A stretch of 64,000 nucleotides of DNA from Holophagae bacterium (GTDB lineage Bacteria > Acidobacteriota > Holophagae > Acanthopleuribacterales > Acanthopleuribacteraceae), in assembly GCA_029263455.1 (NCBI GenBank), contig JAJCXM010000034.1, positions 248,001-312,000 on the forward strand. The letters run 5' to 3'. Below the pieces are notes generated by a model. That model saw only the letters and a program-made list of their open reading frames with translations. It was not told the DNA's origin and did no database searches. Position numbers and translations under genes: made by a program. This document shows, one piece after another, positions 1 through 64,000 of this stretch (positions within the stretch are counted from its first letter, which is position 1; every line of letters begins with the position of its first letter).

Positions 1-318
1 TTGATGTCGAGTTTCGGGTCTAATTGCCGGTTTGCGGATTAGGAGGCGCGCACGGACCTCAGCGCCCATTCTGGATCGAAACTGATGAGGTAGTATTTGA
101 CGCATGAACAGAGGTGTTTTCAATAAACTCTGATGTATCGCATGGCGAAGACGACTCTTTGGATATTGGGTATTTCGGTTCGCTCGGCCAAGCGTGGGAA
201 GGGCTGAATGCGAGTCCAAACCAAGAAAATCCAGCACGCGGTTGGACACAAATGACGGACGACGGATCAATTCGTTCAAAATCACCGCAGGCGCGCGTCG
301 AACCCGTCCATTGCCTCT
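1..318 (-). pseudogene. Sulfotransferase C-terminal fragment, cut by the window edge
   Basis: The minus strand has a frame open from 318 to the window edge with no stop and no convincing start. It reads as the tail of a sulfotransferase-family protein: RVLDFLGL, which in these enzymes follows the 'EDL..dP' segment, then a basic stretch with PKSRLRHAIHQSLL and ILPHQFRSRM, typical of the C-terminal helices. The N-terminal PAPS-binding loop is missing. Instead the frame abuts the tail of a glycosyltransferase remnant (282-440). I infer a truncated, probably dead gene whose last codons lie beyond base 1. The family call rests on remembered pattern similarity only. Confidence 0.5.
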
Positions 319-440
319 TCACGTGCATTTCGCGCCATTACTTCAAGGCTCGATGGTTGCTCCACTAAAAAACCAATTTTTTGAGCAATTGCTTGGGCAT
401 CGCGTTTCGGACCTAACCAACCCGTGTGGCCGTGTTGAAT
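282..440 (-). pseudogene. GT4 glycosyltransferase C-terminal fragment
   Basis: About 50 codons on the minus strand read HGHTGWLGPKRD, then a helix, then RNAREEAMDGFDARLR and a stop. The intact glycosyltransferase at 10605-11729 has the matching segment near its own C-terminus (HAKTGWLVPVRD, then QNAHNEALKRFNAQ), which is the basis for the call. The catalytic body is absent: the frame runs straight into carbamoyltransferase sequence at about 440 with no stop between them. This is a remnant left by deletion or recombination and is unlikely to be functional. Confidence 0.6.
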
Positions 441-1279
441 CACCAAGAACCCGCCCGACATTCCGTCACTGCCGTTGACTTGCCTTGGGGAATTCTTGTA
501 CTCATACCATGCACACAATGCGGCACCTAAAGCGCCGGCAGCGGTTGAATCCAAATGCGATCGAAGGGCCCTTCCCTCAATAGGCGACCATTTGCGACGC
601 AATACAGTGCAACAACGCCTGCTAAACTTAGGTTTCGAGCACCCGTCTCTCGCTTCGTAGATGACGCGAGCCTCAAAACAATCATTTCGGTTACCCTCTG
701 AATTGACTCAGCCAATACCATGGTGAACTGATCCAATGCTGCCGCGGGTTTTCTGGGAGGTAGGCCAAACAAATCGTCGAATGCCCGATTGGCCATCCGC
801 GTGCCAGTCGCATCGCCAAAATACCGCATATTGAGGCGAAACCAACCATCGTCTTTCAAGTCCAACAATTCACGTAAAATCAATTCTACGTATTTGGCTT
901 CCCCATATGCGGCTTGGCCCATTAGTTTGTACTCACCCCGAATTGACCCGAAATCCACAAAAGTAAGTGAACGCGGAATACTGTAGTCCAAGTGAATGAG
1001 GAAACCGCAATTCCCATAGCGGTTCGAGTGTGTCATCTCGACCCTGCCACGCTGTGGTTGTCGCCCATTCTCCTACCCCGTCCATGGAATTGCCTCTAGG
1101 TCACCCACCGTCATTTCACCCTGCGCTAGGCCGTATTCGATGGCTTGAAAGGGAAACGCAGAGTCGTGTTTCTTACGGCTGAAACGTTCTTCTTGTGCGG
1201 CTACAACAATACGTCCGTCGCCGAGCAACGCCGCCGCTGCGTCGTGGTAATGGGGGGAAATACCTAGAATATGGCTCAT
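441..1279 (-). pseudogene. Broken carbamoyltransferase (NodU/CmcH-type)
   Basis: Three pieces in one order resemble O-carbamoyltransferases. The N-terminus (1279-1073) begins MSHILGISPHYHDAAAALL and continues with AAQEERFSRKKHD, the conserved opening of the family. The middle piece (about 1036-527) has GEYKLMGQAAYGEAKYVELI and LCLAGGVAL-like, CVANGRLL and IWIQP motifs. The last piece (about 580-441) has AAGALGAALCAW and DGMSGGFL. The N-terminal piece stops after about 68 codons, a large part of the usual protein is missing between pieces one and two, and a frameshift separates IWIQP from AGALGAAL near 530-600. Intact relatives are roughly 550-600 residues; this is dead. It once belonged to the polysaccharide locus, where such enzymes carbamoylate sugars. 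Confidence 0.8.
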
Positions 1280-1407
1280 CAGCGTCTTCTCTCCAATTCA
1301 TTCTGCTATGTGTTCACTTCTTTGGGAGCACGATTGTATTGTCAAAGCCCACTGTATTCGGTCCACATAGCATTGCGAGCCATACTCGTGTCAAACTTAC
1401 GCCATTA

Positions 1408-2913
1408 ATGGCTAAGCCAGCATCGGTTGACAAGATGTCAGATGGATCAAAACACAACAAAGCTACATATCGAGGCGCGGCTGGGGTCTTAAAAATGTCT
1501 GTCGGTCAGCTTGCTATAACAGCTGTCGCACTAGTATCTGGATTTCTGATACCTCGCGTTTTGTTACCTGAAGATTTCGGCAAATTCTCTGCAGCCGTTG
1601 CTGTGGTGGTATTCATGCAGCAAATATCAAGCCTCGGTGTTGGATATGTGGGAATGCGTTTCCTTGGAGTTGCTTGGTTCGGGGAATCAAGGCGAAACGC
1701 CCATGCCCTGGCGAGTTCATTGCTGAGCTGCATGATTTACAGCACTGTCCTGGGGGCACTTGTTTGTTTTGTATGGTTGGGTGTATCAACTAAACTCGAC
1801 ATAAGCCTTGGCATCTGCTTATTAATATCTGTCTTTGCCTTTTCGAGGAATGGTTTTTACGCGATGGTTTCGCTGTTCATCCCCATAGGCAAAGTCGGAA
1901 CTCACGCAGCCTTAACCTTGGGACGGGTCATCTTACACCTAACAGTTGTCGTGTTGTCCTATCCACTTATAGGCATTAACGGGCTGTTTCTAACTCTAGC
2001 CATTTCATCGTTGTTTTATCTTGTCTATGCCAGTTCAAAAATGAAGAGTTTGCTTAAGTTGAGCTGGAGACCTCGCGCCTGGTTTGAGATTCGTCCTTAT
2101 TGGCGTTACAGCTTCCTAACGTATTTGGGAGGAATTGGGACGACCGTGCAGACCTCCCTGTCGGTATACCTGATTGCTGTCACTACATCAGTACAACAGG
2201 CAGCTTTTTTGGCGGTTGCTTTACAAGCTGGAAGCGCGCTTAGAGGTCTCTCGTCCTCCGCTATTCGCGTGCTGATACCGATTTTGGCTGAATTTAATCT
2301 CATCGGCAATCATGCCCGCTTTCAATATTGGGGCGGTTTCTTGTTGCGGTTTAATGCTTTCTTCATATCACTAGTCATCATAGGTTGGATCATCTTAGGC
2401 CGTCACTTTGTCCGATTTGTTCTCACTGAGCAATACATTGATGTTTATCCGATGATTACCCTCGTTCTGTTCCATCTCGTCATATTTATGTTTGGTCTCT
2501 GCCACAATCGGCTGTTAAATATCAAGGGCTATGCGGGTTATGCATTAGCTTCAGACTTGGTGCACCTAGCCGCTACACTAGCAGGTTATTCGTGGATCTA
2601 TTTTTCAAACACGAGCTTAAGTACTGTCTTCGCAATTCTGTATGTCCACATTTTTGCAGCAATCTGCTATGCCGTTTCTGCAGTTTGGATCTTTCATCAT
2701 GTCGCCAAAACTCCCCTGAACTACTTTTCAGCAACCGCTCTCTTGCTGCCGGTATTCGCTATTTGGTTAAACTTCGAGCAAAATCTGGGACTTGCTTCTA
2801 GCCTGTTCATCTGCACAGTTGCCTGTCTTAGCTATTTCTTATATGGGCTTATGTTTTTCAAAATGGACGAATTTGGGGTTCTTTATCGTTCGTTGCGTGA
2901 ACCCACTCAATGA
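1408..2913 (+). CDS. Wzx-type polysaccharide flippase (MOP superfamily)
   Basis: A 501-residue, strongly hydrophobic protein with about 12-14 membrane spans and few charged residues. The opening KMSVGQLAITAVALVSGFLI followed by PRVLLPEDFGKFSAAVAVV is the usual first-helix/loop/second-helix pattern of polysaccharide transporters in the MOP (MATE-like) superfamily. These move lipid-linked oligosaccharide units across the inner membrane. The frame is open from 1195, but the upstream part overlaps the antisense carbamoyltransferase remnant and is not protein-like, so I start at ATG 1408; ATG 1435 is equally possible and neither has a good Shine-Dalgarno. It ends convergently with the glycosyltransferase on the other strand, overlapping it by 7 bases. 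Substrate unknown. Confidence 0.85.
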   Translation: MAKPASVDKMSDGSKHNKATYRGAAGVLKMSVGQLAITAVALVSGFLIPRVLLPEDFGKFSAAVAVVVFMQQISSLGVGYVGMRFLGVAWFGESRRNAHALASSLLSCMIYSTVLGALVCFVWLGVSTKLDISLGICLLISVFAFSRNGFYAMVSLFIPIGKVGTHAALTLGRVILHLTVVVLSYPLIGINGLFLTLAISSLFYLVYASSKMKSLLKLSWRPRAWFEIRPYWRYSFLTYLGGIGTTVQTSLSVYLIAVTTSVQQAAFLAVALQAGSALRGLSSSAIRVLIPILAEFNLIGNHARFQYWGGFLLRFNAFFISLVIIGWIILGRHFVRFVLTEQYIDVYPMITLVLFHLVIFMFGLCHNRLLNIKGYAGYALASDLVHLAATLAGYSWIYFSNTSLSTVFAILYVHIFAAICYAVSAVWIFHHVAKTPLNYFSATALLLPVFAIWLNFEQNLGLASSLFICTVACLSYFLYGLMFFKMDEFGVLYRSLREPTQ

Positions 2914-3974
2914 GTCGTCTTAAGCGAAATAAAGACGTCAGCGATCTGGGGCGTAATAGCCTCTAGCGAATAATTAGAGACGACCGTTTTACGCCCACTC
3001 CTGCCGTATCTATGTGCCAAATCAGGATTACGCTTGAGCATAGTCAAAGCTCGATACCACTCTTCGTCGGTGGAAGCCGAAAGCCCTGGCTTGTCCTTTC
3101 TCAGGATCTCCGCATTCACCCCAACCGGCGAAGCCACCACAGAAACGCCACATGCCATGTACTGCAACATTTTAAAGGCACACTTTCCCTGAGCCCAGGA
3201 TGAGTCTTCAAGCGGCATTAGCCCTACCGAGAAGGACTGAACCAGATCGACCTCGCTCTTTTCTGACCAAGGCACGAAAACCAATTGTGGCCCAAGGTCA
3301 AAGTTAGGTCGTTGGTCACAAACCACAACCAGCTGGCTGGTTGGGTTTTCGGTTAGGAACCTCCTCAGCGGCGTTCCGATTGCTTCAAGAAACCGCAAGT
3401 TAGACGATGTTCCAATCCAACCGATGCGAAAGGCACCTGTTTTTGTTGACTCAGGTGGCCTGAATCGCACCGTATCGACGGCAGTTGGGATCATGAAGAC
3501 ATTTGAATTCCATTGGGAGAACCATCGTGCAATGGTCTGATTGCCAGCTATGATCGCCTTTGCATTTGAGGCGATTTTACGAGCGCTGCGATAACTCCGA
3601 TCGGAATCCGTCCAAATGGCATCGTCCACATCAAAGACGAGTGGTTGTTTGAGAGCAAACTCTGTTGTGTAGAGACCGGGCAATAGATTTCGCTCCAGCC
3701 ACGTTATTTGGTGGCCCCAGCTTCCGAGAATGCCTGGTAATCGGGACGCCCATTTAACGGTCAGCCAAAAAGGGTAAATCGGCCCAGTCCACTTTTGTGA
3801 CAGCCCAGCAGGAAAACATGGAATCCTTTGGTATTTTTGAATGATTGGCGTGAATTCGTGAACCACTACCCCAAGTTGCGCTAGGCCGTTGAGATGTTGC
3901 CGCACTCGAAAACGCGATGACGGCGTCATCCGTCCTGATGTTAATGCCGCGACTCTTAGGGATGATGGGTCCAA
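2907..3974 (-). CDS. Glycosyltransferase, GT4-like
   Basis: 355 residues. The C-terminal half holds the nucleotide-sugar side of a GT-B fold: GWIGTSSN near 186-193 and WAQGKCAFKMLQYMACGVSV near 261-280, ending in VASPVG, the GT4 donor-site region. VFDVDDAIW near 113-121 is common in this subgroup. It probably adds a sugar to a lipid-linked glycan at the cytoplasmic face of the inner membrane; donor and linkage cannot be read. The start is TTG, 10 bases after the asnB-type stop, with AAGGA 7 bases upstream, so the two genes form one transcription unit. Its 3' end overlaps the convergent flippase gene by 7 bases. Confidence 0.85.
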   Translation of the reverse strand: MDPSSLRVAALTSGRMTPSSRFRVRQHLNGLAQLGVVVHEFTPIIQKYQRIPCFPAGLSQKWTGPIYPFWLTVKWASRLPGILGSWGHQITWLERNLLPGLYTTEFALKQPLVFDVDDAIWTDSDRSYRSARKIASNAKAIIAGNQTIARWFSQWNSNVFMIPTAVDTVRFRPPESTKTGAFRIGWIGTSSNLRFLEAIGTPLRRFLTENPTSQLVVVCDQRPNFDLGPQLVFVPWSEKSEVDLVQSFSVGLMPLEDSSWAQGKCAFKMLQYMACGVSVVASPVGVNAEILRKDKPGLSASTDEEWYRALTMLKRNPDLAHRYGRSGRKTVVSNYSLEAITPQIADVFISLKTTH

Positions 3975-3984
3975 AATTCATTCC

Positions 3985-5940
3985 TTATCGTTTTGCTTTG
4001 TGCCAACTCTGAAACATCAAAACATTCCAAAGCAAATACTGCCAGTTGTGTGTCCCCTTTTGATGTTGGTGCCACTTGAGCCGTATGTTCTGAGCGTCGA
4101 TGAAATTGTGAAGAGACAATGACTGCTCGCTAAGCAAGTCATCGGCCCAAGCTCGTAGTGGACCGCGAATCCAATCACCAATAGGGACCGCGAATCCCTG
4201 TTTGGGGCGCTCGGTGATAGGTAGGGGAAGAAGCGACTTCAACAGGTGGCGCAGGATCCACTTAGTTTTTCCATTTCGAATCTTCAATTCTAAGGGAAGT
4301 CTCCAGAAAAATTCAATCAGCTGATGGTCGAGCAATGGTACTCGAACTTCCAAACCAACTGACATACTGGCACGATCGACCTTGGTCAAAATGACATCTG
4401 GCAAGTAAGTTTGTGTATCGATCAACATCATGGACTCGATTGGTGACTTCGCATCTACCGATGGCTCGAGCCATTGTTTGTCAAAACCATCGTCCAATAT
4501 CCAGTTTTCTGACTCGCCGACGTTTGACATAAACAAAGCGTAAAAATCAACAAATAGCTTGCGCTTGGCGAGTTCACCTACACGAGCCATCATACTTGAC
4601 AATCTTGGATATCTTGCACCCTTCTCAATGGAGAGTAGAGGTAAAAGCGTACGTGCCAAGATCGGGTCCAACCCTGACAATCCTCTTTTCAACCCGGTAC
4701 TCGTCATCATTCGATTAACAAATCGAGGTAGCTTGTGAATCAGATGAAAAAGGCGTTGAGCTTCGGCGTACCGATTATATCCAGCACACATTTCATCACC
4801 ACCATCGCCCGACAAAGCCACAGTGACATGCTTCCTCGCCAACCTTGAAACCATCAAGGTGGGTATTTGAGACGGATCGGCAAAGGGCTCATCATAAACG
4901 ACAGAAAGATCGGGTACGCACTCAAGAGCCATCGTCGGCGTCACTACAAGCTCGTGATGATGCGTTCCCAGCGATTGCGAGACCTGCCGCGCATAAATGC
5001 GCTCATCCTGCTGTTTTTCATCGAAGCCGATACAAAAAGTTTGTACCGGTTTCCGCGACAAACGGCTCATTACGGCGACTATTAAAGATGAATCGATACC
5101 ACCCGAAAGCAATGCACCCAACTCAACATCGGCGATCATACGACGCGCGACCGCGGACTCCAAAACCGACTCGAATTGCTCTACAATCTCATTTTCGGAT
5201 CCCTCGAATAGATCCGACCGCGCTTTGCGCGTAACCGACTCCAGGGACCAAAAAACCGTCTCGGTAGCCGATGCAGAAGAACCGTTGACCGTGAGTATGG
5301 TTCCCGGCCGAAGCTTCTGGATACCTTGGTAGATGGTCCGAGGTGCCGGTATATGATTGGTCTGCATCAGCAGTTGAACGGCCCGACGGTCGATTTCCGG
5401 TTTGAAAAACGAGCAACTTTCCAGTGCTTTTAATTCAGAGGCAAAACAAAACCAACCTCGATGCCAACCGTAGTACAGCGGCTTAATGCCAACTCGATCG
5501 CGCGCCAGATGCAGCGTCCGACTCTTCCGATCCCAAAGCGCCAAGGCAAACATCCCATTGACGTCCCGCAACGCACATTCGAGGCCCCAATTCTGGATCG
5601 CAGCCAAAAGCACCTCGGTATCAGAATGACCACGCAGTGACGCATACAAATCATGAGCCTCGTGTTTGAGGCGTTCTCTCAGCGACTGAAAATTGTAGGC
5701 CTCTCCATTCAATACCATTACAAATCGACCATTTGCCGAAACCATGGGTTGATGGCCAGCGGAGGTAAGGTCGATGATCGACAGACGCCGATGCGCCAAA
5801 CCAACGCCAGCATCGAGATCAAACCAATAGCCTTTATCATCAGGGCCACGACGAGATAATGCGTCTGCCATTGAGACCAGTACGCTACTGCTTTGATCTT
5901 CAGTCAAATTGCGCTGGAGAAAACCAGCAATGCCGCACAT
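3985..5940 (-). CDS. asnB: Asparagine synthase-type glutamine amidotransferase
   Basis: 651 residues, the normal length for glutamine-hydrolysing asparagine synthetases. I start at ATG 5940 because the next residue must be the catalytic Cys of the class II amidotransferase domain (MCGIAGFL); four upstream codons are also open. The glutaminase domain (1-about 210) shows RRGPDDKGYW, AHRRLSIIDL and NGEAYN. The synthetase domain has the ATP loop LLSGGIDSS near 278-285 and ALSGDGGDE further on. The family makes Asn from Asp, ATP and glutamine, but copies in polysaccharide clusters are often thought to amidate sugars or other cell-surface carboxylates. Here it sits directly upstream of a glycosyltransferase, favouring the second role without proving it. 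Confidence 0.88.
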   Translation of the reverse strand: MCGIAGFLQRNLTEDQSSSVLVSMADALSRRGPDDKGYWFDLDAGVGLAHRRLSIIDLTSAGHQPMVSANGRFVMVLNGEAYNFQSLRERLKHEAHDLYASLRGHSDTEVLLAAIQNWGLECALRDVNGMFALALWDRKSRTLHLARDRVGIKPLYYGWHRGWFCFASELKALESCSFFKPEIDRRAVQLLMQTNHIPAPRTIYQGIQKLRPGTILTVNGSSASATETVFWSLESVTRKARSDLFEGSENEIVEQFESVLESAVARRMIADVELGALLSGGIDSSLIVAVMSRLSRKPVQTFCIGFDEKQQDERIYARQVSQSLGTHHHELVVTPTMALECVPDLSVVYDEPFADPSQIPTLMVSRLARKHVTVALSGDGGDEMCAGYNRYAEAQRLFHLIHKLPRFVNRMMTSTGLKRGLSGLDPILARTLLPLLSIEKGARYPRLSSMMARVGELAKRKLFVDFYALFMSNVGESENWILDDGFDKQWLEPSVDAKSPIESMMLIDTQTYLPDVILTKVDRASMSVGLEVRVPLLDHQLIEFFWRLPLELKIRNGKTKWILRHLLKSLLPLPITERPKQGFAVPIGDWIRGPLRAWADDLLSEQSLSLHNFIDAQNIRLKWHQHQKGTHNWQYLLWNVLMFQSWHKAKR

Positions 5941-6179
5941 TATCTCAAACAAATTTTGGGTTGAGCGTTTGAGAATTCATTTTCAGTTTCCAAAACACCC
6001 AAACTCAAAAATCAACCTCGTCTGTATCGATTGCTCTAAAGCTACCATTGGCATTGCATACGCCGCAATACAAACGACAGGCGTCGCGGAAGGTGACGTA
6101 TTGAGTGTAACTTGTTGAGACAGGGTGAGCCACCCCGTTCAGGCAGATAAAAGACGACCCATCTATCTCAACCAATTGT
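5941..6179. other. Upstream region of asnB-type gene, no intact gene
   Basis: This stretch should hold the promoter of the minus-strand asnB-type operon; no convincing -35/-10 pair stands out. The only longer frame (plus strand, 5909-6118) begins inside asnB and looks like chance. Near 6123-6134 lies GGGTGAGCCACC. On the other strand this contains GTGGCTCACCC, a core also present just upstream of the IS21 remnant at about 9930. It may be a leftover insertion-sequence end. Confidence 0.4.
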
Positions 6180-6673
6180 CGCCATGCTGAGACATCGTGC
6201 CCTCAGTACCTTATTTTGGTCGGCTCATGTCGTCTAAACGACAACCAGGTTAATGACCATCGTTAGCTTGGGGGTGACTTTGTACCGAAACCGGTTCGCA
6301 ATGGTTTTACCGAGAATTACACCCTTCTGTTGGTGGGTGCCATTCGTCGACAAGTTGAACTTCTGATGGTCCATGAAATCAGTTCAAGCGAGTGGTCGTA
6401 TGTGAACATTCAGATTGGCGAATTTGCGGCGATCAAAGAGAGAACGGAGATTCCGATCGTCGTTGTATATCTGGATACATCACCATCAGACTTCGCCAAT
6501 TGATTGAACAAAAGTTAGGCTTGGTGTTTATCGATGCCAGTCAAAACTTTTTCGGAAAGAATCAACGAGACTATACACTTCATCTGCTCGACCAGCACCC
6601 AAATAGCAAGGCCCAAAGACTATTTTCCGAATCAATCTATGAAGAATTGTCATCACATAAGCTACTACCTTGA
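6180..6673 (+). pseudogene. Frameshifted SGNH-hydrolase-like remnant
   Basis: Two plus-strand frames must be joined to read a protein. The first (to the stop at 6501) contains YLILVGSCRLNDN, an in-frame stop near 6264, then IGEFAAIKERTEIPIVVVYL. The second (to 6673) continues with LIEQKLGLVFIDAS and ends LHLLDQHPNSKAQRLF. That last part is the shape of the C-terminal catalytic Asp-x-x-His block of SGNH/GDSL hydrolases ('D.HPN..A.r..ae.iy'). An internal stop plus a frameshift near 6490-6503 make it a pseudogene. SGNH hydrolases in such loci usually add or remove O-acetyl groups on glycans. The original start is not visible. Family call moderate. Confidence 0.5.
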
Positions 6674-6710
6674 TGCGATCTTGTTCTTCAAGTAATCCGC
6701 ATCCTACTTG

Positions 6711-7607
6711 CTAATCGTAGCCCAGTTTGCGATTTGTAGGACCCGCAATTTGCTCAAATATCTGCAAAGCTGAAGGAGAAAGTTGTTGACGCCAACTTTC
6801 GTCTAACCGTATAGATTCAATGCGTTTAAGCCGCATGTCATTTCCGAAAATGTGTCCCGTTGGGAAATCGAGTTCAGAGAAATTAGGAGACAGATTCAAG
6901 AAAAGAGCAATACGCTTCAATTGACTTGCAACATCATCCACTAAATCCTCATAGCGAACCGTTATTGTACGCATCTCAGGAAACAACCGGACGAGGTTCT
7001 CGAATTGGCGGTCGACTCCCGTCCACATCCTAGCGATTTTGCGGGGTGAAAGACTAGGAAAGTGTTTTTGGAAAGAGTTCATCGTTCCACGTCCATCTCT
7101 GACCATTCGAATGACACTAATTTGCCAATATTTCGATTGAAGAAAATACATTAATCGAACGACATCTTTGGATGAATCCAAGAAATGAGTGCCGCCTTTA
7201 TGATCGGCAATGGTTTCGATCAACAACCGATTTCGCATCAAGACCTGAGTAAAGGTTTTTGCGAATGGTTCTCGCGACAACGCGAACCTGCGCATGTTCT
7301 CAAACCACCGACTCCTTACTTTAGCGTGACAAACCAACTGAAATAACTTGGATTCAGGGTAGCCAAATTGTGTGCCTAGCCTGTCCGCTTGGATATCTGC
7401 TCCTAATCGTTGCGTGCGTTTGATGATCGTGGTCCAAAAGGCGCAATGATGCAGATTCTGCCCACAGGAACACAGAATCTGTGATTGCTTGGAGTTGATA
7501 TTAGCTTTCAGTTCACCAACTGTTGCGATTTGAGGGTGCGTGTTTAACAATAAAGTGAGCAGTGTGGATCCTGAATAGCTACAGGAGGTAAGGTAAACTA
7601 GGTGCAT
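6711..7607 (-). CDS. Sulfotransferase family protein
   Basis: 298 residues. The N-terminus reads MHLVYLTSCSYSGSTLLTLL; SYSGSTLL (residues 10-17) is the 5'-phosphosulfate-binding loop of PAPS-dependent sulfotransferases. LDSSK (143-147) and VIRMVRDGRGTMNSF (165-179) correspond to the second conserved area, with the RD.RG 3'-phosphate-binding motif. A CSCG segment near 46-49, usual in some bacterial carbohydrate sulfotransferases, is also present. No signal peptide, so it probably acts in the cytoplasm or at the membrane face on a glycan or lipid acceptor. Divergent from the methyltransferase at 7825. It is the only intact sulfotransferase here; two other copies are remnants. Confidence 0.85.
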   Translation of the reverse strand: MHLVYLTSCSYSGSTLLTLLLNTHPQIATVGELKANINSKQSQILCSCGQNLHHCAFWTTIIKRTQRLGADIQADRLGTQFGYPESKLFQLVCHAKVRSRWFENMRRFALSREPFAKTFTQVLMRNRLLIETIADHKGGTHFLDSSKDVVRLMYFLQSKYWQISVIRMVRDGRGTMNSFQKHFPSLSPRKIARMWTGVDRQFENLVRLFPEMRTITVRYEDLVDDVASQLKRIALFLNLSPNFSELDFPTGHIFGNDMRLKRIESIRLDESWRQQLSPSALQIFEQIAGPTNRKLGYD

Positions 7608-7824
7608 CGTTGATTCACTTTTTCTATTTTCTGAGGCATCCTAGCGCATAAGGGGAAGAACAAAAAATTACTGCGCCATAAATCGCTAAATATGCATTAC
7701 CCGTGATCTTAGATCAGGAACGCATTTCGTGTCCAAAAATGCCAGCAAGAGTACCATACGAATTGACCCTCGACGGCAAAGTTACTTCGCCATTTGACAA
7801 CCCAAATTCAATTAGAGATGACCA
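7608..7824. promoter_or_regulatory. Divergent intergenic region with a dyad
   Basis: The 217 bases between the divergent sulfotransferase and methyltransferase genes must carry both promoters. At 7704-7716 there is an exact inverted repeat, TGATCT-T-AGATCA, which could be a regulator site. No clear -35/-10 pair could be assigned. Function is inference. Confidence 0.35.
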
Positions 7825-8646
7825 ATGACAAATCGATGGATTGAACTGTTTCGTGACCCGTTTCCGATTCGCAAAGCCATTGTTAAAGTAATTCGAAGAT
7901 TTCAGTTGGGAAGCTACTCCTTTCGTATCCAGTTGGAAGCGGTAAAACGCCCTCACTATGGTTACTGCGTTTACCAAGCGGGCTGTTTGGCTAAGAAACT
8001 GGGATTATCGAGAATCAGTGTCATCGAATTCGGCGTTGCGGGTGGGAATGGTCTCTTGAATCTTGAGTACCACGGGAGACAGGCAAGCAAATGTTTAGGA
8101 ATTGATATCGAAGTTTTTGGATTTGACACGGGTGAAGGGCTTCCAGAACCCGAGGGTTACCGTGACCTCCCTTATCAGTGGAAAACAGGGTTCTACAAGA
8201 TGGACCAGACTGCTCTCGAAAAAAAACTAACGACTGCCCAACTCGTTTTGGGGAATGTTCGCGAAACGGTCCCAACATTCTTTGAGAAGTACGACCCAGC
8301 ACCCATTGGGGCTCTTTTGCTCGATTTGGACTTCTATTCATCAACCACAGAAGCGCTCAAGATTTTCGACCTAAAAAAGACGGGTTTCCTGCCTCGTGTT
8401 CATTGCTATTTTGACGATGTATTAGGCGGCGAGGTCGAATTGTACAACGACTATACCGGGCAAAGGCTCGCCATTAACGAATTCAATACCTGTCACAATG
8501 ACGCAAAATTGGGCAAAGTCTATCATTTATTGAGCAAGAGTATAGTTCCCCGCTGGAATCACCAAATTTGGATCGCACATTTGTTCGACCATCCCGATTA
8601 TCAACGCTATATCGCTGAAGACACCTATCAACTTGAGCTTAAATAA
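7825..8646 (+). CDS. SAM-dependent methyltransferase, TylF-like
   Basis: 273 residues. VIEFGVAGGNGLL (66-78) is the glycine-rich SAM-binding motif I of a class I Rossmann methyltransferase. GFDTGEGLP near 99-107 and LLLDLDFYSSTTEAL near 165-180 match the pattern of the TylF/MycF macrocin O-methyltransferase group (GFDTFEGLP and iD.D.Yss). Such enzymes methylate sugar hydroxyls; in this locus a glycan or glycan-lipid acceptor is likely. No signal peptide or membrane segment. ATG 7825 is kept because coding character begins there, although no strong Shine-Dalgarno is visible. Confidence 0.75.
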   Translation: MTNRWIELFRDPFPIRKAIVKVIRRFQLGSYSFRIQLEAVKRPHYGYCVYQAGCLAKKLGLSRISVIEFGVAGGNGLLNLEYHGRQASKCLGIDIEVFGFDTGEGLPEPEGYRDLPYQWKTGFYKMDQTALEKKLTTAQLVLGNVRETVPTFFEKYDPAPIGALLLDLDFYSSTTEALKIFDLKKTGFLPRVHCYFDDVLGGEVELYNDYTGQRLAINEFNTCHNDAKLGKVYHLLSKSIVPRWNHQIWIAHLFDHPDYQRYIAEDTYQLELK

Positions 8647-9015
8647 GCATTACAAAACCGAAGACATGATGCACTTTAAGGGGGCAATTTAGACGTCGAT
8701 TGACCCTCCATCTTCTTTTGTTCGTGGGCAAAAAAAGACGCAGATGGGGATAGGTTTTATCCAACTGGCTGTTACGACGCGGTTGATTGGATGAGGTGTT
8801 TGACATTTTGAATTGAGTTTCAATGTCAATATCGCAATTTGTGCCATTTTCATGGTTATATATAGCCTCAATGCCCTGGTGTTCATTAGACCATCCGAGC
8901 TGGTTGCACTTGCAAGAGCTGTCACACACAAACTAACTAGTTTTCATCTGTTAGCTGGCTTCATAAAAACCTGCAATCTTGAGATAGACAGCAAACAAAA
9001 CGTAGGAAACTCAAC
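8647..9015. other. Gap of 369 bases, possible decayed coding sequence
   Basis: No intact gene. One plus-strand frame around 8705-8810 reads WAKKDADGDRFYPTGCYDAV and stops soon after; it looks somewhat protein-like but I cannot name it. The promoter of the methyltransferase at 9016 is probably in the AT-rich part near 8840-8990. Its ribosome site, AGGAAA, is at about 9004. Confidence 0.35.
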
Positions 9016-9792
9016 ATGACCCCACAGGAAATTCAAGCTGAAGTCAATCGTCTCGCTCCCTTTCATCACAAAGTAGCGCTCCCACACAATTTGAGCACTC
9101 ACGTGTCAGAACTTTCTCGTCGGCCCTTGGAACAAACGCGCCTTGCCAATCTCGTAAAACATGCGTTTCCTAGGTTAATCGAAGCGTGTGGCGGTTCACT
9201 GGCAGGCAAGACAGTTTTGGATGTAGCCTGCAATTGCGGCGGATTTTCAGTTGAGGCTGCGAGGTTAAATTGCGCTTCAGTACTGGGGATAGATATCGTT
9301 CCTCACTATATAGAACAAGCGAACTTCATGCGCCGGGCGTTGGAATTGGATCAAGTGGAATTCAAGATAATGAACATAGCCGATATTGATCAAGATATGG
9401 GCACCTTCGACGTCACATTTTTCTTTGGTATTCTTTATCACTTAGAAAACCCTGTCGATATAATGAGGCGAATTGCCTCTGTGACGGGTCAATATATATT
9501 AGTAGACACATCGGTACTCCGACTACCTAAGATTACCCAGCGTCTTGTACCCAAGTCATTGTGGTCAATGAATATCCCAGAACGACCAAGCAAGGAGTTC
9601 AAAGGAATCGGAACGAATCAATGGCGCAGTGAATCGAGTGTCGTTGAGTTTTATCCTACTGAGGACGCAGTGGTTGACCTGCTAGAGTTTGTAGGTTTCA
9701 CCACCGTTGAAAAAATTGAGCCTACTCAGAAAGGTCTCGAAAAACGTTATTACACTGGAGATCGTGTCACGTATTTAGCATCACGCGCTTAG
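9016..9792 (+). CDS. Class I SAM-dependent methyltransferase
   Basis: 258 residues. VLDVACNCGGFSVEAA (67-82) is motif I, GIDIVPHYIEQA gives the acidic end of strand 2, and FDVTFFFGILYHLENP is the motif IV/post-IV area with the GvLYHl pattern also seen in CmoB/DUF1698-type enzymes. The acceptor is unknown. The protein lacks a CmoB N-terminal domain, so a small-molecule or glycan substrate is more likely than tRNA. AGGAAA lies 9 bases before the ATG. It stands between two gaps carrying debris and is not obviously in an operon. Confidence 0.75.
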   Translation: MTPQEIQAEVNRLAPFHHKVALPHNLSTHVSELSRRPLEQTRLANLVKHAFPRLIEACGGSLAGKTVLDVACNCGGFSVEAARLNCASVLGIDIVPHYIEQANFMRRALELDQVEFKIMNIADIDQDMGTFDVTFFFGILYHLENPVDIMRRIASVTGQYILVDTSVLRLPKITQRLVPKSLWSMNIPERPSKEFKGIGTNQWRSESSVVEFYPTEDAVVDLLEFVGFTTVEKIEPTQKGLEKRYYTGDRVTYLASRA

Positions 9793-9919
9793 TTCCAATG
9801 TCAGGGTAACTCGAATGGTTTTCCTTGCTTCATCACGTGATCCTCTTTTGAGTTGTGTGGTGTCGTAACGCTTGCTTGGAAACGCAAGAGTAAAAGCGAC
9901 GCTGTGAGCTGTGGAATGA

Positions 9920-10285
9920 TCAAGTAAAAGTGGCTCACCCCAATCAAGACTCCGCCAGGCATTGAGTTCTATGTAGCAAAGCGAACGGCCGAGGGTAAGA
10001 ATGATTGGGATGGATCATTACGAGCATACCAACTCGTCGAGTCGCCGGGGAAAATCGATTCGTGAGATTGCACACGAACCGGGATTCCACCGAATGACAA
10101 TCCGCAAGGCGTTACAAGGAGAAGCGCGAGTATTACAGGAGCAGCCGATAACGCACCTCGTGGTGGATGAGGTGAAGGACCTCCTGGATGCGAGGCTGAG
10201 GGGAGATGTGCGAAGACCGCGAAAGCAAAGGCACACAGCGCGAAGGGTATACGTAAAACATCCGGAGGCACAAATTTTCTGCTAG
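9920..10285 (+). mobile_element. IS21-family remnant (left end plus istA 5' fragment)
   Basis: The frame 10001-10285 reads like the N-terminus of an IS21 IstA transposase: YEHTNSSSRRGKSIREIA, a helix-turn-helix with MTIRKALQGEA, then PRKQRHTARRVYVKH, the hallmark KQRhTA.RiY segment. Only about 90 of the usual 400-500 residues remain, and there is no DDE domain and no istB. About 75 bases upstream, near 9925-9945, is AAAAGTGGCTCACCCC, resembling the repeated terminal motifs of IS21 elements. The element is dead. It is evidence of past rearrangement in the polysaccharide locus. Confidence 0.7.
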
Positions 10286-10604
10286 ACGCCTAACAAACCT
10301 TGTCCTTCGAAGAGTGTGTCCTTCTGGTCCAACCTCAAGCCGTTTCTTGTGAATAACGAAAAGAATATCGTCGGAGCTTTTTGCTTACGTAAATATGGAT
10401 TATCGCCCAAAGAGCAAGGAGACTCCCTCCTCTCGCGCGAGGATGTAGTGCTAGAATAAGGCTCGTGTTTCGATCTGCAGAAACGCAACAAAATCATGCA
10501 TTATCATTATCCATGGCAATTAAAAACCGGATTCCCAACCATCACTTCGACCTTAATCCGAATCAAGGCACAAGAACAAATACTTTCAACGGTCTAAGGT
10601 TCTT
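10286..10604. other. Gap of 319 bases before glycosyltransferase gene
   Basis: No supportable gene on either strand; the minus-strand frame 10282-10497 has no recognisable features. The stretch probably combines material left by the IS21 deletion with the promoter of the glycosyltransferase gene at 10605. AAGG lies about 7 bases before its GTG start. Confidence 0.4.
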
Positions 10605-11729
10605 GTGAAAAAACTGCTGATTATCGTCCCATCTCTTAACTCCGGGGGTGCTGAGCGCCAGTGCGCAATTTTAATCAAGCATATTGACCCAACAATTTAT
10701 GACGTCCATCTTTGCGTGTGGCAACCCGTTTTTGAATATAAGATACCTAGCCACATTCCTGTTCATGTTATTCCCAGGAGACGGCCAGTTGATATTCTTA
10801 AAGCTATCTACAAGCTTGCGATTTTAATCAAAAACCTAAATCCTGACTTGATATACAGCCAAATTCACTTTACCAACCTCATTACGGGCACGGCGATTCG
10901 ATTGGCCCGATCAAAGGCACGATTCGTATGCCGATTGACCATAAGTCCGAAATTTGTTGTGCCTACCCTTCAACTAAGTTGGGCTCGATTTGTGTACAGG
11001 CGTGCCAATGCCATAGTTACCTGTTCTAGGGGCGTAGCCAACGAAGCTGAGACACATATTGGAATTTCTGCAAGCAAACTCTTTGCTATCGATAATTTGG
11101 CTGAAATCGACTTCATAATTAAGCAAGCCAATATCAAGTATGTGCAAAGAGACACCCAGTTTACTATCGTCCATGTCGGTCGATTGGTGCCTCAAAAAAA
11201 CCAATTGATGCTATTGCATGCCATTTCAAAGGTTTGTCATCCAGCCATTCGTCTCTGGATGATTGGCGAGGGACCTATGTTGAAGGAGCTAATGGATGCA
11301 GCAATACAATTAAAAATCGATGACCGGATCGACTGGTGGGGTCGGCAACCAAACCCTTTCCCATACATACGATCTGCAGATTGCTTGATACTGAGCAGTG
11401 ATTTTGAAGGACTACCTAACGTCATCATTGAAGCTATGATATGTAAAACGCCGGTTATCGCCACAGATTGTCCTTATGGGCCATCTGAACTGATTGAACA
11501 CGCAAAAACGGGCTGGCTTGTTCCGGTCAGAGACGCAGCCGCATTGGCAAGGCAAATTGAAAAAGTGGCCGCCGATCCTGATGGGCTGAGCATCGTAGCT
11601 CAAAATGCCCACAACGAAGCGCTCAAGAGATTTAACGCTCAATCACAAGCTCTAAAATTGGAGCAACTCCTGAGTGGCGGACCAGGGTGTGATCCTCAGA
11701 CAGGAACACCCCAAGGTGAGCGCCAATGA
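10605..11729 (+). CDS. Glycosyltransferase, GT4 family
   Basis: 374 residues, GTG start. The N-terminus MKKLLIIVPSLNSGGAERQ is the classical acceptor-side start of GT4 enzymes. VHVGRLVPQKNQLMLLHAI begins the donor domain, and DFEGLPNVIIEAMICKTPVI with ATDCPYGPSELI is the donor-binding E-x7-E region. Full length for the family. It likely transfers a hexose to a lipid-linked oligosaccharide in the cytoplasm. The stop overlaps the ATG of the following sulfotransferase remnant by 4 bases (ATGA), so the two were once translationally coupled. Its C-terminal part resembles the glycosyltransferase fragment at 282-440. Confidence 0.9.
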   Translation: MKKLLIIVPSLNSGGAERQCAILIKHIDPTIYDVHLCVWQPVFEYKIPSHIPVHVIPRRRPVDILKAIYKLAILIKNLNPDLIYSQIHFTNLITGTAIRLARSKARFVCRLTISPKFVVPTLQLSWARFVYRRANAIVTCSRGVANEAETHIGISASKLFAIDNLAEIDFIIKQANIKYVQRDTQFTIVHVGRLVPQKNQLMLLHAISKVCHPAIRLWMIGEGPMLKELMDAAIQLKIDDRIDWWGRQPNPFPYIRSADCLILSSDFEGLPNVIIEAMICKTPVIATDCPYGPSELIEHAKTGWLVPVRDAAALARQIEKVAADPDGLSIVAQNAHNEALKRFNAQSQALKLEQLLSGGPGCDPQTGTPQGERQ

Positions 11730-12134
11730 ATGGCCTATTTCCTGACTTCTTCATCATTGGCGCAGCAAAATCGGGCCCCAAGTCTCTATTCGAGTACCTC
11801 AAACAGCATCCAGGCGTCTTTATGCCACACGATAAGGAACCCGGGTACTTTGTGTGCCCAGAGATTTCACTTCTAAATCAAGGTCCTGGCGATAGGAATC
11901 TGATTAGACCAATAGATACTGCATCAAAATATTCAGCCCTTAGTTTTCAAGAATAGGCTACCCACTCAAATACGCCACATTGTTAAAGACACGTTGAGGT
12001 CGAATTTGCTGGTGCAAAAACCCATTATTGACAACCATTTACGCAAACTGTTGATCAACGACTATTTTGACGACATCCAATGGTTGGCGAATCTAATCAA
12101 GCGCGATCTGTCTCAATGGACCTCGGCACCTTAA
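11726..12134 (+). pseudogene. Internally deleted sulfotransferase
   Basis: The first frame (11726-11956) reads PDFFIIGAAKSGPKSLFEYL, then KQHPGVFMPHDKEP, the N-terminus of a PAPS-dependent sulfotransferase. The binding loop is altered: family members have GAaKSGTTSL, here it is SGPKSL. The frame stops after 76 codons. A second frame (about 11958-12134) gives HLRKLLINDYFDDIQWLANL and KRDLSQW, the usual C-terminus. Everything between, including the RD.RG region, has been lost. It overlaps the preceding glycosyltransferase stop by 4 bases, showing where the intact gene sat in the operon. Confidence 0.75.
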
Positions 12135-12398
12135 TCTCAATGATTGAATCTAAATGGGACGGGCTGTCGATCTGAATCACTATTAGACTGCGGCTAGATG
12201 CCAATATTTCTCAGATTGAGTGACGGCCCAGCAATCAAAACATCGAGAAAATCGGCATTCAAAGCCCGACCCATTCAATCGATGAACGAGTTTCACACAT
12301 GTTTTCGATGTAATAATCATTCTTTCGGACTTAGGTTTTCGATAGCAAATCAGGGTATGATCAGCCACAGCCAAGCAATACGTTGAAGAAGATTTTCG
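12135..12398. other. Intergenic region before DUF2142 gene
   Basis: 264 bases between the sulfotransferase remnant and the next gene. Only short chance frames are present. It should contain the promoter of the membrane-protein gene at 12399, preceded by GAAGAAG about 8 bases before its ATG. No terminator-like hairpin was found. Confidence 0.4.
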
Positions 12399-14339
12399 AT
12401 GTCAAATATTATGCGCGACACCATCCTTAGCTTGTTGTATGGCTTATTTCTAACCAGCCTAATTATAGTCACCCATTGGTTCTTTACGCCGGTCGTCGTG
12501 CTCGAGGTCAGCGGTAAGCAAACCGACAACGTTCAAGTCTTTTTTGACGAGGGCCCTGGGTTCCGCGAAGAAAATGTGGACTCGCGCTATCTCATCGATG
12601 TCGAAGAGGTTCAACGGTTGACATTCCGGTCGAAACGCTTGTACGGGTTAAAAGCCCTGCACCAAATACGCATTGATCCTCGCACAAGTGAAGGAACTCT
12701 TTCGATCCATTCTTTGGAAATAAAATATCGTTTTAAACGATTTCGTCTCAAAGGCGATCAAATTCTTCCGCGCATGCTAGAAACCCACGATATCGGAGAG
12801 GTGACCCGTTATCATGATTTCATCGAGATTGAATCCACTGGCGAGGACCCATTCTTCTCTGTTCTATTTGGTCAAGAAACCGAACCTTCTAATTGGTATC
12901 GACTACCGTCTCAGACGGTCGCTGTCTGCCTTTGGCTCTTAATGAGCGCTATGGTTTTTGGGATACAAAGAACTGGCTCTCGGCTGCCAAGACTCAATGA
13001 ATTGAGGATCAACCAATTAGAAAAAGGCCTAATTTGGTTGATTTTTTGTTGGTTCATTTTTCAGATGTTCTTTTTCGCCACTCAAATGGATTTTAGGGTA
13101 CCGCCTGACGAGATGTTCCACGACTTGGTCTCCATTGCCTATTTTGAAGCTGACGGCTTCAACATCCAAGACAAACCCGAAACTTACCATCTGGGCACCG
13201 TCGCCAAGCGCCCTTATCTCTACCATCTGCTATTGGGTAAACTGCTGCATCTAAAATGGACCGGAATCGACAGATTATTGTACATGCGTTGCCTAAACAT
13301 ACTTATTTCTATAGCAACGCTATTGGCATCACTGCGATTGGTGCAAGAATTGACCTCCAGTAGATGGGTTCAATTCACGGTCATGGTTGTTCAATCCAAC
13401 CTACTCATGTATGTCTTTTTGGCATCAATGGTCAGCTACGACAATCTAACCAATTTATTTGCGGCCTTAGCTGCATTATTTTTGTTTCGCTACCTGAAAA
13501 GATCGCAAAACTCTGACCTGACATGGTTGATTATCTGCAATGGACTTGGTCTATTAACAAAAATATCGTTCGCGCCCATTTGCCTTATTCATGCCCTTAT
13601 TCTGTGCGCCCATTTGAACAAATCGCTATGGTCTACTGTTAAGAATTATCTATCAAAGCCCCATCACTCCATTCAGTATTTTGGGTATGCACTTGTGATC
13701 CTATTGTTCGTTCTAAATGTTCGTCATTACGGCACGAATCTCATGCAGTATGGACAACTTGATCCAGTTTGCCATCAAGTATTGGCACCCGAAGCTTGCG
13801 CTCAATCACTCCTCGTTCAGCGGAGTATTGAGCTTCGAGCCACCGTTGATGAACGCCCTAAGTTCGACACTTACTCCTACTTTGCCCGATGGGCAGATAT
13901 CATGTTTACCAGTATTGTTGGCGTCCTAACCCATCAGACGATTGAGCCTCCGGTCGTTGCGCGAGCAATCGCAGTCAGTCTCTTAGCATTCAGCATCTTG
14001 TTAGGCCTTATCCATTTTAGGTGGCTGAAATGGGATGTCAATTTATGGGTTGGCGTGATCGTCCTTGGCTACTCCGGTTTTGTTTTTCATTTTGGAATTT
14101 CAAACTATCAACAGTTGTATGCATTCGTCGCCATTCAAGGTCGTTACCTCTTCCCAGTCATCACACTTTTGCTTTACCTCGCCACCCAGCCCTTATTTTT
14201 ATGGGGCAATCGCGCCGTCAAACTGATGATGGCCGCCTTGCTGGTAGGGCTCATCATGCAATGCGGTTTTTCGCACTTTCTTGCCAATGCGGGTGCCATT
14301 TGGTACACCAGTCCACAATCGCAACCCATTGTGCTGTAG
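12399..14339 (+). CDS. DUF2142-like multi-spanning membrane protein (GT-C type)
   Basis: 646 residues. One N-terminal membrane segment (about 8-32) is followed by a soluble, probably periplasmic domain to about 165, then about ten further spans. MDFRVPPDEMFHDL near 231-244 places an acidic pair with His in the first large loop, as in DUF2142/GT-C proteins, and AIQGRYLFPVI near 580 is the typical QGRYl-P block. GT-C proteins use polyprenyl-phosphate sugars in the periplasm. It may attach or modify the polysaccharide made by the upstream genes. Donor, acceptor and exact family remain open. Confidence 0.65.
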   Translation: MSNIMRDTILSLLYGLFLTSLIIVTHWFFTPVVVLEVSGKQTDNVQVFFDEGPGFREENVDSRYLIDVEEVQRLTFRSKRLYGLKALHQIRIDPRTSEGTLSIHSLEIKYRFKRFRLKGDQILPRMLETHDIGEVTRYHDFIEIESTGEDPFFSVLFGQETEPSNWYRLPSQTVAVCLWLLMSAMVFGIQRTGSRLPRLNELRINQLEKGLIWLIFCWFIFQMFFFATQMDFRVPPDEMFHDLVSIAYFEADGFNIQDKPETYHLGTVAKRPYLYHLLLGKLLHLKWTGIDRLLYMRCLNILISIATLLASLRLVQELTSSRWVQFTVMVVQSNLLMYVFLASMVSYDNLTNLFAALAALFLFRYLKRSQNSDLTWLIICNGLGLLTKISFAPICLIHALILCAHLNKSLWSTVKNYLSKPHHSIQYFGYALVILLFVLNVRHYGTNLMQYGQLDPVCHQVLAPEACAQSLLVQRSIELRATVDERPKFDTYSYFARWADIMFTSIVGVLTHQTIEPPVVARAIAVSLLAFSILLGLIHFRWLKWDVNLWVGVIVLGYSGFVFHFGISNYQQLYAFVAIQGRYLFPVITLLLYLATQPLFLWGNRAVKLMMAALLVGLIMQCGFSHFLANAGAIWYTSPQSQPIVL

Positions 14340-14487
14340 TACATGGTGTCGAAAGTAGTTCTCATATATATCATCACCCTAAACGAAACCTTCATACAGC
14401 CTCCCCACGAGCTCAAAAGCCACAGCTATAGGATGCGGAGATTGACAGAGAGAGATTCTAATATTGCGTGACAAGGCCACCCTAACC

Positions 14488-14976
14488 TTAGTTCTGTTTC
14501 CTTAGCTCAGCCGAAAGATGGTGCAACAACGCGGGCGTATCGGTGGTGTTGGTCGCCATGTATTTTTTGTAGCTTAACAGGTGGTCCTTTAGCCCAAATT
14601 CCCGTTTGCTTTTGATCAATCTGGGATCATGAGCTAGTACGATGCTTGTCAACTCCAATGCAAACGCTTTATCAGCCATTGACGTCATGGTTCCTTGTAA
14701 GACTTCAACTCGGCCGCCGTCCTGAGCATTTGATACTTCAATAGATCCATCTTCAAGTATTCTGATAAAACCACATTCCCAGTGACTCGATTCACCACTT
14801 GGAGTAAGCACGGTTCTTTGCTGGTAGTGAATTAATGGATATGACAGAGCGACTTCGAATACCAGTGTTTCTTCGTATTCAAAGGAATCTATAGTTGGAA
14901 ATTGACCGCGTCCGTTGCCCTTCCAATGGCCATGCAATAGGCCAAGTTTTTCAATAACATCGTCATATTTAGCCAT
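14488..14976 (-). CDS. Nitrobindin-like beta-barrel protein
   Basis: 162 residues, no signal peptide. GHWKGNGRGQFPTI (16-29) is the conserved opening strand of the nitrobindin/THAP4-like family (GxWxGxGxGxYPTI). The pattern continues with YEETLVFE, LIHYQQRT, WECGFIRI and VEVLQGTM. Members form a ten-stranded barrel that in some cases binds haem and reacts with nitric oxide or peroxynitrite; the distal haem His cannot be confidently aligned here. It lies 27 bases after the APH-fold gene on the same strand, with AAGGTGG upstream of its ATG, so the two are probably cotranscribed. Confidence 0.7.
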   Translation of the reverse strand: MAKYDDVIEKLGLLHGHWKGNGRGQFPTIDSFEYEETLVFEVALSYPLIHYQQRTVLTPSGESSHWECGFIRILEDGSIEVSNAQDGGRVEVLQGTMTSMADKAFALELTSIVLAHDPRLIKSKREFGLKDHLLSYKKYMATNTTDTPALLHHLSAELRKQN

Positions 14977-15003
14977 GATCTGTCCATACCACCTTCGATG
15001 TAT

Positions 15004-16095
15004 TCATCCACCTAGTTCTCGTAAGTAACCGCGGGCTCGGGTCAGCATACGTGCCGTCAAATTTGGATCATCTCGATCGGCCAAGCAAAAACCCAATTGC
15101 AGTAATACTCTTAGCCAGGCGCTCTTCCATTGCAGCTCAAAAAGATCAGAATCGAGCTCGACATCGAGTTGGCTGAGCGCCTTCAAATAGGATTGCAGCA
15201 ACAACTTTTCCGATCGTTCTGGGTCTATGTCCTCGGAGGGATAAACCCAGCAATGCAGGTATACATGCCAGGCCAGGTCAACGGCCACCGGCCCGCGTGC
15301 AGCAAATTCCCAGTTTATTAGTGAGATGTGGTCGCTAGACATAAACGAGATATTCGCGCGCCTCAGATCACCATGTAAAAGCGTTTCGGGCCCTAATGAA
15401 AGAAAACGCTCCCAGCTTCGGTTGCCTGCTAGCGAAACGAGCCATTCAAGGTCTGACTTTGAGAGCGACCGAATCAATTTAGGATACAAGAGGCCGAATG
15501 GTTCGATTTCGGTTAAGAATTGTCGGATTCCAGATGGAGGGGCTGCATTTCCATCCATGGCTAGACTCAAAAACCCTTGAGCAAATAGTTCTGTACAACC
15601 CATTGGTGTGGCTAGCGGGTAGGATGCCAGCGACGGGTGCTGCCAGAAAAATGCGTGCAAGCATGCCAACGCCTCAACGAAGACTTGCTCATCCTGCATG
15701 CAAAACGCACCTCGTGGCTTGATACCGCGAGAAATATCACGCAATAACATCCACCATGCACCCTCGTGATCGCAGCTCACATCGATCATAGGACAGGAAA
15801 TCGGTGGCGGTAATTTCTGAGTCACGCCTCGAAACCACAAGAGCGCTTCCCCGCCCGCATGAGCATCCATCATCTCATCGCGCCAGGTATGCGCTGGCAG
15901 GATTTTGAGCACGAATCGTTCAGTTGATGGGTAGTTCTCAAGGGTTAACTGCGTAACCGCTGCCCCGGTACGCCCGCCCGTAAGGGCCTGGGTCTCAGGC
16001 CTTCTAAAACTCGAAGTTAGACCAGCTCGCGAAAGCGCGCTGGCCAGGTAATCTGAATTGAGTATTCCTTCTTGGATATGAATTTGATTTGACAT
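15004..16095 (-). CDS. Aminoglycoside-phosphotransferase-fold protein, altered active site
   Basis: 363 residues from the chosen ATG at 16095 (15 upstream codons are open but lack a ribosome site). FVLKIL gives the ATP-binding Lys strand and LLHGDLRRANISF (about 239-251) the catalytic loop of APH/choline-kinase-like enzymes. The metal-binding Asp that normally follows ('viDWE') is Asn here: LINWEFAARGP, with AAC at codon 261. VDLAWHVY completes the usual block. The family phosphorylates small alcohols. The D-to-N change makes ordinary catalysis doubtful, and a binding role is possible. Operon with the nitrobindin-like gene; substrate unknown. Confidence 0.75.
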   Translation of the reverse strand: MSNQIHIQEGILNSDYLASALSRAGLTSSFRRPETQALTGGRTGAAVTQLTLENYPSTERFVLKILPAHTWRDEMMDAHAGGEALLWFRGVTQKLPPPISCPMIDVSCDHEGAWWMLLRDISRGIKPRGAFCMQDEQVFVEALACLHAFFWQHPSLASYPLATPMGCTELFAQGFLSLAMDGNAAPPSGIRQFLTEIEPFGLLYPKLIRSLSKSDLEWLVSLAGNRSWERFLSLGPETLLHGDLRRANISFMSSDHISLINWEFAARGPVAVDLAWHVYLHCWVYPSEDIDPERSEKLLLQSYLKALSQLDVELDSDLFELQWKSAWLRVLLQLGFCLADRDDPNLTARMLTRARGYLRELGG

Positions 16096-16298
16096 CCGTA
16101 CTTCAGATTCTAACCGCCATGCACAGATTTCGATGAACATGAATATGTAAAATTAGCCGGCTAGTTGATCAGATCACCCCAAAACCAGTTGAGTTGGGTT
16201 TCATCTTCCAACGGGTTACAAGTCCGCCAGACATAGAAACCGGAAGGATGTAGTTATCTTGTAGGCAATTCACGATCGTCTGGTATTTGAAAGATTTG

Positions 16299-18047
16299 TC
16301 ATTTCCCTTCCCACGTTGATTCTAGGTAGATACCTCGCTTGATCGGTCCCAATAATTTGCCACTGGCGATGCCACTAAAAAAGACATTGTTGAAGCGAAG
16401 TGGTAATGGGTCGCTGCGGAACAGGGTGTCACCCGCCATCAAGTGGAAGTGCAAGTGTGGGGCGCTTGAGTTTCCTGAGTTCCCCAACAACCCCAATTCA
16501 TCACCACGACTGACTCGATCACCAGTTTGCACTTTAACAGAGCCTTTTTGCATGTGGGCCAGAAAACTGTATTCGCCATTGCCGTGATCGATCACCACAC
16601 AGTTGCCGCCAATGCTCCACAGCCGATCCGGCAGACCGGTAAAAGACTCGGTGTCGATCTGGTTGGGTTTGGCATTGTCGGGTACATCGTTGCGCGCGTA
16701 ACTTACAATGCCGTCCGCAGGCGCAAAGACCGTTCTGCCCCACGTTTCGTAATCCTGATTCTGGCTTCCCTCCCCCCTCATGAGTTGGAGATTTGGGCCC
16801 AACGCCAGAATATCGAGTGCATGATGTTGGCTCCATTCCTGAGCATGAGGCTCGTTGAAATCAGCAGCTGCCAAAGCGATAAAGGCTCCCTGCAATGGGA
16901 ACGACAGCTCGGTCTTGGGGACATAATTCTCTAAATGGACTTCATGAATGGCACGAATATCATCGCCGGCTAACGGACTGAGAATAAGTTCAACCATGAT
17001 GCGGTCAATAGCCAGCGACACAGGCCGACTATACGAAAAACGCAAGTCGAACACCTCGCTGAGGGCAGCCAATCCAGTGAACGACACATTCTTTATCGCA
17101 CTTAGCGTCACCCCTGTTATGTTATGGGTTTCCATTAACGAATCCCCTGAGAAGAACTTTAGTGACGCTTCCTTGGATTCCAAAGCTCGGGCATGTTTTT
17201 CATCGACCAGCAGATGGAAGTACCAGCTCTCACTGGGTCCATTGCCGAAGATGCCATCATTCTCTTTAAAAATTCTTCTCGGCACAGTCGACAGACTAGC
17301 TTGAAAGGGTTCACCTTCGTATTTTTTGGCTGGACTGACGAAAAACTTTTCGGCTATATCGGTATTCAATACATAGGATTCATAGTCGATCTGAATCGTG
17401 CGTTTTGAACTGCTACGGATTACAGAAAACGGAAATTGTATGCCGTTCTGGCCGCGGTAATCACCGTAACGAATGGTGAGATTTTCCTCGTCAGCTTTTG
17501 CTGGTATCCGAATTTCTTGAATGGGTAAGTAGCTTTGTGTATCAATGAAATGCTGTTCCAGGTTTCCGTTCTCGAGACTAAACTCCAATACCCATGCCTC
17601 CCTGTCATCGATCGTCTGACGTCCCCTATTGGTTACGGCGGTTTCGTGTTTAAGGTAATGGAGCAAGGGCATAAAGAGCCCGTTTCGCTTTGCGACGGCA
17701 AGCGGTTCACTATCCAATGTCTTGACCTGACGACCACGACGCTCCCATGCCTCAATTCCGTCAAACCCTGTTTCAACGCGAATAACCTCAAGGTCGACAA
17801 CCGACATGGTGCTATTGGGTGTTTGAGCCCAAAGCTCGTAAGTGCCACTATAGCCTGATACTTGGATTAAACCCTTGGCGTGCCAATTGTTAAGTCCACC
17901 CAGCAGCTCTTCACCACCAAACGCCGAGATCGTCTGCCTTAAGATCTGAAGAGCTGTTGGGTTTGAAGTCAGCTCTTGCGCATGAGTTTCAAGAGGCACA
18001 GCAAGCAAGCTAAACACCAAGATACTTAAAAAGGCGTTTGCATTCAT
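16299..18047 (-). CDS. Secreted LolA-like/M23 peptidase fusion
   Basis: 582 residues with an N-terminal signal peptide (MNANAFLSILVFSLLAVPLE, cleavage probably after THAQ). Residues about 25-235 have the look of outer-membrane lipoprotein-sorting (LolA/LolB-like) half-barrels: AFGGEELLGGLNNWHAKG, then repeated antiparallel strands. The C-terminal 200 residues are an M23/LytM peptidase: HHALDIL supplies the H-x3-D zinc ligands, VVIDHGNGEYSFLAHM is the central strand, and SAPHLHFHLM holds the HxH motif. All zinc-binding residues appear intact. It is probably a periplasmic enzyme acting on peptidoglycan cross-links. Transcribed divergently from the TetR gene. Confidence 0.8.
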   Translation of the reverse strand: MNANAFLSILVFSLLAVPLETHAQELTSNPTALQILRQTISAFGGEELLGGLNNWHAKGLIQVSGYSGTYELWAQTPNSTMSVVDLEVIRVETGFDGIEAWERRGRQVKTLDSEPLAVAKRNGLFMPLLHYLKHETAVTNRGRQTIDDREAWVLEFSLENGNLEQHFIDTQSYLPIQEIRIPAKADEENLTIRYGDYRGQNGIQFPFSVIRSSSKRTIQIDYESYVLNTDIAEKFFVSPAKKYEGEPFQASLSTVPRRIFKENDGIFGNGPSESWYFHLLVDEKHARALESKEASLKFFSGDSLMETHNITGVTLSAIKNVSFTGLAALSEVFDLRFSYSRPVSLAIDRIMVELILSPLAGDDIRAIHEVHLENYVPKTELSFPLQGAFIALAAADFNEPHAQEWSQHHALDILALGPNLQLMRGEGSQNQDYETWGRTVFAPADGIVSYARNDVPDNAKPNQIDTESFTGLPDRLWSIGGNCVVIDHGNGEYSFLAHMQKGSVKVQTGDRVSRGDELGLLGNSGNSSAPHLHFHLMAGDTLFRSDPLPLRFNNVFFSGIASGKLLGPIKRGIYLESTWEGK

Positions 18048-18180
18048 GATAGGACCCCTCTCGCTACGATTGTTTTTTCAAAGAGTTACTGATGATTATG
18101 CCACTAGTCATGTTCAAGATCTCTCACGTATGAAATGAAGCACGTTTTCATAAAAACACTCACACCACGAGATGACCCGT

Positions 18181-18209
18181 TGACCCGAATCGTTAATTTG
18201 GTCATAATG
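18181..18209 (+). promoter_or_regulatory. Sigma-70-like promoter for the tetR operon
   Basis: TTGACC, a 17-base spacer, then CATAAT. The -35 element overlaps the second of two direct GACCCG repeats (18174-18179 and 18183-18188), which might be part of an operator for the TetR protein. The predicted transcript would start near 18216, which favours translation from ATG 18226 rather than 18214. Confidence 0.55.
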
Positions 18210-18225
18210 CCGATTGGATGGATTG

Positions 18226-18930
18226 ATGACTAACAGTTTGAACAAGCAAAAACAGATATTGGATGCAGCCGCAGAGCTCATCATTCGCCATGGCTACGAT
18301 AAAACCACCGTCAGCGACATTGCCCGCAAAACTGGCATTAGTAAGGGCGCCGTCTACCTACATTTCCAATCCAAGGACCAATTATTCGAAGCATTGTTGT
18401 TGCGAGAAATGAGTAAGCAGGCCGATTTATGGTTGCGGCTGGTTGAGTGTGACCCGCAAGGTGGAACGATGGCAGGTGTCTATAAGAACATGCTCTTAGC
18501 GCTTAATGAGCATCCCTTCATGGAAGCGATGCTCCGGCAGGACACGCATATTTTTGGTAACTACTTAAGAAGACCTGACAATTTCTTCCGTAGAAACAAA
18601 ACTCGCTCGACACGACACGAGTTTATTGAGCTCATGCAAAGTGCTGGCACCATCCGCTCGGATCTCGACCCTAAAGTAACGGCCCATATCATGAACATGC
18701 TGTCTTATGGATTGGTGTCAATGAATCAAATCGTGCATGAATCTGACATTCCGCCAACTCGCGACATTATTGAAGGAATCGCAGTCATCATGGATCGAGC
18801 ATTGACTCCTGAAGGCGGCGGAAATAGCGAAGCCGGCAAGGCGATCATTCGAAGAATGGTAGAGGCTGGACGCGTCCGTTTCGAGGCTTTAAGAACGGCC
18901 GATCGCGGCACTAAAGGAAAGCGAAAATAA
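18226..18930 (+). CDS. TetR/AcrR family regulator
   Basis: 234 residues. The N-terminal helix-turn-helix is typical: ILDAAAELIIRHGYDKTTVS, then DIARKTGISKGAVYLHFQSK. The C-terminal ligand domain (about 60-215) is helical and not conserved enough to predict an inducer. ATG 18226 is chosen over ATG 18214 because a good promoter ends at 18209. The next gene, a PEP-utilising phosphotransferase-like enzyme, starts 5 bases after the stop, so both are on one transcript. The regulator probably controls that enzyme and itself, perhaps in response to the compound the enzyme modifies. Confidence 0.88.
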   Translation: MTNSLNKQKQILDAAAELIIRHGYDKTTVSDIARKTGISKGAVYLHFQSKDQLFEALLLREMSKQADLWLRLVECDPQGGTMAGVYKNMLLALNEHPFMEAMLRQDTHIFGNYLRRPDNFFRRNKTRSTRHEFIELMQSAGTIRSDLDPKVTAHIMNMLSYGLVSMNQIVHESDIPPTRDIIEGIAVIMDRALTPEGGGNSEAGKAIIRRMVEAGRVRFEALRTADRGTKGKRK

Positions 18931-18935
18931 ACGCC

Positions 18936-21587
18936 ATGGCCAATTCTAATTGCACGGTTTCTTTGTCAGCCGCCCCTCTCCCTCCCGCGCTGGTTGGCGG
19001 TAAAGCGGTATCGCTGATGCGACTTCATCAGGCCGGATTTCAAGTTCCCGCAGGCTTTGTTCTCACAACGGAGTTTGCGGATCCCTGGTTTGACGAACTT
19101 AAGAAAAGTGAAACCTATCACGCGTTTGTAAAAAGTCCTTCAGAACAACCATGTTTGGCGTTACAAGCAAACGCCTCCAAACTTGGTCTTAGCGGCGATC
19201 AACGAGCCATTATCGATACACTCCGAACACAACTAAAAACTGACACACTTTTCGCTGTTCGCTCCTCATCACCCGACGAAGATTTGACTTCAGCATCATT
19301 TGCAGGCGGTTACGAAACCTGTTTAGGCGTACCCAAACAAGACCTGGAAACCGCAATCCACCACTGTCTGATTTCGTGCCTTGACTATCGTGTCGTGGCC
19401 TACAAAGAGCAACAGGGTTTTGATTTAATGTCACCAAGGCTTGCCATCATCATTCAGGAACAAATCCATAGTGATGTAGCCGGTGTGGCTTTCTCCATCA
19501 ATCCCGCCAACAATGACTACGATGAAGTGGCGATTAGCGCCAACTGGGGCCAGGGTGATTCTGTGGTCGCTGGTCTGGTGAGTCCAGACCACTTTGTGGT
19601 TGATAAGGTCGACAGCAAGATCCTGGAAAAACACTTGGGTAAAAAGCAGATCTCGAAATGGATTGAGCCTTCAGGTGGCATACAGTCGCAAGCGTTCCAT
19701 CGCAGCGGAGAATACACGCTAAATGATGATCAGATTGTTGAACTAACCCGCTTAACCAAACATATCGAACAGTTATATGAACTCCCGGTCGATGTGGAAT
19801 GGGCCGTTCATCATGGAACATTTTACCTATTACAGGCGCGACCCATCACCGCCTATGTCCCGCTGCCTCCGGAACTGATTACAGAACCGGGTCAGCGCCG
19901 AAACCTTTATGGCGATGCGGCCTTGTCGAGCGGCTTTACACTAAATGCACCCATCTCACCGATTGGCATCAGTTTCATGCAAGCTTGGACTTCAGATTTA
20001 GTCAATGCGTTTATCGGAAAACTAAAAATGAAACTTAAAGCCGAAGATTCACTCTGGATATGTGCGGGTAACCGTATGTACATGAACTTATCGGCCATGC
20101 TTCGGATTCAGAGTCAAAAATCGATGGCGGCTTCAGCCGCACTTAGTGATTCGTTGATGGCAGAAACCATTTTGGGTCTTGATGCCAGTCGTTATCGATC
20201 GCTGAGCAAACCGCCCTGGAGTTCGTGGCGTATGCTGCCCTATCTTCCCCGATTCATATGGCGAGTACGAGTCATTCTATGGCGGGTTGTGATTGCCTTC
20301 GTGACACCTAAGCGAGCCCACCGACGATTCATACGCCAAGTACAAGATTTCGAACGACGATTACTTGAAAACACAGACTATCACCTGTCGCCAAATGAGT
20401 TTCGTCGAACAGTCTTTGATCGTGGTGTTTTGGGGTTCAAAGGTGGGATCAGGCACCTTTTTGCCGTGGCGATGGCACCACTTGGTGCTGGTCTCCTCGC
20501 CCTGTCATTAATCAACTTGATTGTAGGTCGTAAGAATCGTGATGCGGCAAAGGCCTTGAGGATCGGATTTCATGGTAACCCCGTTGTCGAGATGGGAATC
20601 GCCATGGCCGAACTCGCTGCCCGCCTCAACCCATCTGATATCCAGGATCAAGATGCCCTGGAACAGAGAATCTCAAATCGCAGCCTGGCCCCTGAATTTA
20701 TGCAAGCATGGGATGATTTCATGGCCCGATATGGCCGACGTGGCCCACTAGAAATGGATTTGGCGACTCCGCGATACGCCGATCGACCCAGCCTACTACT
20801 AAGGCAAATCGCGAGCATGCCCATTAACGACGAGGCATTCGACCCTAAAGCGATGCAGCAACGCCAAATCGACGCGCGTGAACTGGCTTTTGAATCCATT
20901 ATGAAACGAAGTTCTTGGCCTCGGCGCCTGCTCTTAAAACGGCTGCACACCATCATAGGTTATTTCGCTGGAGCAAGAGATGTGCCCAAACACATGATGT
21001 TGCTAGCATTTCATGCCCTGCGTAAACGCCTGTTAATGGAGGGGAAAAAATTACGAGAAGCGGGAAGACTGGACAAGCCAGAGCATATCTTCGAATTAAC
21101 GTTTGATGATCTTGATGACGCTGTTAGCAATGACTTCCTTGATTTGAGGTCCCTGGGTTTGCAACGAACCGCCTTTATGAAGCGGCTCAAAGCAGTGCGC
21201 AATTTCCCCTTGGTGATTGATTCACGTGGGCGGATTTTGCGACCCCATAAAAAAGACGGCAAGCCAGGAGAACTAAGTGGAATGGCCGTTTCCCCGGGCG
21301 TTTTCATCGGACCCGTGAAGGTCTTACACCACCCTGATGAAAAGACCATCGAAAAGGGAGACGTCCTGGTCGCTTACACAACCGATCCTGGTTGGACGCC
21401 CCTATTTGCCAATGCAGGAGCGATCCTTCTTGAAGTTGGTGGCATTTTGCAACACGGTGCCGTTGTCGCACGCGAATACGGTAAACCTTGTGTGGCAGGT
21501 ATCGATGGCATTGTCACCCTGCTCAAAGACGGACAAATGGTTCAGGTCGACGGCAGCAGCGGTACCGTTCAAATTCTTGAAAAGTGA
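18936..21587 (+). CDS. Rifampin-phosphotransferase-like PEP/ATP-utilising enzyme
   Basis: 883 residues. Order of domains: an ATP-grasp, PPDK-N-like part (1-about 310; GGKAVSLMRLHQAGFQVPAG, FAVRSSSPDED, SFAGGYET and LLQARPIT), a long middle region (about 330-750), and a C-terminal swivelling phosphohistidine domain. The catalytic His is in ILQHGAVVAREYGKPCV at residue 840. PEP synthases carry a PEP-binding barrel after the His domain; it is absent here, and the protein matches the ATP-grasp/substrate/His layout of rifampin phosphotransferase (about 860 residues). It therefore probably phosphorylates a small molecule at the expense of ATP. The middle region defines the substrate and cannot be read. 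Coupled to the TetR gene. Confidence 0.75.
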   Translation: MANSNCTVSLSAAPLPPALVGGKAVSLMRLHQAGFQVPAGFVLTTEFADPWFDELKKSETYHAFVKSPSEQPCLALQANASKLGLSGDQRAIIDTLRTQLKTDTLFAVRSSSPDEDLTSASFAGGYETCLGVPKQDLETAIHHCLISCLDYRVVAYKEQQGFDLMSPRLAIIIQEQIHSDVAGVAFSINPANNDYDEVAISANWGQGDSVVAGLVSPDHFVVDKVDSKILEKHLGKKQISKWIEPSGGIQSQAFHRSGEYTLNDDQIVELTRLTKHIEQLYELPVDVEWAVHHGTFYLLQARPITAYVPLPPELITEPGQRRNLYGDAALSSGFTLNAPISPIGISFMQAWTSDLVNAFIGKLKMKLKAEDSLWICAGNRMYMNLSAMLRIQSQKSMAASAALSDSLMAETILGLDASRYRSLSKPPWSSWRMLPYLPRFIWRVRVILWRVVIAFVTPKRAHRRFIRQVQDFERRLLENTDYHLSPNEFRRTVFDRGVLGFKGGIRHLFAVAMAPLGAGLLALSLINLIVGRKNRDAAKALRIGFHGNPVVEMGIAMAELAARLNPSDIQDQDALEQRISNRSLAPEFMQAWDDFMARYGRRGPLEMDLATPRYADRPSLLLRQIASMPINDEAFDPKAMQQRQIDARELAFESIMKRSSWPRRLLLKRLHTIIGYFAGARDVPKHMMLLAFHALRKRLLMEGKKLREAGRLDKPEHIFELTFDDLDDAVSNDFLDLRSLGLQRTAFMKRLKAVRNFPLVIDSRGRILRPHKKDGKPGELSGMAVSPGVFIGPVKVLHHPDEKTIEKGDVLVAYTTDPGWTPLFANAGAILLEVGGILQHGAVVAREYGKPCVAGIDGIVTLLKDGQMVQVDGSSGTVQILEK

Positions 21588-21673
21588 CTTCCAATAGACA
21601 CTGACACGTCCTTCCCTCGTTCGCATGTTAGTTGAAGCTGCCCCAAACCTGAGCGTTTCTAAGGCATACACGG

Positions 21674-21714
21674 CAGGGACTTCGCATATTTTGGGTAATC
21701 GGTATGCGTCCCTG
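21674..21714. terminator. Imperfect hairpin between convergent genes
   Basis: CAGGGAC (21674-21680) and GCATA (from 21684) can pair with TATGC and GTCCCTG (21703-21714), leaving a three-base bulge and a loop of about 14 bases. It lies between the convergent phosphotransferase-like and MarC genes. There is no T-run after the stem, so terminator function is uncertain. Confidence 0.3.
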
Positions 21715-21807
21715 TCTTGAGGAAATATGATTCGGCGTGTTCGCCAGCTAGACGAGCGTCACAGATATTCAAGTGCTGCGGATATGCACGAGTAGCGGTA
21801 CTCCCGA

Positions 21808-22407
21808 TTACAGGACAGGAATCGCGTGAATGGAACGTAATCCGTCAAGAAACATCTGCACCGACAAGGCCACTAAAATCATGCCCATAAACCGTTCCAT
21901 GGCGATTAAACCACGCATACGCAATAGTCTTAAGAACCAAGGCGAGGCAAAGAGAATTGCCGCTGTCAGGAACCATGCGATGGTCAACGCTAAGAGCCAG
22001 GTAAGTAAACCCTGAGATTGGCTTTTGGCTAGCAGCAGAACGGTGGCTAAAGTTGAAGGGCCCGCAACACCCGGAATCGCCAAAGGCACCACTAACGGTT
22101 CTTCCTCTTCCGTCTCCTGACCTGGATGCCGCGCGATGGGAAAGATCATGCGGATGGCGATGATCATCAATATAATTCCGCCCGCAATGCTGATTGAGCT
22201 TTGGTGCAAACCCATCAAATCAATGAAATAGCCGCCACCCAACAAGAAAACCACCAATACGACATAGGCGATCACCAGTTCACGCACAATCACTCTGCGC
22301 CGCCTGGTTTCGGGTACCGGACTTAAAACTGATAAGAAAAATGGAATATTGCCCAGCGGATCCATTACTAAAAAAAGCGTCACGATGACCTTAATTACTT
22401 CCGGCAT
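21808..22407 (-). CDS. MarC-family integral membrane protein
   Basis: 199 residues, six predicted membrane spans. The opening VTLFLVMDPLGNIPFFLSVL is the MarC/UPF0056 signature (dPlGniP.f), and VPLAIPGVAGPSTLATVLLL is the second conserved half. The family's function is not settled; despite the name it is not a proven multidrug transporter. AGGAT lies 6 bases before the ATG. It is a single gene, transcribed divergently from the SnoaL-like gene. Confidence 0.9.
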   Translation of the reverse strand: MPEVIKVIVTLFLVMDPLGNIPFFLSVLSPVPETRRRRVIVRELVIAYVVLVVFLLGGGYFIDLMGLHQSSISIAGGIILMIIAIRMIFPIARHPGQETEEEEPLVVPLAIPGVAGPSTLATVLLLAKSQSQGLLTWLLALTIAWFLTAAILFASPWFLRLLRMRGLIAMERFMGMILVALSVQMFLDGLRSIHAIPVL

Positions 22408-22594
22408 AACTCATCCTACCAACGCAAAGCGGTTTCAGTTTAACCCGGCATTCGCCCCATTCCCAGCCGTAAGACTTAAATCGTGCTTTGACGTTTCCTG
22501 GCCTCGATGTCTCATACCAATAAGAATTGCTCAAGAAGATTCGAGCGATCGAGATAAGATATGAAACCCACTTGGACATAGACAGAGGAACGAT

Positions 22595-22981
22595 ATGAAC
22601 GATCAAGCGACGCAAAATACGGGTAACGCGAAAGCCTTTTACGACCTGATGTTCAATCGATGCCAGCCTCGCCAAGCCATAGCCGACTATGTTGGCGACG
22701 CCTATATACAGCACAATCCCGAAGTCGCTGACGGTAAAGAGGCCTTCATCAGCTACTTTGAGCGAATGGCTATCGAATATCCCGGCAAAGAAGTGTTATT
22801 CAAACGGACCGTTGCCGAAGGCGACCTCGTTGTTCTGCATTGTCATCAAAAATGGCCAGGCGATCACGAATACGCAGGCATCGATATCTTTCGCTTCGAC
22901 GAGCATGGCAAGATAGTTGAACATTGGGACGTGCTTCAGGTCGTGCCCGAAAAATCAGCTAACCCTAATTCTATGTTCTAG
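22595..22981 (+). CDS. SnoaL-like (NTF2-fold) protein
   Basis: 128 residues. The pattern AFYDLMFNRCQPRQAIADYV, YIQHNPEVADG, then VVLHCHQKWPGD and IDIFRFDEHGKIVEHWDVLQ is that of SnoaL-like polyketide-cyclase/NTF2-fold proteins, which are small cone-shaped alpha+beta barrels. Many members have no known substrate; some are isomerases or cyclases. GAGGA is 6 bases before the ATG. It is followed after 150 bases by the promoter and gene of the VOC-bicupin protein, so a link to that pathway is possible but not shown. Confidence 0.8.
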   Translation: MNDQATQNTGNAKAFYDLMFNRCQPRQAIADYVGDAYIQHNPEVADGKEAFISYFERMAIEYPGKEVLFKRTVAEGDLVVLHCHQKWPGDHEYAGIDIFRFDEHGKIVEHWDVLQVVPEKSANPNSMF

Positions 22982-23067
22982 TTTTCTGACTTGACTGTTG
23001 GCCTCAGGCGGCAGATTGTGTCGAATAATATGAGTCTTTTAATTCGGGCTGCAGCACCATGCATTAT

Positions 23068-23096
23068 TTGAAAATACAGCCAAACGTGCCTATGCT
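23068..23096 (+). promoter_or_regulatory. Sigma-70-like promoter of the VOC-bicupin operon
   Basis: TTGAAA, exactly 17 bases, then TATGCT. The predicted start of transcription is near 23103, giving a leader of about 30 bases before ATG 23133. This makes the three-gene unit 23133-26656 independent of the SnoaL-like gene upstream. Confidence 0.55.
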
Positions 23097-23132
23097 GAAT
23101 GCAGTATTCAGAACTCAATTAGTGGGGCCGAT

Positions 23133-24224
23133 ATGCATCAGGCATCCGATAAGGCTAATGCCATACAACGTGCTGTAGTCGTCTTGCCTTGCGTTGACCT
23201 AGAAGAGACGATTGACTTTTTTATAGATAGGCTTGGTTTTCGATTGCATGAGATCTACCCCGCCGATCAGCCCGCTGTTGCCGAGATCAGCGGCTATGGC
23301 CTACACATTAGGCTTCAGAAAGGCCTGGAATGTGCTCCCGGAATTTTGCGACTGGAGACCGAGAGAGACATTGCAAAGACAATGAAAGCACCCAATGGGA
23401 CTCAGCTTCAATTTGTGAACAAGAACCAGCAATATACACTGCCAGCGCTCAAACCATCGTTTGTTATTAGTCGTTTTAATCAAGACTGGCATTTGGGTCG
23501 CGCAGGAATGCGCTACAGAGATCTCATTCCAGATCGGCAAGGCGGGCGATTTATTGCCTCACATATTCAAATAGAGAACGCAGGGTCTGTCGCAGACTAC
23601 GTGCATTATCACCGCGTTCGTTTTCAAATGATCTATTGTTTAAAGGGCTGGGTAAAATTGGTTTATGAGGATCAGGGGCAGCCGTTTCTGCTCAATGCAG
23701 GCGATTGCGTCTTGCAGCCGCCAATGATCCGACATCGCGTATTAGAAAGCTCGGCAGGATTAGAAGTCATTGAAATTGGCAGCCCTGCAGAGCACCCAAC
23801 CTATGTCGACCACGATTTGCCGCTGCCTAATAACCACTTGAATCAACAGCGAACTTTCGACGGCCAAACGTTTATTCACCATCGTAATGCCAAAGCGATT
23901 TGGCAACTCTGGCGAATACAGGGATTTGAAGTACGTGATTTGGGCATCGAAAAAGCCACAAACGGGATGGCCGGTGCCCAGGTGGTGCGCACCGTGAATC
24001 GCGAAAAATCGGTCATGCAGCAACATTTAAACGAGTTCTTGTTCTTATATGTGCTGGCAGGTGAATTGCGAATTAACCTCGAAACACAGGATTTAGTTAT
24101 CCTGCAAGCTGGCGACTGTTGTGTCATACCTAGCGAATTTAGATATGCCATGCAAGCAGGCAGCGATGACTTGGAGTTTTTGGAAGTATCTTTGCCTGCA
24201 AAATTCGAAGGCAGCACGGTTTGA
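23133..24224 (+). CDS. VOC (glyoxalase-like) domain fused to two cupins
   Basis: 363 residues in three parts. Residues about 12-95 look like a vicinal-oxygen-chelate domain (VLPCVDLEETIDFFIDRLGF, then a second strand set ending LQFV). Residues about 145-225 are a cupin with VHYHRVRFQMIYCLKG and NAGDCVLQPPMIRHRV, which supplies candidate metal ligands. Residues about 290-355 are a second cupin (HLNEFLFLYVLAGELRINLE, LQAGDCCVIPSEFRYAM) with fewer His ligands. No signal peptide. Both fold classes bind metals and small oxygenated molecules, so an isomerase, dioxygenase or sensor role is possible. The stop overlaps the TTG of the transporter gene by 4 bases, so it is translated together with it. 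I do not know a named family with this architecture. Confidence 0.7.
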   Translation: MHQASDKANAIQRAVVVLPCVDLEETIDFFIDRLGFRLHEIYPADQPAVAEISGYGLHIRLQKGLECAPGILRLETERDIAKTMKAPNGTQLQFVNKNQQYTLPALKPSFVISRFNQDWHLGRAGMRYRDLIPDRQGGRFIASHIQIENAGSVADYVHYHRVRFQMIYCLKGWVKLVYEDQGQPFLLNAGDCVLQPPMIRHRVLESSAGLEVIEIGSPAEHPTYVDHDLPLPNNHLNQQRTFDGQTFIHHRNAKAIWQLWRIQGFEVRDLGIEKATNGMAGAQVVRTVNREKSVMQQHLNEFLFLYVLAGELRINLETQDLVILQAGDCCVIPSEFRYAMQAGSDDLEFLEVSLPAKFEGSTV

Positions 24225-25552
24225 GTCAACCTAATCCTAACGAGATGACCAAACGTCCTCTTTTCTCAAGCCGCTTTGCCACCATCGTGACCATGATTGG
24301 TGTCTCGGTCGGTTTGGGCAATGTGTGGCGTTTCCCTTACATGATGGGCGAATACGGCGGTAGCGCCTTTCTATTCGTTTATCTGGTATTCACATTCTTG
24401 TTCGCTATCCCTGCCGTGATGGCAGAATGGGGTTTGGGACGCAGCACACGCCAAGGTCCAGTTGGCGCTTTCACCGCAATGTGGGGAAAGACCGCCGGCA
24501 AAATAATCGGCAGCCTGTTGTTATTGACCGTCTTGATCGCGGAATCCTATTACATTTATGTCATTGCCAACATTGCTTTTTCATCCGCATTCAGTTTTAT
24601 TCATGGCTTTGATGCACATCACATTGAAAACTACAACAAGTCATTAGGCAATCCATTCATTCAATACGCCATTGTGGTTTTGCTATTGGCGCTTTCTTAT
24701 GTGGTTCTAGTCCGGGACCTAAAGAGCGGCATGGAGAAAATCAGCAAAATCTTTGTTCCTTTCTTTGTATTCGCCATGCTTCTGCTCATCGTATTTGCCT
24801 TGCAACTGGAAGGTGCTGGCCAGCATCTTATCCAATTTTTGAAGCCCGATTTCAGTGCCTTACACGCCAACGAAATATTCGCAGCTCTTGGGCAAGCGTT
24901 CTTCTCGCTTGGACTAGGCGGAACCTTCCTGTTAATTTTTGGCAGTTATATACGAGACGAGGAACCACTCACACAATCAGCCGCGTTCATGGCCATTGGC
25001 GATGTGGGTGCCGCTATGATGGCCGGCCTATTCATTGTGCCAACGGTCTTGGCTCTCGGCTTGGAATTGAACGAAGGCCCTGGCTTACTGTTCTCAACCT
25101 TGCCTGAACTCTTTCAGCGTTTGCCTTTGGGACAAGGGTTTGGCAGTTTGTTCTTAGTTGCGTTATTGACAGTAACTTTTATCTCTAGCCTGGCCGCACT
25201 GGAAGTCGTACTTACTGGTGTCCATGATGCCTTAGGTGGATGGGTGCCACGCAAACGACTAATGCAGATCCTATGTGTCGTCGTGGCGCTTATTGTTATT
25301 CCTATCGCTATTGACCCTTCGATTATTGGTCTTCTCGACCTTTTCTTCGGTTCTGGCATGCAGTTGTTTGGTAGTTTACTGGCCATCCTGGCGCTGACCT
25401 GGGGCCAAAGCCGTACAAAGACCTTAAGCGCCGTGTTTGGCGACAGTCAGAAAGTTTGGCATCGCGGTTACTACTTTTGGATCAAGTGGTGTGTGCCTGC
25501 CGCTTTGTTGTTGGTGCTGATTGGGTATATTGTATCTAAGTTGAATTCGTAA
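24221..25552 (+). CDS. Sodium:neurotransmitter symporter family transporter (LeuT-like)
   Basis: 443 residues with about 11 membrane spans, the number seen in bacterial MhsT-like members. The first span carries GVSVGLGNVWRFPYMMGEYG, the unwound substrate- and sodium-binding helix of this family. QAFFSLGLGGTFLLIFGSYI corresponds to the conserved sixth-span area. Relatives import amino acids or amines with sodium across the inner membrane. The start is TTG 24221, overlapping the preceding stop; ATG 24245 is the alternative. It sits between a metal-binding cupin fusion and an oxygenase, suggesting that it brings in their substrate or precursor. Confidence 0.88.
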   Translation: MSQPNPNEMTKRPLFSSRFATIVTMIGVSVGLGNVWRFPYMMGEYGGSAFLFVYLVFTFLFAIPAVMAEWGLGRSTRQGPVGAFTAMWGKTAGKIIGSLLLLTVLIAESYYIYVIANIAFSSAFSFIHGFDAHHIENYNKSLGNPFIQYAIVVLLLALSYVVLVRDLKSGMEKISKIFVPFFVFAMLLLIVFALQLEGAGQHLIQFLKPDFSALHANEIFAALGQAFFSLGLGGTFLLIFGSYIRDEEPLTQSAAFMAIGDVGAAMMAGLFIVPTVLALGLELNEGPGLLFSTLPELFQRLPLGQGFGSLFLVALLTVTFISSLAALEVVLTGVHDALGGWVPRKRLMQILCVVVALIVIPIAIDPSIIGLLDLFFGSGMQLFGSLLAILALTWGQSRTKTLSAVFGDSQKVWHRGYYFWIKWCVPAALLLVLIGYIVSKLNS

Positions 25553-25564
25553 CAGGAATCACAT

Positions 25565-26656
25565 GTGAAGAACCAACGAGATGGGATCAAGGCAGTCAAC
25601 CAAGACTTCAAACGATTTGATCAGGTGACAAAGAATCAGCTCTATCATTTATCCGAGTCAGCGGGTCCGGAAGCTTTCGATGACGAGTTCTCGATTAAGA
25701 CCATCGACATGGCTGCCATGCTCAGTGGCGACCAACAAGCGATACAATCCTTTGCCCTAGAGCTAGGCGCCGCTATGGAAGAGATTGGCTTTGTCATTCT
25801 GACGGGACATGGCATTGACACCTCTCTCTATGAAACTGCCGAGGCAAAAATAAAGGCCTTTTTTGAGACGACAAGCAAGGAACAACGGACACCGTATTTG
25901 GCCACACGTCATGGCTCTGTGAACCAAGGTTACTTTCCTATCAAGACGACCACGGTTATTCATCCCGACCTGGTGGAAGGTTGGGTTTTCTGTCGTCGGG
26001 CCTTCAACATGAAACAAGACGATAACTTTGACGAACGTCGCTTTTGGCCTGGACTTGGTTACGAACCCTTTTTTCGACAGCTCTGTCTGGCGCAAGAGAC
26101 ACTTGTATTACCCATCATGCAGAGTATTCTGCGTTACTTGGGCTGTGATGCCCACAGCTACGATCAAAAGCTGACACAACCGCTTTTTGGTTTTCGCTTG
26201 AATTATTATCCACCTTTAGAGGCTAATGACTTAGTGACGGGCGCTGGCCGCATGTTGGGACATGAGGATGTGGACTTATTTACCTTGTTACCATCACAAG
26301 ATCTAGAAGGATTGCAGGTCCTCAACCGCGCCAACATGAAATGGATCAGGTTAAACGCACCCAAAGGAAGTGTGGTGCTTAACACAGGTGATTATTTGCA
26401 ACGTATTTCCAATGATCGCTTACCTTCAACCACTCATCGGGTCAGTTTACCTGCCAATCAGCGCGATTATTCAAAGCCACGAATATCATTCCCCATGGCG
26501 ATTTATGTGCGTGAGCACGAGATGTTGGAGGTCTTACCAGGACTGGGTGAAGCCAAATATCCACCCATAAGCGCCATCGAATTCCATACCAAAACAACCA
26601 GTAAATATTACGGCGACGATTACGCGGTGAAAGCGGACCCAAATCTTGAGTTATAA
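25565..26656 (+). CDS. 2-oxoglutarate/Fe(II) oxygenase, isopenicillin-N-synthase-like
   Basis: 363 residues, GTG start with AGGA 7 bases before. The N-terminal DIOX-like part (about 45-175) contains IGFVILTGHGID, as in the non-haem dioxygenase N domain. The jelly-roll core has LGHEDVDLFTLL with iron ligands His233 and Asp235, DLEGLQVLNRANMKWIRL, the distal His291 in STTHRV, and the 2-oxoglutarate-binding R306-x-S308 in KPRISFP. All required residues are present. The presence of R-x-S does not by itself distinguish 2-oxoglutarate users from isopenicillin-N-synthase-type oxidases. It follows the transporter by 12 bases; a hydroxylase or desaturase acting on an imported amino-acid-like compound is the simplest inference. 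Confidence 0.85.
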   Translation: MKNQRDGIKAVNQDFKRFDQVTKNQLYHLSESAGPEAFDDEFSIKTIDMAAMLSGDQQAIQSFALELGAAMEEIGFVILTGHGIDTSLYETAEAKIKAFFETTSKEQRTPYLATRHGSVNQGYFPIKTTTVIHPDLVEGWVFCRRAFNMKQDDNFDERRFWPGLGYEPFFRQLCLAQETLVLPIMQSILRYLGCDAHSYDQKLTQPLFGFRLNYYPPLEANDLVTGAGRMLGHEDVDLFTLLPSQDLEGLQVLNRANMKWIRLNAPKGSVVLNTGDYLQRISNDRLPSTTHRVSLPANQRDYSKPRISFPMAIYVREHEMLEVLPGLGEAKYPPISAIEFHTKTTSKYYGDDYAVKADPNLEL

Positions 26657-26996
26657 GCGAAACAGTTTGTTTGTTTCCTGAAGCAAAAAAATCAAATCCA
26701 AGTATCATTATTTTTTTGACGTCAGTTGCATAGTCACGCTGTTGACCTAAGGTTAAATACGTTAGGCGTGTCGACTCGTACCTCCCATAAAAACAATCTC
26801 CATGTAGCTTCAATCGAAGACGAGCTTACGATTAAAGCTGTATCCAATCGCTATGCGGCGCCAACTTTGTGCGGGCACGCGCCTTGTTTAAGGCTTACCG
26901 ACAGAGAATAGCGACGCTTTGTCCCCATTCTCGAAAGTTTGACGCGTAGAGTTTCAGCGAAGGATAACTCGCGTATTTCATGTGAAGAGGCAAAAT
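26657..26996. other. Gap of 340 bases before the solenoid gene
   Basis: A weak hairpin follows the oxygenase stop: GAAACA (26659-26664) can pair with TGTTTC (26672-26677) around a 7-base loop. The rest has no supportable gene; it presumably holds the promoter and leader of the solenoid gene. A TGACGTCA palindrome lies near 26717. I could not assign a promoter. Confidence 0.35.
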
Positions 26997-29228
26997 ATGC
27001 GCACGACACTTTTCATTCTCGTTTCGTTTTGGGTATTTACACCTCAGTTGCTGGCTGGCACCGATTTGCCGATTGGGCCGCTAGTATTACCCGTCAAACT
27101 GGGAACAGATCTTCCGTTTGAGATCGGTTCCGAACTTTGGGTAGAAGTCGTTTACCTGCCGAGACCTAACGGCAAGCCTCTTCATATGGAGCTAGGCGAG
27201 AAAGTTTGGTGGATTCAGGACCAGGCTGTGGTTTTTTGTGGTGCTACGGGCGCCCTGTTGCCCATGGAATTGATGCACCGAACCACTCTTTGGTTACGCA
27301 TACAAACCGATCAGGGTGAATTGGGACCCTTCGAAGTGTTTCCCCGACGAGATGCCGTGCGCGTGACCGATCAGCATGATCAGTTACTGGAAAAACTCAA
27401 TCAGAGCATAGCTGGCATCGACGCCTCCTACTTGACACAAGTCGCCCATTTCTTGGTGGGCAATATCGCCACTCTCGACGTAACCGGCACCAGCTACTCG
27501 ATTGCAGGAGTAGGTAGTGTTATTGATCCATCTGGCTCCTGGGTCGGAGGGAAGTTGGAATCTGAAAGTCCAGGATACTCCGTTTTTGTGGGCAAACGTG
27601 CCGGATGGTTGGATGATGGGTCTGAAAACAGAAATGCCGCGCTTGGTTGGGAAGCAATGCGTGACAGTCCAACGGGAACCGAAAATGTGGCAATGGGTTT
27701 TTGGGCGTTGGCCGCAAACTTAACAGGAAACAACAACACGGCCGTTGGAGCGTATTCGCTCGCGATGAACACGACGGGCTTTCGGAATACTTCGATCGGA
27801 TCATTAACGATGAGGAAGAATACTGAAGGCTATAGGAATACCGCGGTGGGCAAAGAATCTATGGACGACAACACCTCAGGTTACGAGAATGTGGCTGTGG
27901 GCGAATTATCTTTGCCAAACAATACAATCGGGTTTAGAAACGTTGCTATTGGTTCAAAATCACTTGTTAGTAATACTTCGGGTGGTGAGAATTGTGGCAT
28001 TGGATATAGTGCGTTGGCTTCCAATCAAACCGGAAGCCAAAACACCGCAATGGGGTTCTCGTCGCTCTTTTCGAATACCGCCGGCACTAGCAATTCCGCC
28101 TTTGGTTTTGACTCGCTCTATAGCAACACCTCTGGGCTCGACAATACCGCCGTCGGATTCAAGAGTTTAAGGGGAAATGTGTCCGGTAACTCCAACACGG
28201 CCGTTGGTTCCGAGGCCCTTGTGAATACAACGCTTGGTTCGTCAAATTCGGCCTTTGGCAAACACACCATGCACAACAACACCATCGGCTACTCTAATAC
28301 GGCTTTGGGTACCGAATCCTTGATGAACAACCAAACAGGATTTGAGAATGTGGCGGTCGGTTTTCGCTCCATGTTCAGCAATAGTTCGGGAATTGACAAT
28401 ACGGCGATAGGACTGCAATCGCTGACCAGCAACACGACAGGCAAATTCAACACCGCCGTGGGTTCGATGTCCATGTTCAGCAATGCCACAGGAGACAACA
28501 ATACCGCGGTGGGCCATTCAGCACTCGAAACTAGCATCTCCAGTACATCCAATACAGCGGTCGGCTTCGAATCTCAGAAACGGACAACCTCCGGGGGAAC
28601 CAATACCTCAGTGGGCAGTCTTGCCCTAACGTCTAATACAACCGGTGGATTCAACACAGCTGTAGGAAATTCGGCTTTAGTCACCAATACCACCGGGAAT
28701 TACAACACAGCCGTAGGGCGAAACGCGGGTCCAAATTCGGATGCCCTAACGAATACGGTAGCCATCGGCGATTACTGCGTCGTGACGGCTTCTAATCAAG
28801 CGAGAATTGGCGACGCAGGCATTACCAGCATTGGCGGACAAGTGGCTTGGACGACACTTTCGGACGGGCGCTTCAAAACAGACGTCAAAGAGGATGTTTC
28901 CGGTTTGGCATTTATTCGTGCACTTCGGCCCGTTACTTATCGCGTTGACTTAGATTCCGTGCATCAGTTCCTTAGCACCGGGGACAAACAGAAAGCCAAG
29001 AGCCAGAATCGTTTGTCTGGACTTAGAACTGGCTTCATCGCCCAGGAAGTTGAATTAGCCATGCGACAACAGGGATTCGAATTTGACGGAGTAGATCTGC
29101 CCGAAAATGGCAACACGGCTTATGGAATTCGTTATTCACAATTTGTGGTGCCCTTGGTGAAAGCCATTCAGGAACAACAAGTGATCATTGAGGCGCTGGA
29201 GCGAAAGATCGAATCTCTGATGGACTAA
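26997..29228 (+). CDS. Surface beta-solenoid with C-terminal S74 autoprotease domain
   Basis: 743 residues. Start ATG 26997 is chosen because AAGAGG lies just upstream (GTG 26982 is in frame without one). A signal peptide is evident (MRTTLFILVSFWVF, cleavage near QLLAG). After an N-terminal domain of about 200 residues comes a YadA-head-like array (27672-28691): 20 units of exactly 17 residues, consensus TG--NTAVG--SL--NT. Then an intramolecular-chaperone/peptidase S74 domain: TLSDGRFKTDV, with candidate catalytic Ser622 and Lys627, followed by FIRALRPVTYR and GFIAQEVE. It ends in a helix, EALERKIESLMD. S74 domains trimerise the protein and then cut themselves off. It is probably an exported trimeric adhesin or fibre; no phage genes are nearby. 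Confidence 0.85.
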   Translation: MRTTLFILVSFWVFTPQLLAGTDLPIGPLVLPVKLGTDLPFEIGSELWVEVVYLPRPNGKPLHMELGEKVWWIQDQAVVFCGATGALLPMELMHRTTLWLRIQTDQGELGPFEVFPRRDAVRVTDQHDQLLEKLNQSIAGIDASYLTQVAHFLVGNIATLDVTGTSYSIAGVGSVIDPSGSWVGGKLESESPGYSVFVGKRAGWLDDGSENRNAALGWEAMRDSPTGTENVAMGFWALAANLTGNNNTAVGAYSLAMNTTGFRNTSIGSLTMRKNTEGYRNTAVGKESMDDNTSGYENVAVGELSLPNNTIGFRNVAIGSKSLVSNTSGGENCGIGYSALASNQTGSQNTAMGFSSLFSNTAGTSNSAFGFDSLYSNTSGLDNTAVGFKSLRGNVSGNSNTAVGSEALVNTTLGSSNSAFGKHTMHNNTIGYSNTALGTESLMNNQTGFENVAVGFRSMFSNSSGIDNTAIGLQSLTSNTTGKFNTAVGSMSMFSNATGDNNTAVGHSALETSISSTSNTAVGFESQKRTTSGGTNTSVGSLALTSNTTGGFNTAVGNSALVTNTTGNYNTAVGRNAGPNSDALTNTVAIGDYCVVTASNQARIGDAGITSIGGQVAWTTLSDGRFKTDVKEDVSGLAFIRALRPVTYRVDLDSVHQFLSTGDKQKAKSQNRLSGLRTGFIAQEVELAMRQQGFEFDGVDLPENGNTAYGIRYSQFVVPLVKAIQEQQVIIEALERKIESLMD
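27672..28691 (+). repeat. Array of 20 tandem 51-base (17-residue) units
   Basis: The units follow each other with no insertion or deletion: the first starts at 27672 (codon ACG of TGTENV) and the twenty-first partial unit at 28692 (codon ACC of TGNYN), exactly 20 x 51 bases later. The conserved core per unit is N-[TSV]-[AS]-[VIMFL]-G at positions 5-9 and a small/hydrophobic pair at 12-13. DNA identity between units is low, so the array is old rather than a recent expansion. Confidence 0.9.
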
Positions 29229-29327
29229 GAACAACACCACTCGATTCCTAATACTTCGCACTGACAAGGATTGATCGTATATTTCACTTGTACCGATCCG
29301 AGTCTGTTGCCATATCGGAGGCACGAA

Positions 29328-29744
29328 GTGGCGATCATTGAAGTAAGAATCGACCTATTTGGCGAGAACTTTTCACCCCTTAAGATCTCATCCATCGACG
29401 GAATCGTTTTACAGTCGAGCAAGGAGCCATGCCATATCGGTCGCTTTGGGAAATATAGGGGAAAGCCCACCCCGTACGGCTCTTGCTCGGTTTGCCCGCC
29501 CGAGAATATCTCGCAACCCGAATCCATCCTGTGGCTAGCTCGTTTTGCTAAACCGCATTTACCCATATTCAGCGAGGCTGGCGCAACCGATATCGTTTTC
29601 TGGATACTTTGGAGCGGCATCCAAGGCAACATGGAGTTCACGCCGTTTCAGATGCAAGCGATCGCTGAATTAGGCGTTCCATTTTGTATCGATTACATCC
29701 ATTTAGATGAGGATGAAGATTTTCCCTGTCGCGAACCTTCATGA
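29328..29744 (+). CDS. Small cytoplasmic protein, possibly DUF4279-like
   Basis: 138 residues. The open frame extends to 29271, but GTG 29328 has a near-perfect ribosome site (GGAGG 7 bases before) and the protein then starts MAIIEVRIDLFGENFSP, a natural beta strand. The middle has a Cys-rich turn (GSCSVCPPENI) and the end is strand-rich and acidic (FCIDYIHLDEDED). The layout, a strand with 'G..fsP' early and an aliphatic strand plus acidic tail, recalls DUF4279 proteins, some of which lie near toxin genes, but I am not certain. No signal peptide. It follows the solenoid gene by 99 bases and is convergent with the SDR gene. Confidence 0.55.
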   Translation: MAIIEVRIDLFGENFSPLKISSIDGIVLQSSKEPCHIGRFGKYRGKPTPYGSCSVCPPENISQPESILWLARFAKPHLPIFSEAGATDIVFWILWSGIQGNMEFTPFQMQAIAELGVPFCIDYIHLDEDEDFPCREPS

Positions 29745-29777
29745 CCGGGAACAGCTAGGCAAAACTTAACAAATACG

Positions 29778-30386
29778 CTATGTGTTGTCGTACATACGAA
29801 TGATCTGGGCTGTGGCTTTACCTTCAACACTCTTGACATAACCGTTAACGACTTTACTCATGGGTATCGCGTTATGGCCCGGAAAGTAAGTGGTGTATTT
29901 CTCAACCGCGTCTTCAACCAAACCCGAAGAAACAGCATTAATGCGAATGCCCCTAGGAAGCTCAAGCGCCACTGCGCGCACAAAACTGTGGATGCCTCCG
30001 TTGACCATAGCTGCACTGGCCGTCATGGGCACAGGATCATCGGCCAGAATGCCTGTCGTCAAGGTAAAAGAGCCTTCATCGTTGAGGTGAGAAACGCCCA
30101 GGCGCACCAAGTTCACCTGGCCCATCAGTTTACTGTTAATACCGACGTGGTAGTCAGCTTCAGATAATCCTTCAAATGGCGCCCATTTGGCTTCCCCGGC
30201 AACGCAAACCACCGCGTCTAATGTCCCTACAAGTTTGTATAAGGATTCTATAGAATCGCTTTCTGCAATATCCACGCGATACTCGCCAGATGAACGCCCA
30301 GCGACGAAAACTTCGTGGTTTATGGCAAAATGCGCGCTGACCCTTTTGCCAATCGTTCCATTGCCGCCAATAACCAATATCTTCAT
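29778..30386 (-). CDS. Atypical short-chain dehydrogenase (no Tyr-x3-Lys)
   Basis: 202 residues from ATG 30386, chosen for GAGGA 8 bases upstream. MKILVIGGNGTIGKRVSAHF is the Rossmann NADP-binding start and VAGRSSGEYRVDI follows as expected for NADP preference. LDAVVCVAGEAKW is the NAG-like strand. Where classical members have Tyr-x3-Lys, this one reads AAMVNGGIHSFVRAVALELP: Met and Gly replace Tyr and Lys. The same change occurs in a known subgroup with the 'MVN.a...FVRA' pattern, so it is probably not a dead gene, but its chemistry is unclear. Single gene. Confidence 0.8.
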   Translation of the reverse strand: MKILVIGGNGTIGKRVSAHFAINHEVFVAGRSSGEYRVDIAESDSIESLYKLVGTLDAVVCVAGEAKWAPFEGLSEADYHVGINSKLMGQVNLVRLGVSHLNDEGSFTLTTGILADDPVPMTASAAMVNGGIHSFVRAVALELPRGIRINAVSSGLVEDAVEKYTTYFPGHNAIPMSKVVNGYVKSVEGKATAQIIRMYDNT

Positions 30387-30485
30387 AAGTTTCCTCACAC
30401 ATCAGATGACGAAGCACATTGGCTGTTGAGTTTTGGCCCTATGACTTCAAACGACATACTGCTTCACGATCATCTCATCCGAAGC

Positions 30486-31184
30486 CTACTTAGCTGTTTT
30501 TGCTAAACGATGGAACACCAACGAAGCGCTGTTGCCCATTTGTGTCCAGGTCCCTTCGATGGCACTGCCGTCAGCATTCATTTTCCCCTTGTAATGACCC
30601 TGGACTTGATTGATTGCGAAGCTGAATTGCCCATCGGCGAAAGCGACTATATCCATGACAAGCTTCGTGTTTTGATCGATGCTATCCATAACGCCATTCA
30701 AACCCGATTCGTTCTTCTCAATCTTAAGTCCCAAACGTAATTTGACTGGCCCTGCTTGTAAGACCCCCAACCAATTGCCAATTGCGCCCTGGCCAGGAAT
30801 AGGTGATTTGGGTAGTTCGGCGTTGGCAGGCTCAGGTGGTCGTTCGTCAGAACGGTTGAGGTGGAAATTCAAAGATTGCGGTCCTTGCGTGAAAGTTCCA
30901 GTGATCTTCCCCTCCATTTGCGTACCTTGAAAGTGAGGTTCTCCAGGCACCCCTGGCATATCGAACGTCACTTGGTCGCCTTTAACAGACACATTGGTGA
31001 GGTTGAAATCCCGTAAACCTTGAACAGGAATATCAATGGTTCCGCTCCAAGAATCGCCCGCTTTTAAAGTTACGAATATTTCGAGCTCCCCGTTCGGGAT
31101 AGCGATCGCGCCCTTCCAATTTCCGGCGGCATCCTGAGCCAATAGTCCTACTGACAAGACGATTAATAAATAACAACGGAACAT
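30486..31184 (-). CDS. Exported two-domain lipocalin-like protein
   Basis: 232 residues from ATG 31184 (GAGGA 5 bases before; 19 open upstream codons are not signal-like). MFRCYLLIVLSVGLLAQDAA is a signal peptide. Two similar halves follow: GNWKGAIAIPNGELEIFVTL with VTFDMPGVPGEPHFQG and later SLNFHLNR, then GNWLGVLQAGPVKLRLGLKI with INQVQGHYKGKM and SLVFHRL. Each half has the G-x-W start and strand pattern of small lipocalin-like barrels often found beside or within secreted hydrolases. No catalytic residues seen. Probably periplasmic or outer-membrane associated. Function unknown. Confidence 0.6.
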   Translation of the reverse strand: MFRCYLLIVLSVGLLAQDAAGNWKGAIAIPNGELEIFVTLKAGDSWSGTIDIPVQGLRDFNLTNVSVKGDQVTFDMPGVPGEPHFQGTQMEGKITGTFTQGPQSLNFHLNRSDERPPEPANAELPKSPIPGQGAIGNWLGVLQAGPVKLRLGLKIEKNESGLNGVMDSIDQNTKLVMDIVAFADGQFSFAINQVQGHYKGKMNADGSAIEGTWTQMGNSASLVFHRLAKTAK

Positions 31185-31407
31185 CCAATCCTCACTTTCA
31201 AACAGTTCTTTCAGCATACACCGAAATCCAAGAATTGGCATTCATCGTTGGCGAACCTGCATTCCGAGAGGCATCATTAAGATTGACCTGTAGAATTTCC
31301 CAGCATTTATGGGGCGCGATCGTCCGACACCATCGCCATCGGTCATTGAGGTCAGGAGGTCAGGTAAAATGCTTTCGATGCTGACAAGGCATACTTCGAT
31401 CTAATGA

Positions 31408-31920
31408 TCAGGTCGAAAGAACCAGAGCATCCATTGTTGCTGGTTTTGAGCGCATGAAGAAGGCGCTGATCGCCGAAACAAGCACACCAATAACCGTTCC
31501 TGCCAGCGAGCCAAATATAAGAAAGAATTTTGGTGTCACGATCTTTTCAGCGGCCTCGATTTTCTCAGCCAGGATCAGACCCGTCATCCCTGAGTCGATG
31601 TAACTCTGGGTCAGCTCTTCAATGGTCCGTACGATCATTTCATCACTGATAAGGCTGACGTAAGAGAACATGAAGAGACTCGAAAGCACGGCCGCAACGA
31701 CACAAACTATGGTTGCGTAAAGCCAGCCTTGAGCAAAACTCAATGATCCATCTTGCTGACGCTTGATTTGATTTTGGATCAAATAGACAAATACGGCATA
31801 AGGAACATAGCCTAGCCAGCCCGCGGTATTGTTTCCAGACAGACCTACGATATTCATCAATATGAAATAAGCGATAGAAGCGGCGGTTAGACCCGCACTG
31901 TATTTGAGGACAGTTTTCAT
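31408..31920 (-). CDS. DUF4199 membrane protein
   Basis: 170 residues with four predicted membrane spans (about 7-29, 33-50, 65-95 and 135-158). The pattern of two spans, a short loop with FAQGWLYATIVCVVAAVLSS, a helical soluble segment (SDEMIVRTIEELTQSYIDSG), then a Gly-rich last span matches DUF4199 proteins, which are common in Bacteroidota and in some Gram-negative relatives. Function unknown. No operon partner; the neighbouring gaps of 223 and 155 bases contain no gene. Confidence 0.65.
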   Translation of the reverse strand: MKTVLKYSAGLTAASIAYFILMNIVGLSGNNTAGWLGYVPYAVFVYLIQNQIKRQQDGSLSFAQGWLYATIVCVVAAVLSSLFMFSYVSLISDEMIVRTIEELTQSYIDSGMTGLILAEKIEAAEKIVTPKFFLIFGSLAGTVIGVLVSAISAFFMRSKPATMDALVLST

Positions 31921-32075
31921 TTGCGACTCCCTCTCCTAAAGAACTTTTGGCAAGCAAAAGTTGAGATCTGCAGGTTCACGCCTTTAGTCGTCGCACCCCT
32001 ATTACCTGATAACGCGTGCCAGCAACGAAGAGTTCAAATTGATTACAACTTCAAATGTGAAGCAGTTGTTATGGA

Positions 32076-34028
32076 TTACAACCCATGGCGGAGCTCCTCA
32101 AGCAGCAGCGCATTCTTGCGTGCGATCAAAGGCTCACCATCACCCGTTTGGCTTAGCACTTGATATCGCTGACCCGCATTGAGCGAGCCTTTTCTTGTAT
32201 TTTCAAGCAAAGACTGCTCTTTGAGTGCCTGCTGTTCGATAAGAATATCCAGCCTCATAACCATTTCTGTTGAATTGGATTTAGAAGATGGTGTGATGTT
32301 GCGCGCATTGATCTCTTTCGACCGTGCGAACATGGTACGGGATCGTTGAAGTAGACCATTTCTCGCATATATCAGGCCTAGGTTATAAAAGAGGACGTCA
32401 TTATTTGGCGCAAATTTCATTGCCGACTGAAATTGCTGCTCCGCTTGAATCCAATTCGTCATCTCTGCCGTCACACCTAACATATAGTGAAAATGTCCGA
32501 GCAGATTTTGTGCTAAATAGTCATCCGGAACTGCATCCGAGTTTTGGTCAAACCGAGTTCGATTTGACCATAGCGAATCCGGCACGACAGTGTCTTTGGC
32601 ACTAGCCTTAAAGACAAGGCCGACCGGAACCATCTGCAGCCCCTCTATCTGCCAATTAGGATGGTGCGTGAAAAATACGTCCTCATTCTTGGGGTTGAAT
32701 ACTAACGGCGGAATTTCGGATTGACCCACACCCTGCATAATCAACCTGACGTCAGGACGAACTTCCTCCGCCATTTGTAGATAGATCATCGAGAACAAGA
32801 TGTTGTCGTCACTAGCAACCAAAGTTGAACCTGGAGGTAACTTGTTCAGAACTTCACGCGAAAAGTGATCAGCCAAAACAAATTCATGTCGGTCCATCGA
32901 TTGCCAGTTCTGTATCAGCGACACGACAGGTAGCGCCATGACAAGCCAAGCGATCTTGCTCCACACATGGCGCGATAACCAATGGATTCCGCTTGCAATC
33001 AGGATCGCCGTCATAAGGTATGTTGGTATGTAATAACGGTGCCAAATAAAAATATCCGAACGCGAGCCGTGTGCAGCCATGGCTAACAAATTAGCGACCA
33101 TGAGCAAGAGCAACAGGCAAATGATTCTTGGCTTTAGTTGGCGTATAGCAAAAAAGGCCAGCAGCAGACCCAGCAAATGGAATTCGATCTGAATTCCACC
33201 GATGTAATCCAATACGATAGCGCCCAAATCGCTGGCATTTTCCATCCAAGCACGACCCCAAAAATCCTTCCTACTAACGACTGCCCAAAACTGGCTCAAA
33301 TTCTCAGGATTGCCCCAATCGAGACGCGGTTGCTGTCTTGAGCGCAGCGGCAAATAGAGCCAAGGTGCCAAACCCAATAACCCAGACAGAGACAAGAATG
33401 CAATTCTGCGCTTATTCAAAAACCATTTGGGTTCTGTTATCGCGGCATGACAAGCAATGCAGATCCCAAAGATGCCCATGAATGGATGGTTACAGCCCCC
33501 AAGTGCGATCACAAAAAAAGTGATCATTAAGGAGCGTAGCCGACCATCACTTAGCCACCGGAGGTATAGACAAATGCCGACCAAAACAAAAAATGCATTG
33601 AGTGAATAAACACGCTGGATATTCGATTGCGACCAAAAACTAGGACTAAAAGCAAACATGAATGTGGCAACCAACGACGCGATCCTGCTGAGTTTAAGCT
33701 GACTGCATACAACCCACAGAAGTCCGCAACTTAAGGCTGCAAAAAATGCGCTAAATAGACTCATGCGAAAGGCAATTGAGCCAATAGGAACAAGCACCGT
33801 CCAGATTTTGCCGAGCAATACATAAATCGGATAACCTGGTGGATGAGGAATTCCCATGGTGTGAATGGCCGCAACCAACTCACCACTATCGCCGACGTAA
33901 ATAGTCCTTGATGCCCCAATGACGTAACAAGAAAAAGCCACGAGGAAAACAATCAAGAAAACGGCCCAAATTGGCGGGTTGGTATATGAAACTAGGCTAC
34001 GCCAGTTTCGGATCGTGCTAATTCCCAT
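32076..34028 (-). CDS. DUF2723 GT-C glycosyltransferase-like protein with TPR tail
   Basis: 650 residues from ATG 34028; a TTG four codons earlier is in frame. After the first span, GDSGELVAAIHTMGIPHPPG followed by YPIYVLLGK is the DUF2723 signature, with the acidic residue of a GT-C active-site loop. About ten more spans follow to residue 420. The last part (about 505-600) holds at least one clear TPR (FYNLGLIYARNGLLQRSRTM). Related eukaryotic TMEM260 is an O-mannosyltransferase. It may glycosylate exported proteins with a polyprenyl-phosphate sugar. Its start overlaps the stop of the phosphodiesterase-like gene by 11 bases, so the two are coupled. Confidence 0.75.
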   Translation of the reverse strand: MGISTIRNWRSLVSYTNPPIWAVFLIVFLVAFSCYVIGASRTIYVGDSGELVAAIHTMGIPHPPGYPIYVLLGKIWTVLVPIGSIAFRMSLFSAFFAALSCGLLWVVCSQLKLSRIASLVATFMFAFSPSFWSQSNIQRVYSLNAFFVLVGICLYLRWLSDGRLRSLMITFFVIALGGCNHPFMGIFGICIACHAAITEPKWFLNKRRIAFLSLSGLLGLAPWLYLPLRSRQQPRLDWGNPENLSQFWAVVSRKDFWGRAWMENASDLGAIVLDYIGGIQIEFHLLGLLLAFFAIRQLKPRIICLLLLLMVANLLAMAAHGSRSDIFIWHRYYIPTYLMTAILIASGIHWLSRHVWSKIAWLVMALPVVSLIQNWQSMDRHEFVLADHFSREVLNKLPPGSTLVASDDNILFSMIYLQMAEEVRPDVRLIMQGVGQSEIPPLVFNPKNEDVFFTHHPNWQIEGLQMVPVGLVFKASAKDTVVPDSLWSNRTRFDQNSDAVPDDYLAQNLLGHFHYMLGVTAEMTNWIQAEQQFQSAMKFAPNNDVLFYNLGLIYARNGLLQRSRTMFARSKEINARNITPSSKSNSTEMVMRLDILIEQQALKEQSLLENTRKGSLNAGQRYQVLSQTGDGEPLIARKNALLLEELRHGL

Positions 34029-35985
34029 TGTTTGCGGCAAGTCTTGCCCTTAACTGGTCAATATTCTTTTGGAAGAGCGCGTTATTGGGTTCCAGCTTTA
34101 GTCCACGTTCCAATGCTCGTAGCGCTCGCGCCGTATCTCCTTGCAAATAGGCAACATTAGCAATGTATTGCTGGACTAGCGGATAGTCAGGCGACAACGC
34201 TTCGGCTTTGAGCAATCGTTCAAATGACTGTCCATAATCGCCGCTCTTGGCAAGTACCTGGGCTTCGTCAATCAAAGCTAATGTCGGTGAGCCAGGATCC
34301 GCAGAAGAATATGCACTACGTTCGCTGCCGGTAAGACGTATCAATGCCGCCTGCGACGGTTCGAAATCTGGACGATACCGAAGCGCTGTTCGGTATGACT
34401 CAATCGCTTGAGCTGGCTGGCCACGGCGCTCATGAATGACACCGATATTGTGATGGCAATTTTCGCTGGCAGGGTCAAGTTCCAACGCTTTTGTTAACAG
34501 TGAAGCAGCCTCGTCAAATTTCTCTAAGGTTCCCAGCACGCCAGAGAGACTGACTAATAGGCCGGCATCCTGCGGGTTGGCTTCAATGAGGCTTCGATAC
34601 AAGCGTTCAGCCTCGGCATAGTTGCCCGCTTCGAAATGGATCGACGCCATATTGCGATCATTGTCGGTATTAACCGATGTTCCGACGTAGCCTAGGCTTT
34701 GTAGATGTGCCATCATCTCGTCACTGATTTCAGAGTCAGATTCGTTAGTTAGATGCTTCCATTCTTCAGATTCGTAGGAATCGATCGTCACTGGTTCGTT
34801 CATAGAAATAAAGGCTTCGGAAAGCACGCGGCCTGGCATATCACGTGCCACAGGCAACCCGCTAGCAGCCAGGATGGTAGGTGTCACATCAATAATTGAT
34901 GCGTCCTGTATGGGAAAATTTGGTCGAATGTTTTTGCCGTACATATAGATAATGCCGTCAAGGCGATGAAACGCTTCGCTTACTTTCCTCATATCGCGGG
35001 TCTTACTGGGATCATCATGTGCCCGACCAAGGTCAAAGCCATGATCTGAGATCACAATCAAAGTGGTATTTGAATCCATGAGTTCCATGAACTCACCTAG
35101 TATTTGATCGGCATAGATATAGATAGATTCAACAGCATTCCCGTATCTATTCTGCTGCTCGGCTAGCTCTCCGACGAGTCCTTCACGTCTAAAGAGGTGT
35201 CCGAATAGGTGCGAAACCGTATCAGTGCCTTCGATATAAGCCAGCAAGAGATCAGGTTCATTTTTTTTCCACAAATAGCTGGCGATCCTTGAGTAGCTAT
35301 TGGCGGTGGCTAGTAGCCACTTAAAATGGCTCACATCATGTTCAAAATCGAAAGCCGCTTGAAAGTCTGACTGTGTGATGTTGATGAAGGGTTCAAGGTC
35401 ACTGAAGCTAAGATCGCTAGGTCTTTGGATAAATGGTGCTATTTCCGACATGAGCGATTGGGGATGAGTCATTGTCGACACATCTGTAGACGGCTGGAAT
35501 CCCTGCTCAAAGAGGAAATGATAACAAGTGTGATCACTTATGATGGATCCGTTCACATTTTCCGGCGGCCAAGTGGCCCACCAACCTACGACATCAACCG
35601 TTCGCTCCATGCTCGTGAACATATTCCAGAGCGCGCTAACCTGTCGCAGATTACTTGTTACCGGCTGTTTCTTGCCATCTTTTGACTGCGACACAAAGTG
35701 CCCGATACCGTGTTTATCAGGTGTTTTTCCCGTAGCAATAGTCGTCCAAACGACCGGGCTCAAAAGCGGTTCCATGCTCTTAAGATCACCGTAAGCACCG
35801 TTCATGCGCAGCTCAGCAAAATGAGGGAGTTTGCCCTCCGACATGAGCAGGTTAATGACTTTAGGATCGACGCCGTCCAACCCTAATACCATAACCCTCG
35901 ACTTATTATTGGCGTGCCCGCAGCCAAACAAAGTGCCGATGGCAAGAATTAGTATTAGAAGGCCATCAATCTGTTCGCGCCTCAT
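34018..35985 (-). CDS. Alkaline-phosphatase-fold lipoprotein with TPR domain
   Basis: 655 residues. The N-terminus has a lipoprotein signal with lipobox LFGC (Cys22). MVLGLDGVDPKVI (32-44) supplies the first metal Asp and SPVVWTTIATGKTPDKHGIG (76-95) the nucleophile Thr region of type I phosphodiesterase/nucleotide pyrophosphatases; VISDHGFDLG gives the later metal-binding DHG. So the catalytic half looks intact. Residues about 440-650 are TPRs (AERLYRSLIEANPQDAGLLV, then SENCHHNIGVIHERRGQPAQ). The protein is membrane-anchored and faces the periplasm. Such enzymes can move phospho-head groups, for example phosphoethanolamine or phosphoglycerol; the substrate here is unknown. Coupled with the DUF2723 gene. 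Confidence 0.8.
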   Translation of the reverse strand: MRREQIDGLLILILAIGTLFGCGHANNKSRVMVLGLDGVDPKVINLLMSEGKLPHFAELRMNGAYGDLKSMEPLLSPVVWTTIATGKTPDKHGIGHFVSQSKDGKKQPVTSNLRQVSALWNMFTSMERTVDVVGWWATWPPENVNGSIISDHTCYHFLFEQGFQPSTDVSTMTHPQSLMSEIAPFIQRPSDLSFSDLEPFINITQSDFQAAFDFEHDVSHFKWLLATANSYSRIASYLWKKNEPDLLLAYIEGTDTVSHLFGHLFRREGLVGELAEQQNRYGNAVESIYIYADQILGEFMELMDSNTTLIVISDHGFDLGRAHDDPSKTRDMRKVSEAFHRLDGIIYMYGKNIRPNFPIQDASIIDVTPTILAASGLPVARDMPGRVLSEAFISMNEPVTIDSYESEEWKHLTNESDSEISDEMMAHLQSLGYVGTSVNTDNDRNMASIHFEAGNYAEAERLYRSLIEANPQDAGLLVSLSGVLGTLEKFDEAASLLTKALELDPASENCHHNIGVIHERRGQPAQAIESYRTALRYRPDFEPSQAALIRLTGSERSAYSSADPGSPTLALIDEAQVLAKSGDYGQSFERLLKAEALSPDYPLVQQYIANVAYLQGDTARALRALERGLKLEPNNALFQKNIDQLRARLAANNGN

Positions 35986-36024
35986 TTATTACCCATGCAT
36001 TTAGAAATAGGTTTACCTCTCCAA

Positions 36025-37287
36025 TCACTCAACCACGAAGCTGGTCAACTCGACCGGCACCGGGCCACCATATCTTTGACCTTGAATACTTCCACCATCG
36101 GTATCAGTACCCGAAGAACCATTGCTCTGCCAGACAACCACTAAATCACCGTTGGCGTCAGCAGCGACCGCAGTGAATTGCTGGTTGTCGGTGGTATAAG
36201 AGTTGACTTGAAATTCGTCAAAGAAAGGCGTACCCATCGAATCAAATGCTCTAAATTGAATACTTTGTTGGGCACTGTCGGTGCCTGTCGAGAAGGTCGA
36301 CCCAAAGGAGAAGAGGTAGTTATCGTTATCGTCACGACCAACAGCAACGAAAATTTGGCTACCGGTTGTAAAAGCATTGACGCCAAACTCGGTACCAAGA
36401 GGCGTGCCATCAGCCGCATAGCGCTGCGCTTGAATCGTTTGAACGTTAGCTGGTGAGAATGCCGCGCTTTCCCAAGCGATCACGAATTCACCTGTTGATA
36501 ACATGGCAACGGCTGGTCCATTTTGGTTGCCAGTGGTTTCCGAATTCACCTGGAATTGGCCACCGACTGTTGCACCAGCAGAATTGTAGAGCTGAGCCTG
36601 AATACTACCCAAACTGGTGTCTGTACCCGACGAACCGTTACTGAACCAAGTAATCACATATTCACCGGTTGGCGACATGCCTATCGCATTCGAATTCTGA
36701 TTTGAAGTGGAATAAGTATTCACCTGAAATGGGGCTGTTAAGGCTGCGCCGGCATTGTCATAGCGACGTGCAAATATATTGTTACTCTCGCGCCAACTCA
36801 CCACAAAGTCTCCGTCGGAATCCATTCCAATATCCGGCGAATAAGCATAAGTTGTTGTGCTGACCACAAATTCGGAGCCCAATGTGCTGCTATCAGCTTG
36901 ATAGCGTTGACCACGAACATTGGCGCCATAAGTGTTCCAAACCACTACAAAATCACCGTTCGTTTCCGTAGCTACGGCTGCTGGGTAGTTATTTTGAGTC
37001 GTATAAGTGTTTACCTGAAATTGGCTACCGATAGTCGAACCATCGGCCGCATACACTTGACCTTGAGTGCTTGTACCATCCGTATCGGTGCCCGAAGATC
37101 CACCGCTGCTCCAGACGACGACAAAATCACCATTCGCGGCTTTTGCCACATCGGGAGCGCCCTGCCCAGAAGTTGTATATGAATTGACTTGGAATTCACT
37201 GCCTGCTGTGGTCGGTTGTGCGTAACACAGAGTTGACACAAGCAACAAAATAAATAGATTGACGGCCCGACTGCGGAAGTAAAGCAT
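36025..37287 (-). CDS. Secreted predicted seven-bladed beta-propeller
   Basis: 420 residues with a signal peptide (VNLFILLLVSTLCYAQP). Seven repeats of about 48-58 residues follow, each with G--FQVN-YTT, then A-A--GDFVVVW, then QGQ-Y-ADG. Seven such four-strand units suggest a closed propeller. GSSGTDTDG loops, rich in Asp and Ser, could bind calcium. The protein ends VPVELTSFVVE, a sequence that in Bacteroidota type IX substrates usually precedes further C-terminal domains; here it is the terminus. ATG 37287 has AAGGA about 8 bases before. Probably cell-surface or secreted; ligand unknown. Confidence 0.7.
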   Translation of the reverse strand: MLYFRSRAVNLFILLLVSTLCYAQPTTAGSEFQVNSYTTSGQGAPDVAKAANGDFVVVWSSGGSSGTDTDGTSTQGQVYAADGSTIGSQFQVNTYTTQNNYPAAVATETNGDFVVVWNTYGANVRGQRYQADSSTLGSEFVVSTTTYAYSPDIGMDSDGDFVVSWRESNNIFARRYDNAGAALTAPFQVNTYSTSNQNSNAIGMSPTGEYVITWFSNGSSGTDTSLGSIQAQLYNSAGATVGGQFQVNSETTGNQNGPAVAMLSTGEFVIAWESAAFSPANVQTIQAQRYAADGTPLGTEFGVNAFTTGSQIFVAVGRDDNDNYLFSFGSTFSTGTDSAQQSIQFRAFDSMGTPFFDEFQVNSYTTDNQQFTAVAADANGDLVVVWQSNGSSGTDTDGGSIQGQRYGGPVPVELTSFVVE

Positions 37288-37429
37288 TTAGATAATCCTT
37301 AAACAGAATTCCGGAGCATCTCGAATGTTTGACTCACATCATTCATTCCCGATTCCGGTTACATCTATTAGCAACGAAAACGGGCTGGAATCAGGTCGCA
37401 AAAAGTTTTGGTTATGTGTAAATAATTGC

Positions 37430-40333
37430 TTAAGGACTGGCCGATACCCTACACAGCCAATCAAGCGCTATTTCAGTAATGCTGTAACCCGATCCGCGAG
37501 ACATAAGTAGCGCTTGATGGTACGTACGTAGGCGTTCGATATAACTCCTGTCACCCAATTGCACCTTGGCGTAACTCAATGATGCTAGCGCACGCGCCAT
37601 TCGGAAGTCATCATCGGGCAATCCGTAGCGACGACTGATATCGACGGCCTCAGAAGCACAACTTACCGCCTTTTCGAATGCTTCGTTTTCGGCATGGACC
37701 TCAGCCAATCCTGAAAGCCATTTGGCCAATCTAAGTTCGTTCACATTCATGGCATCAGGTCCTGATGATTCAACCAATTTACGCGCCAGTTCTACCGCCA
37801 GCACCCTCGTTGAAACCGCCTCAGCAAATCTTTCCTGTAGCATCAAAGCGTTACCCAGAAGATGTAAGTCGCCAATGTAATTGGGGTGATTGCGACCAAG
37901 TGCTACTTCATCGATCTCGAGTGCTTCTCGAAGGCAGAGCTCGGTAGAACCGGTCTTTCCCTGGAATTCATGAGCCATTGACAAGTTACGTAAACTGCCT
38001 GCCACCGAACGATGGTTTGGCCCTAGTAGTTTTCGTTGTAGCTCGACAACTTCAGCCAAATGTATCTCTGCTTGGCCCGGTTCACCGGCAAAATTGAGGG
38101 TCGCGCCCAGATTGGCAAGGCTAGCGACGACCTCAGGATGAACCTCACCATAAATGGTCTTCTTGAGTTCAACGCAGCGTGCAAAAACTGCGGCAGCTTC
38201 ATGGAAGTGCCGCTGTTGAAACTGCACGCCTGCCAAATTTGAAAGCGATTTAAGCACACGCGGATGGCTCGCAGGAAATAGCCTTTCGTCGATCGCAACT
38301 GCCTCCTGTGCCAAGCTTTCGGCACGGTCGACTTGCTGCAGGTGCAATTTAACAATAACGAAATGCGAAATAATGGTACTGAGCTGCGAAGATGGTTGGC
38401 CAGAGGCCAATTTCTTTGACATTTCATAGGCCAGCTCTAAGGACTTATTGGCCTCATCATATTGAGCGGAATCATCTAAAATAGCGCCCAAATTAGACCA
38501 ACATTCCGCCACCAATTCGTGTTCGGGTCCAAACAAAGTTTGACGCGTTGATAGAGCGTCCCGTGCCCAAAGCTCCGCCTCTTCGCAGTCGCCCAGCGCC
38601 TTTAAGCACCACGCCATCATGACTTTAAATTCTGCAAGATCCCCTGATTCCAACTGACGGCTCTTGTCTTGGACAACGTCCTCAATGACTTCTATGGCTT
38701 CGGCGTATAGACCCAGTTCGTATTTGGATTTAGCCAGATATAGGTGTGCACGATCTCGCGCTTCAAACGTGAGCGGCAGCGACGGATCACTCACTACTGA
38801 ATGAAGCAAATTTGCCGAAGTATCATAATCACCCAGCGAGTGGTAAAGCCTACCAAGAGTTACAAGAATTCGACTGCGTAACACGTTCTGTTGCTTTAGG
38901 TCCGTTTCGACAGCAAGTCGCATGCGATCAATGTCTTCGCGACGCAGATCCTTATTGGTTTCGTTACTACCGATCTCTCGTTCGAACATAGAGCGCACCA
39001 GGAATTCGGTTGCCGCTTGTGTGGTCTTTCGTTCGTTCTCTGCCGCTACACTGCCTCGCCAAACTGAAAACCCACTCGCGCCCATTGCCATGGTTATTAC
39101 CAACCCGATGGCAAAAGCCTGCTTATGACGTCGTACAAATCGGCCCATGAGATAAGGAAATGTTGGCGCACGTGCTTTGACCGGCAACCCAAGTAGGAAT
39201 GATTCCAAGTCCATGCGAAATGCTTCCACCGACTGGTATCTGCGTTTTGCTGATACTTCCAGTGCCTTGGCCACGATCAAATCTAAATCACCACTTAAGC
39301 GTGTTCGCATTTGATTGGGAGACACGGCACGTGCCTTGGCTTGTTCCAACGCGTCGGTTGACGACCAATGTGCATGCTGTGCGCTTGCATTCAAATGATT
39401 GCTACGCTGAAGATCATCTATGATTTCTTTGCTTGAAAGCCCTTGCCAATCTCTTGGGCGAACGCCTGCTAATAACTCATAAAGGATGACGCCCAACGAA
39501 TAGACGTCTGACGAGGTTGTATTCTTTTGGCCTGCAATCAATTCAGGACTTGCATAATTTAGCGTCAACCGACGATCAGAAGGATGTGTCGTCGTATTCT
39601 GAGATTTAGTGGTGCTGACAGGTTTGGCTATTCCAAAATCGATGAGCTTGATGTCACCTTCGGCAGTCACCAGAATATTATCCGGCTTCAAATCACGATG
39701 GACAATTAGGTTTTGATGGGCATATTCAACGGCTTCACACACTTTGCTAAACAATTTCAAGCGATCATCGACGCGCATTGTCTTATCGTCGCAATACACC
39801 GTGATTGGCGATCCGATTACTTTCTCCATTAATATATAGGCATGTCCCGTTTTCGTTTGCCCAGCTTTGACAAAACCCGCTATAGCGGGATGGTCCAATT
39901 GCTGGAGCAGAGCCTGTTCTCGCTGCGCTACTTCTATTTGGTCTGACGGTGATTCATCACCCCATAACAGTTTCAATGCCATTTCTTGTTCAGGCTGGTC
40001 GTCGGACGTCACATCCAAAACGACACTTGTCCCACCAATCCCCAATACAGAGTGCACTTGAAATCCATCAAACGACCGGCCGACCCATTCCCGTCCCAAA
40101 CCATCGCCCGACAAACTCAATAGCGGTGATTCCAAAAAATCACCTTCAATCGCCGACTGATCGTGAAAAGCCAACATGCTTTCAACTTGCTCTTTTAACT
40201 CCTGTTTGCCAGCTAAGCGAGTTTCGATCAGTTGGTGACGCTTGTCTCCTGCGACACTCAAACAGTCATGGAAAAGGTCCCGAACAACACGTTGGTGGTC
40301 CTCAGGGTGATTGGGTTCATCTAGGCTATTCAC
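37430..40333 (-). CDS. Membrane Ser/Thr protein kinase with TPR sensor domain
   Basis: 967 residues starting at GTG 40333, which overlaps the sigma-factor stop (GTGA) and has GAGG 9 bases before. The kinase domain (about 85-370) is intact: LGIGGTSVV loop, MALKLL Lys, IVHRDLKPDNILV catalytic loop, LIDFGIAKP metal site and NYASPEL. One membrane span (FAIGLVITMAMGASGFSVW, about 405-425) is followed by some 530 residues of TPR repeats with a kinesin-light-chain pattern (HP-VLKSLSNLAGVQFQQRHF, HPEVVASLANLGATLNF), probably periplasmic. The kinase is cytoplasmic. It most likely acts on the co-encoded ECF sigma factor. Input signal unknown. Confidence 0.9.
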   Translation of the reverse strand: MNSLDEPNHPEDHQRVVRDLFHDCLSVAGDKRHQLIETRLAGKQELKEQVESMLAFHDQSAIEGDFLESPLLSLSGDGLGREWVGRSFDGFQVHSVLGIGGTSVVLDVTSDDQPEQEMALKLLWGDESPSDQIEVAQREQALLQQLDHPAIAGFVKAGQTKTGHAYILMEKVIGSPITVYCDDKTMRVDDRLKLFSKVCEAVEYAHQNLIVHRDLKPDNILVTAEGDIKLIDFGIAKPVSTTKSQNTTTHPSDRRLTLNYASPELIAGQKNTTSSDVYSLGVILYELLAGVRPRDWQGLSSKEIIDDLQRSNHLNASAQHAHWSSTDALEQAKARAVSPNQMRTRLSGDLDLIVAKALEVSAKRRYQSVEAFRMDLESFLLGLPVKARAPTFPYLMGRFVRRHKQAFAIGLVITMAMGASGFSVWRGSVAAENERKTTQAATEFLVRSMFEREIGSNETNKDLRREDIDRMRLAVETDLKQQNVLRSRILVTLGRLYHSLGDYDTSANLLHSVVSDPSLPLTFEARDRAHLYLAKSKYELGLYAEAIEVIEDVVQDKSRQLESGDLAEFKVMMAWCLKALGDCEEAELWARDALSTRQTLFGPEHELVAECWSNLGAILDDSAQYDEANKSLELAYEMSKKLASGQPSSQLSTIISHFVIVKLHLQQVDRAESLAQEAVAIDERLFPASHPRVLKSLSNLAGVQFQQRHFHEAAAVFARCVELKKTIYGEVHPEVVASLANLGATLNFAGEPGQAEIHLAEVVELQRKLLGPNHRSVAGSLRNLSMAHEFQGKTGSTELCLREALEIDEVALGRNHPNYIGDLHLLGNALMLQERFAEAVSTRVLAVELARKLVESSGPDAMNVNELRLAKWLSGLAEVHAENEAFEKAVSCASEAVDISRRYGLPDDDFRMARALASLSYAKVQLGDRSYIERLRTYHQALLMSRGSGYSITEIALDWLCRVSASP

Positions 40334-40929
40334 GAATCTGCGCCTCGCAATTCCCACCTCAAGCTAGCCTTCGCATAGGCCCACATCTTGACAGTGGTGG
40401 TTCGACCCAAATTGAGCGATTTCGCTGCTTCATCAATGCTTAGGCCGCAAAAATATCTTAGCTCTACTAACTTAGATGCAATAGGGTCCTTCAACTCGAG
40501 CTTTGTCAAAGCCTGATCAATGGCCAAAATATCCGCCGTCGAGCGCTCCTGACTAAGAGCCAGGCCCTCATGAAACTCCACAAATTCTTTTTGGCCACCG
40601 CGCTTCTCGCTATTATGCCGACGCGCAGCATCAACTAACACCTGCCGTACAAGCATTGCTGCGACAGCCAGGAATTGACTGTGGTTTTCCCACTCGTAAT
40701 GTTGCACATTTCTCAATCGCAGGTAAGTTTCAGACACGAGTTCGGTTAACTGAATTCGACTTGGATGGTGGCTTCGAAGAACATTGGCAGCCAAACCGCG
40801 AAGCTTTGGATAAACACGTTCAATTAGTTCTCGGCCCGCTTCCTCGTTGCCAGCGCTCCAAGCACAAAGTAGCCGGGTCAGTGGACCCAACGTGGTTTGT
40901 GACGTATCTCTGCAAGCAGGTTCAGACAT
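40330..40929 (-). CDS. ECF sigma factor, kinase-associated type
   Basis: 199 residues. Region 2 has the pattern LTELVSETYLRLR where ordinary ECF factors have DAEDLvQe.flr; the Asp-rich part is replaced and a Thr (Thr62) lies there. Region 4 is clear: LVELRYFCGLSIDEAAKSLN, then LGRTTTVKMWAYAKASL as the DNA-binding helix-turn-helix. No anti-sigma gene is adjacent. The 4-base overlap with the kinase gene and the missing acidic residues fit the ECF43-like group, in which kinase phosphorylation of a Thr in this region replaces the negative charge (established for EcfP/PknT of Vibrio parahaemolyticus). Assignment to that group is inference. Confidence 0.85.
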   Translation of the reverse strand: MSEPACRDTSQTTLGPLTRLLCAWSAGNEEAGRELIERVYPKLRGLAANVLRSHHPSRIQLTELVSETYLRLRNVQHYEWENHSQFLAVAAMLVRQVLVDAARRHNSEKRGGQKEFVEFHEGLALSQERSTADILAIDQALTKLELKDPIASKLVELRYFCGLSIDEAAKSLNLGRTTTVKMWAYAKASLRWELRGADS

Positions 40930-41024
40930 TTACACCTCGAAAATTCGTTTGAAACTGTTTAAACAAAAAGATCGCTATGCCCACAATCTACCACAAATTT
41001 AGAACAAGACTCACTTAGCGTTGG

Positions 41025-41050
41025 CTGACAGATTGGGTCCTATCTGTTAG
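41025..41050. promoter_or_regulatory. Inverted repeat in the ECF/NTF2 divergent promoter region
   Basis: CT-ACAGAT (41025-41033) mirrors ATCTGT-AG (41042-41050) around an 8-base spacer; eight of nine arm positions pair. It lies 30 bases before ATG 41080 and about 95 bases before the ECF start on the other strand. A TGTTTAAACA palindrome is also present at 40956-40965, close to the ECF gene. Either could be a binding site for a dimeric regulator; none is known. Confidence 0.4.
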
Positions 41051-41079
41051 GCTTTGCTGGATTGATATTTGGGTGAATT

Positions 41080-41496
41080 ATGGGTGATATTGACGATTTA
41101 GTAACAGCACTCTATGAATGTGTTTCTTTCACTGCAAATGGTCGACCTGACTGGGACGGTTTACGCGGGCTGTTCCTGGAAGGCGCTCAATTGGTCAAAG
41201 CAGACGATGATATACAACCTGATAAATCAAAACTGAGCGTCGATAGATTTATCGCATTGTCTGAATCGTTTCTAAGACAAAGTGACCTTATTAATACGGG
41301 TTTTCGTGAAGTGGAAACCATGCGCAGAACAGAACGTTACGAACGCATAGCCCATGTCTTTAGCAGCTACGAAGCGCACGCCGACGCCGAGGAAAAGAGC
41401 CTCATCGCCCGCGGCTCCAACAGTATCCAAATGGTCTTGCAGCATAAACGATGGTGGATCGTTTCTTTACTGTGGGACGAAGAACGACTCGACTAG
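41080..41496 (+). CDS. NTF2-like (SnoaL-type) protein
   Basis: 138 residues, no signal peptide. PDWDGLRGLFLEGAQLVK at the start, FREVETMRRTERYERIAHVF in the middle and SNSIQMVLQHKRWWIVSLLW at the end form the helix-strand pattern of NTF2-like proteins; the 'RG.nSiQ...-RWwIvsl.Wd.E' ending is common in hypothetical members of this superfamily. No catalytic residues can be named. It is divergently transcribed from the ECF-sigma/kinase operon and stands 90 bases before the GntR-type regulator. Confidence 0.7.
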   Translation: MGDIDDLVTALYECVSFTANGRPDWDGLRGLFLEGAQLVKADDDIQPDKSKLSVDRFIALSESFLRQSDLINTGFREVETMRRTERYERIAHVFSSYEAHADAEEKSLIARGSNSIQMVLQHKRWWIVSLLWDEERLD

Positions 41497-41548
41497 TTAA
41501 ATAGTTCGAGATCTTTTGTATTGCATGCAACCTTGCCCTGATGTTAGC

Positions 41549-41566
41549 GTATTAGTTGACTAATAC
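41549..41566. promoter_or_regulatory. Perfect dyad upstream of the YtrA-type regulator
   Basis: GTATTAGT-TG-ACTAATAC is an exact inverted repeat with 8-base arms, ending 20 bases before ATG 41587. GntR proteins bind such dyads as dimers, so this is the likely autoregulatory operator. TTGACT inside it could be a -35 element, but no good -10 follows at the right distance. A separate TTGCATGCAA palindrome lies at 41521-41530. Confidence 0.6.
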
Positions 41567-41586
41567 ACCAACACGGTCGTAGGGTT

Positions 41587-41967
41587 ATGCTCATTCAAGT
41601 AGAACATCATTCCGGTGTGCCGGTTTATCGCCAAATCATTGAACAGATTTCGTTTCATATCGCATCTGGGTTAGTGCAGGTGGGAGATGAGCTGCCTTCC
41701 GTTCGCCACCTCTCTAAGGAACTGCACATCAATCCCATGACCATATCCAAAGCTTTTTCGTTCTTGGAGCATGACGGTCTGGTTGAAAGGCGACCGGGAC
41801 GACCGTTAGTCGTCGCGCAACAGCCTGAACCCCAAGAATACACACAGAAATTGGCGCTAGTGACGGAGGAGATAAGGGCAATAACGCTCAAATCCATTCA
41901 ACTTGGCTTGACCTTTGAACAGATGCAGACCGAATTCAAACGACTATGGGACGAGGTAGATTCATGA
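41587..41967 (+). CDS. GntR-family regulator, YtrA type
   Basis: 126 residues. The winged helix-turn-helix is complete: PVYRQIIEQISFHIASGLVQ, GDELPSVRHLSKELHINPMT and ISKAFSFLEHDGLVERRPGR. Only a short helical tail of about 45 residues follows instead of a ligand domain, which is the YtrA subgroup of GntR. These usually repress an adjacent ABC transporter operon induced by envelope stress. The stop overlaps the ATG of the ABC ATPase (ATGA), matching that arrangement. Confidence 0.9.
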   Translation: MLIQVEHHSGVPVYRQIIEQISFHIASGLVQVGDELPSVRHLSKELHINPMTISKAFSFLEHDGLVERRPGRPLVVAQQPEPQEYTQKLALVTEEIRAITLKSIQLGLTFEQMQTEFKRLWDEVDS

Positions 41968-42830
41968 CCACATGTGAGACCTTGAAACTCACTAAGAAAT
42001 TTGGCTCAAATATCGCCCTGGATGAGGTTAGTGTTTCATTCAAGGAAGGATCCGTCGTTGGTCTTATCGGCCTCAACGGCAGCGGAAAAACGACCTTATT
42101 GCGTCATCTAACGGGCATGATTCTGCCCACCTCTGGTCAGTGTTTGACCTTTGGCAAGCAGGCCCATCAGCTTGAATCTCCCGATCTCGAACGCATAGGT
42201 TTTGTGCACCAGGAACAACGCCTGCTTGAGTGGTTCACGGTAAGCCAGCAACTGGATTATCTTTCTCGATTCTTCAAACGTTGGGATGCAGACTTGCAAA
42301 AGCGACTGTTAAGGGATTTTGATCTAAACCCTAAGGCAAGAATCGGCGCCCTTTCACCCGGTAACTTACAGAAACTCTCGGTGATTGCTGGGGCGTGCCA
42401 TCGTCCTGACTTTCTCATCATGGATGAGCCTGCTAGTTCGATGGATCCGATCGCACGCAAGGCATTTTTGGCCCTACTATTCGAACTTTTAGAGAGCGAA
42501 AATCAAACGGTTGTCATTTCTTCTCATGTTTTAACGGACATTGAGAAAGTCGTGGATCACGTGGCCTGTTTACATCAAGGTCGTTTGATAGAAGATATGC
42601 CGTTAGATGAACTACGCGAGTCGTTTAGTGAATGGAACCTGATCGGGGCAACCACATTGCCCGTAGATGTCACTTACAGTCTTGACTGTCAAAGCTATCA
42701 GGGCGGCATCAAACTCATCGTACGCAACCCAACAGAGACGGGCCAGGCTCTTGCAAAACGATTGGGCGCCGTATGGCAGTCAAGGCCACTCAATTTAGAC
42801 GAAATATTCCCGCTTTTGGTAGGCAAATAG
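41964..42830 (+). CDS. ABC transporter ATPase
   Basis: 288 residues from ATG 41964, which overlaps the regulator stop. Walker A GLNGSGKTTLL, Q-loop region VHQEQRLLEW, signature LSPGNLQKL (a non-standard form of LSGGQ), Walker B FLIMDEPASSMD and switch VVISSHVL are present. The C-terminal 75 residues are an extra domain seen in exporter ATPases (LDEIFPLLVG at the end). It pairs with the membrane protein that starts 3 bases downstream. Substrate unknown; YtrA-controlled transporters often answer cell-wall-active compounds. Confidence 0.9.
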   Translation: MTTCETLKLTKKFGSNIALDEVSVSFKEGSVVGLIGLNGSGKTTLLRHLTGMILPTSGQCLTFGKQAHQLESPDLERIGFVHQEQRLLEWFTVSQQLDYLSRFFKRWDADLQKRLLRDFDLNPKARIGALSPGNLQKLSVIAGACHRPDFLIMDEPASSMDPIARKAFLALLFELLESENQTVVISSHVLTDIEKVVDHVACLHQGRLIEDMPLDELRESFSEWNLIGATTLPVDVTYSLDCQSYQGGIKLIVRNPTETGQALAKRLGAVWQSRPLNLDEIFPLLVGK

Positions 42831-42832
42831 AA

Positions 42833-44167
42833 GTGTCACGTTTGTACTTTTCCCTGCTCTGGCGTCCGGGAACACTGCTTTGGTTGTTCTGGATTGCGGG
42901 TATCAATATGGGTTTCTCGAATTTCGACTTTGGACGTCAAATTCTACTTGCAGTCACGCCCCTATTTGGCGGATTACTGCTCGCCCAGCCAGTCAGAGAT
43001 TTGCAATCGCGCGATATGTCCTGGGTACTGCCGTCCCTTAGACGTCGGCTGTTTCCGTCACTGATCGTAATGTTGGCCCTTTGCAGTGCAATCACTGTAT
43101 TGGCGTTACAACCCAAGCTACCTTTTGTTGTGGGTTTTGGCCTGGCATTCATGTTTGCCAGTATCGGCAGCTCACTCAAGACAGACCAAGTCGCCTTCGT
43201 TCAATTCAGACCAAATTTCTCGCTCGTCAGTTGGTCACTGTGTTTTGCGGCCTGTGTACGTTTTGATCTGGTGTTGCATATGGCAGCCACCCTGCCAATA
43301 CAAACGCTATTGGTTAGCACATTGGTGACCTGCATTTATTTACATCATGTCACCTCAATAGCGACGCACCGAACGCTCATGCAAGAGAACTTCTTCTCGC
43401 TGCTCAACTCGTTGAACCCTAAAGCACTCGGAACCTATACGCGTCAAATTAGAGCCTCAAGATCGAGTAACCGAGTTCATTCATTTGGATGGGTTCATTT
43501 TGGGATGGGCACTGCAGCTTGGATACGCGCGTCGTACTTGGAGTCATTTGGCTACTTGGGATTTGCACACTTTATGTTTCGATTTGTCCTAATAGTCGGC
43601 TTAATTACGCTGGGTCTCGGTGTGAGTTTCGCCAGAGGCATTTGGGGTTCACTCATTCCACTATTGGTGTTGGTTTTCGCTTTCCAATATCCTCTACGTG
43701 TTCGCGCCACCTTGCCACGTCCCATGGCACGCAAGAATTTGTGGCGATGTGTCTTGTGGGCATCTTGGGTTGAGACCATCGTTTTGATGTCCATCGTCGT
43801 CGCATTACTCAGCCTATTTGAGTTTTGGAAGCCTCCCGTTATTCAGGTTTCTGAACAGTTTCGTTTTGCTTACGAGTCTCCGCGCAATTTATGGCCATGG
43901 CTCGCTAGCACGTTCACTTTCTTGCCAATCAGCCAATACGCACGTCGTCGTTATGGTTTTTCGATTTCATCGATTCTGTTCGTTCTGGCTATCTCATTTT
44001 TTCTGACCACAGGCTACACGTGGTTACTCAGCAAAGGAACAGCTGATTTCAGTCCAATCGCACGAACATGTCTGATGGTGCTGGGCAGTTTAACTAGCCA
44101 CACGCTTTACGTTTTTCTGATTAGAAACTACGCCAAGAGCGTCGATATAAAACCAAACTCAACATAA
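42833..44167 (+). CDS. ABC transporter permease, multi-spanning
   Basis: 444 residues from GTG 42833; the frame is open further upstream but overlaps the ATPase gene. About ten to twelve hydrophobic segments with short loops are visible, beginning YFSLLWRPGTLLWLFWIAGI. FFSLLNSLNPKALGTYTRQI marks a cytoplasmic loop in the middle. No family name can be given from sequence alone. Its place in the GntR/ATPase operon makes it the membrane part of an ABC-2 type exporter. Confidence 0.75.
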   Translation: MSRLYFSLLWRPGTLLWLFWIAGINMGFSNFDFGRQILLAVTPLFGGLLLAQPVRDLQSRDMSWVLPSLRRRLFPSLIVMLALCSAITVLALQPKLPFVVGFGLAFMFASIGSSLKTDQVAFVQFRPNFSLVSWSLCFAACVRFDLVLHMAATLPIQTLLVSTLVTCIYLHHVTSIATHRTLMQENFFSLLNSLNPKALGTYTRQIRASRSSNRVHSFGWVHFGMGTAAWIRASYLESFGYLGFAHFMFRFVLIVGLITLGLGVSFARGIWGSLIPLLVLVFAFQYPLRVRATLPRPMARKNLWRCVLWASWVETIVLMSIVVALLSLFEFWKPPVIQVSEQFRFAYESPRNLWPWLASTFTFLPISQYARRRYGFSISSILFVLAISFFLTTGYTWLLSKGTADFSPIARTCLMVLGSLTSHTLYVFLIRNYAKSVDIKPNST

Positions 44168-44197
44168 CAAAGACTCAGGTTTTTCAAGGGGGACTCT

Positions 44198-44986
44198 ATG
44201 ATTGAAGTGATTAATCTTGAAAAGAAATTCAAGATTAAAAAGAAAAGAAAGAACAATTCGGAATTGGATCCGCGAGAACATGGCGGTTATTTCCATGCAG
44301 TGCGCAAGGTGGATTTCACCTGCCAGAATGGTCACATTCTTGGGCTGCTTGGTCCAAATGGCGCTGGCAAAACAACGGTGCTACGTATGCTCTCTACCGC
44401 GATTAAGCCAACGGCTGGCGAAATCAACATTCATGGGTTCAACGCCATCCATGATCCACTTGAGATTCGCAAGCAGATTGGATTCCTTTCAGGGGCTACG
44501 GGTCTTTACGGCCGCTTGACCGCTAAGGAGATGATCGTCTATTTCGGCCGCTTGCACGGCATGGACGCGCTCGCCTGTCAAAAGAGGCTCGAAAGCTTGG
44601 TGGACATATTAGAAATGGGCAGTTTCCTGGATCGTCGCAACGACAACCTCTCGGCCGGCATGAAACAGAAAGTCAATATTGCGCGCACCCTCATCCACGA
44701 CCCAAAAGTAATTGTCTTTGACGAGCCAACAACCGGCTTAGATGTAGCTGCTGCGGAAGCCATCATTCGCCTCATTGAACAATGTAAGAACGAAGGAAAA
44801 ACTGTGCTGTTCTCTACACACCACATGCATGAGGTGGAACGGCTATGCGACTCAATCGTGCTCATTCACGAAGGGCTAGTCACTTTTACGGGAACCGTGA
44901 CGCAAATGAAACACCAATCCGGCCAGGCCCAAATGGACAAAGCCTTTCTGGCGCTAATTGGTAAGGAGGACCTGCATGTTGCATAA
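44198..44986 (+). CDS. natA: ABC transporter ATPase, NatA-like
   Basis: 262 residues. Walker [15 protein letters not shown], signature [14 protein letters not shown], Walker [21 protein letters not shown] and switch [14 protein letters not shown] are all standard. A basic insertion ([14 protein letters not shown]) precedes the nucleotide fold. It resembles NatA, the ATPase of sodium-exporting ABC systems, mainly through its partner, a NatB-like permease starting 11 bases inside its 3' end. It may share a transcript with the preceding transporter genes (30-base gap; GGGGG-rich ribosome site before ATG). Confidence 0.88.
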
Positions 44987-46187
44987 CATCTTAATCATTT
45001 TCCTGAAGGAATTTAAGGAAGTCATCCGCGATCGCAAGACGCTAATTTTCATGTTAGTCCTCCCAACCGTGGCTGTGCCATTGCTCATCAACGTGATGAC
45101 CGAGTTCATGATCAAAGCAGAGAAAAAGGCTGCCGAAGAAACCTTACGCTATGCGGTTATTGGGGAATCCAATTTACCCGACCTGGCCGACCTCTTCATG
45201 CAAGATACGGGATTCCAACAAGTCATCATTCAAGACGAATCGGAAATCCGAGAGGCCATCGCAGACGAACGCATAAAGTTCGGGCTGGTCTTTCCAGACG
45301 GAGCGAACCAATTAATCGTGGACGGTGGACAGCCCAGTATCAAGCTTTACTACAACAACGCTGCTTTGGTGAGCCGTGTCAAGCGGCGTGCCAGCCAAAT
45401 CATCAACGATTACTCCGATCACATCCGTGACGAACGCCTTGCAACCTATGGGGTCAGCGGTGGTTATGCACGCGACAAAATCCTAAACCCCGTGGCACTT
45501 GAAGAATTGGGAACAGCCAATCAGCGAGAATTGATTGGCGAACGATTTGGTGGCATGTTGCCCTATCTATTCATCATCTTCAGTTTCATCGGCGCGCTCT
45601 ACCCTGCTATTGACCTGGGCGCTGGCGAAAAGGAACGCGGCACTTTGGAAACTCTATTATTAACACCGGTTCCTCGCCTGCATTTGGTATTGGGCAAATT
45701 TTTTGTCATCTTCAGTACTGGCGTCATTTCGTCAATACTGAGCGTGGCCGGCATGGGGCTCTTCCTGCTCGCTAAGGGTAAGAACGTAACGGGTCCGATG
45801 GGCGAAATCCTGTCGTCCATAAGCGCCGTCGACTTGGCATTAGTGGGTGCCATGCTGATTCCGACCGCCGCCATATTTGCCGCTTTACTGATGAGTATTT
45901 CCATTTACGCAAAGAGTTTCAAAGAGGCTCAGTCATATGCGACACCTTTGAACATGCTGTGCATTTTTCCCGCGATTGCAGCCATGCTTCCCGGAGTCGA
46001 GCTCAATTGGAAAACTGCCATTATCCCTATCACCAACGTTTCTTTGGCCATCAAGGAGCTCATCAAAGGAACCATGGACTATCAAATGACGATTGTTATC
46101 CTAACTTCCACCTCTTTGATTGCCGGGGCCTTGATTTGGTTTTGTACCATATGGTTTGAACGCGAATCCGTATTGTTCCGGGAATAA
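44976..46187 (+). CDS. natB: ABC-2 type permease, NatB-like
   Basis: 403 residues from ATG 44976, preceded by an ideal AAGGAGG 6 bases before; it overlaps natA by 11 bases. The first span (LIFMLVLPTVAVPLLINVMT) is followed by a large external domain of about 160 residues, then five spans from about residue 190, including PYLFIIFSFIGALYPAIDLG and AGEKERGTLETLLLTPV, the ABC-2 family 'gEkE.gTle.ll.tP' motif. NatAB exports sodium in Bacillus; actual cargo here is unknown. A strong hairpin follows the stop. Confidence 0.88.
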   Translation: MLHNILIIFLKEFKEVIRDRKTLIFMLVLPTVAVPLLINVMTEFMIKAEKKAAEETLRYAVIGESNLPDLADLFMQDTGFQQVIIQDESEIREAIADERIKFGLVFPDGANQLIVDGGQPSIKLYYNNAALVSRVKRRASQIINDYSDHIRDERLATYGVSGGYARDKILNPVALEELGTANQRELIGERFGGMLPYLFIIFSFIGALYPAIDLGAGEKERGTLETLLLTPVPRLHLVLGKFFVIFSTGVISSILSVAGMGLFLLAKGKNVTGPMGEILSSISAVDLALVGAMLIPTAAIFAALLMSISIYAKSFKEAQSYATPLNMLCIFPAIAAMLPGVELNWKTAIIPITNVSLAIKELIKGTMDYQMTIVILTSTSLIAGALIWFCTIWFERESVLFRE

Positions 46188-46195
46188 CCAGCACC

Positions 46196-46219
46196 GGCCC
46201 GGGTTCCTGAACCCGGGCC
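46196..46219 (+). terminator. Perfect GC-rich hairpin after natB
   Basis: GGCCCGGGTT (46196-46205) and AACCCGGGCC (46210-46219) pair completely around the loop CCTG. It begins 8 bases after the natB stop. No T-run follows, so it may be a pause or RNA-stability structure rather than an intrinsic terminator, but its position suggests the end of the natAB transcript. Confidence 0.6.
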
Positions 46220-46326
46220 ACGCCACCTATTACTCCGTTAACGCCCCATTTCGTCCGTTTCACGCCAAATAGAAAGCAAAACAGTCCTTGCCACGTTCAT
46301 TTATTAATGACATTGGGAGGATTATC

Positions 46327-47319
46327 GTGTTTCAAATACTTTTTGCCGTGTGGCTAGCTCAGTCACCTACTTGGCATATTTCCACAAATAGCGATGGCAT
46401 AGGCTGCCTGGGTTACGACCCGGTAAGTTATTTTAATGATCAGCCTAGCGTCGGTTTGGACCAATTCACGGCCAAATTTGAGGGTGTAACCTACCGTTTC
46501 AGTACAGCCGAGAATCTTGAGAAATTCAACGAGCAACCTGCAAAATTTGTCCCTGCCTTTGGCGGATGGTGCGCATTTGCCTGTGCCGTGGACGCGTCGG
46601 TTTTTCGATTTCCTCAGCAACGCTTTCCGTCGGACCCACTAAGTTACAAGATCGTTGATGGCAAGCTTCTATTATTTGCGAAGCTGCCAACATTCGATGC
46701 GAAACAACAGTGGGAAAAACTCGACGAAACAGTTCAGATGGAACGAGCAGCTTCCTATTGGGCAGACCGACAGGCGATGGCCAATTCGATCGGCAAGCTT
46801 CCTACAGGCATGAATCCACGTGCTCCGATGGAAACCGCTCAGTTCGCCTTCATGCTCGGATCTTGGAAGTCGGTAGCGCAAATCATGGTCGACGTTGACA
46901 ACAAGAAATATGCAAGTTTTGAGGGCATCTGGACGGCCCATTACGGCTGGGACGGCTACGCGCTTTACGACGACTGGAAACCCGTTGGTCCAGCCGGTGG
47001 AAGCGGCCCGGCCGTGCGTTCGTACAATCCGCAAAAGGGGACCTGGACGATGGCGTACATACCCATCGGCGCCGCACCTGAGAATATTTGGTTGATGGAA
47101 GGTAAGTTTGATGATCAGGGTAATATGGAAGCCTTTTTCGATGGCGTTGACGCCACCGGACGCGCATTCAAACAGAAAGTCATGTTTTTTGATATTCACG
47201 CCGACAGCTTCTCGTGGCGAGCCGACCGTTCCTATGACGAAGGCGTTACTTGGATCGAGAGATTCCAAACAAGCGAGCAGACGCGCGTAAAAGATATGTC
47301 AAACAGCGGCTCGCCTTGA
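46327..47319 (+). CDS. Exported YHS-domain protein fused to DUF1579-like domain
   Basis: 330 residues from GTG 46327, chosen for GGGAGG 6 bases upstream (TTG 46288 is in frame). A short signal-like segment (FQILFAVWLAQS) begins it. Residues about 20-105 are a YHS-type domain: GCLGYDPVSYFNDQPSVGLD, FSTAENLEKFNEQPAKFVPA and FGGWCAFACA, as in 'YHS domain-containing' periplasmic proteins thought to bind metal. Residues about 145-315 (FMLGSWKSVAQI, then repeated strands to SWRADRSYDEGVTWIE) resemble DUF1579-like barrels. The combination is unusual to me. Function unknown. It precedes the LytS-type kinase by about 30 bases. Confidence 0.7.
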   Translation: MFQILFAVWLAQSPTWHISTNSDGIGCLGYDPVSYFNDQPSVGLDQFTAKFEGVTYRFSTAENLEKFNEQPAKFVPAFGGWCAFACAVDASVFRFPQQRFPSDPLSYKIVDGKLLLFAKLPTFDAKQQWEKLDETVQMERAASYWADRQAMANSIGKLPTGMNPRAPMETAQFAFMLGSWKSVAQIMVDVDNKKYASFEGIWTAHYGWDGYALYDDWKPVGPAGGSGPAVRSYNPQKGTWTMAYIPIGAAPENIWLMEGKFDDQGNMEAFFDGVDATGRAFKQKVMFFDIHADSFSWRADRSYDEGVTWIERFQTSEQTRVKDMSNSGSP

Positions 47320-47354
47320 AACCAATGCTTATGGCGAATCGTTAATGGCATGTG

Positions 47355-48419
47355 ATGCAGACGAATCGAATTCCACTATCTCTTATCTGGGTGGCAGCCA
47401 TCTCCTTGGCGGTCACCCTTTCCAGCATTCAATGGCTGGTCGGTATCGTGACTCAAGAACCGATCCAGTGGTTGTTCCAAGCCAGGACTTTACTGCTGTT
47501 CTTTGCAATTTGGGCCATACTGGCCCCTTTCATTTTTGCGCTAGCAGACCGTTTTCCTCTTGGCGGCAAGAACGCCTTGATTCGTACCTGTGGCCACCTT
47601 GTCCTCTCAATTGTTTTATCGCTGGCCGTGATCATGCTTTACAGTCGCATCATCATTTCGGAGGGTCAATCGTGGTCAAGCGCCATGAGCGTGATGACCG
47701 CCGAATACCTGGACGCGGTCATATTGTTTTATTGGTCGTTGCTACTTATCAAAACAAGCCTGATCATCACACGGAAAATGCAGAGCGAGCTTGACAAGAA
47801 GCGAGCGCTTGAACGCGACCTATCGGCCGCTCGCCTTCAAGTCTTACACGCCCAACTACAGCCACACTTTCTGTTCAATACCCTGCAAACAATTAGCGGC
47901 ATGGTGCAGGTGGACAAAAAAGAATTGGCCATCGAAACCATCAGTGAATTGGGCGACTGGTTACGCGTGTCTTTAGATGCCAATGAACAACCCTTCCATT
48001 CACTAGACAACGAGTTAAGTGCCGCTATCAACTACCTCAATCTGATCCAGGAACGTTTTGGGCATCGAGTCAGCGTTGACATCGAGTGCCCTGATGATTT
48101 GAAGGATCAAGGCGTCATGCGCCTGGTTTTACAACCTCTGCTAGAAAATGTTGTGACTCACGGCGTAGAACCCTCTGTAAACCCAACCTCCGTCCAGTTG
48201 CAGGCAAGCCTGCAGAACGGACAACTTGTGCTGCGTGTCTGTAATCAGACACAGGATCCTTCAAAATCAAGAGGTCAAGGTCATGGACTAGGGCTCAGCA
48301 ATTTAAGACGTCGATTGGAAAATTGTTACCGAGGACACGCGAACTTAGCGACCAGCGAAACAGAGGGCGGCTTTCAGGCAGTCGTTTCATTGCCGTTATC
48401 AAGTTCAGGCACGTTATGA
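47355..48419 (+). CDS. LytS-type sensor histidine kinase
   Basis: 354 residues (GTG 47352 is an alternative start). Four predicted spans occupy about residues 8-140, with little periplasmic loop. A coiled segment (ELDKKRALERDLSAARLQVL) leads to the His_kinase block HAQLQPHFLFNTLQTIS, phospho-acceptor His171, and the ATP-binding HATPase region VLQPLLENVVTHGVEP with GHGLGLSNLRRRL. This is the LytS/YehU arrangement. The stop overlaps the response-regulator ATG (ATGA), making a two-component pair. Signal unknown. Confidence 0.9.
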   Translation: MQTNRIPLSLIWVAAISLAVTLSSIQWLVGIVTQEPIQWLFQARTLLLFFAIWAILAPFIFALADRFPLGGKNALIRTCGHLVLSIVLSLAVIMLYSRIIISEGQSWSSAMSVMTAEYLDAVILFYWSLLLIKTSLIITRKMQSELDKKRALERDLSAARLQVLHAQLQPHFLFNTLQTISGMVQVDKKELAIETISELGDWLRVSLDANEQPFHSLDNELSAAINYLNLIQERFGHRVSVDIECPDDLKDQGVMRLVLQPLLENVVTHGVEPSVNPTSVQLQASLQNGQLVLRVCNQTQDPSKSRGQGHGLGLSNLRRRLENCYRGHANLATSETEGGFQAVVSLPLSSSGTL

Positions 48420-49171
48420 ACCGGCCTTTGATAACACTGATCGCCGAAGACGAACCTTATGCGAGATCTTCTTTGGAAGCATTGGTCTCAAATCACTCTG
48501 ATTTAAGACATGGATGGAGTGCCGCAAACGGACTACAAGCCATGGAACTGATCAAAACAAACGACATCGACCTGGCTTTCTTAGACATTAAAATGCCGGG
48601 ATTGACTGGTATTGAACTCGCGCAACACATTTATGACGAGCGGAAAAGGATTCAGGTCATCTTCGTAACCGCCTTTGATCAACACGCCGTTAAGGCATTT
48701 GAATTGTGTGCCGTCGACTATTTGTTGAAGCCTTTGTCCAGCAAACGGTTTTTGGAGGCTGTTGAACGAGTCAAGACTCGCACCGACATGTCCACCGAAA
48801 ACTTGAAATGGCGTCAACTCATGGGCTTGGTTAAGCCCCAGAAATTGGCGGTGACCTCCGTTGAGGGAACCACCCATCTACTGAACATCAACCAACTTAT
48901 TTGGATTGAGTCTTGCAACCACCACGTGATTATCCACAGTCATGAGGGCAGTATTACAGCTAGAGACACGATGGAGCGTTGGCAGACGGCCTTAGGACAG
49001 GCCGCTCATCGCATAGACCGCAGTGCGATTGTTATGCTGGATGCCGTACTACGGATAGAACCATGGTCAAGTCGCAAAGCTCATTTGGCATTGAGCGGAT
49101 CGCACACATTAGCAATTAGTCGTCGCAAAGCCAGCGAGTTGCAACAGAAGCTCACAAATATCAATCATTGA
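48416..49171 (+). CDS. LytTR-type response regulator
   Basis: 251 residues from ATG 48416. Receiver domain 1-about 120: ITLIAEDEPYARSSLEALV carries the acidic pocket, LAFLDIKMPGLTGIEL the phospho-acceptor Asp57, FVTAFDQHAVKAFELCAVDY the Thr/switch residue and LLKPLSSKRF the conserved Lys. The LytTR DNA-binding domain occupies about 140-245 (LLNINQLIWIESCNHHVIIH and FQ/HRIDRSAIVMLDAVLRIE). It is the partner of the LytS-type kinase. Targets are unknown, but the DUF481 gene directly downstream is a candidate. Confidence 0.92.
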   Translation: MNRPLITLIAEDEPYARSSLEALVSNHSDLRHGWSAANGLQAMELIKTNDIDLAFLDIKMPGLTGIELAQHIYDERKRIQVIFVTAFDQHAVKAFELCAVDYLLKPLSSKRFLEAVERVKTRTDMSTENLKWRQLMGLVKPQKLAVTSVEGTTHLLNINQLIWIESCNHHVIIHSHEGSITARDTMERWQTALGQAAHRIDRSAIVMLDAVLRIEPWSSRKAHLALSGSHTLAISRRKASELQQKLTNINH

Positions 49172-49221
49172 CATAGGGCCAGCAAAGCGCTTTGGTAGGC
49201 AGGTATTTTTGGGAGGTCCAA

Positions 49222-49926
49222 ATGATTCGCGTGGGATGTTTATGTTTGATTTCAGCGGCTTTGTTCGCACAAGTGAACGTAGAGCGGTACCGCAGCAAGA
49301 GTGCAACAACATGTTCCGCCATCTTTTCGGTAACCGATTCAGCTACCAGTAAAAACGAGACTTGGGCCGTTGATGGTCTGCTTAACCGAATCCTGGGCAA
49401 ACACGAGTGGCTCGTTGTTGGTGGACTCGGTTATGGCAAATTGGATGACCAACGGACCGAAGACGATCATTTCATGCACGGTCGACATTTTTGGCATCTT
49501 AGAGAATCTTCCGAACTGACTTGGGGACCCGAATCGTTTGCGCAGTCACAAAGTAATGCCTTTTCAAACCAAGAACGGCGCACCTTGTTTGGCGTGGGCG
49601 CACGATGCGTTGTCAATCGGGAACTCAAATCGTTTCGCGGCGGTTTATCCATCATGCGAGAAGAAATCCACCTAAAAGATACCGATCCGCTTTGGTTTAC
49701 CAGGGCAAATGCCTACTTAAACTTTACAAGCAAATTATGGTCAGTTACAGCCTACTACCAACCCGAATTGGATAACTTCAGCAATGCTAATTTGGTGTTT
49801 GATGGTTCTCTACAATTCTCGATTAACGACAAGATTAAGTTCGAAACGCGATTAAGCGCCAATCGCAATACCACACTAAATGTAGATGATCGCTCAATTA
49901 CGCAAGCGATACGGCTCGTTATCTAA
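49222..49926 (+). CDS. DUF481-type outer-membrane beta-barrel protein
   Basis: 234 residues from ATG 49222, chosen because GGGAGG stands 6 bases upstream. The signal peptide is short (MIRVGCLCLISAALFAQ). The rest is a series of amphipathic strands with aromatic girdles and many charged loops: WLVVGGLGYGKLDDQRTEDD, ESSELTWGPESFAQSQSN, RTLFGVGARCVVNREL, and a final LSANRNTTLNVDDRSITQAI. This is the DUF481 (salt-induced outer-membrane protein YdiY-like) pattern. Pore or adaptor function is not known. It lies 50 bases after the LytTR gene. Confidence 0.7.
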   Translation: MIRVGCLCLISAALFAQVNVERYRSKSATTCSAIFSVTDSATSKNETWAVDGLLNRILGKHEWLVVGGLGYGKLDDQRTEDDHFMHGRHFWHLRESSELTWGPESFAQSQSNAFSNQERRTLFGVGARCVVNRELKSFRGGLSIMREEIHLKDTDPLWFTRANAYLNFTSKLWSVTAYYQPELDNFSNANLVFDGSLQFSINDKIKFETRLSANRNTTLNVDDRSITQAIRLVI

Positions 49927-50022
49927 AACCGACTCAACGCAGGCTACTTAGCCCCCTACTGACATGTGAAAGTCCGGATAAGGTAAAGTACAACCAAATT
50001 GTCGGCTGACAGCTAGGTTTAA

Positions 50023-50586
50023 ATGACAGCTCAACCTCAAAAAATAACCGCTATCATCAATCAAATTCAGCAGGGTAAAGAGGGTGAATGGAGTGATTGG
50101 CTTTCTTCTGAATTAAAGAAGTTGGCCAAACGTCATTTGACTCGCGAGCGGGCGCACCACACATTACAAGCTACCGAACTGGTAAATGAAGCCTATTTGG
50201 CCTTGTTCACCAAAGAATCGCCTAGTTGGAATGATCGTATTCATTTCTTGGCTTACGCGTCGCAAGTGATGCGACACATCTTGATTCAGCACGCGCGCAC
50301 AAAACTGGCGCAAAAAAGAGGGGGCGAACACATCCGCGTCTCGTTAAGCGATTTTTGCGGTGCCGTAGAGCCCGACTGGGACCTAATCGCATTGCATGAG
50401 ACCATCGAGCAATTAAGTGAATTAGACGAGCGCAAAGCCAAGTTCATCGTTTGGCGCTATTTCGGCGGATTGACTATTGATGAAATCCAAGAGTTGACAA
50501 CACTATCGCCAGCGACCATTCATTTAGAAATAAAGAAAGCCAAAGGGTGGATCATCCATCGCATGGGAAGTCATCGTGGATGCTGA
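50023..50586 (+). CDS. ECF sigma factor, kinase-associated type (second copy)
   Basis: 187 residues. Region 2 reads HHTLQATELVNEAYLALF, the TIGR02999-like 'LQaTeLVnEaYl.L' form in which the DAED stretch of ordinary ECF factors is missing; Thr51 lies at that place. FLAYASQVMRHILIQHARTK is the helix binding the -10 region. Region 4 is FIVWRYFGGLTIDEIQELTT followed by LSPATIHLEIKKAKGWI. Its 3' end overlaps the kinase gene by 11 bases. The same gene order as 40929-37430 shows this is a paralogous module. GGCTGACAG, just upstream, also occurs upstream of the first copy. Confidence 0.9.
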   Translation: MTAQPQKITAIINQIQQGKEGEWSDWLSSELKKLAKRHLTRERAHHTLQATELVNEAYLALFTKESPSWNDRIHFLAYASQVMRHILIQHARTKLAQKRGGEHIRVSLSDFCGAVEPDWDLIALHETIEQLSELDERKAKFIVWRYFGGLTIDEIQELTTLSPATIHLEIKKAKGWIIHRMGSHRGC

Positions 50587-53176
50587 TGACCGTAAGCTTT
50601 TTCATCTATACGACCAGTTGATGGATGTTGACGAAGAAAAACGCGCTAAATGGTTGCAGGACCAGGGCATAGAGCCGTTGGTTTGCGAACAACTAATGAG
50701 CATGGTTCTTGCCGCTGAGTCCAGCATAGATAAACCATTTATGGCCGACGTGCCGACTGAGCCACTCAATTTCGAAAGTCCAGGCCAAGCCATCGACCTC
50801 AGCGCCGATCTTGGACCTTACCGTATCATCCGCCAGATCGGTGAAGGTGGGATGGGTAAAGTCTACCTGGCGGAACGACGCGAAGGCTTTCAAATGCAGG
50901 TCGCCATCAAGACCCTGCTGGGCGGGTTCCAAGAAGATCGGCGACGTCGTTTTCACCGTGAACGGCAGATTCTGGCGACCCTAAATCACGCCCATATTGC
51001 ACGGCTACTAGATGGAGGCGATAGCGCCGAAGGCCTTCCCTACTTAGTAATGGAATACGTCGACGGCGAATGCTTAACCGAATACTGTGACGATCAAGGG
51101 CTTTCAGTTGCAGAACGAATTCGTCTGTTCATTCAAATATGTGATGCGGTGCAATACGCTCACCAACAACTGATCCTGCACCGCGACTTAAAGCCGTCAA
51201 ACATCATGATTGACCAAATGGGTCATCCTAAACTCTTAGATTTTGGGGTCGCCAGTCTTCTGGAATCTGAAACGGGTCGCGAGCAAACGCAAACTTCGGC
51301 TGGATTATCACCTGCCTACGCCAGCCCAGAACAAATTCGTGCCCAGCGACTGACCGCTCAATCTGACGTTTATGCCCTTGGAGCCGTACTTTATGAGCTG
51401 CTAACTGGGGAACTGCCCTTTTCGGGCGATTCCTCATTGCAAGTTATGCAGCACATACTTGAGCAAGAACCTGAACTGCCAAGCAAAAGGATTATTACAA
51501 GCCAGTCTGTAACTCGCCCACAAGACCTTCAGCAGAGCCGCCTTCTCAAAGGCGACTTGGATCATATTATCCTTAAATGTTTAGAGAAAGCTGTGCCGCG
51601 ACGCTACGCCTCTGTTTTTGCGCTAATCCAAGATCTGGAGCGCTATTTGGCAGGCGAAACGGTGTCGGCTCAAAAGCCGTCCTTTTGGTATCGGTCCTCT
51701 AAGTGGGTCAATCGACACCGCTGGGTGTCGACACTGACCAGCTTGCTGTTGATCTCCACCTTTGCCTACCTATTTATGCTTCTACATAAGAATCGTGAAA
51801 TTGCTTGGCAACGCGATGAAGCACGTAAGGAACGAGATGCCGCTCAGGACATTGCCGATTTCTTAAGCGCATTGTTCGAGCAAGCCGATCCTTTGAAGCA
51901 ACAAAGTGAGATCAGCGCCGACCACATCCTCAAACAAGGGGTCGAACTCATTCAGTATGAGTTAATCGACCAACCAGCCATGAGAGGTCGTTTACTTTCC
52001 GTGATGGGTTCCGCCTATCGGAGTCTTGGGGAAACAGACGAGGCCTGGACCTTATTACAGGAGGCTGAAACGCTGCAAGCCGCCCATTTAGGTAAGGATC
52101 ACTGGGAATATGCGCGCACATTGGAAAGAATGTCCTTAACCTTAAAAGATCAGGGCCAATTAGAAAAAGCCAAGCAGTATTTGTCCCAGGCCCTTAGCAT
52201 TCATTCAGAGAGTGCTGAAAGCGCCAGTAACGACTACCCTTCCGCACTCAATCAAATGGGCGTATTACAACAGAAATCTGGTGAATATGAATCTGCAGAG
52301 TCCTATTTGCGGCAAGCGGAGACACTTTTCCGTCAAGGCCAAAATCATAAATCCTTAGCGGCAACACTGAACAATATCGGTCATCTACATCAAGAGACGG
52401 GTCATTTTGAAATCGCTTTAGAAGAACTAGAAGAAGCTCACATGCTTCACCGTGACCTATATGGTGCCCGTCATCCCACCACCGCGGTTTGTCTAAACAA
52501 TATTGGTCTTGTTTTACGCGAATTGGGTAGGTCACAAGAAGCCGCAACAACCTGGGCCGAATCCTACTCGATCCGTAAAGAAGTGCTCGGCGACAGTCAT
52601 CCTCACACATTAAGTAGTCTTAACAACCTGGCCAGCATCCAGTTCGAATTGAGGCAGTTGACTGAAGCACAAGCGTCCTTCCGAGAGGTAGTCCGAATAA
52701 AACGGCAGGTGTATGGAGCCGATCACCCCAGTTACGCCATTTCAATGAACAATCTCGCCCTTGTCTTGGCAAACAGCCAGGGTTTGCAAGAAGCCAAGCG
52801 GTTACTGGATGGAGCATGGACAATAACCGTCAACAAACTCGGCGAGAACCATTTATTACGCTTTTCAATCTTGCGGAACCAGGCATTAGTGGCCGTTTTG
52901 TCAGGAGAACCGAACAGCGGGCTTAAGCTCATTGACCAGTCGATTGATGGACTGAACCAACTCCACCAGAAAGGGAGCCTTTTACTGGCCCACGCTCAAG
53001 GAATTAAGGGCTTGTGTTTACATAGGTTAGGGCGTCACGACGATGCGAAACATTGGTTCGAATTGAGTTTAGCCTATTTGAATAAGCAGGCTGGGCCGTA
53101 CCAGTCTCAAATTCAATCCTGGTACGAAGCTTTTGTCAAAGAATCAAACGATGGGCAAAAGGGAGGCTATAACTAA
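50576..53176 (+). CDS. Membrane Ser/Thr protein kinase with TPR domain (second copy)
   Basis: 866 residues, GTG start inside the sigma-factor gene. Kinase domain about 80-360: QIGEGGMGKVYLAERR, QVAIKTLLGG, LILHRDLKPSNIMI, LLDFGVASLL and PAYASPEQI are intact, so it should be active. A span lies near 385-405 (VSTLTSLLLISTFAYLFML). The extracytoplasmic part has about eight TPRs of the 42-residue kinesin-light-chain type (SALNQMGVLQQKSGEYESAE, HPTTAVCLNNIGLVLRELGR, HPHTLSSLNNLASIQFELRQ). Probably phosphorylates the sigma factor. Separate from the downstream phosphofructokinase gene by 86 bases. Confidence 0.92.
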   Translation: MDADDRKLFHLYDQLMDVDEEKRAKWLQDQGIEPLVCEQLMSMVLAAESSIDKPFMADVPTEPLNFESPGQAIDLSADLGPYRIIRQIGEGGMGKVYLAERREGFQMQVAIKTLLGGFQEDRRRRFHRERQILATLNHAHIARLLDGGDSAEGLPYLVMEYVDGECLTEYCDDQGLSVAERIRLFIQICDAVQYAHQQLILHRDLKPSNIMIDQMGHPKLLDFGVASLLESETGREQTQTSAGLSPAYASPEQIRAQRLTAQSDVYALGAVLYELLTGELPFSGDSSLQVMQHILEQEPELPSKRIITSQSVTRPQDLQQSRLLKGDLDHIILKCLEKAVPRRYASVFALIQDLERYLAGETVSAQKPSFWYRSSKWVNRHRWVSTLTSLLLISTFAYLFMLLHKNREIAWQRDEARKERDAAQDIADFLSALFEQADPLKQQSEISADHILKQGVELIQYELIDQPAMRGRLLSVMGSAYRSLGETDEAWTLLQEAETLQAAHLGKDHWEYARTLERMSLTLKDQGQLEKAKQYLSQALSIHSESAESASNDYPSALNQMGVLQQKSGEYESAESYLRQAETLFRQGQNHKSLAATLNNIGHLHQETGHFEIALEELEEAHMLHRDLYGARHPTTAVCLNNIGLVLRELGRSQEAATTWAESYSIRKEVLGDSHPHTLSSLNNLASIQFELRQLTEAQASFREVVRIKRQVYGADHPSYAISMNNLALVLANSQGLQEAKRLLDGAWTITVNKLGENHLLRFSILRNQALVAVLSGEPNSGLKLIDQSIDGLNQLHQKGSLLLAHAQGIKGLCLHRLGRHDDAKHWFELSLAYLNKQAGPYQSQIQSWYEAFVKESNDGQKGGYN

Positions 53177-53262
53177 AGCTTTCACTTAATACAAAGCCTT
53201 CCCAGCATGACGACCATGACGCTTTGTGGCATGATGCTCATATCAACTTGCTGGAGGCAACC

Positions 53263-54303
53263 TTGGAACGAATTGGAGTACTTACAGGTGGCGGTGATTG
53301 TCCCGGCCTTAACGCGGCTATACGAGCAGTTGTCCGTAAGGCACATCAATTGAATTATGAAGTAGTTGGCTTAAAACGTGGCTGGCGCGGCCTGCAAGAC
53401 AACGAAACAGTGCCACTTGACCTTCAAGCCGTATCTGGCATCCTGCCGCGCGGTGGAACAATTTTGGGTTCCAGTCGCACCAATCCCTATAAATCGACCA
53501 GCGACACACAACGCGCCCAAGAAAACTTTAGGCAGTTAGGGCTGAAAGCCTTAGTTGCCATTGGTGGCGAAGATACGCTAGGTGTCGCCGCAAAGCTCAC
53601 ACAAGATGGTTATCCGGTAGTTGGTGTTCCCAAGACCATTGACGCTGATATTTGGGGAACTGAAGTAACGATTGGATTTGACACTGCCGTCAATATTGCC
53701 ACTGACGCGATAGACCGTTTGCATTCGACCGCCGAAAGCCACGATCGCATTATGATTGTTGAAATCATGGGCCGGCATGCCGGCTGGCTAGCGTTACGAT
53801 CAGGCTTGGCCGGTGGCGCTGACCTCATTCTGATACCTGAAGTTCCCACAACCATGGACGCCATTAGGGAAACCATGATTAAACGTCACAACCGCGGCAA
53901 ACATTTTTCGATTATTGTCGTGTCTGAAGGTGCGAATGTCGATTTCGGCGATCGCAATGCGGAAGATGTGTTGAAAAACAGTGAACTCGATGAATTTGGA
54001 CATGTGGCCTTAGGTGGTGTATCAAATCTTTTGGCGGCAAATCTCAAAAAAACCACCGAATTTGATACCCGAGTCACAACCTTGGGCCATTTGCAACGGG
54101 GCGGTTCGCCGTCAGCGTTTGACCGTTTCATCGCAAGCCACCTGGGTGTCCTTGCCGTCGAGTTGGTACACGGCAATCGCTTTGGTCGACTAGCTGCACA
54201 AGTTGATGGGCGATTCACGGACGTCGACTTAACCGAAGTTTTAGGTAAGCTTCGTTTGGTTCCCGAACGTGAATACCAGGTAGCGGAAGTGTTTTTCGGG
54301 TGA
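53263..54303 (+). CDS. pfp: 6-phosphofructokinase, PPi-dependent type
   Basis: 346 residues from TTG 53263, chosen for GGAGG 7 bases upstream and because ERIGVLTGGGDCPGLNAAIR is the family's N-terminus. GGEDTLGVAAK puts Asp at position 104 and VPKTIDAD puts Lys at 124, where E. coli ATP-dependent PfkA has two Gly. Asp104 with Lys124 is the established mark of pyrophosphate-dependent enzymes. Catalytic TIDAD, MGRHAGWLAL and EGAN are present. It interconverts fructose 6-phosphate and fructose 1,6-bisphosphate using PPi, reversibly. It leads an operon with three polyglucan genes (next start 10 bases downstream). Confidence 0.9.
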   Translation: MERIGVLTGGGDCPGLNAAIRAVVRKAHQLNYEVVGLKRGWRGLQDNETVPLDLQAVSGILPRGGTILGSSRTNPYKSTSDTQRAQENFRQLGLKALVAIGGEDTLGVAAKLTQDGYPVVGVPKTIDADIWGTEVTIGFDTAVNIATDAIDRLHSTAESHDRIMIVEIMGRHAGWLALRSGLAGGADLILIPEVPTTMDAIRETMIKRHNRGKHFSIIVVSEGANVDFGDRNAEDVLKNSELDEFGHVALGGVSNLLAANLKKTTEFDTRVTTLGHLQRGGSPSAFDRFIASHLGVLAVELVHGNRFGRLAAQVDGRFTDVDLTEVLGKLRLVPEREYQVAEVFFG

Positions 54304-54312
54304 GGAGTTAAC

Positions 54313-56244
54313 GTGCCTTCGAGGTTGATGTTCAATCGAGATGCATGCTTGGACCTTGAGCGGTCACTTAGGCGTGAATGGCTTGAAACAAACGGGTTGG
54401 GCGGCTACGCAACCAGCACGTCCATTCTATGTCACAACCGTAAGTACCACTCCTTGCTATGTAGCGCGGTGCCAGGTCTTGCTGGCCGTTACAATCTACT
54501 CTCCAAAATTGAGTTCAGTCTGATCAACGACAACCGAGAATTCCATCTCAGTACCAACAAGTATCCGGGCGTATTTTTCCCTACCGGACATAAATACCTC
54601 GTTGAAGCCCGCTTTGACAGCCATCCCCAGTGGGTCTATCAAGTGGGCGACATGCTTTGGCGATATGAGATAGTCATGATTGATGGGTCGCCTAGCACCC
54701 TCATGAAGTGGACCTACGAATCGGGATCACGACCAATGACGCTTCAACTGCGTCCGCTTCTCGCTTTTCGCGGCATGCACGAATTGACGAAGGCCAATCA
54801 CGATGCCCAAGTTCATACACATTTCCATAAGCCCGGTTGGTCTTTCTCCCTCTATTCCGGATTCCCTCACCTTTTTCTTACCAGTTCACGTAAAGCGGAT
54901 TTTCACCCAGGTCCCTACTGGAACCGTGATTTGGAATATATTAAGGAACGCAGTCGAGGATACCCTTATCAGGAAGACCTTTTTTGTCCCGGTATCCTTG
55001 AAACAAAGTTAAAGCCAGGTCAATCCATCTTCTTATGCGCGTCACTTGAGGCTGGCCAGAATAAGTTGCAGCCGCTTTGGGACAACGAAGTGAATCGTCG
55101 GGCCGATCAGACAGACATACTCGAAGCCAGGTCTTCTTGTTTTATTATTCAGAACCCAAAAGGATATCGTTCTATTTTGGCCGGCTACCCTTGGTTTGAT
55201 GAATGGGGGCGTGATGCACTCATTGCCCTACCGGGCCTCACTAGCGTCGTGGGTCGTCATGACGACGCAGAAGCCATTTTGGATACCTACGCCAACGGAC
55301 GTGTCGACGGTCTAATACCCAATACGCTTGCGTTCGGAAAGGGAGAATCGGCCACTAATTCGGTCGATGCGTCACTTTGGTTTTCCTGGGCGTTGAGCCA
55401 CTGCCGTCACTGGTCGGATCAGCCATCCAGATTTGATCGTTTTGTCTCCGTATTAGACGAACTAATCGCCTGTTTTCGCAGCCAGAAGGGTTCCGTCTCC
55501 GTTGAAGAGAACGGGCTCGTTTGGGCCGGCGACCGGACCACCAATCTAACCTGGATGGACGCCAACGTCGAAGGTATACCGGTAACGCCAAGATACGGCT
55601 ATGCCGTTGAACTCAATGCGCTTTGGATCCACACCTTGTGGCTTAGACAGCAACTTTCACGACGAAAAAGCAGCGCAATCACCCGCCTGCTAAAGCAAGC
55701 CCAAGATTCATTTGCAAAATTATTCTGGAACGCCGAATTAGGATGCCTATACGACACGCTTGATGAAAGTGGAGCGGATCCGGCTATTCGGCCTAACCAG
55801 CTAGTGGCGACCAGCTTACCTTCTAGCCCACTGTCACAAACGCAATGTCAGTCAATCCTAAAGGTCGTCACCCACCATCTGGTGACGCCATTCGGTTTAA
55901 GAACCTTATCTCCGCAAGACCCTCGCTATGCCGCCAGTTACGAAGGTGATCAGACGCGTCGAGACCGCGCCTACCATCAAGGAACTGTATGGCCATGGCT
56001 ATCAGGTATTTACGTAGATTCGGTCTTAAGAAACTCGATAGACAAAGAGGCGGCGAAGAAACGATTAAGTAAACAACTTAGCGCGCTTTGGACGGATCAC
56101 CTCTATGATGGCGGACTGGGAACGATTTCCGAAGTTTTTTCAGGCGATCTTCCGCACATGTTTGAGGGTTGTTTTGCTCAAGCTTGGAGCGTCGCTGAAG
56201 TCATACGAATACGAAAGATGCTGAGTGAGGAGAGAGAACCGTGA
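54313..56244 (+). CDS. Glycogen-debranching-type amylo-alpha-1,6-glucosidase
   Basis: 643 residues, GTG start with GGAG 8 bases before. The N-terminal beta domain (1-about 230) carries SLRREWLETNGLGGYATSTS and YHSLLCSAVPG, typical of GDE_N. The catalytic (alpha/alpha)6 barrel (about 290-630) has AGYPWFDEWGRDALIALPGL, LIPNTLAFGKG, VWAGDRTTNLTWMDANVEG and YHQGTVWPWLSG, with the acidic residues DEWGRD and TWMDA expected in GH133-type debranching enzymes. It removes alpha-1,6 branch glucose. The stop overlaps the glycosyltransferase GTG by 3 bases. Cytoplasmic. Confidence 0.9.
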   Translation: MPSRLMFNRDACLDLERSLRREWLETNGLGGYATSTSILCHNRKYHSLLCSAVPGLAGRYNLLSKIEFSLINDNREFHLSTNKYPGVFFPTGHKYLVEARFDSHPQWVYQVGDMLWRYEIVMIDGSPSTLMKWTYESGSRPMTLQLRPLLAFRGMHELTKANHDAQVHTHFHKPGWSFSLYSGFPHLFLTSSRKADFHPGPYWNRDLEYIKERSRGYPYQEDLFCPGILETKLKPGQSIFLCASLEAGQNKLQPLWDNEVNRRADQTDILEARSSCFIIQNPKGYRSILAGYPWFDEWGRDALIALPGLTSVVGRHDDAEAILDTYANGRVDGLIPNTLAFGKGESATNSVDASLWFSWALSHCRHWSDQPSRFDRFVSVLDELIACFRSQKGSVSVEENGLVWAGDRTTNLTWMDANVEGIPVTPRYGYAVELNALWIHTLWLRQQLSRRKSSAITRLLKQAQDSFAKLFWNAELGCLYDTLDESGADPAIRPNQLVATSLPSSPLSQTQCQSILKVVTHHLVTPFGLRTLSPQDPRYAASYEGDQTRRDRAYHQGTVWPWLSGIYVDSVLRNSIDKEAAKKRLSKQLSALWTDHLYDGGLGTISEVFSGDLPHMFEGCFAQAWSVAEVIRIRKMLSEEREP

Positions 56245-57476
56245 ATATTTTGGAGCTAGGCTGGGAATTTCCACCCGTTATGAGTGGCGGATTAGGCACG
56301 GCATGTCGCGGAATTTGTACGGGGCTCTTGGAACTGAATCACCAGATCACCTTCTTGATGCCAGCCGCACCCAAATTAGATCAGGAGCGTCTTGAAATAC
56401 TGGATGCAGGGTCTGTTAGTGTGCAACATACCCTACCCGCAATGGAAAACATGCCAATTGAGAGTCCTTTGTCTCCATATCTAAACGAAACCAGCTATCA
56501 GGAAATGATTCAGCAAATTGAAAAAACGCCACCCATCTACCACCGATTCCAAGGTGGCTATGGGGCGCATCTCAACGACGAAGTCCTTCGATTCGCAGAG
56601 GTCGCTGCATCCTTAGCCCAACAACGTACGTTTGATGCGATTCACGCCCACGACTGGATGACGTTTCCGGCCGCTTTAGCTATCAAGAAGCAATCATCGG
56701 TGCCATTGATTCTCCACGTTCATGCGACCGAATTTGATCGCTCGCCCAAGTCACCTCACCAATCGATTCGAGAGATTGAATGCCAAGGATTACAACAAGC
56801 TGATGCAGTCATCGCCGTCAGTCACCGAACCAAGAAAATGATCATGGAACACTATGCCATTCCAGAGCAGCGTATCCATGTCGCCCACAACGCTGTCAGC
56901 AAAGACAATCAACTACAACGAGATACGGTCAAACGCCAAGTCCCTGAACAAATCGTCCTCTACCTAGGTCGTGTAACTGGCCAAAAAGGGCCTGAATATT
57001 TCGTTGAAGCAGCCAAAAAAGTGCTCGATCGGATGTCAGGTGTACGATTCGTCATGGCTGGCTCTGGCGATCTCCTGCAATCGATGATTGAACGTGTCGC
57101 CGGACACCGCATGCAAAGTTCATTTCACTTCACGGGTTTCCTGAAGGGTCCTGAAGTTGAACGTATGTTTGCGTTAAGTGATCTATATGTGATGCCTAGC
57201 GTATCGGAACCATTTGGCATAACCCCATTTGAAGCGATGCTTTTCCACGTCCCCATCATCGTTTCAAGGCAGTCAGGCATTGCCGAAGTACTTAGCCACG
57301 CCCCAAAAGTGGATTATTGGGACGTTGACGGTATGGCCGACTGGATGGTGCGCATCCTCTCAGACAAGGATTTAGCTAAGAAATTGGTGGATGAAGGTGC
57401 TCAGGAACTCGACCAGGTGAGTTGGTTAAATACGGCGAAAATCATTGATCGTGTTATGAGCGACCTAGCCCGATAA
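56241..57476 (+). CDS. GT4/GT5-type glycosyltransferase (glycogen-synthase-like)
   Basis: 411 residues, GTG start overlapping the preceding stop (GTGA). MNILELGWEFPPVMSGGLGT is the acceptor-site KxGGL-like start shared by starch/glycogen synthases and related GT4 enzymes. AIHAHDWMTFPAALAI, LYLGRVTGQKGPEYFVEAAK and VMPSVSEPFGITPFEAML (donor-site E-x7-E) follow. In archaea and several bacteria such a gene lies next to a debranching enzyme and a GH57 amylase as here. It probably elongates or transfers alpha-glucan; the nucleotide-sugar donor cannot be told. Confidence 0.88.
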   Translation: MNILELGWEFPPVMSGGLGTACRGICTGLLELNHQITFLMPAAPKLDQERLEILDAGSVSVQHTLPAMENMPIESPLSPYLNETSYQEMIQQIEKTPPIYHRFQGGYGAHLNDEVLRFAEVAASLAQQRTFDAIHAHDWMTFPAALAIKKQSSVPLILHVHATEFDRSPKSPHQSIREIECQGLQQADAVIAVSHRTKKMIMEHYAIPEQRIHVAHNAVSKDNQLQRDTVKRQVPEQIVLYLGRVTGQKGPEYFVEAAKKVLDRMSGVRFVMAGSGDLLQSMIERVAGHRMQSSFHFTGFLKGPEVERMFALSDLYVMPSVSEPFGITPFEAMLFHVPIIVSRQSGIAEVLSHAPKVDYWDVDGMADWMVRILSDKDLAKKLVDEGAQELDQVSWLNTAKIIDRVMSDLAR

Positions 57477-58661
57477 ATGTTGCGTGTGTGCCTATACTTC
57501 CAGGTACACCAGCCCTATAGGCTGAACAGAGACTATCGTTTTTTTGATATCGGCAGTAAAACGCCCTATTTTGACGAATCCTTAAACCGTCACCTCATGG
57601 AACGTGTGTCTGAACGCTGCTACATTCCCACCAACAAGCTACTCAAAGAATTGATTGAAAAAGCCTCTGGTCAATTCAAGGTGGCTTTTTCGATCACCGG
57701 TGTGTGCGTCGAACAGATGCGCGCATACGCGCCACAAGCATTGGACTCCTTTCACGAACTGCTGGCTACCGGTGAGGTGGAGCTGCTCAACGAAACCTAT
57801 TATCATTCGCTTGCCTCAGTGCTTTCATGGGATGAGTTTGATCGTCAGATCCTGCAGCACCGACAACTGATGCAACGTGAATTTGGCGTGACGCCAATCG
57901 TCTTTCGAAATACTGAGTTGATCGCAGACAATGAACTGGCCTTCCGCTTAGAGAGACAAGATTTCAAAGGCCTATTATGCGAAGGCGCCGAGCAAATCCT
58001 CGGTTGGCGTTCCCCCAATCACCTGTATTTGGCCGAGGGCTGCAACAAGTTGAAGCTATTACTCAAAAATTTCAGGTTGTCTGACGACATCGCGTTCCGC
58101 TTTTCGGACAGTCAGTGGCAAGAACACCCTCTTACCGCGAATAAATTCGCGGGCTGGATTTATCAACTTGTTGGGAATGCTGATACGGTTAATCTGTTCA
58201 TGGACTACGAAACATTTGGGGAACACCAATGGCGTGAATCGGGTATTTTTGAGTTTTTGCAGTCCCTTCCTGCTGCCCTCCTTTCCAATCCTGAAATTCG
58301 TTTTGCAACGCCAAGCGAGGTCATTGAAGCGGTGCAGCCTCTGGCAAAACTAGACATCCCCTTCCCGATTTCTTGGGCTGACGTCGAACGGGACCTGACC
58401 GCATGGATCGGCAACCCTCTTCAGAATTCGGCAATCGAGGAGCTCTACGCCTTAGAAGAGTTGATAGTCGCAAATGGAGACACAGAGCTGTTGGAACAAT
58501 GGCGCCGACTGCAGACTTCGGATCATTTCTACTACATGTGCACAAAATGGTTTTCCGATGGCGACGTGCATAAGTATTTTAATCCCTATGAAAGCCCGCA
58601 CCATGCTTGGCTCTCTTTCAGTCACATTCTGTCGGATTTGTGCAGGAAAGTTGGGCATTGA
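57477..58661 (+). CDS. GH57 family alpha-amylase/glucanotransferase
   Basis: 394 residues; ATG immediately follows the previous stop. CLYFQVHQPYRLNRDYRFFD is the GH57 N-terminal motif with the metal or substrate His in HQP. The nucleophile is Glu147 in FRNTELIADN and the acid is Asp243 in LFMDYETFGEHQW, both in the family's standard surroundings. FSITGVCVEQM and WFSDGDVHKYFNPYESPHHA support the rest of the barrel and the helical C domain. It cleaves or transfers alpha-1,4-glucan chains in the cytoplasm. Last gene of the polyglucan operon. Confidence 0.92.
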   Translation: MLRVCLYFQVHQPYRLNRDYRFFDIGSKTPYFDESLNRHLMERVSERCYIPTNKLLKELIEKASGQFKVAFSITGVCVEQMRAYAPQALDSFHELLATGEVELLNETYYHSLASVLSWDEFDRQILQHRQLMQREFGVTPIVFRNTELIADNELAFRLERQDFKGLLCEGAEQILGWRSPNHLYLAEGCNKLKLLLKNFRLSDDIAFRFSDSQWQEHPLTANKFAGWIYQLVGNADTVNLFMDYETFGEHQWRESGIFEFLQSLPAALLSNPEIRFATPSEVIEAVQPLAKLDIPFPISWADVERDLTAWIGNPLQNSAIEELYALEELIVANGDTELLEQWRRLQTSDHFYYMCTKWFSDGDVHKYFNPYESPHHAWLSFSHILSDLCRKVGH

Positions 58662-58747
58662 AGAGCCGGCACTTGTGCTGATTGAAGTGACAGAGTTCAT
58701 CGAAGTTAGTTAGAATGCCCCATCATATATATTTTAAGGAGACGCTG

Positions 58748-60133
58748 ATGCGTGTTCTCACTCTATTCATTGTTACTTTCTTGCCTTTTTCATTGGCCCA
58801 GGAACCAGTTGTTGATGGGCCACGCCTGCCCCGTCCACGTATTCAACAACAAGACATTGGCGCAGACCTCTTCACACTTGACGAACTGCGCAGTATTGGA
58901 CGCATCGTTTTCTCAACGCCATTCAACAAACACGACGGCTACGGCGACGGCCCCATGGACCATACAGATGCGATTTCTCCTGGTGGTCGCCCCACACTGC
59001 AAAATAACGGAACCTTTTTGAGAGTGAACGGCCTTGATGGGCAAACATGCTTTGAATGTCATTCCATTATCAGTAATGCCTCCGTCCCTGCCCGCTTGGG
59101 TATCGGCGGAGTGGGTGGATCAGTCACAAATGCGATGTTCATGCCCACTCATATCACTGTCACAGACGACGGTGCCAGCGGTTTCGCTAATTTCAACGGT
59201 CGTTTCATTAACCCACCCTTCTTGTTTGGATCAGGAGGCGTGGAGCTGCTAGGCAAAGAAATGACTGCCGACTTACAAACGCTTAAAGAGAAGGCGCGGC
59301 AGAATCCTTGGACATGGATTCCACTCACCAGTAAAGGCGTTAATTTTGGCGGCATCATGTATCGCAACGGTGTCTTTAACACCTCCCGCGTTCGAGGCGT
59401 CGACGAAGACCTTGTTGTTCGACCGTTTGGAAGAAAAGGCGAATTTCCAACCACAAGATCATTTGATGTTGGCGCCATGATGTTCCATTTCGGCATGCAG
59501 CCTACCGAAGAAGTTGGATTCAATAAGGATGCTGACGGAGACGGTGTTGTAAATGAAATTCTACCCGGTGAAATCTCGGCATTAGCTATCTTCAACACCA
59601 ATCTGGAGCGACCTTTCCAAGCCGAAAACCCCGACTACGCCAAACAGTTGGCTCTTTTCCGCGCCACCGGCTGTGCAGATTGCCATGTGAGCGAATTACG
59701 TACACAATCGCCCTACTTAACCTATAGTTTTCCCGAAGTCGAAAACGATCCTTCCGCTAACGTCTTTTTTGCGTCAGATCTTTCAACCTCGGCAGCCGGG
59801 TTTGAGACCCATGATCAAGGCGGAATCGTCGTGCGCCTGTTTTCCGACCTTAAGCGACACTCCATGGGCGAAGACTTGCGTGAATCGTTTGATCCTGCTG
59901 GAGACTTGCAATTCATCACTGCTCGGCTTTGGGGTGTAGCAGATACGGCGCCTTACATGCACGATGGACGCGCGCTGACCTTGCGTGAAGCGATCATGAT
60001 GCATGAAGGCGATGCCAGGCAGGTGCGTGACAATTTCGCCGCTTTATCGACTAAGGACCAGCAATCGATACTAGACTTCCTTGGCAGTCTAAGGACACCG
60101 CTGCATCCCGCCATTGACCTGGAGGACGAATAA
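58748..60133 (+). CDS. Exported di-haem c-type oxidoreductase (DUF1111)
   Basis: 461 residues from ATG 58748, chosen for AAGGAG 7 bases upstream. The signal peptide MRVLTLFIVTFLPFSLAQ is clear. Two CxxCH haem-attachment motifs are present: CFECH (101-105) and CADCH (309-313). GVNFGGIMYRNGVFN, SFDVGAMMFHFGMQ and TARLWGVADTAPYMHDGRAL are the blocks of the di-haem oxidoreductase (DHOR/DUF1111) family, related to MauG/peroxidases; YMHDGR.LTL.eAI is the usual end. It is probably periplasmic and transfers electrons or reduces peroxide. Partner unknown; transcribed alone. Confidence 0.88.
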   Translation: MRVLTLFIVTFLPFSLAQEPVVDGPRLPRPRIQQQDIGADLFTLDELRSIGRIVFSTPFNKHDGYGDGPMDHTDAISPGGRPTLQNNGTFLRVNGLDGQTCFECHSIISNASVPARLGIGGVGGSVTNAMFMPTHITVTDDGASGFANFNGRFINPPFLFGSGGVELLGKEMTADLQTLKEKARQNPWTWIPLTSKGVNFGGIMYRNGVFNTSRVRGVDEDLVVRPFGRKGEFPTTRSFDVGAMMFHFGMQPTEEVGFNKDADGDGVVNEILPGEISALAIFNTNLERPFQAENPDYAKQLALFRATGCADCHVSELRTQSPYLTYSFPEVENDPSANVFFASDLSTSAAGFETHDQGGIVVRLFSDLKRHSMGEDLRESFDPAGDLQFITARLWGVADTAPYMHDGRALTLREAIMMHEGDARQVRDNFAALSTKDQQSILDFLGSLRTPLHPAIDLEDE

Positions 60134-60224
60134 TTCGTTAGCGCTCCCGCTATCTAGCACCATCAATATCGAATGAGATAACGGCCGCTCCGAACATCCA
60201 GCCAATAACTAAGGGTGTCATTGA

Positions 60225-60244
60225 GGCTCATACTGCGCTGAGCC
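60225..60244 (+). terminator. Hairpin after the di-haem oxidoreductase gene
   Basis: GGCTCA (60225-60230) and TGAGCC (60239-60244) pair exactly around an 8-base loop, about 90 bases after the stop. The following CAAAATGTTT is only weakly U-rich. A second 7-base dyad, TCGGCGT (60278-60284) with ACGCCGA (60293-60299), lies just before GTG 60308 and may instead act on the kinase gene. Confidence 0.35.
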
Positions 60245-60307
60245 CAAAATGTTTAGCTAAAACCAGGTGCTGATTCGTCGGCGTGATAGACTACGCCGAA
60301 TTAACAG

Positions 60308-63300
60308 GTGGATTCATTCTTTATGGGTATTGACACCGGTAGTCACTCAGGCGCACAAGCTTTTCCCGATTTAGGGTTTGATAACACCCGCTACGACATC
60401 ATCGAAGCGGTTGGCCGTGGCGCGATGGGTCAAGTCTACAAAGCCTACGATCGCAATTTGAAGCGTCATGTCGCCCTTAAGTTCTTAACTGAAGATGATC
60501 CTAGCGAGGTATCCAGGGTTTTGAGGGAAGCCCAGGCCATGGCTCAGGTAGAGCACGAACATGTCTGTAAACTATACGAGGTCGGCGAATTCGCAGGTCG
60601 CCATTATCTTTCGATCCAATTCATCGAAGGTCTGACGTTAGATGAAGCTTCCGCAAGACTCACGCTAGAGCAGAAAGTCATGGTCATGCGCGATGTGGCC
60701 TTGGCCGCTCAAGAGGCACACAAGAACGGCATCATCCATCGCGATCTCAAGCCATCAAATGTGATGGTCGAATTCAAAGATGATGGCCTGATCAAAACAT
60801 GGGTGATGGATTTCGGCGTGGCTCGACACGTGTCAGCCGAAAAAACGTTAGACAGCAACGTTTTTTCCGGGACACCTCTTTACATGGCGCCCGAACAGCT
60901 CAGATCACACACACAGTTAGATCGACGTGCGGATATCTACAGCATGGGCGCAACTTTATATGAGTTGATCTGTGGACGTCCCCCCCTACTTGGTTCGTCG
61001 TCCGTTCAGGTCATTTTCAGAGTCATGCATGACGATCCTCTGCCGCTAAGAAAACGGGCACCCGATGTACCGCGTGACCTTGAAACCATAACCATGAAAT
61101 GTCTGTCCAAGGACATAGCACTTCGATACGATTCCGCTAAGGCTTTGGCCGAAGACTTACAGCACTTCCTTAACGGTGACCCAATTAAGGCTCATTCACC
61201 GAGCCTGTTTTACCGCGCAACCAAACTCGTATCAAAGAACAAGCTACTTAGCGCCGTGGTCAGTATTGCCTTGCTTGCCATAGTCATAACCGGTTTTTGG
61301 GCCATTCGCGAACGTACAAACGCGGCTTATCGCGTCTATCTGGCCCAAGAATTTAGTCGGCAAGCGCAAGACATTGAAAATAGAATGCATTTGATATTCA
61401 CCATGCCGCGCCATGATGTTTCTCAGGCGCTCAACGATGTACAGATCGGCATCCAAGAAATCGAACAGCAAATCGTTAAATTGGGACCTCAAGCAAAGGG
61501 TCCAGGACACTATGCCATCGGCAGAGCACTTTTAACCATCTCTGATTTTCACACGTCTTTAAAACATCTTCAAATGGCCGAAGCCGCTGGCTATGACAGC
61601 GCCGAATTTCACGCTGCCTTATGCCAGGCGCTTTCGGAAGTCTATCAACTGGAAGAGGACAAAGCTCAGCATCTGTCCTTGGGCCCCGATTTCCAAGCTC
61701 AACGAATTCAAGAACTTAAAGATATGTACTTAGAACCAGCGCAACACCACCTCGAACGCGCACGCGAAACGACAGAGAACCTGTATGTCAGCGCATTAAT
61801 CGCTCAACTGCAAGATCGCAACGAAGCCGCCAAAAAGCATGCACGCACATTCACCGAACTACACCCCTGGCGAGCTGAGGGCTACGTCATGGAGGCTCGC
61901 ATTTTAAGTGAAGAAGCGATCGACATTGAGGATGGTGGGGATTACGAACAAGCGCTAATCCGGCATAACGAAGCAATTGATCGCATCGAAGAGGCCCTGC
62001 CCTTCGTTGAAAGCCACCCACTGATTTACCAATGCCGTGACTCCGTTAAACAAAGACGTTTCGAAATGTTAGTTGAGCACGTATCCGGCAACGATGAAGA
62101 TGTTTTCAATGATCTGATGGATTCCATCAATACAACATTGACGGTCACTCCAAACGATTTTCGTACCTACATAATCATGGCTTGGTCATTACAAGAATGG
62201 GCTCATCATCAACGTGATCATGGCCAAGATGCGCTCGAACCAGCCAATCAATCCGTCGAAGCGGGGCGTCACGCACTTAGATTGGGCGTCAATAATCCCG
62301 ATGCCCTGAAAAGCTTGTCTTTGGCCCTTAAGTTTCGCGCCTACGTATTAGAACAAAATGGTCAAGATCCGATCCCCGATATCGAACAAGCCATCGCATA
62401 CATGGAGCAAGCATTAGAGTTAGCACCTAAGGATGTGAGTGGTCTGAATGCCATGGGCACGATTTTAGACACATACGGACTTTTCCTGACCAAGACCGGC
62501 CAGGCTCCCATGGATATCGTACGACGTTCCATTCACTTCTTTGAGCGTGCCATTGAAATCAATCCTGATTTCGCCTTTGCTCACAACAATATTTCGATGC
62601 CCTACGTGGATCTTTCTTACTTATTGATGAACCAAGGATTAGATCCATTGGAGAGCTTACACAAGGCACGTGAGCATCTGAAAATTGCGGTCGGATTGAA
62701 TCCAAACTACTACAATGCTTATTACAATCTCAGTTGGTCCTATTTCATCGAGGGCTATTACTTAACAACTGTCGGGCAAAACCCCATTCCACGATTGGAA
62801 CAGGCTGTAGACGCGGCTAAAAAGAGCCAGACCATCAACCCAGAAAACGTGCGAGCGTACAACGTTCTAGCATCAACCAATGCTTTGATAGCTGAACATA
62901 TTGTAAATGTGGGCAAAGACCCATCTCCGTATCTTGACGAGGCGCGCGCCTCCTACTTTGTTGTCTTGGACTTAATGCCCTCGTCTCATGGTGCCTACAA
63001 TGACTTAGCAAACACGTATCTGATCCAAGGCCGATATTTATTGGAACGCGGCCTCGACCCTTCGGTCTCCCTAGAAAAAGCACTGGGTTTCTTAGACAAG
63101 TCGTCAGCGCTTAATGCACCGTCTTTCTTATCTCATGTCAACCGTGGTTATGCCTACCGTGATCTGGCGATCTATCAGTATTGGACGGGCAATGACGCGG
63201 TCGATCTTGTTCGCAAATCAAGCGAAGCTTTCAAAACAGGCCTCGACGCCAATACTAGTTACAATAATGCGTTTGTAGGGCGGGCCTGGCTATTCAATAC

Positions 63301-63862
63301 CATCCTAGACATGCAACTGAACACTTGTGCCATAGATAAACATGCCCTTGGGGCCGCTCAGTCTGATGTGGATCAAGCCATTAACCTCAATCCAAAAGAC
63401 GCAAACGCGCATCGCCAAGCATCCGTCTTGGCTATTCTCAAGGCTCGTGCTCAACTATGTGTTCAGTCAACCGTGGATGGATTCCTATTTGAGGACGCTT
63501 TGAAACACGCACAGTTGGCGGTAGAACACCGTCCCAACTACGCAGAACATTTACGCGGCCAGGCCGAAATAACCCGTTGGGTCTTGGAGCTAAAGCCACT
63601 TACGAAAGATGAACGTGATGTTTTATGGCAAGCCGCCATGAATTCGCTGAACCAAGCCAGAAACGCCACGGAATATGAAACCAGATGCGATCTTGAGGAA
63701 GCTAGACTGCTGGCCCTTATGCCGATTGACGAGACCAACCGCTCACGTCTAAACAAGCTCATCGAATCTGTCATCGACGATGGCGGTGTTTTTGCCTTGC
63801 AAGCTAAGGCGCTACGCAACAAGTTAACCGACTCGCAAGCTACAAAACCAGGCGGATCATAA
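60308..63862 (+). CDS. Membrane Ser/Thr protein kinase with 46-residue TPR array
   Basis: 1184 residues (GTG start; ATG 60323 is possible, no clear ribosome site for either). Kinase about 30-300: AVGRGAMGQVYKAYDR, HVALKFL, IIHRDLKPSNVMVE, VMDFGVARH and TPLYMAPEQL are intact. A span lies at about 313-332 (LSAVVSIALLAIVITGFWAI). The following 850 residues are helical repeats, including at least eight extended TPRs with exact 46-residue spacing, each with a G-x-[DNA]-[PA] turn between helices. No ECF gene is adjacent, unlike the other two kinases. The repeat domain is expected outside the inner membrane. Substrate and signal unknown. Confidence 0.9.
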   Translation: MDSFFMGIDTGSHSGAQAFPDLGFDNTRYDIIEAVGRGAMGQVYKAYDRNLKRHVALKFLTEDDPSEVSRVLREAQAMAQVEHEHVCKLYEVGEFAGRHYLSIQFIEGLTLDEASARLTLEQKVMVMRDVALAAQEAHKNGIIHRDLKPSNVMVEFKDDGLIKTWVMDFGVARHVSAEKTLDSNVFSGTPLYMAPEQLRSHTQLDRRADIYSMGATLYELICGRPPLLGSSSVQVIFRVMHDDPLPLRKRAPDVPRDLETITMKCLSKDIALRYDSAKALAEDLQHFLNGDPIKAHSPSLFYRATKLVSKNKLLSAVVSIALLAIVITGFWAIRERTNAAYRVYLAQEFSRQAQDIENRMHLIFTMPRHDVSQALNDVQIGIQEIEQQIVKLGPQAKGPGHYAIGRALLTISDFHTSLKHLQMAEAAGYDSAEFHAALCQALSEVYQLEEDKAQHLSLGPDFQAQRIQELKDMYLEPAQHHLERARETTENLYVSALIAQLQDRNEAAKKHARTFTELHPWRAEGYVMEARILSEEAIDIEDGGDYEQALIRHNEAIDRIEEALPFVESHPLIYQCRDSVKQRRFEMLVEHVSGNDEDVFNDLMDSINTTLTVTPNDFRTYIIMAWSLQEWAHHQRDHGQDALEPANQSVEAGRHALRLGVNNPDALKSLSLALKFRAYVLEQNGQDPIPDIEQAIAYMEQALELAPKDVSGLNAMGTILDTYGLFLTKTGQAPMDIVRRSIHFFERAIEINPDFAFAHNNISMPYVDLSYLLMNQGLDPLESLHKAREHLKIAVGLNPNYYNAYYNLSWSYFIEGYYLTTVGQNPIPRLEQAVDAAKKSQTINPENVRAYNVLASTNALIAEHIVNVGKDPSPYLDEARASYFVVLDLMPSSHGAYNDLANTYLIQGRYLLERGLDPSVSLEKALGFLDKSSALNAPSFLSHVNRGYAYRDLAIYQYWTGNDAVDLVRKSSEAFKTGLDANTSYNNAFVGRAWLFNTILDMQLNTCAIDKHALGAAQSDVDQAINLNPKDANAHRQASVLAILKARAQLCVQSTVDGFLFEDALKHAQLAVEHRPNYAEHLRGQAEITRWVLELKPLTKDERDVLWQAAMNSLNQARNATEYETRCDLEEARLLALMPIDETNRSRLNKLIESVIDDGGVFALQAKALRNKLTDSQATKPGGS
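62222..63325 (+). repeat. Eight tandem 138-base (46-residue) extended TPR units
   Basis: The Gly codon of the G-x-D/N-P turn falls at 62222, 62360, 62498, 62636, 62774, 62912, 63050 and 63188: every interval is exactly 138 bases. Turns read GQDA, GQDP, GQAP, GLDP, GQNP, GKDP, GLDP and GNDA, followed by a helix beginning about four residues later and by N-P before the second helix pair. A ninth, degenerate unit starts at 62087 (GNDE), 135 bases earlier. An ordinary TPR is 34 residues, so each unit carries about 12 extra. Confidence 0.9.
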
Positions 63863-64000
63863 CAGCTTGGCACGTCAAGAGGCCTCAACATTTAATAGCA
63901 TTGTCAAATGATGGAATGGCAACAGAAGTTACTAATAGACTTCGTTCTCTCATCGAGAAAAGCATTTAATGACGGGGGTTAGGTCAACAAGATCATGAAT
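63863..64000. other. Noncoding end of window
   Basis: The last 138 bases after the kinase stop contain no supportable gene, hairpin or promoter. The next gene lies beyond the window. Confidence 0.4.

Follow-up and report, generated by a model that had tools for sequence, protein, structure and literature searches.

TPR solenoids fall into length classes, two of which are named in the nPR scheme, 34PR and 42PR, the latter known from kinesin light chain, in which helices A and B are longer by 3 and 4 residues (PMC5642895). Bacterial Ser/Thr kinases with C-terminal TPRs are represented by the PknG type, where the TPR works through a separate transmembrane partner, GlnX (PMC8546545). In PknB-type PASTA receptor kinases (NF033483), an N-terminal kinase domain is followed by one transmembrane helix (TM) and C-terminal extracytoplasmic repeats. 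The gene that we describe here lies in the window, the whole 64,000-nucleotide stretch of Holophagae bacterium DNA that was analysed, and its product resembles the PASTA kinases in the type of its N-terminal kinase domain, in its one TM and in its C-terminal repeats, which would be extracytoplasmic, but it contains no PASTA domain, its putative sensor being a TPR solenoid. The NF033483 model rejects it (259.6 bits against a cut-off of 450, with the match confined to the kinase). Like PknG it is a bacterial Ser/Thr kinase with C-terminal TPRs, and by its description it is set apart from PknG by its 46-residue units and by an array that lies beyond the kinase’s own TM. Its features are listed below by window position.

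60308..63862, plus strand: whole gene with GTG start, encoding a receptor-type Ser/Thr kinase of 1184 aa that carries the 46-residue TPR array
60392..61150, plus strand: protein kinase domain, aa 29-281 (Pfam PF00069, E 1.8e-45, 155.8 bits against a cut-off of 31.7)
61244..61306, plus strand: single transmembrane helix, ~aa 313-333 (Kyte-Doolittle 19-mer maximum 2.42 at aa 313)
61307..62143, plus strand: juxtamembrane region and linker, aa 334-612, all-helical in prediction
62144..62281, plus strand: TPR unit 1, aa 613-658, turn GQDA at aa 639
62282..62419, plus strand: TPR unit 2, aa 659-704, turn GQDP at aa 685
62420..62557, plus strand: TPR unit 3, aa 705-750, turn GQAP at aa 731
62558..62695, plus strand: TPR unit 4, aa 751-796, turn GLDP at aa 777
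62696..62833, plus strand: TPR unit 5, aa 797-842, turn GQNP at aa 823
62834..62971, plus strand: TPR unit 6, aa 843-888, turn GKDP at aa 869
62972..63109, plus strand: TPR unit 7, aa 889-934, turn GLDP at aa 915
63110..63247, plus strand: TPR unit 8, aa 935-980, turn GNDA at aa 961
63248..63859, plus strand: C-terminal region, aa 981-1184, TPR-like helices in degenerate form, G-x-D-P turn absent

The N-terminal part of the protein is a Hanks-type (PknB-like) Ser/Thr kinase with all catalytic motifs present, namely the glycine loop GRGAMGQV at aa 36, the ALKFL lysine at aa 56, HRDLKPSN at aa 144, DFG at aa 168 and APE at aa 194; an in-frame ATG at 60323 provides an alternative start for the gene. 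The hydrophobic maximum assigned to the TM stands alone, as the highest Kyte-Doolittle 19-mer outside aa 280-345 reaches 1.08, and its position relative to the HRD motif is unchanged in 19/19 other full-length relatives of the window’s class. Because a kinase needs cytoplasmic ATP, this single TM would place the kinase in the cytoplasm and the array outside. The linker is modelled at low confidence by AF2 from the single sequence (pLDDT 56) and contains two conserved blocks, MPRHD at aa 366 and GPGHYAIGR at aa 398. We observed that the juxtamembrane stretch spanned by these blocks (aa 366-406, 61403-61525) recurs in many relatives as GPGHYALGRGYLTL, ~83-85 residues past the TM; it is possibly a conserved coupling element. 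The part of the protein conserved least is aa 981-1184, downstream of the array.

The array occupies aa 613-980 (62144-63247) and is defined by a G-x-[DNA]-[PA] turn that recurs at aa 639, 685, 731, 777, 823, 869, 915 and 961, that is, at aa 639+46k. In nucleotides, the turns start at 62222, 62360 and so on to 63188 with exactly 138 nt between each, as the original prediction had claimed for eight such turns; the chain of eight at spacing 46 compares with a longest chain of 2 in 20,000 shuffles of aa 580-1079. Residue-similarity autocorrelation over aa 620-1020 gives lag 46 as the sole sharp peak (+0.53), with the next best lag at -0.51 and the best of 200 shuffles at -0.52. All eight units align without gaps in 46 columns, and the 46 residues directly after the array have weak TPR character and lack the turn. 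Neighbouring units are only ~21% identical at the amino-acid level and 32-43% at the nucleotide level, and this low unit-to-unit identity indicates that the exact spacing is an old conserved feature rather than the product of recent duplication.

Each unit is a 34-residue TPR plus 12 residues, in which the canonical core is kept and the tip of the hairpin is lengthened. Two Pfam TPR models pass their gathering scores on the protein, TPR_17 with 48.3 bits against 24.4 and TPR_11 with 35.6 bits against 26.8, and alignment of each unit to the designed consensus TPR requires insertions of 7 and 5 residues, the first falling at the end of helix A and the second at the start of helix B, so that the predicted constant excess of 12 residues per TPR is borne out. 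The TPR signature is retained across 163 units from 20 relatives: the equivalent of position 7 is L in 86 units, position 8 is G/A/S in 151, position 11 is Y in 48, position 20 is A/G/S in 149, position 24 is aromatic or aliphatic, position 27 is A/S/G in 134 and position 32 is P in 124. In the lengthened part of helix A, unit position 20 is Ala/Gly/Ser in 154/163 units, a small residue that close helix packing would require.

Structure prediction, which had been proposed along with the original prediction, was carried out with AF2 on the window sequence alone (a single sequence, aa 590-1030) and gave regular A and B helices of 20 and 17 residues, with a mean pLDDT of 80.7 and a pTM of 0.69 for the array, one of the five models scoring only 31. 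In this model the same five-residue turn separates the helices in 8/8 units (HHHHH-----HHHHH on x-G-x-[DNA]-[PA]), and AF2 together with Foldseek predicts a solenoid to which every unit contributes an antiparallel pair of helices. The top-ranking folds belong to TPR solenoids (OGT, CTPR, Ski3 and TTC7B), with a Foldseek probability of 1.00 to the OGT and CTPR solenoids and a top TM-score, among the 50 matches listed, of 0.57 on query length. These modelled matches fit a TPR solenoid of unusual geometry, the pitch of which lies beyond a single-sequence model; a distinct superhelix is plausible. Unit 4 (62558-62695, aa 751-796) has a proline in helix A (NNISMPY) that is kept in the congener; at this proline AF2 breaks the helix and loses confidence.

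Compared with named repeats, the array shares with 34PR (TPR_1/2/8/11/17, OGT, CTPR) its helix-turn-helix units and the equivalents of L7, G/A/S8, Y11, A20, A27 and P32, but differs in its period of exactly 46, in the 7 residues added to helix A and the 5 added to helix B, and in the fixed G-x-D-P cap at the hairpin tip. CTPR and OGT are the best PDB sequence matches of the array profiles; these matches cover only the core from helix B to the next helix A and end at the G-x-D-P tips. With the 42PR of kinesin light chain, the array has in common that it is a TPR length class with both helices lengthened, but the period is 46 rather than 42 and the helices gain 7 and 5 rather than 3 and 4 residues, so that filing under 42PR is ruled out by the period; TPR_12, which we take to be the model of the 42-residue type, is far under its cut-off here (8.5 against 30.1). 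Sel1 (PF08238), the other comparison suggested at the outset, is likewise a TPR-like alpha-solenoid and has one weak match in the protein, but the whole protein scores 18.9 bits against a cut-off of 30.7, and a Sel1 assignment was rejected. We found no named 46-residue repeat in Pfam, NCBIfam or PDB sequences, no solved structure of a 46-residue TPR class, and no description of such a class or of this kinase family in the open-licence papers searched, where 34PR and 42PR alone are named. The original prediction of a TPR-derived array of no named form on a membrane kinase therefore stands, and the possibility that its unit would match an already named family is true in part: the unit passes Pfam TPR cut-offs and is thus a TPR length variant, but one belonging to no named 46-residue class.

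We used two profiles, one of a strict single unit (46 columns) and one of a unit pair (92 columns), for the search of other proteins that had been proposed with the original prediction, and the array proved to be shared by many kinases across the phylum rather than being a peculiarity of the one protein. Within its own genome (6.2 Mb), which contains 86 matches to the Pkinase family, this gene alone matched the array profiles above noise. Three of the Pkinase matches fall in the window, at ~39218-40063 on the minus strand and at 50819-51610 and 60392-61150 on the plus strand. The only matches in a contig scan (L001-L003) were plain 34-residue-period or irregular TPR proteins that are unrelated to the array, and the plasmid records that we searched for the array gave no match. 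Among 93 genomes of the window’s class, 14 match the strict single-unit profile, and in a sample of 396 genomes of the phylum at least 77 match the unit-pair profile at E <= 1e-8, with unit-pair matches in at least 43/209 genera; both figures are lower bounds, as no more than 13 candidates were scored in any one genome. The unit-pair profile had no match in 299, 145 and 121 genomes (0/565) of three other phyla, reached through MAGs of Gammaproteobacteria, Verrucomicrobia and Anaerolineae, in a search with no positive control inside it. All 20 genes that we read from outside the window’s class encode kinases, with 6 to 11 units each, a TM ~165-200 residues past HRD in 19/20, and a spacing between successive units of exactly 46 in 128/143 cases; in relatives within the class, spacings of 46, 45 and 44 occur 161, 27 and 12 times. 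A one-off, an unrelated repeat or a new fold can be set aside, as the same 46-residue design is present on many kinases and the Pfam TPR cut-offs are passed. The 46-residue array is thus a real, unnamed TPR sub-type, a length variant, in a phylum-wide kinase family.

The orthologue in a congener (L081 464-4632) is 51% identical and has the same eight units in colinear order, with unit k 49% identical to unit k and other pairings 21% identical, indicating that the number of eight units was already settled when the two species diverged. Upstream of the kinase gene, the window encodes a GH57 glycosidase and a di-haem peroxidase (57477-60133), and just beyond the window, on the other side of the kinase gene, lie an alpha-glucan phosphorylase (DUF3417) and a debranching enzyme. 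The neighbours of the congener’s orthologue are genes for a SpoIIE-type phosphatase, MerR-B12 and fasciclin proteins, and because they differ we gave the glycogen-metabolism neighbours no weight as a clue to function.

From the anatomy, periodicity, TPR identity and conservation across the phylum, all computed here, we infer a topology, ligand binding, signalling and the kind of ligand. We propose, with a probability of about 0.62, that the protein is a single-pass receptor Ser/Thr kinase in which a periplasmic TPR solenoid of the 46-residue class (‘46PR’) binds a ligand and switches the kinase. Each unit would be an ordinary TPR hairpin with a lengthened tip, with helix A extended by two turns (+7) and helix B by roughly one and a half (+5), and the constant spacing of 46 would be kept because the hairpins must share one height to stack. 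With the kinase inside and one TM, this solenoid would stand outside in place of the PASTA repeats of PknB-type kinases, where it may bind a peptide, a protein partner or a cell-envelope polymer in a concave groove lined by helices A; binding would alter the spacing or dimer state of the TM helices and so switch the cytoplasmic kinase. There is precedent for a periplasmic TPR domain that binds a polysaccharide in PgaA (PMC9384988). Between the two congeneric orthologues, the concave positions (TPR 2, 5, 9, 12 and 13) are 80% identical compared with 36% for other non-signature positions (Fisher p 2e-7, tested after the per-position counts had been looked at), but the difference does not recur in a second orthologue group of 11 kinases (0.54 against 0.52, p 0.30); the conservation of the groove is a hint only of what a conserved ligand site would give.

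The main rival to this receptor model, which we consider unlikely, is that the array is an adaptor or substrate scaffold that recruits partners constitutively, with no ligand sensing and no switching of the kinase. TPR domains are chiefly protein-interaction modules, as a scaffold would be, and for the TPR of PknG a scaffolding role in localisation, with a transmembrane partner, has been proposed (PMC8546545). A relative that would suit such a role exists in L095 (G097:C121:45500-51500), a 757-aa ORF on the minus strand in which the kinase domain runs straight into a ten-unit 46-residue array; the TM and the linker (~325 aa) are missing, so the ORF is a soluble variant that exists in nature or else a chimera created by the assembly. 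This TM-less protein joins the array to a kinase, and the array may therefore not always be periplasmic. Against a constitutive scaffold, the array lies beyond the TM in 19/20 relatives, where substrates in the cytoplasm would be out of its reach if the kinase is cytoplasmic, although an array in that position could still scaffold envelope proteins.

For the receptor model, a further matter is where on the solenoid a ligand would bind. The original prediction had the GxDP turns lining a ligand groove and making the contacts, which would agree with the turn positions being the most invariant of the unit (Gly in 8/8 units of the window protein), but we regard it as very improbable. Invariance in every unit of every paralogue suits a structural role better than ligand specificity, and in solenoids of the TPR type it is helices A that line the groove (PMC5642895), with the ligand-binding positions, 2, 5, 9, 12 and 13, being the most variable ones (PMC1261162). 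Among 163 units of 20 kinases of other families, unit position 27 is Gly in 137, and where this Gly is present the third position of the turn is D/N/S/T in 122/137 and the fourth is Pro in 109/137. These are established helix-capping preferences, with Gly at the C-cap, an N-cap side chain after it and Pro at N1, and the turn reads as such a capping motif (Gly C-cap, Asp/Asn N-cap, Pro N1) and not as a ligand site: Gly would end helix A, x would be the linker, Asp/Asn would cap helix B and Pro would take N1, closing the hairpin. As turns with this pattern join the tips of helices A and B, and the groove lining consists of helices A, we rejected a groove lined by the turns. Ordinary 34-residue TPRs that each carry an inserted 12-residue loop of incidentally constant length would account for the matches of Pfam 34-residue models to parts of the units, but this is barely credible given that the inserted residues are predicted to extend both helices without a break, include a conserved small residue of their own (unit position 20, 154/163) and leave the length at 46 in 128/143 spacings of other families.

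Beyond the receptor model itself, we would only tentatively suggest that 46PR is a distinct structural class of TPR solenoid with a deeper groove and a superhelical pitch of its own. In this reading it would have evolved largely within one phylum, where the members of a kinase family would use it as their common sensor for envelope or environmental ligands, with lineage-specific groove residues. The 46-residue class refines known kinds and introduces no new principle. It defines a sensor module for kinases that are now annotated only as ‘kinase, TPR repeat’, together with a ready annotation profile, and it offers protein design a natural lengthened solenoid scaffold. For the kinase family, it provides a testable case of how a kinase that spans the membrane could be switched by a ligand bound to its TPR solenoid.
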